Assembly: GCA_030018135.1 (NCBI GenBank)
Contig: JASEGJ010000022.1
Location: 1-17,384, forward strand
Direction: 5' to 3'
DNA length: 17,384 bases
Source: Candidatus Hodarchaeaceae archaeon
GTDB taxonomy: Archaea; Hadarchaeota; Hadarchaeia; Hadarchaeales; Hadarchaeaceae
How positions within the stretch are numbered: the first letter of the stretch is position 1; each line of letters starts with the position of its first letter. The notes under the pieces were generated by a model that saw only the letters and a list, made by a program, of their open reading frames with translations, ran no database searches and was not told where the DNA came from. This document shows, piece by piece, positions 1 to 17,384 of this stretch. Both the position numbers and the translations under genes were made by a program.

Positions 1-144
1 CTCCAGTTCGCCTTGTATTCGATGTATCGTCGGAGCTTCCAGTGGGGCCAGGAGTATGTGGGCAACTGTAGGATTTTTCAACAGAAAGGGTTAATTCGGC
101 GCATCGTTGAAAAATTACGACAGCTTTCGAACGCATGCTTTTAG
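1..144 (+). CDS. Possible C-terminal end of an unknown protein (partial)
   Basis: Frame 1 is open from the left edge for 47 codons and ends with TAG at 142-144. The reading begins LQFALYSMYRRS and ends RQLSNACF, with a mix of aromatic and basic residues that reads like protein. I do not recognise the family. It would overlap the tail of the opposite-strand phosphohexomutase by about 30 bases. An open stretch this short in GC-rich DNA can occur by chance, so this is only a candidate. Confidence 0.3.
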   Translation, partial: LQFALYSMYRRSFQWGQEYVGNCRIFQQKGLIRRIVEKLRQLSNACF

Positions 145-1467
145 CTCCCGCATCCCGAGCTTGGCCAGATCCTCAGCCCGCTTGCCGTCGCGGGCCTCGG
201 CGAAGCACCTGAAGATGGGCTCTGTGCCGGAAGGGCGGAGCAGGAGCCATCCATCCTCAAAGGACACGCGGAGCCCATCGGTGCGATCGAGTTCGTAGCG
301 CGAGAAGCGCCTCTCCAGCGCCTTCAGCACCTTTGGCTTGAGTTCTTCGGGGCACCTGATTCTCCGCTTGCTCTGATGGTAGCGGGGCAGGGTAGCGTCG
401 AGCCCTGACATGCTCATTCCGCTGGCGGCGAGCGCCTCCACCAGCTTGGCCGCGGTAAGGATGCCGTCCCGGCAGGGCGTCCAATCGAAGAATATCACAC
501 CCCCGTTCTCCTCCCCTCCTATGTCGCCGCCGTGCTTTCGGAAGTGTTCGATGATCGCCGGCTCGCCCACGCGCGTGCGGACGATCGAGCCGCAGAGCTT
601 GGTCGCCACATCGTCGATCACCGAGCTCGTCGCCACGGTGGTCAAGATCTTGGGCCGCTCTCGCCCTTGGAGGTGGTGCAGCGCGACGAGCGCGAACACT
701 CGGTCGCCAGTCAGCACCTCACCCGCTTCGTTCACGACTATCGTGCGGTCCGCGTCGCCGTCGTGCGCTGTGCCCAAATCCGCGCCGCATGCCACGACGG
801 TTTTAGCCAGCTCCTCGAGGTTCTCGGGCGAGGGCTCAGCTGGCCTGCCGGGGAAGCGGCCGTCGAGCTGGCAGTTGAGCGAAACCACCTTGCAGCCTAG
901 CCTCGTCAGCAGGGCGGGCGTCGCCACGCTACCCGCGGCATTCGCGCAGTCCACGACGACCTTCAGCTTTCGCTTGATCCTTTGGATGGCCGCTAGAACA
1001 GCCCGCATGTAGGGCGTCAGGGCATCCGCCGAGCGGCAGCTCCCGATGCGATTCCAAGGCGCGCGTCGCCAAGCCCTGTTCGATACGATCCCCTCGACCT
1101 CGAGCTCCCTCGACCTTTGAAAGCCAGCGCCGTCGGAATCCCAGAACTTTATACCGTTGTACTCGGGCGGGTTGTGCGAGGCGGTTATCATCACGCCCGC
1201 GTCGCAGCCGAAATGCTTGATGGCGAACGAGAGCACGGGCGTGGGCACCATGCCAAGCCTTAGGACGTCACAGCCGCCGGCGCTCAGGCCCGCTACGATC
1301 GCATGTTCGAGCATCTCGCTCGACGTTCGGTTATCGTAGCCCACCGCGACTACGCCCCGATTTCGCAGGTGGGTCGCGAGCGCCGAGCTGAGCTCGAAGG
1401 CCAGCTTGGGTGTGAGCTCGAGGTTCGAGACGCCCCGGACGCCGAAGGTGCCGAACAGCCTTGGCAT
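115..1467 (-). CDS. glmM: Phosphohexomutase (phosphoglucosamine/phosphomannomutase family)
   Basis: This 450-residue alpha-D-phosphohexomutase moves phosphate between C6 and C1 of a hexose or hexosamine, supplying sugar-1-phosphates for nucleotide-sugar synthesis in the cytosol. All four signature sites are visible: the phosphoserine loop TASHNPPEYNGIK with the catalytic Ser near residue 97, the metal loop DGDADR at 236-241, the sugar-specificity loop GGEENGG, and the C-terminal phosphate-binding RPSGTEP. The length is normal for the family and the ATG start follows a G-rich stretch. Archaeal members act on glucosamine-6-P, mannose-6-P or both, and the sequence does not decide which, so the glmM symbol is tentative. 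It is divergent from the tRNA gene and fits the sugar-nucleotide and glycosyltransferase genes downstream. Its GC content is clearly higher than that of the 4.3-7.6 kb block. Confidence 0.93.
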   Translation of the reverse strand: MPRLFGTFGVRGVSNLELTPKLAFELSSALATHLRNRGVVAVGYDNRTSSEMLEHAIVAGLSAGGCDVLRLGMVPTPVLSFAIKHFGCDAGVMITASHNPPEYNGIKFWDSDGAGFQRSRELEVEGIVSNRAWRRAPWNRIGSCRSADALTPYMRAVLAAIQRIKRKLKVVVDCANAAGSVATPALLTRLGCKVVSLNCQLDGRFPGRPAEPSPENLEELAKTVVACGADLGTAHDGDADRTIVVNEAGEVLTGDRVFALVALHHLQGRERPKILTTVATSSVIDDVATKLCGSIVRTRVGEPAIIEHFRKHGGDIGGEENGGVIFFDWTPCRDGILTAAKLVEALAASGMSMSGLDATLPRYHQSKRRIRCPEELKPKVLKALERRFSRYELDRTDGLRVSFEDGWLLLRPSGTEPIFRCFAEARDGKRAEDLAKLGMRELKACVRKLS

Positions 1468-1498
1468 GCCCCCGCCGCGTTAGGGTTTGCATCGCATG

Positions 1499-1507
1499 TA
1501 TTAAATT
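1499..1507 (+). promoter_or_regulatory. TATA box of the tRNA-Arg gene
   Basis: TATTAAATT is centred about 26 bases before the first base of the tRNA at 1529, the normal archaeal box A spacing. It lies in the 61-base gap between the divergent mutase gene and the tRNA. Confidence 0.5.
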
Positions 1508-1528
1508 GTTGCATGTCGAGTTTAACTT

Positions 1529-1603
1529 GGGCCCGTGGCCTAGCTAGGATAAGGCGGCAGCCTTCTAAGCTGCAAATCGTGGGTTCGAATCCCGCCGGGC
1601 CCG
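1529..1603 (+). tRNA. tRNA-Arg (anticodon UCU)
   Basis: A complete cloverleaf can be folded by hand. The acceptor stem GGGCCCG pairs perfectly with CGGGCCC at 1596-1602. The D stem is GCCT/AGGC. The anticodon stem GCAGC/GCTGC closes the loop CTTCTAA, giving anticodon TCT (arginine, AGA codons). The T arm has TTCGAAT in the loop and a five-pair stem. The discriminator base is G at 1603. The following bases are CA rather than CCA, so the CCA end is not encoded. No intron is present. This gene is the intact copy of the possible integration target discussed with the fragment at 2354-2391. Confidence 0.93.
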
Positions 1604-1604
1604 C

Positions 1605-1626
1605 ATTCTTTGAACTGAAAAAGAAT
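1605..1626 (+). repeat. Inverted repeat just after the tRNA
   Basis: ATTCTTT at 1605-1611 and AAAGAAT at 1620-1626 form seven-base arms around an eight-base loop, directly after the tRNA and before the vapB promoter. It could help end or process the tRNA transcript, or be an operator for VapBC. No T-run follows, so its role is open. Confidence 0.3.
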
Positions 1627-1634
1627 AACCATAA

Positions 1635-1644
1635 GTTTAAATAA
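1635..1644 (+). promoter_or_regulatory. TATA box of vapBC
   Basis: GTTTAAATAA lies about 25 bases before the expected transcript start near 1663-1666, giving a very short leader that carries AAGGTGG before the ATG at 1677. The tRNA ends only 31 bases upstream of the box, so vapBC probably has its own promoter. Confidence 0.5.
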
Positions 1645-1676
1645 ATCTAACTTCAAGTAATACCAAGGTGGCAGAC

Positions 1677-1922
1677 ATGAAATTGAAAGTGAAAGTCGGG
1701 CCAAAGGGGCAGATCGTGATCCCGAAATCAATTAGGGACAAGATGGGGATAAATCCCGCGGATGTTGTCCTTTTGGATATAGAGGGCGAGAGGGCGGTAG
1801 TGGAAGCCGTCCGCTGGGACCCCGTTGAAAAACTTTCGGAGATCTCCCGCAGGGTCGGAACAAAGTCGTCCGAGCTGGTCTGGGGGGACAGGCTCTACGA
1901 GGAAGTGCTCGGCGGTGCTTAG
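1677..1922 (+). CDS. vapB: VapB-type antitoxin, AbrB/SpoVT fold
   Basis: This 81-residue protein has the swapped-hairpin AbrB DNA-binding domain at its N terminus (VGPKGQIVIPKSIRDKMGI, roughly residues 7-25). Its acidic and basic C-terminal tail should wrap the partner toxin. The known role of the family is to neutralise a VapC RNase and repress the shared promoter. I chose ATG 1677 over the in-frame GTG 1668 because AAGGTGG at about 1664-1670 is then a well-spaced ribosome site. Its stop TAG directly abuts the TTG of the PIN gene, so the two are translationally coupled. The pair sits between an intact tRNA and a tRNA-like fragment, which suggests acquisition as a small mobile islet. Confidence 0.85.
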   Translation: MKLKVKVGPKGQIVIPKSIRDKMGINPADVVLLDIEGERAVVEAVRWDPVEKLSEISRRVGTKSSELVWGDRLYEEVLGGA

Positions 1923-2333
1923 TTGGTCTACCTCGATGCTAATGTCTTCGTGTTTGCAACGTTAGCCACGGATAAACTTGGAGATGCCTCGAGGCATATA
2001 TTAGCAAACCTACGAAAGATGGACGCCAAAACCTGCTGCCTGACGATTGACGAGCTAGCTTGGGCGATCTTGAAAAGGGCAGATGTTTCGACTGCGGCTG
2101 AAGCGTGCAGGGCAGTGCTGATGTTGAAGGATCTGGATATCGTTTCGGTTGAGTACGGCGACATGTGGGAGATGGCGCGGGAGATGGAAACATGGGGGTT
2201 GAAGCCGCGTGACGGGTTGCATCTCGCGATCATGAAGCGGTTGGGGGAAAAATCGATAGTCACAGAAGATGCACACTTTGATAAGGTTGGCGTAAAGAGG
2301 ATTCAGATCAACGTCTTCGCGAGGTCGATTTGA
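1923..2333 (+). CDS. vapC: VapC-type toxin, PIN-domain ribonuclease
   Basis: This 136-residue PIN domain carries the four acids expected for a metal-dependent RNase: Asp5 in YLDANV, Glu44 in DELAW, Asp97 in RDGLHLA and Asp116 in TEDAHFD. VapC toxins cut RNAs, often tRNA or rRNA, when not bound by VapB. The start is TTG immediately after the vapB stop, with no good independent ribosome site, so translation should depend on vapB. The length is typical and no catalytic residue is missing, so it is probably active. A tRNA 3'-like fragment begins about 20 bases after the stop. Confidence 0.88.
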   Translation: MVYLDANVFVFATLATDKLGDASRHILANLRKMDAKTCCLTIDELAWAILKRADVSTAAEACRAVLMLKDLDIVSVEYGDMWEMAREMETWGLKPRDGLHLAIMKRLGEKSIVTEDAHFDKVGVKRIQINVFARSI

Positions 2334-2353
2334 CTTCACGCCCTTCATCGGAG

Positions 2354-2391
2354 AGCTGCAGTCTAGGGTTCAAATCCCCACGGGCCCGCCA
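2354..2391 (+). repeat. tRNA 3'-end-like fragment (possible attachment-site remnant)
   Basis: The stretch aligns with the 3' part of the tRNA-Arg at 1529-1603. It shares AGCTGCA (the 3' strand of the anticodon stem and one base beyond), GGGTTC and AATCCC of the T arm, and CGGGCCCGC of the acceptor end. Here a full CCA follows the discriminator G (2389-2391). The T stem has one mismatch and the variable region is one base shorter, so it is diverged from the upstream copy. There is no matching 5' half next to it. It lies in the same orientation as the tRNA, about 750 bases downstream with vapBC between, as in tRNA-targeted integration. It could instead be a decayed separate tRNA. Confidence 0.6.
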
Positions 2392-2393
2392 TT

Positions 2394-2401
2394 TTTAAAC
2401 C
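2394..2401 (+). promoter_or_regulatory. Probable TATA box of the flippase gene
   Basis: TTTAAACC lies right after the tRNA fragment and about 55 bases before the TTG start, leaving room for a leader of roughly 28 bases that includes AAGGGGAT. Confidence 0.35.
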
Positions 2402-2451
2402 ATTAACGAGATATCACGATGTCACGAGGTTGAATCTGAAAAGGGGATACT

Positions 2452-3990
2452 TTGCCGGAGCCAGAGGGCTATGCGAAGCGGTTGGTTAAAGGGAGCGCCA
2501 TCGTCTTCATCGCATTGGTCGCCTCAGGCTTCATCGCTTTCTTCTTGCGCATGTTTCTCGCGCGCAGTCTGAGCGTGGCTGAGTACGGGCTGTTTTATGC
2601 CATCTTCGCCCTCATTTCCATTTTTGGCATGTTTCGCGATTTGGGCCTGGGTGCAGCGCTCGTAAAATATATTCCAGAGTTCGCGGTTAGAAAACAGTTC
2701 GACAATATCAAATCCTCAGTAGCAATTCTTGTTCTCCTCCAAGCGCTTCTTGCATTTCCAATTACTGCAGCTTTGTTCCTCTTTTCCGACCAAATCGCGA
2801 TCGCGGTTTTCGGAACTGAAAGCGCCTCGCAGATCATAAAATTTTTGAGCATATGGTTCTTCACGATGATATTTTTCTACACCTTTCAGCCGACATTTCA
2901 GGGATTCCAAAACATGCCCATATATGCATCGATGGAATTTTTCAACATCTTTTTCGTCCTCCTTTTTGCCGTTTTGTTCCTAAGCGTTTGGGGGCTAGGC
3001 CTCGGGGGCGTCGCATTCGCATATTTATGCAGCTCATTGGCGCTGGCAGTTCTAGGATCGATCATTTTCTTGAAAAAATATTTCCATGTTTTTAAGGAAA
3101 AAGCCCAAATCACAAAGCCCCTGATGACAAAATTGCTCAAGTTTGGCCTGCCGGTCTTTCTCAGCACTTTGGGAATCTTCATCTTGGTCTATACCGACAC
3201 CATCATGATCACCTTATTCCGCACCCTTAAGGAAGTCGGTTTTTACCAAGCGGCCCAACCCGCTGCGCACATCCTGTGGTACTTCCCAATGGCTTTAACA
3301 ACAGTTCTCTTTCCGATGATCTCCGAACTCTGGGTGAAGCGCGAGGAAAAACTTTTGGGCCAAACGCTGCACTTCCTCATCAAATTCTCATTTGTGTTGA
3401 TCATACCTGCAGCTCTCGTCTTCATAGCTTTTCCGGAGATAGTACTCCATCTGCTTTTCCCGGGATATGAAGCTGGAAGCGCCGCGCTTCAGATCCTCGC
3501 AGCGGCGATGGTCATCACTACGCTTCACGTAATTCTATCAAGCACGATGGCTGGGATAGGAAAACCCATCGTCACCACTAAAGTTGTCGCTGTCATGGCA
3601 TGTTTAAACGTGATCATGAACCTGCTTTTGATCCCCCATTACGGCATAGAGGGCGCGGCTGCAGCGACTTTCGCGTCAACGCTCATCGGCTTCTTCCTGA
3701 TGCTCTACTTCGCATTAAAATTAGTTAAGTTCACTTTGCCGGCAGCATTGCTCCTGAAAACGATAAGCGGTGGGCTGCTCACGCTGCTCCTCATTTTCGG
3801 GCTAAAGTCCATCATCGTGCTATCGCCTTGGCTGGAGCTACTTATCGTCATGATGCCAAGCCTGCTCTTCTACGCGATGTGGGTCCTTGTTACAAGGGGC
3901 CTGACGATTGGTGACCTAGAACTGATCAAGGAGGTAGCGCCACCGTTAAAGAGGCTGATCGATGTTGCGAAAAAGCTGGCTAGAAGCTGA
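2452..3990 (+). CDS. Lipid-linked oligosaccharide flippase (Wzx/MOP superfamily)
   Basis: This 512-residue, strongly hydrophobic protein has about a dozen or more membrane segments spread along its length and short loops between them. It matches the polysaccharide-biosynthesis (RfbX/Wzx-like) branch of the MOP exporter superfamily: SAIVFIALVASGFIAFFLRMFLARSL at the N terminus, an early YGLFYAIFALISIFGMFRDLGLG segment, and the later GYEAGSAALQILAAAMV and GIEGAAAATFAS regions. Such proteins move lipid-carrier-bound glycans across the membrane. The start is TTG, supported by AAGGGGAT seven to ten bases upstream. It is a single gene followed by a 336-base gap. It fits with the sugar-nucleotide and glycosyltransferase genes around it; the substrate cannot be read from sequence. 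Confidence 0.9.
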   Translation: MPEPEGYAKRLVKGSAIVFIALVASGFIAFFLRMFLARSLSVAEYGLFYAIFALISIFGMFRDLGLGAALVKYIPEFAVRKQFDNIKSSVAILVLLQALLAFPITAALFLFSDQIAIAVFGTESASQIIKFLSIWFFTMIFFYTFQPTFQGFQNMPIYASMEFFNIFFVLLFAVLFLSVWGLGLGGVAFAYLCSSLALAVLGSIIFLKKYFHVFKEKAQITKPLMTKLLKFGLPVFLSTLGIFILVYTDTIMITLFRTLKEVGFYQAAQPAAHILWYFPMALTTVLFPMISELWVKREEKLLGQTLHFLIKFSFVLIIPAALVFIAFPEIVLHLLFPGYEAGSAALQILAAAMVITTLHVILSSTMAGIGKPIVTTKVVAVMACLNVIMNLLLIPHYGIEGAAAATFASTLIGFFLMLYFALKLVKFTLPAALLLKTISGGLLTLLLIFGLKSIIVLSPWLELLIVMMPSLLFYAMWVLVTRGLTIGDLELIKEVAPPLKRLIDVAKKLARS

Positions 3991-4075
3991 GAAAGGTCTT
4001 ATTTAGCGTCACAAAAATAGAGGCATAGGATGGTAAAAATCAGCATTTTGGCAGCGGAACGGTCGAGACAGATTG

Positions 4076-4088
4076 TATATATATAAAT
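4076..4088 (+). promoter_or_regulatory. Orphan TATA-like element
   Basis: GTATATATATAAA is one of the strongest TATA matches in the window, yet no coding region begins 25-60 bases downstream. The next gene starts 240 bases away, beyond a terminator-like hairpin. It is flanked by ACAGAT and ATCTGT arms (4068-4073 and 4095-4100). Confidence 0.35.
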
Positions 4089-4164
4089 TTCATGATCTGT
4101 TTTTTGTGTAATGATTTGGCAATTCTCTAGCATAGGGATCAATCCCACCTTTACTTAAGCACGG

Positions 4165-4197
4165 AAGGATGAAGATTTCATCTTTTTCATCTTTTTT
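4165..4197 (+). terminator. Hairpin followed by T-runs
   Basis: GATGAA (4168-4173) and TTCATC (4177-4182) pair around a three-base loop. The stem extends outward by A-T, A-T and one G-T pair, and two T-runs follow. It could end transcripts from the flippase gene or from the orphan TATA element. Archaeal termination often needs only T-runs, so the hairpin may be incidental. Confidence 0.4.
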
Positions 4198-4240
4198 TAT
4201 TCCTAAACTAATTATCCAAAAATTTCTTCTTATATTTGGT

Positions 4241-4250
4241 GTATAAACCG
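4241..4250 (+). promoter_or_regulatory. Possible TATA box of the sugar dehydrogenase operon
   Basis: GTATAAACCG would start a transcript near 4270, with a leader of about 55 bases that includes the GAGGG ribosome site before ATG 4327. Other A/T-rich stretches at 4264-4275 and near 4294 compete. Confidence 0.3.
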
Positions 4251-4326
4251 TTTTTATGTTTGAAGCTTAATAACACTTAAGACGATACAGTAAACATAAA
4301 AATCTGACTACAATCGAGGGAAGTAA

Positions 4327-5616
4327 ATGGAACTCCAAAGTAGGGTGAAGAGTAGGAATTTCACGTTAGCCGTAATCGGCTTGGGGCGCGTAGGCCTTCC
4401 TCTTTCTCTAGTATTCGCATCAAAAGGTGTGAACGTAACCGGAGTGGATGTGAATCCAGATACAATAAATAATCTTGAAAGAGGTGTTGTCACAGTTCGT
4501 GAAGAAGGCATCGAGGAATTATTTAACAAAGCACTTGAAAACCGAAAATTCTCAGTTACCACTGATGCGGCAGGCGCTATAAACAAAGCAGACGTCGTAA
4601 TCGTAACTGTAGGTACTCCCCTAACCCAAGACCTTAGACCTAATTTTAGTCAGCTTTATCAGGCACTGGGCGCGATATCGAGCCAATCGCTAGAAGGAAA
4701 GTTGATCGTGTTAAGAAGCACCGTTCCCCCAGGGACTACCGAAGGAGTTACATGCAAGTTCTTAAAGGAAAAAACTGGTTTGGAACCTGGACGTGATTTT
4801 TACCTAGCCTATTGTCCCGAGAGGATCTTAGAGGGCAAGGCAATAGAGGAATTAGAAAACCTTCCGGAGATCATAGGTGGTGTAGACTCGACGAGCTCGG
4901 CAATAGCCGCGGAGTTGTTCAAATTGATAAACCCAGAAAAAAGGATGATAATCACATCACCTAAGGTTGCGGAATTGGCAAAACTTTTCACGAATATTTA
5001 TAGGTATGTGAATTTTGCCTTAGCGAATCAATTCGCCTTGATCGCCGAGCACTACGGAACCGATGCGCATGAAGCGATTAGAGCAGCTAATGAGGATTAT
5101 AAACGATCTAACATTCCTTTACCTGGCCCAAGTGGGGGCCCTTGCCTTTATAAAGACGGATATATGCTCAACTATACCCCTTTTATCGATTTCATCAAAT
5201 CTGCTTGGCACCTCAACGAGAGTATTCCTCTCCATATTGTTAATCGGATAAAAGGAAAAGTAGGGAGCTTATTCGGTTTGAAGGTAGCGTTGTTGGGCTT
5301 AGCATTTAAAGCAGATATAGATGATACGAGACAATCACCAGCCATCAAGTTATTAAATGCGCTTAAAGCGGAGGGATGCGAAGTCGTGGCCCATGATCCC
5401 CATGTTAGCTCAGCCTCCCTCGAATCAGCGCTTTCTGGCGCGGATGTCGTAGTGTTAGCGGTTAATCACTCAAAATTTAAGGATCTAACATGCCAAGATA
5501 TCTCTAAGCTTGCTAAACCCAATTCTCTGCTTGTAGATTGCTGGGGTTTCTTTAAACCATCCGAAGCTGAAAAAGCCGGAATGAGATATGTGGGGCTGGG
5601 GAGGGGGCAGTTATGA
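4327..5616 (+). CDS. Nucleotide-sugar dehydrogenase (UDP-ManNAc/UDP-GlcNAc type)
   Basis: This 429-residue enzyme should oxidise the C6 hydroxyl of a UDP-sugar to a uronic acid using two NAD+. The N-terminal Rossmann motif GLGRVG is at 18-23. The middle domain has PERILEGKAIEELENLPEIIGGVD, the helix AKLFTNIYRYVNFALANQFA, and GGPCLYKDGYML with the catalytic Cys at residue 273. The C-terminal domain starts near LLGLAFKADIDDTRQSPA. The PERILEGKA and YRxVNxALAN pattern resembles the UDP-N-acetyl-mannosamine (WecC-like) dehydrogenases more than plain UDP-glucose dehydrogenase, but substrate choice is an inference. The ATG follows GAGGGAAGTAA. Its last four bases overlap the next gene (ATGA), so the two form an operon. 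The gene is AT-rich compared with the mutase upstream, suggesting a different origin. Confidence 0.92.
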   Translation: MELQSRVKSRNFTLAVIGLGRVGLPLSLVFASKGVNVTGVDVNPDTINNLERGVVTVREEGIEELFNKALENRKFSVTTDAAGAINKADVVIVTVGTPLTQDLRPNFSQLYQALGAISSQSLEGKLIVLRSTVPPGTTEGVTCKFLKEKTGLEPGRDFYLAYCPERILEGKAIEELENLPEIIGGVDSTSSAIAAELFKLINPEKRMIITSPKVAELAKLFTNIYRYVNFALANQFALIAEHYGTDAHEAIRAANEDYKRSNIPLPGPSGGPCLYKDGYMLNYTPFIDFIKSAWHLNESIPLHIVNRIKGKVGSLFGLKVALLGLAFKADIDDTRQSPAIKLLNALKAEGCEVVAHDPHVSSASLESALSGADVVVLAVNHSKFKDLTCQDISKLAKPNSLLVDCWGFFKPSEAEKAGMRYVGLGRGQL

Positions 5617-6575
5617 TTCTAGTTGCGGGCGGCGCTGGTTTCATTGGCAGCCATCTTATAGACCAACTTGTAGATGGCGGGTATGTGGTCCGCGTAGCAG
5701 ATGATTTCAGCAAAGGACGTCGAGAAAACATAGAAAATCATGAGGGCAAACCAAACTTCGAGATGATGCATGCAGATTTTACGGATTATGAGAATTGTAA
5801 GAAAGTGATCGACGACATCGATATCATGTTTCTGCTAGCAAGCAAAATAGGTGGGATCGGCTATTTTCACAAGTACCCAGCGGAAATCATCGATGCGAAC
5901 ACTAAGATAGTTTCAAATTTGCTGAATGCTGCTAGGAGGGCCGATGTCCAAAGGATTCTTTACATTTCCTCGAGCATGGTGTTTGAAAGAGCGGCGATAT
6001 TTCCCACCCCGGAACGGGCTTTGGAAAGGACTCCAGTACCAATAACTTCCTATGGCTTCTCAAAGCTAATTGGAGAATGGTTTTGCCGAGCTTTTTGGGA
6101 GGAACATGGCTTAAAATATACTATTCTTCGCCCGTTTAACTGCGTTGGACCCAGAGAACATCCGGAGGAGGAACCCGGTATGGCCCACGTCATCCCAGAT
6201 CTAACTAAGAAAATACTCCGAGGGGATTATCCACTCGAAATATATGGAGATGGATTACAGACGAGATGTTTCACCAATGTTAAAGATACTGTACGAGCGT
6301 TTGTACTTGCGATGAAGGAAAAGAAGGCCGTGTGCGAGGATTTCAACATAGGTAATCCGGAGGAAACACGGATAAAGGACCTAGCGGAGATGTTGTGGAA
6401 AATTTGCGGTAGAAAAGAACCTTTTAAATTAAAACATTTGCCATCTTTTGAGCACGATGTGCAGAGAAGAGTTCCGGATATTACAAAGGCTAAAAAAATA
6501 CTGAAATGGAAGCCACGAACACCGCTTGAAAAAACTCTCCAAGAGTATGTTGGATGGTATAAGAGTTATAGATAA
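5613..6575 (+). CDS. NAD-dependent sugar epimerase/dehydratase (extended SDR)
   Basis: This 320-residue extended short-chain dehydrogenase/reductase has GGAGFIG at 6-12, a Ser-rich strand YISSSMVF (117-124) and the catalytic pair Tyr147-xxx-Lys151 in SYGFSK. GDGLQTRCFTNVKDTV and the C-terminal DITKAKKILKWKP are typical of the nucleotide-sugar epimerase branch. The LASKIGGIGYFHKYP segment recalls the GGMGF region of GDP-mannose 3,5-epimerases, but the cysteine found in those enzymes after the catalytic Ser strand is replaced (SSSM rather than SSAC). I therefore leave the substrate open. It starts by an ATGA overlap with the dehydrogenase, so the two products may be used in sequence. It is cytosolic and of normal length. 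Confidence 0.9.
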   Translation: MILVAGGAGFIGSHLIDQLVDGGYVVRVADDFSKGRRENIENHEGKPNFEMMHADFTDYENCKKVIDDIDIMFLLASKIGGIGYFHKYPAEIIDANTKIVSNLLNAARRADVQRILYISSSMVFERAAIFPTPERALERTPVPITSYGFSKLIGEWFCRAFWEEHGLKYTILRPFNCVGPREHPEEEPGMAHVIPDLTKKILRGDYPLEIYGDGLQTRCFTNVKDTVRAFVLAMKEKKAVCEDFNIGNPEETRIKDLAEMLWKICGRKEPFKLKHLPSFEHDVQRRVPDITKAKKILKWKPRTPLEKTLQEYVGWYKSYR

Positions 6576-6639
6576 TTAAAGCATGTAAAATCACAAAATA
6601 AATCGTAAATTAACTGATTCGGGATAGGAAGGAAGAATC

Positions 6640-7635
6640 TTGAAAATTCTAGTCGTTCCAGCACATGAACCCATTGATGCAGAGCTAATGACATGTTGGT
6701 CAGCCCTTGGTCATGAAATATGCATTTATCCTACAAATCGATGGAAGTCATTCTTTGCCGAATTACCTGCGGGCGTTCAAACCAAACTAATAATTCCAAA
6801 CGTTATCTATTGTGGAGATCATTGGGATATCTTACGCGCACTATTTCTAAAATATGGATTAAATCCAAAAACACCAATTTTCAATGTTCTCTGGTGGTTC
6901 CCTTCTAAAAGCCCTCTTTATTATTTCGTAAATAACATTTCAGTCTGTGATTACGAAAGGGAATATCTGAAGAATCTCCTTGGTATCGATAGCCCTGTGA
7001 TATACTGCCCCGTAAACACCGATTTGTTTAGACCTGCCGAAAAATGGGAAAATAGAAAGATAGCAACGATCATAGGGAATTACTTTAAGGAAAGGCCAAT
7101 GATGGGGTGCGGTTACCTTCTTAAAATATTTGAGCGGGTTCATGAGCTAGATCCCGAAATCCGATTTCGGGTAATCGGGAATAATCCAAATCTACTGTGT
7201 CCTCCCCACGTTGAAAAAGTGTTCTTAAAAAGAGAAGAAATGCCAAAATACATTAACGAGTCTTCCTGTGTCTTCTTTACGACCACGCAGAATTTGATAC
7301 CCCATAGTTTGTTGATAAGCATGAGCTGCGGCAAAAATGTGATCGCCTTCGATTTACCATCTCTCCGTGAAGTAATCGTCGACGGCGTAACGGGGCACTT
7401 AATCCCCCTATTCGATGTTGAAATGTTTGCCAAAAAAATTGTTGAAGTAGCAAGTGACCCCCCAAGAAAAATAGGGGAAAAAGCTAGAGAAGTTGTTATA
7501 GACAAGTGCGAAAGGATGAAGGTCGCAAAACAATTTATTAAGGTTTTTGAAAAGGAACGCGGTTATTTTTGGCATAATATCCGGATGGCCCTTCTTTTCC
7601 GTTTCACCCGCTCGGCAAAAGTTTTTCCAATTTGA
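6640..7635 (+). CDS. Glycosyltransferase-like protein, GT4/GT-B fold, EX7E motif missing
   Basis: This 331-residue protein resembles the GT-B glycosyltransferases. The C-terminal half has the order KIATIIGNY, FRVIGNNPNL, YINESSCVFFTT, HSLLISMSCGKNVIAFDLPSLREVIVDGVTGHLIP and then helices, as in GT4 enzymes. In GT4 enzymes an EX7E pair normally sits just before the ACG turn. Here the aligned positions are Asn218 and Ile226, so both acids are gone. The N-terminal half is short and diverged. The start is TTG after GGAAGGA. The gene follows the epimerase after 64 bases and could share its transcript. Its tail overlaps the opposite-strand methyltransferase by 73 bases. It may be an inactive partner, a spore-coat-type glycosyl transferase, or an enzyme with altered chemistry. 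Confidence 0.75.
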   Translation: MKILVVPAHEPIDAELMTCWSALGHEICIYPTNRWKSFFAELPAGVQTKLIIPNVIYCGDHWDILRALFLKYGLNPKTPIFNVLWWFPSKSPLYYFVNNISVCDYEREYLKNLLGIDSPVIYCPVNTDLFRPAEKWENRKIATIIGNYFKERPMMGCGYLLKIFERVHELDPEIRFRVIGNNPNLLCPPHVEKVFLKREEMPKYINESSCVFFTTTQNLIPHSLLISMSCGKNVIAFDLPSLREVIVDGVTGHLIPLFDVEMFAKKIVEVASDPPRKIGEKAREVVIDKCERMKVAKQFIKVFEKERGYFWHNIRMALLFRFTRSAKVFPI

Positions 7636-8180
7636 CTAAAAATATCAAATAAAAATTTGATTTTTATCCTTTTGATTTCAAAAGCACAACATTGGGCACT
7701 GAGTATCTTAAACCTCGATTTTTCAAATAAATCTGAAAGGGATTCTTTGGTGAAAAACTGTTTGTGATCTGGGTCTGCACGAATATTAGGATCCCATTTT
7801 GACGGAACTTCCGCGATGATTACGCCTCCTTTTTTTAAGACTCTAAAAAATTCTCTCACCGCTTCATGCGGATTTTCTAAATGTTCTAGAACATGGTGGC
7901 AAAAAATTCCGTCGAAAAAGTTATTTTTGTAGGGCAAACTTCTAATATCACCGATTACTGACATTTCATACTTACTGGCGGTCTTTACCTCTTCAGGGTT
8001 ACAGTCGATTCCATGAAGCTCCACTTGAGCAGGTTTAAATTTACCAAACCACCCAACCCCACAACCCGCATCCAAGATTTTATTACAATTATGCTTAATG
8101 AAAATCGACCAGTACTTTTGAATTTGATACTCCGATGGATATTCCTTGTATATCCTTAACACAGTTCGAATTCCTGTCAA
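7563..8180 (-). CDS. Class I SAM-dependent methyltransferase
   Basis: This 205-residue protein has the Rossmann-type methyltransferase core: motif I ILDAGCGVG at about 35-43, a second acidic strand at ELHGIDCNP, motif II VIGDIRSLPYKNNFFDGIFCHHVLEHLENP and motif III RVLKKGGVIIAEVPS. The closest type is the Methyltransf_11-like enzymes found in glycan clusters, which may methylate sugars. The start is TTG at 8180, only six bases after the stop of the upstream glycosyltransferase, with GGGCTGATC as a possible ribosome site, so it is probably co-transcribed with that gene. GTG at codon 7 is an alternative start. The last 73 bases overlap the convergent gene's 3' end. Confidence 0.85.
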   Translation of the reverse strand: MTGIRTVLRIYKEYPSEYQIQKYWSIFIKHNCNKILDAGCGVGWFGKFKPAQVELHGIDCNPEEVKTASKYEMSVIGDIRSLPYKNNFFDGIFCHHVLEHLENPHEAVREFFRVLKKGGVIIAEVPSKWDPNIRADPDHKQFFTKESLSDLFEKSRFKILSAQCCAFEIKRIKIKFLFDIFSQIGKTFAERVKRKRRAIRILCQK

Positions 8181-8186
8181 GATAGA

Positions 8187-9350
8187 TCAGCCCTTGTCAA
8201 ACTTTTCTACCATTTGGATAAATCTGTCACAAACCTTCGGCCAGGTGTAGGTGGCCTCCACATATTCTCTGCCCTTTTCAGCCAACTTTCGCCTTTTTTC
8301 CTCCTCGGAAAGCAAATTGCATATCTCACGCGTAGCCTCTGAAGCATCCCTAAATAAAAATCCACGTTTCCCGACCACTTCCCGGTGGGCCGGAATGTCC
8401 GACACGACGGGGAAAGCCCCACACGCTAGCGCCTCGATGGGTACTATCCCAAATCCCTCGAACTCGGAGCACGAGAGCAGGACCTTAGCCCGTTGTAATA
8501 CCCTGAGCTTCTCCTGCTCCGCGACGAACCCCCTAAATTTTATACCTTTATCCTTAGCCAGCTCCATTAACCTCCTCCTGTCTGGGCCATCCCCAACGAT
8601 AACGAGCTTAACATCAGGCACCTTTTCCTTCACCCGCCTGAAAATCTCTATCGCCATGTCCACGCGCTTGTAGGACACCAGCCTCCCCAGTACCGCTATC
8701 GTCTGCTGCTTTTCCTTGGAGTACTTGTACTTCTCTATCTCTATCCCGTTGCCCGTCACGAATATCCTCTCCCTCGCTATGCCGTAGCTCCTGACCATGG
8801 GCTCGATGTTCTGAACTGAAACAGTTTCAACGAGGTCGGCATATCTGGGTAGGTTGTTGTAGAGCCAGACGTAGAAGAGGCCCGGATAAACGAGCGGACC
8901 GTAATCCCTCCTGTAGTGATGAAGATAGAGCGGGATCTCGTACACATCGTGCACCTCGGCAATCAACGGGATTTTATGCGCCCTCGCCAGCACGAAAACC
9001 CTTGGAAAGGCGAACGACATGGGGGTGACGAGGAAATCGGGCTTTTTCGCTTTAAGGATCCTATTGAGCGCCCTAACACAAGAAACGGTGTTGACCGCCA
9101 TGTTTTTCAAGGAGACGGCTATGGGCTCATCGAACCAAGGGGAATAAGAGCCATACCTGATGAACTCGATACCATCGATGACCTCGTGTTCTGGCGTCCC
9201 TCTCCACCTACCCGTGACCATCTTCACCCCATGCCCTCTTTTAACCAGCTCCCTCGACAAGAAGAACGCATGCGCCTCCCCTCCGCCCGGGATCACCAGC
9301 TTCTCGCCCTTCCGATGAGGGAAGACCTCGCTAACGAAGCAGAACTTCAT
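8187..9350 (-). CDS. Glycosyltransferase family 4
   Basis: This intact 387-residue GT-B glycosyltransferase starts with MKFCFVSEVFPHRKGEK and the loop IPGGGEAHAFFLSRELVKRGH, which contacts the acceptor or diphosphate. The C-terminal domain has IAVLGRLVSYKRVD, KLVIVGDGPDRRRL and FEGFGIVPIEALACG, with both EX7E acids present (Glu298 and Glu306). It should transfer a sugar from a nucleotide donor to a growing lipid-linked glycan at the inner membrane face. The ATG follows GTGGGGGAT. It probably forms a two-gene unit with the methyltransferase downstream. A truncated glycosyltransferase head of a different sequence lies just upstream (9418-9678). Confidence 0.93.
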   Translation of the reverse strand: MKFCFVSEVFPHRKGEKLVIPGGGEAHAFFLSRELVKRGHGVKMVTGRWRGTPEHEVIDGIEFIRYGSYSPWFDEPIAVSLKNMAVNTVSCVRALNRILKAKKPDFLVTPMSFAFPRVFVLARAHKIPLIAEVHDVYEIPLYLHHYRRDYGPLVYPGLFYVWLYNNLPRYADLVETVSVQNIEPMVRSYGIARERIFVTGNGIEIEKYKYSKEKQQTIAVLGRLVSYKRVDMAIEIFRRVKEKVPDVKLVIVGDGPDRRRLMELAKDKGIKFRGFVAEQEKLRVLQRAKVLLSCSEFEGFGIVPIEALACGAFPVVSDIPAHREVVGKRGFLFRDASEATREICNLLSEEEKRRKLAEKGREYVEATYTWPKVCDRFIQMVEKFDKG

Positions 9351-9394
9351 TTTTATCCCCCACAGTTTTCAAACTTTTTTAGTCCAAAGAGCTG

Positions 9395-9405
9395 TTAAAT
9401 CTATG
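9395..9405 (-). promoter_or_regulatory. Possible TATA box of the GT4 gene
   Basis: On the minus strand AGATTTAACAG lies about 50 bases before ATG 9350, in an AT-rich gap, leaving a leader of about 25 bases that carries GTGGGGGAT. Confidence 0.3.
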
Positions 9406-9417
9406 TTTTGCCCCAAG

Positions 9418-9678
9418 TCAACCCCAAGACCCAAGTATAAAGGCCGCATGAAAGCGGAGCCGTCGGCGTGATTCAAGCTTCATCCCCGCGGAAGAGACGA
9501 ATACTCTATGGATGTGTACGCCTTCGTGCACCTCGTAGCTCGGCAAACCTCTGAACCTCCGCGTGAGGATGTGGATCTCGTGTCCTTTGGCCAACCTCCT
9601 TGCGGTCTCGTACATCCGCGTTTCCTCGCCGCCCAGCAGAAAAGGGTAGAAGAGATCCGAGGCCATAAGAATACGCAT
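9418..9678 (-). pseudogene. Truncated GT4 glycosyltransferase head, copy A
   Basis: The reading MRILMASDLFYPFLLGGEE continues with TRMYETARRLAKGHEIHILTRRFRGLP and stops after 86 codons. This is the start of a GT4 enzyme, with its GGEE loop, but the rest of the N-terminal domain and the whole catalytic C-terminal domain are missing. ATG 9678 has a good GGTGA ribosome site (GGGGGTGAGCTG), better than the in-frame ATG at 9696. It is the longest of three related heads in this window (see 10901-11016 and 12371-12463). The 35 bases just upstream also match the 3' end of the ATPase gene. It is almost certainly not a working transferase, although a short peptide could still be made. Confidence 0.75.
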
Positions 9679-9745
9679 CAGCTCACCCCCAAGCAATCAC
9701 TTCCAGAGCGGTCTGTAAATGATTCTCCCCCAATCTTTCTCTCCC

Positions 9746-10378
9746 CTAAACTTGGGACACCCAAACATCCAGCTTCTCATATTCTGCTCCAAACCTCTGC
9801 AGCGCGTCCGTCAGCTCCTTTAGGTTCTTCGCTGGAACCAAGACAGATGCTATGCCGGTCCTTCTGCCCCCCAACTTTTCGATCAGCCCCGCAACCTCAC
9901 TTTTGTATGTCTTCCCCCCATATCGTTTAACCGTCCGATGCCCATAAAGCGCCCTTTTGAGCCTCATCTTGTCGGGTTTGCCAATTTTTTTAAGGGAAAA
10001 GTGTACGAGCGAGCACGGCTCCAGCTTTAATCTTTTAGCATCTACTTGCGGGACCTTGCCGTACAGGATTAGACCCTCCTTGAACACTTCCTCGATGAAT
10101 TGACTGTCAAGTCCGTCGAAATTTTTGTTCGTGAAAACGAGTGATACGCCCCTGCCGAATTCTTTCTCGAGGTTCAAACCGATTTCGCCGACATGTCTTC
10201 GGAGTTCTTTGCTTACCGGTTTTTGCGTGTCCGAGATCACGAGAAAGTCCACATCGCTTCTAGGGTCAGCCTCCCCCTCAGCTACCGAGCCGAAAAGGAT
10301 TAAGGATCGAACTTCAGGAATGCCGGAAATCCTCTTTGCGAACTCAAACACCAAGTCCTTAAACTCGGTTTGAATCAT
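9746..10378 (-). CDS. Minimal nucleotidyltransferase-like protein (MNT), HEPN partner
   Basis: This 210-residue protein has an N-terminal nucleotidyltransferase domain with the signature LFGSVAEGEADPRSDVDFLV (Gly30, Ser31, Gly35, Ser41, Asp42, Asp44). The third acid expected on a later strand is not evident: the GRGVSLVF strand has Ser in that place. A further C-terminal region of about 90 residues (YGHRTVKRYGGKTYKSEV, then LVPAKNLKELTDALQRFGAEY) makes it longer than standalone MNT antitoxins. In known HEPN-MNT pairs, MNT proteins block HEPN RNases, in some cases by adding AMP. Its ATG overlaps the stop of the upstream HEPN-like gene by four bases (ATGA), so they form one unit. It is followed by the remnant glycosyltransferase head. 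Confidence 0.82.
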   Translation of the reverse strand: MIQTEFKDLVFEFAKRISGIPEVRSLILFGSVAEGEADPRSDVDFLVISDTQKPVSKELRRHVGEIGLNLEKEFGRGVSLVFTNKNFDGLDSQFIEEVFKEGLILYGKVPQVDAKRLKLEPCSLVHFSLKKIGKPDKMRLKRALYGHRTVKRYGGKTYKSEVAGLIEKLGGRRTGIASVLVPAKNLKELTDALQRFGAEYEKLDVWVSQV

Positions 10379-10797
10379 TTCCTCGCCCCATTATCACGAA
10401 AACTTTCTTTTGTGGACTTTCGTAATACTGGATTGGAACCCAAGTGCTTTTCACAAATATTTTTGACGACCTCCGTCAGCTCCTGGGTTCTCTCTAACGC
10501 CTCGCCGTTTATGGCGCCACCGTAAGCCTGCCCCGGTCGGATTTGATTCTCTACTTCTTGGAACGCCCGCCAAACCTTTTCCGTGTCTTCTCCAAAAATT
10601 CCTTTGTTCAATTCGAGGACGTTTCTCACGAGTTTGTGTTTGTTGATATGAATTCGGTGTTTCGCGGTTACCGCCTCGATCAGGTGAAATGTCGCCTCAA
10701 AGAAAGCCTCTATCCTAGTGGGCTCCGAGTTCTGCTCGTTTGTTACGTCCTTCAGGAACATGTGATACTTTTTAATGTGAATCTCGAACGATGACAT
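10375..10797 (-). CDS. HEPN-like helical protein paired with the nucleotidyltransferase
   Basis: This 140-residue protein looks mainly alpha-helical (FFEATFHLIEAVTAKHRIH, then TEKVWRAFQEVENQIRPGQAYGG and ALERTQELTEVVKNICEKHL). Its position before an MNT gene, with an ATGA overlap, is the typical arrangement of HEPN-MNT toxin-antitoxin pairs. An R-x5-H pattern (Arg48 to His54) could be the HEPN RNase signature, but I cannot confirm that it falls at the right helix. The start ATG 10797 follows GGGAAGAG. A clean TATA box at 10833-10843 drives the pair. The family is known to me mostly as uncharacterised archaeal proteins, so the toxin role is inferred from context. Confidence 0.7.
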   Translation of the reverse strand: MSSFEIHIKKYHMFLKDVTNEQNSEPTRIEAFFEATFHLIEAVTAKHRIHINKHKLVRNVLELNKGIFGEDTEKVWRAFQEVENQIRPGQAYGGAINGEALERTQELTEVVKNICEKHLGSNPVLRKSTKESFRDNGARK

Positions 10798-10832
10798 ACT
10801 CTTCCCTTGTTTATATTGTATTACGCAAAATA

Positions 10833-10843
10833 CCTATTTATAG
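10833..10843 (-). promoter_or_regulatory. TATA box of the HEPN-MNT operon
   Basis: On the minus strand CTATAAATAGG is an excellent archaeal TATA match, about 40 bases before ATG 10797, giving a leader of about 15 bases. Confidence 0.55.
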
Positions 10844-10900
10844 TTTTCGTTATATTATCTTAGAAAAAGCGGGGAGCAATCGAGAAAAAGTTTCTATAGG

Positions 10901-11016
10901 TCGTGAGGATGTGGGGTTTCGTGTTTCACCAACCTGCGCACTATCTCGTACATCCGCTTTTCCCCACCGCCAAGAAGGAAGGGGTGGAAGAGGTCCGAGG
11001 CCATCAGGATTCGCAT
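10901..11016 (-). pseudogene. Truncated GT4 glycosyltransferase head, copy B
   Basis: Reading from ATG 11016 gives MRILMASDLFHPFLLGG and then GEKRMYEIVRRLVKHE, closely matching copy A. After that a one-base insertion near 10913 puts it out of frame and a TAG follows. With the base removed, HILT still aligns with copy A, after which similarity ends at the HEPN promoter region. The ATG overlaps the ATPase stop as TGATG, so a full glycosyltransferase gene once followed the ATPase gene, or the ATPase gene was placed at the head of one. Only about 38 codons remain, so it is non-functional. Confidence 0.75.
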
Positions 11017-12269
11017 CAGGACCCCCCAAGCAGCCACTTCCATAGGGGAATGAAGCGTATTTTTACCCCCCCAACTGTTTCACTTCCCTCAACATCCTTA
11101 GTTACAATCGTGCCTTCTTCAGCACCGAGTTCTCTCGCGCACGACACGAGCCCCCCGACCTCGCGCTTTCGCACCTTGTCGCTCATTTCGACCACGACCT
11201 GCACCAGCTCCTCCACCCTCACCCCTTTCCTGGTCACGAAATCCGTTTCAGCTCCCCGCCTGTCTTTCCAGTAGTGGATTTCGTGGTTTTGCGGCAGCCG
11301 CCTTTTCAACTCCAAGAACACGGCGTTTTCGAAGAGCCGGCCCATATCGACTTTTCCACTCACCGTATACATGAAACCGGTGTCCCCCAGATACGCCTTC
11401 CTCGGGTACTGCAACCGGTCCTTTATGCTGTACGAAAATATGGGGACGAAGAAGAAAAGGTAGCCGTCCTGAGAGCGTTTTTCCAAGTTGAGGATGCTCT
11501 GTTTGCCGATTTTGTGGCCGAGGCTTTTGAATAGGTTCAGACACTTCGAGGCGGAGAAGTACGGCGTCTCGACGATGTACTTTCCGAACAGCTCTACTGT
11601 GGTCGGAGTTTCCCCAGCCATCTCGGCCACATCGAGCCCCGCGATGTCCTTGAAGTAAGAGTTAAGCAGTTTGACCTTGTCCGTTTTATCGCTGAGGAGG
11701 ACGACCTCCGGGAACCCCCCGTAAATGAGGTAGTCGTGCAGCGCCCTCTCTATTTTGCCCAGTCCGACGGTCGTCCGTTCGAACTCTATGCCGCAGAACT
11801 GCAGAAACTCCTTGAACGATAGGGGGTAAAGCTCGTACGTCAGCACTCTCCCCCTGAGCGGTTTGCTGGGCACCGCGAGCCTTTTCCGCGAGGAGCTCAC
11901 AATCAGGTGCAGCTTTTCCTTCAGTAGCTCATGGTTGCGGGAGAGCCACCCTTCCCAGTCCCAAACATTTGTTATCTCATCCAGCAACAAGTAGCCAGTG
12001 TCTCCGAACCACTTCAGTATCTCGTCGAGGACATTCCGCGCATCCTTGATCCTGCTGTCCTCCAGATCGATGTATCCAGCCTTTTTGCCTTCCTTGGCCA
12101 GCTTCTGGTGCAAGAGGATCAGCAGGCTGGACTTCCCCGCCCTCCGTATGCCGGTGACCCCTATTATCTTCAGCAGGGAGTTGGCTTCCATGGCGTCGAG
12201 ATCGGTTGCCCGCGGCTTGAGCTGTTTTTTGAGAGCGTAGGTGTTCCACTCGTCGAACACTTGCTGCAT
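11016..12269 (-). CDS. Archaeal AAA ATPase with DUF4143 domain
   Basis: This 417-residue protein has a Walker A motif GIRRAGKSS at 40-48, a Walker B motif YLLLDE at 93-98 and a following SSSRK sensor-like segment, then the DUF4143 region from about residue 180 onward. The C-terminal domain contains FENAVFLELKRR and HYWKDRRGAETDFV, a pattern seen in RecB-like nuclease folds. Proteins of this type are abundant and mobile in archaea; their cell role is not settled, and ATP-driven DNA or protein transactions are suspected. The ATG directly follows a perfect inverted repeat, with no ribosome site, and a TATA box sits about 28 bases before it, so the mRNA is probably leaderless. Its stop overlaps the head of a dead glycosyltransferase (TGATG). 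All key residues look intact. Confidence 0.9.
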   Translation of the reverse strand: MQQVFDEWNTYALKKQLKPRATDLDAMEANSLLKIIGVTGIRRAGKSSLLILLHQKLAKEGKKAGYIDLEDSRIKDARNVLDEILKWFGDTGYLLLDEITNVWDWEGWLSRNHELLKEKLHLIVSSSRKRLAVPSKPLRGRVLTYELYPLSFKEFLQFCGIEFERTTVGLGKIERALHDYLIYGGFPEVVLLSDKTDKVKLLNSYFKDIAGLDVAEMAGETPTTVELFGKYIVETPYFSASKCLNLFKSLGHKIGKQSILNLEKRSQDGYLFFFVPIFSYSIKDRLQYPRKAYLGDTGFMYTVSGKVDMGRLFENAVFLELKRRLPQNHEIHYWKDRRGAETDFVTRKGVRVEELVQVVVEMSDKVRKREVGGLVSCARELGAEEGTIVTKDVEGSETVGGVKIRFIPLWKWLLGGS

Positions 12270-12296
12270 AATATTGTTTTTCTACAGAACAATATT
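12270..12296. promoter_or_regulatory. Operator-like palindrome O1 abutting the ATPase start
   Basis: AATATTGTT (12270-12278) and AACAATATT (12288-12296) are perfect nine-base arms around a nine-base spacer. The site begins at the base next to the ATPase ATG and runs to the TATA box, so a bound dimer would block initiation. Confidence 0.65.
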
Positions 12297-12302
12297 TAAG
12301 TA
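12293..12302 (-). promoter_or_regulatory. TATA box of the ATPase gene
   Basis: On the minus strand TACTTAAATA is centred about 28 bases before the ATG at 12269. That puts the transcript start at or next to the start codon and implies a leaderless mRNA. Confidence 0.55.
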
Positions 12303-12304
12303 TT

Positions 12305-12325
12305 ATTGTTTTTATATGGAACAAT
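12305..12325. promoter_or_regulatory. Operator-like palindrome O2 upstream of the TATA box
   Basis: ATTGTT (12305-12310) and AACAAT (12320-12325) have the same nine-base spacing as O1, with a related spacer (TTTATATGG against TTTCTACAG). O2 lies exactly 32 bases from the matching position of O1, about three helical turns, so both would face the same side of the DNA. Confidence 0.6.
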
Positions 12326-12370
12326 TTTTGAGTGGGTGTTTAGTTCGTATGTGGTTCGAGTTCATCGTTT

Positions 12371-12463
12371 TTTCGGCCAACCTGCGCGCTACCTCGTACA
12401 TCCGTGTTTCCTCGCCGCCAAGCAGGAAAAGGTGGGAGAGACCGAAGCCATCAGGATGTGCAT
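12371..12463 (-). pseudogene. Truncated GT4 glycosyltransferase head, copy C
   Basis: From ATG 12463 the reading is MHILMAS and then goes out of frame because one base is missing after TCGG. In the shifted frame LFLLGGEETRMYEVARRLAE matches copy A. By hand alignment there are about 18 differences in 90 positions between copies A and C. Similarity ends near 12371, just before the ATPase control region. The head begins at the end of the methyltransferase reading frame, with GGTTAGCCG in place of the GGTGAGCTG seen before copy A. It is a dead remnant of the third gene of a GT2-methyltransferase-GT4 operon. Confidence 0.72.
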
Positions 12464-13149
12464 CGGCTAACCTGCCCCATCTTGATAGTAAGGTAGGTGG
12501 AATGCCGGGTGAATATCCGTGAAAGGAGATTCGAAATCCGGCGGGGGAAAGGGTAAATCCCGCAACCCACGAGCTTTTCCACTTTAAATCCATGATATCT
12601 TGCGAGGTCTCTAAGCGCCGCAGCCGTGAATAACTTAACGTGACCGTGGGTTTCGGTTCCATAAAGAAAATTACCACCTGGACTCTGCTCACGTGCGGGC
12701 CGGGAGGCATCATACCTAAGCCCATAAAAGCTAAGTTGTGGAATGAGCTCAGATTTGCCGTCGATATCACCGCGTAACCTCCGGGGTCTAAAATCCTCCG
12801 AATCTCCGAGAAAAAGCCATCCGTGTTCCAAAGGTGCTCCAGGACTTGATTCGATACGACAACATCGAAAGAGTCGTCTTCGTGTGGGAACTTTGCATTC
12901 GCATCGTGTTTGATCGCCTCAATTCCCTTTTCCCTCGCTTGTTCCACACCATATTCATCGATGTCCATGCCATACAACCTCTTCGTCCCGATCACCCCCC
13001 ACTTTAAGCGTGAATTCGCCGGAAGTGCACCCGATGTCCAATACCCTCGCGTCGCTGTCCTTTTCCAGAAGCGAGAGCACCCTATGCTGGTTCTCCTGAT
13101 AATGTCCGCTAGCAAATCCGAAAAACTTGCTATCACTCCACTTTCTCAT
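12451..13149 (-). pseudogene. Frameshifted SAM-dependent methyltransferase
   Basis: Three frames together rebuild one class I methyltransferase of about 230 residues. Frame one gives MRKWSDSKFFGFASGHYQEN and VLDIGCTSGEFTLKVG (motif I). Frame two continues VIGTKRLYGMDIDEYG, FDVVVSNQVLEHLWN and ILDPGGYAVISTANLSS. Frame three gives EQSPGGNFLYGTETHGHVKLFT and KVEKLVGCGIYPFP. The first switch is at a run of six C (12995-13000 on the plus strand), where one base too many is present. The second is near 12688-12695, where one base is missing. Its ATG overlaps the GT2 stop (TGATG) behind GGTGAGC. Its original stop may have been lost, since the frame now ends inside glycosyltransferase copy C. Sequencing error at the C-run is possible, but two shifts plus a decayed neighbour favour a real pseudogene. 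Confidence 0.8.
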
Positions 13150-13802
13150 CAGCTCACCCTCTGCTTCAGCAGCGCCCAAAATATCTTGAACCCGCTGGCG
13201 ATGGTCGTCCCCCGCGCCTTCGAGTACGGGGTGTAGAAACACCTGACCGGAACCTCCTTGAGCCCCAACCCAAGTTTCCGTGCCTGGACTATTATTTCAG
13301 ACGAGACCTCGTAGCGGTCGCTCCGGATGCGGATCGCCTCGAGCGCCCGGCGGTTGAACGCTCTAGAGCCGGACTGGGAGTCCGTGAATACGCCCGAAAA
13401 GAGGTAGGTTATGAAATTCAGCCCAAAATTCCCTATTCGCTTGTGAAGAGGTATGCCAAGGTGCTGCCTGACGCCTATTGCTACGTCCCCTCCGTCCAAA
13501 GCCTCCAAAAGCCTTTGCACGGCTTTGGGGTCATGCTGCCCATCTGCGTCGAAGGTGACGGCTCGATCAGCTCCCCTCTCGCGAGCAGCCCCCAAACCGG
13601 TCCTGAGTGCTGCCCCGAGTCCCATATTTTTGGGATGGCTAATGACCAGCGCACCCTTCGAGCGGGCGATCTCAACCGTCCGATCAGTTGAGCCGTCGTC
13701 GACCACTATGACATTCGCCCAGCCCTCAGTGCGTAGGGAGTCAAGTACCCCTCCTATGGTCCGCTCCTCATTGTGGGCAGGCATGACTATCCAGACTTTC
13801 AT
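13149..13802 (-). CDS. GT2 glycosyltransferase, dolichyl-phosphate-mannose-synthase-like
   Basis: This intact 217-residue GT-A enzyme starts MKVWIVMPAHNEERTIGGVL and has the nucleotide-binding VVDDGSTD, the metal motif DADGQHDP and the acceptor region QSGSRAFNRRALE. It matches the polyprenyl/dolichyl-phosphate hexosyltransferase group, which loads mannose or glucose onto a lipid carrier at the membrane. The C terminus lacks clear membrane helices, so it is probably peripheral. ATG 13802 is preferred over the in-frame GTG 13811 because GTGAGGA then serves as its ribosome site. It is the first gene of a minus-strand operon whose next two members are broken. It diverges from the adenosine-specific kinase family gene. 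Confidence 0.9.
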   Translation of the reverse strand: MKVWIVMPAHNEERTIGGVLDSLRTEGWANVIVVDDGSTDRTVEIARSKGALVISHPKNMGLGAALRTGLGAARERGADRAVTFDADGQHDPKAVQRLLEALDGGDVAIGVRQHLGIPLHKRIGNFGLNFITYLFSGVFTDSQSGSRAFNRRALEAIRIRSDRYEVSSEIIVQARKLGLGLKEVPVRCFYTPYSKARGTTIASGFKIFWALLKQRVS

Positions 13803-13888
13803 TTTCCTCACACTTAATTGGTTTCGGGCCCTGATTAAACCCTAACTTTATGACCTTCTAGAAATAAGAAATGAGGGATCAAATGGAG

Positions 13889-14365
13889 ATGAAAATAGTA
13901 AAGCTCGAAGCGCCCGAGGGCTGCCAACTTGTGCTGGGTCAGACTCATTTCATTAAGTCGGTCGAGGACATCTACGAAGCGATGGTAAACTCAGTGCCAA
14001 GCGTGAAGTTCGGGATCGGCTTTTGCGAATCGTCTGGGCCCTGTCTAGTTCGTCACAGCGGGAACGACGAGGCACTTGAGAAGCTTGCTGCTGAGAAAGC
14101 CCTCGAGCTCTCCTGTGGGCATTGTTTCCTCCTCTTCATGAGGGGCGCGTATCCGATCAACGTGCTCAATGCCATGAAACAAGTACCAGAGGTCTGTTCC
14201 ATCTTCTGCGCCACCGCTAATCCCGTCGATGTGATCGTCGCAGAAACCGAGCAGGGACGCGGCATCCTGGGGGTGATCGATGGACTGAAGAGTAAGGGCA
14301 TCGAAGGGCCCAAAGACGTAGCGGAGCGGAAGGAGTTCCTCCGGAGGATAGGCTACAAGCTCTAG
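13889..14365 (+). CDS. Adenosine-specific kinase family protein (COG1839)
   Basis: This protein of about 158 residues matches the small archaeal family annotated as adenosine-specific kinase: [46 protein letters not shown] at the N terminus, then [56 protein letters not shown]. Length and order are typical. Three in-frame ATGs occur (13871, 13883, 13889); the last has GAGGGATC eight bases upstream and fits the family start best. The kinase role rests on family annotation rather than on visible kinase motifs. It diverges from the GT2 gene and is followed 70 bases later by the membrane protein gene. It looks like conserved housekeeping DNA and marks the end of the remodelled region. Confidence 0.88.
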
Positions 14366-14435
14366 GCTAGGCGCTTTTCAAAAAGAAGGAAATACTTTTC
14401 GGCTCGAGAGTATATAGGAGGTTGAGGCTCTGAAG

Positions 14436-15113
14436 ATGAACAAAGGGCTAGTACATCTCCCGCTCACCCTGCCCTTCTTCCTCCTATTCATCCTCCTCGC
14501 CCTACTCTTCCCCTTGATCATGAGCGAGGCGTTCATGCGGTTGGGTTTTTCCCCCCTCGCAGCCCTCTACTTCCTGATATTTTCGATATTCGGGAGTGCC
14601 ATCAACATCCCCCTCAAGACCATCTACACCGCTGGGGAGATAGTGAGGGTGAGGGTCCATAGTTTCTACGGGTTGCTCCATCCCGAGTTGGTTCGGGAGC
14701 ACGGCAGGAGAAGAACCGTGATTGCCATGAACGTCGGCGGAGCGTTGGTCCCCATCCTCGTATCCAGTTTTCTGTTCCTAAGGTTCGGTACAGCCCTATC
14801 CTGGCGGGTCCCCCTTGGGATAGCACTTGTCTCCGCGATATGTTTCAAGCTCGCGCGAATCGTGCCTAGGGTCGGGATCGTGATGCCAGCTTTTATCCCC
14901 CCGCTTGCTGCAGCCGCGGTAGCAATCCCTTTGGGTGGGACTTCAGCCCCAGCCCTAGCCTACATCTCGGGCGTCTGCGGGGTGCTGCTGGGGGCGGACC
15001 TATTGAACCTTAGGGAAGTTTCGAAGCTGGGGGCGCCGGTGATGAGCATAGGCGGAGCCGGCACATTCGATGGAATTTTTCTGACGGGGATAATCTCGGT
15101 CCTCTTGGTCTAA
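14436..15113 (+). CDS. DUF1614 family membrane protein
   Basis: This 225-residue protein has about seven hydrophobic segments, the first two at roughly residues 7-27 and 36-58. Charged loops carry IYTAGEIVRVRVHSFYGLLHPELVREHGRRRT. The C-terminal GADLLNLREVSKLGAPVMSIGGAGTFDGIFLTGIISVLL pattern is the mark of DUF1614, a family of unknown function found in archaea and some bacteria. The ATG follows GAGG eight bases upstream, with a stronger GGAGGT a few bases earlier. A TATATAGG stretch at about 14411 could be its promoter. It ends convergently with the epimerase, sharing three bases. No function can be assigned. Confidence 0.75.
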   Translation: MNKGLVHLPLTLPFFLLFILLALLFPLIMSEAFMRLGFSPLAALYFLIFSIFGSAINIPLKTIYTAGEIVRVRVHSFYGLLHPELVREHGRRRTVIAMNVGGALVPILVSSFLFLRFGTALSWRVPLGIALVSAICFKLARIVPRVGIVMPAFIPPLAAAAVAIPLGGTSAPALAYISGVCGVLLGADLLNLREVSKLGAPVMSIGGAGTFDGIFLTGIISVLLV

Positions 15114-16039
15114 GCGCTGGTCAATTTCTTGACCCCCTCTTCGAGCGAAACCTTCGGTCGGAACCCCAGCACTTGGCGCGCCTTAGTGATGTCTGCTAGG
15201 CTGTGCCGGATGTCGCCCGGTTTGGCATCCGAGTAAATGGGCTTGAGATGGGTCTTTCCGGCCAGTTCCAGAAAAATCTCGCATAGCCTGTTTATGGTGG
15301 TGGCCTCCCCCGTGCCAATGTTGAATACCTCGCCCGCCACACCCCTGCGATTTAGAGCGAGCATGGTTGCCTCGACCACATCGCTCACGTGGATGAAGTC
15401 CCGAGTCTGCTCGCCGTCGCCGAAGATGATGGGTGGCTGGTCCCTTCGAATGCGCTCCAAGAACTTGAGCATCACTCCGGCGTACTCGCCAGCTGCCTGC
15501 CGGGGGCCGTAGACGTTGAAATACCGCAGGCGGACCGTTTCAAGCCCATGCTCGTGGTAAAAGGTTTGACAGAACCCCTCCGCGGCCAACTTCGACTCAC
15601 CGTACAGCGACAGGGGCTTCAACGGGGCATCCTCACTTATGGGAATTCTTGAGGCGGCACCGTACACCGCGCACGAGGATGCATAGACGAACCTCCTGAC
15701 ACCAGCTTTCAGGCTACCCCTGAGGAGGTTTAAAGTTCCCAACACATTCACCTCGTTCGTGAGCGCTGGCTTTTCCGTCGACAGGGGCACGCTCACCAGT
15801 GCTGCCTCGTGGATGACCGCGTCCGCGCCTTCGAGGGCTCTTTCCACGACGCGCGCGTCCCTCACATCACCTCGCACGAAGCGGAAGTCAGGCTCGTCCG
15901 AGTGGCGCCGGATGTTTCCCAATTTGCCCGCTGAGAGATCGTCGAAGACGACGACCTCGTATCCATCCGCGATGAGTTTATCCACGATGTGGCTGCCGAT
16001 GAAACCAGCGCCGCCGGTTACGAGAACTTTTTCGACCAC
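15110..16039 (-). CDS. UDP-glucose 4-epimerase-like NAD-dependent epimerase
   Basis: This 309-residue extended SDR has TGGAGFIGSH at about 8-17, YASSCAVYG, the catalytic Tyr146-xxx-Lys150 in LYGESK, YFNVYGPRQ, FGDGEQTRDFIHVSD and the closing DITKARQVLGFRPK. It should convert UDP-glucose or UDP-GlcNAc to the galactose form, or a related UDP-sugar. The frame is open further upstream (to 16168), but that part lacks family similarity and runs through the divergent gene's promoter. GTG 16039 with GGGGGTCGC upstream places the Rossmann motif right at the N terminus as expected. It is GC-rich like the flanks and therefore may be native. It is probably a supplier for the polysaccharide genes. Confidence 0.92.
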   Translation of the reverse strand: MVEKVLVTGGAGFIGSHIVDKLIADGYEVVVFDDLSAGKLGNIRRHSDEPDFRFVRGDVRDARVVERALEGADAVIHEAALVSVPLSTEKPALTNEVNVLGTLNLLRGSLKAGVRRFVYASSCAVYGAASRIPISEDAPLKPLSLYGESKLAAEGFCQTFYHEHGLETVRLRYFNVYGPRQAAGEYAGVMLKFLERIRRDQPPIIFGDGEQTRDFIHVSDVVEATMLALNRRGVAGEVFNIGTGEATTINRLCEIFLELAGKTHLKPIYSDAKPGDIRHSLADITKARQVLGFRPKVSLEEGVKKLTSA

Positions 16040-16079
16040 ATTGCGACCCCCGGACGCAGCAATTTGCCTTATGGGTCCA

Positions 16080-16092
16080 TGATTAAAATAAT
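16080..16092 (+). promoter_or_regulatory. Possible TATA box of the YjbQ-family gene
   Basis: GATTAAAATAATT lies about 32-44 bases before ATG 16124 and would give a short leader holding GGTGGTG. Confidence 0.35.
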
Positions 16093-16123
16093 TGGAGGGG
16101 TCTGGATAATTGGTGGTGTTGGT

Positions 16124-16534
16124 ATGAAAACTTGGTTCAAGGAAATTGCCTTTTCCACCCGTCAGCAACGTGAAACGGTGGACCTAACCGAGGAAGTGCT
16201 TTCAGCCGTCGGTGAGTCGGGCGTTAGAAACGGTTTACTCGTGCTCCAGCTCCCCCACGCTACGGCTGCGTTGACGCTGAACGAGAGTGAGGATGGACTG
16301 AGGCGTGACATACTCGAGAAGCTCGACGATTTGATCCCCGTGCGAGGCCGATACCAGCACGATCGAATCGACACCAACGCGCACGCACACCTCAAGTCTG
16401 CGCTCGTGGGCTCGTCCGTCGTGTTGCCGATCGTCGACGGTTCAATCATTAGGGGCACTTGGCAGAACTTCCTCGTGATCGAGCAGGACGGACCTAGGAG
16501 GCGGAGGCTCGCGGTCTTCGTGATGGGGGAATAG
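16124..16534 (+). CDS. YjbQ family (UPF0047) protein
   Basis: This 136-residue protein belongs to the YjbQ/UPF0047 family, one-domain enzymes with a thiamine-phosphate synthase side activity in some members. Visible marks are GLLVLQLPHATAALTLNE, YQHDRIDTNAHAHLKSALVGSSVVLPIVDGSIIRGTWQ and the closing DGPRRRRLAVFVMG. ATG 16124 follows GGTGGTGTT. A longer open frame from 15989 runs through the neighbour's 5' end and lacks family similarity. It diverges from the epimerase with 84 bases between. Length is normal and conserved histidines are in place. The natural substrate is unknown. Confidence 0.9.
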   Translation: MKTWFKEIAFSTRQQRETVDLTEEVLSAVGESGVRNGLLVLQLPHATAALTLNESEDGLRRDILEKLDDLIPVRGRYQHDRIDTNAHAHLKSALVGSSVVLPIVDGSIIRGTWQNFLVIEQDGPRRRRLAVFVMGE

Positions 16535-16693
16535 CGAGGAGGGGACATCCGTATAACAAACAAATATTGAGATTACCCCCGCGACTTCCATCCAAAGGGG
16601 TGCTTAAGCACTTCTTTGAAAGAAAAAAGCGCTGGTGAGGCTATGAGGAGGTGCGCTTGCAACGTCGATTCAAGTTCCTTAAGGGGTACGAGC

Positions 16694-17284
16694 ATGCATC
16701 CCCAAGGTAAAAACGAGATCGAGAAAGTTCTAGAAAAACTCAAATCCAAAGCAGAAACATGCCAGCGCTGCAGGTTGCACAAAACGAAAACGAGAATCGT
16801 GTTCGGTGTTGGGCCAGCGACAGCTGATATTATGATAGTGTCCGAAGCTCCGGGATATTGGGAGGACCAAAGGGGGGAACCGTTCGTGGGGGCCGCCGGA
16901 AAAAACCTTAATGCGTTATTGCTTCAAGCAGGATTAAAACGTGAGGAGGTTTACATCGCTAACATCCTAAAATGCAGACCCCCAGCTAACAGGGACCCAT
17001 TGCCGGATGAAATTGAAGCCTGCCGTCCTTTATTGGAGGGTCAGATTTCTGCGATAAAGCCAAAATTCATCATCGCTTTGGGCAGGATATCCGCGGGGGA
17101 GTTGTTGGGTAGGCCAGTGACGATGAGCAAAGAACATGGCTCACTGGTCGACTGCACCTACGCCGGCACGAGCTTCAAGCTCTTCCCCACCTATCACCCA
17201 GCCGCCGGCATCTACAGCGGGCGGACGAAGCTTGAGCTCCAAAATGACTTCAGAAAGCTTGGGGAGATGTTCAAGAAAGTTTAG
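16694..17284 (+). CDS. Family-4 uracil-DNA glycosylase, Fe-S
   Basis: This 196-residue family-4 uracil-DNA glycosylase removes uracil from DNA and is typical of archaea and thermophiles. Four cysteines for a 4Fe-4S cluster are at 23, 26, 94 and 110 (CQRC, LKCRP, EACRP). Motif A reads SEAPGYWEDQRGEPFVGAAG; the usual first Gly of GEAPG is Ser here. The conserved NRDP and YHPAA motifs follow. Start choice is uncertain: ATG 16694 with AAGGGGT upstream gives the family's usual N terminus, while ATG 16643 with GGTGAGG two bases away would add 17 residues with no family match. It stands alone on its strand after the YjbQ gene. It is unrelated to the polysaccharide genes. Confidence 0.92.
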   Translation: MHPQGKNEIEKVLEKLKSKAETCQRCRLHKTKTRIVFGVGPATADIMIVSEAPGYWEDQRGEPFVGAAGKNLNALLLQAGLKREEVYIANILKCRPPANRDPLPDEIEACRPLLEGQISAIKPKFIIALGRISAGELLGRPVTMSKEHGSLVDCTYAGTSFKLFPTYHPAAGIYSGRTKLELQNDFRKLGEMFKKV

Positions 17285-17294
17285 CGGCGCTACC

Positions 17295-17320
17295 GGGATA
17301 CTTTAGGGATACTTTAAATA
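17295..17320 (+). promoter_or_regulatory. Tandem 11-base repeat ending in a TATA box
   Basis: GGGATACTTTA occurs twice head to tail (17295-17305 and 17306-17316). The second copy runs into CTTTAAATA, a good TATA box. A further TTTAAAAAC stretch occurs near 17365. They probably serve a gene beyond the right edge, since nothing codes in the last 100 bases. Confidence 0.35.
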
Positions 17321-17384
17321 CGGTCAAATGTAATTAAGTCATTTCCCACAAGTCACGCCGTAGTTTAAAAACATCGGAGTCCCA

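Follow-up and report, generated by a model that had tools for sequence, protein, structure and literature searches.

The window, i.e. the whole stretch of 17,384 nt analysed here, is contig C14 of a 1.1 Mb genome of the Hadarchaeota (G000). Its minus strand carries a GT2-type glycosyltransferase gene (13149..13811; Pfam Glycos_transf_2) and a methyltransferase gene (12472..13149, end approximate; Pfam Methyltransf_11 and sequence) whose start overlaps the GT2 stop codon (TGATG). Three copies of the 5' end of a GT4 glycosyltransferase gene, here called C, B and A, follow on the same strand with their ATG codons at 12463, 11016 and 9678. Copies C and B enclose an AAA_14-DUF4143 ATPase gene (11016..12269), and copies B and A enclose a gene for an MNT nucleotidyltransferase (9746..10378) together with its partner gene (10375..10797).

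The repeat search placed the three copies in the top direct-repeat family of the window. Used as a DNA query, the 139-nt head of copy A retrieved copy B (10902..11019; 79%, E 1e-21) and copy C (12372..12471; 79%, E 4e-18) from the same genome. Pairwise identities over the first 90 nt or so are 78% (A-B), 80% (A-C) and 84% (B-C), and CGGATGTACGAG is common to all three. Around the ATPase gene, copy C as the left and copy B as the right member form a repeat of 89 nt with 83% identity. A weak similarity to copy C possibly extends to about 12342. Copy C has lost one base. Copy B contains a one-base insertion, and its match to the GT4 gene ends at about nt 122. Copy A (9443..9686, end approximate, from alignment to the G017 gene) is the longest; its open frame comprises 86 codons, the intact gene has two more bases near codon 74, and clear homology to the G017 gene ends near nt 243. 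The initial annotation had described these three heads, their shared short sequence, the inserted base in B, the lost base in C and a divergence of about a fifth, all of which agree with the repeat search, the DNA search and the alignment; the truncation of A after 86 codons was correct as to the frame, to which the loss of two bases has to be added. The extent of divergence suggests that the copies are old. A GT4 gene body was not found elsewhere in this genome.

The comparison set contained one genome per species. Intact GT4 genes of 373-375 aa, which the initial annotation had proposed to look for in place of the fragments, are found in G017 and G025. In G016 the GT4 gene comes immediately after GT2, the stop and start codons overlapping as TAATG, and is cut off by the contig end; by its sequence, this GT2|GT4 junction appears to be an empty site. 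Copy A is 84-87% identical to the GT4 genes of G016, G017 and G025 over the first 90 nt or so. Relatives carrying GT4 possess one intact copy each, and three full genes that decayed independently, the situation that had been named as contradicting cassette insertion, were seen in none of them; the sole extra copy is an ATPase-linked fragment in G025. There, a 441-aa ATPase with 39% identity to that of the window is followed by a GT4 head that breaks off at about nt 83; this fragment matches the start of the intact GT4 gene, situated across the ATPase gene from it, with 100% identity and in inverted orientation. The syntenic locus of G013 reveals, in this order, an ATPase end (ALWKWLLKG* on direct reading of the sequence) joined to a GT4 head, a decayed MNT cassette with 80-86% identity to that of the window, and an ATPase-like end. 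The GT4 head in G013 stops at the same point as copy B. A profile scan of genome contigs with the GT4-head alignment detected three loci, all in Hadesarchaea MAGs and apparently the contigs of G016, G017 and G025. A putative GT4-head relic behind the ATPase of G024:C1 consisted mostly of a 14-nt match to hand-extended sequence and was not counted. Junctions of an ATPase 3' end with a GT4 head are thus present at copies B and A of the window, in G013 and in G025, which supports insertion at the GT4 start as an old and recurrent event.

The ATPase (417 aa, minus strand) has both Pfam domains above cut-off (PF13173 and PF13635) and matches PADLOC PDC-S01 over its full length (E 2e-72). Its last residues are PLWKWLLGGS, and the stop codon of the gene shares bases with the ATG of copy B. 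The upstream region (12270..12341, minus strand), as judged from the sequence and from direct repeat D7 at 12269-12332, contains an imperfect repeat ATTGTT...AACAAT across the presumed promoter. Concerning the structure, the model of the whole protein reached a mean pLDDT of 92, and the nearest structures to its NTPase part are the Pyrococcus abyssi ATPase 2qen (Z 17.6, rmsd 4.2, 267 residues aligned) and STAND proteins. As the fold search with the whole model covered the NTPase part alone, the C-terminal domain was folded separately (pLDDT 91.5). McrC was its best match (6hz4, E 2e-4; 6ut7, E 3e-4), EcoT38I was among the further matches, and two members of the ATPase family match Mrr_cat. Across the family this domain has E20 and D49 in all members and Q63 in nearly all; a glutamine takes the usual position of the PD-(D/E)XK lysine. 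The predicted C-terminal domain hence resembles an McrC-like nuclease fold and may be described as nuclease-like. Like McrBC, which combines an AAA+ motor with a PD-(D/E)XK nuclease, the protein joins an ATPase to a nuclease fold, in this case known from a predicted structure; it differs from McrBC in being a single polypeptide. ATPases of the AAA_14-DUF4143 type are abundant in archaea, with 11 or more in some genomes. The ATPase of the window is a full-length member of PDC-S01, listed by PADLOC as a candidate phage defence gene in a description that is silent on flanking target duplications.

The MNT protein (210 aa, minus strand) was identified by Pfam NTP_transf_2, and NCBIfam MntA matched below cut-off (E 5e-10). 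Its partner (140 aa, minus strand) is a putative HEPN protein on the basis of a weak match to PADLOC PDC-M05B (E 0.0016); a Pfam search with it returned no family. The pair is a possible MNT-HEPN (type VII) toxin-antitoxin system, of which the MNT fold family is recognised, and of the earlier description of the cassettes the placement holds, whereas the label HEPN obtained no support from Pfam. The nuclease-like domain of the ATPase is absent from the pair. On each side of it lies an ATPase end plus a GT4 head, forming a repeat of 151 nt with 78% identity, in which copy B is part of the left member. The ATPase 3' end immediately before copy A (RIIYRPLWK*LLGG; about 9687..9745, minus strand, by DNA similarity) had been missed in the earlier reading. 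This remnant shares 93% identity (58 nt) with the ATPase end of G025 and 78% with that of the window.

A further pair of the window shows a comparable arrangement on the plus strand. An AbrB/MazE-like gene and a PIN gene (1668-2333) sit inside a repeat whose left copy (1568..1615; ARAGORN and alignment) comprises the 3' half of a tRNA-Arg gene (1529-1604) plus flank, and whose right copy (2354..2400; repeat search and alignment) is a partial 3' half of tRNA-Arg some 20 nt downstream of the PIN stop codon. The copies are identical at 37 of 48 positions (E 3e-5).

We surveyed 115 distinct archaeal AAA_14-DUF4143 genes with flanks, a set chosen by similarity and flank length rather than at random, and scored as a repeat every match of one 700-nt flank to the other with E <= 1e-4. 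Direct repeats flank 20 of these 115 genes, and an inverted repeat flanks one more (G025); about 80% of the ATPase loci are without a repeat. The repeats are 23-341 nt long with identities of 71-100%. In nine of the 21 repeat-bearing loci the downstream copy begins <=6 nt from the stop codon (binomial 5e-13 versus a uniform start). Two of 164 genes scored in a first control set; one hit came from the same ATPase locus, read in a different frame, and the second was an inverted match of 26 nt. The second control set (n=137) had four matches, all of them DUF234/MNT loci fetched on purpose, which were removed (n=133). In these cleaned controls none of the 133 ordinary genes carries repeats (Fisher 8e-8 against the 20 of 115 ATPases). 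Moreover, repeats are present at 7/28 DUF234 ATPases and at 6/22 MNT loci, among the latter a 57-nt repeat (93%) right after the MNT stop codon in G009. The repeats of L126 and L127 may represent tandem cassettes with a common promoter sequence, and that of G023C1b was discarded as an artefact of a premature stop. The 103-nt repeat of L243 is tRNA-like in look, and ARAGORN finds no tRNA there.

The repeats that could be identified are mostly ends of different host genes, with one copy usually lying within an intact gene. Both copies in G012 are the last 110 nt (95%) of a gene which we take to be sepS. This gene is found in 21 of the 22 family genomes, and a second 3' end with an ATPase is seen in G012 only. 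A trm1-like gene has its 3' end repeated in G141 and is single in G102 of the same genus, but there the sequence beyond the site differs; G102 itself has a repeat of the aspS 3' end. In L153, L158, L118 and L189 the repeated sequence is the 3'-terminal part of the upstream open frame, and at two DUF234 loci (G003, G009) the repeat resembles a cas4 5' end. Among relatives, all of them distant, sepS is single in the 20 other family genomes, the GT2|GT4 junction is empty in G016 and trm1 is single in G102.

We propose, with a probability of roughly 0.7, that the GT4 fragments are long target duplications which arose upon cassette insertion, as is known for restriction-modification genes. A one-gene ATPase cassette, consisting of a promoter region of about 100 nt and the ORF up to its stop codon, would have entered the GT2|GT4 junction, and the roughly 100 nt of target duplicated in this event would now flank it as copies C and B. 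The MNT pair would then have inserted into the enlarged target, ATPase 3' end plus GT4 head, with a duplication of the same kind: the left copy would be the ATPase end with B, the right copy 9687-9745 with A. Since the remnant before copy A is nearer to the G025 ATPase than to that of the window, the history of the window probably comprised more than two steps; the inverted pair of G025, too, speaks against a simple direct duplication in every case. The absence of a repeat at about 80% of the ATPase loci likewise weighs against the proposal. Where the duplicated stretch roughly equals the distance to the gene end, one complete target gene can remain, and the surviving cases may be found at gene ends because a long duplication there can spare such a gene. 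In the window the GT4 gene would have decayed later despite the duplication. The nuclease-like domain might take part in insertion. As MNT pairs follow the same pattern without this domain, the machinery would act in trans, be owned by the host, or the pairs would have spread partly by homologous recombination, with duplicated pieces as the partners. We regard it as doubtful, though conceivable, that ATPase/nuclease-like genes (AAA_14-DUF4143 and PF01637-DUF234) as a class are minimal mobile elements of a promoter and one ORF to its stop codon, which produce target duplications of about 30-110 nt at gene ends and mobilise partners such as MNT pairs in trans.

Recombination between homologous sequences could produce the same anatomy, provided that the cassette arrives from a donor linked to part of the target gene and that a single crossover within this part, homologous or homology-facilitated, duplicates it. 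Such a process needs no enzyme borne by the cassette and would cover the MNT pairs as well; it agrees with the recurrence of the site across genera (window, G013, G025) and of cas4-like 5' ends in two DUF234 loci. But it leaves unaccounted for how cassettes were first joined to so many gene ends and why repeats frequently start exactly at the stop codon, and as a general explanation we judge it unlikely, even if the repeated use of one site across genera may also have come about through homologous recombination of cassettes carrying a target piece. Slightly less likely again is the reading of the initial annotation, in which the GT4 start is a specific landing or recombination site that cassettes target and where they recombine or are swapped. 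Its suggestion of repeated insertion is supported by the ATPase ends at this start, twice in the window and also in G013 and G025, and by the empty site of G016. A dedicated site is another matter: the same families, including the same ATPase family, lie between duplicated ends of many unrelated genes (e.g. sepS, trm1, aspS), and we rejected a GT4-only landing site as a general account.

Two further readings fare worse. The gene-end repeats with lengths of 40-110 nt are similar to archaeal attachment sites, one example of which is 55 nt long (PMC4158269), and so is the tRNA 3' half of the window; a trans-acting recombinase, of the tyrosine or another type, might have used them for site-specific integration. 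However, no integrase is present in the window cassettes, whose gene content is limited to the ATPase or the MNT pair, and the repeated sequence is different at each locus and varies from 23 to 341 nt, so that we consider this very improbable. That GT4 genes were duplicated in tandem and decayed in a fast-changing glycan cluster, with the cassettes between them by chance, would fit a rearranged cluster with old and broken copies. Yet in several genomes the GT4 heads lie directly against ATPase stop codons, the control genes are free of such repeats, and ordinary decaying paralogs were rejected for lack of a gene body elsewhere in the genome; of all the readings we give this one the least credence.

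Insertion with long target duplication, our preferred reading, has a precedent. Nobusato et al. (2000) reportedly described it for restriction-modification genes. In the passages of three publications that bear on it, such genes insert with long and variable target duplications on the order of 100 bp (PMC3874152, PMC3031569, PMC1643837). The window and 20 of the 115 family members likewise show direct repeats of the target on both sides, whereas the cassettes are archaeal AAA-ATPase/nuclease-like genes and MNT pairs, and the copies in the window are old and diverged. Archaeal integrative elements at the 3' ends of tRNA and other genes also lie between direct repeats of a gene end and leave the gene intact, as here; in contrast, the window cassettes have neither an integrase nor a constant attachment sequence, and the unit is about 1.5 kb. 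Our literature search, outside of which most subscription journals lay, returned no report of such duplications for these ATPases or MNT pairs. The pattern was therefore known before mainly for restriction-modification genes, and its extension to archaeal ATPase and MNT cassettes appears to be new.

A common insertion signature would explain how these ATPases and some toxin-antitoxin-like cassettes spread without transposases, and the flanking duplication would be a simple marker for recent moves. It accounts for gene-end fragments which are otherwise labelled as decayed paralogs. Moreover, an insertion process known from restriction-modification genes would then apply to other archaeal cassettes of the defence type as well.

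The locus L036 (G025:C4), from a relative that carries an intact GT4 gene, is rearranged. Near-identical pieces of a GT2-type glycosyltransferase gene lie at 9644-10066 and 14205-14933, separated by a few kb, and a transposase-like ORF (8471-9352) is located near them.

Five AAA_14-DUF4143 ATPase genes form a row in the collected locus L168 (G040:C9), with a spacing of 117-269 nt. Remnants of ATPase 3' ends are found immediately 5' of intact ATPase genes in L050 (G024:C1; 1273-1327) and likewise in L065 (G015:C48), as if cassettes had been swapped for one another at one spot. For many members of this ATPase group, short repeats overlap the region taken to be the promoter, both in the window (12269-12332) and in the 5' flanks of other ATPase loci. 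These promoter-overlapping repeats are a candidate operator, possibly serving self-regulation of the ATPase gene.

An AbrB/MazE-like and PIN gene pair (window 1668-2333) is bracketed in the same way as the ATPase and MNT cassettes, with tRNA-Arg and its flank (1529-1615) on one side and a partial copy of the tRNA-Arg 3' half (2354-2400) on the other. Apparent copies of a cas4 5' end are present on both sides of the DUF234 ATPase in L251 (G009:C40) and L263 (G003:C100), two loci from genomes of different genera. The cas4-like 5' end looks like a second recurrent target, besides the GT4 gene start.
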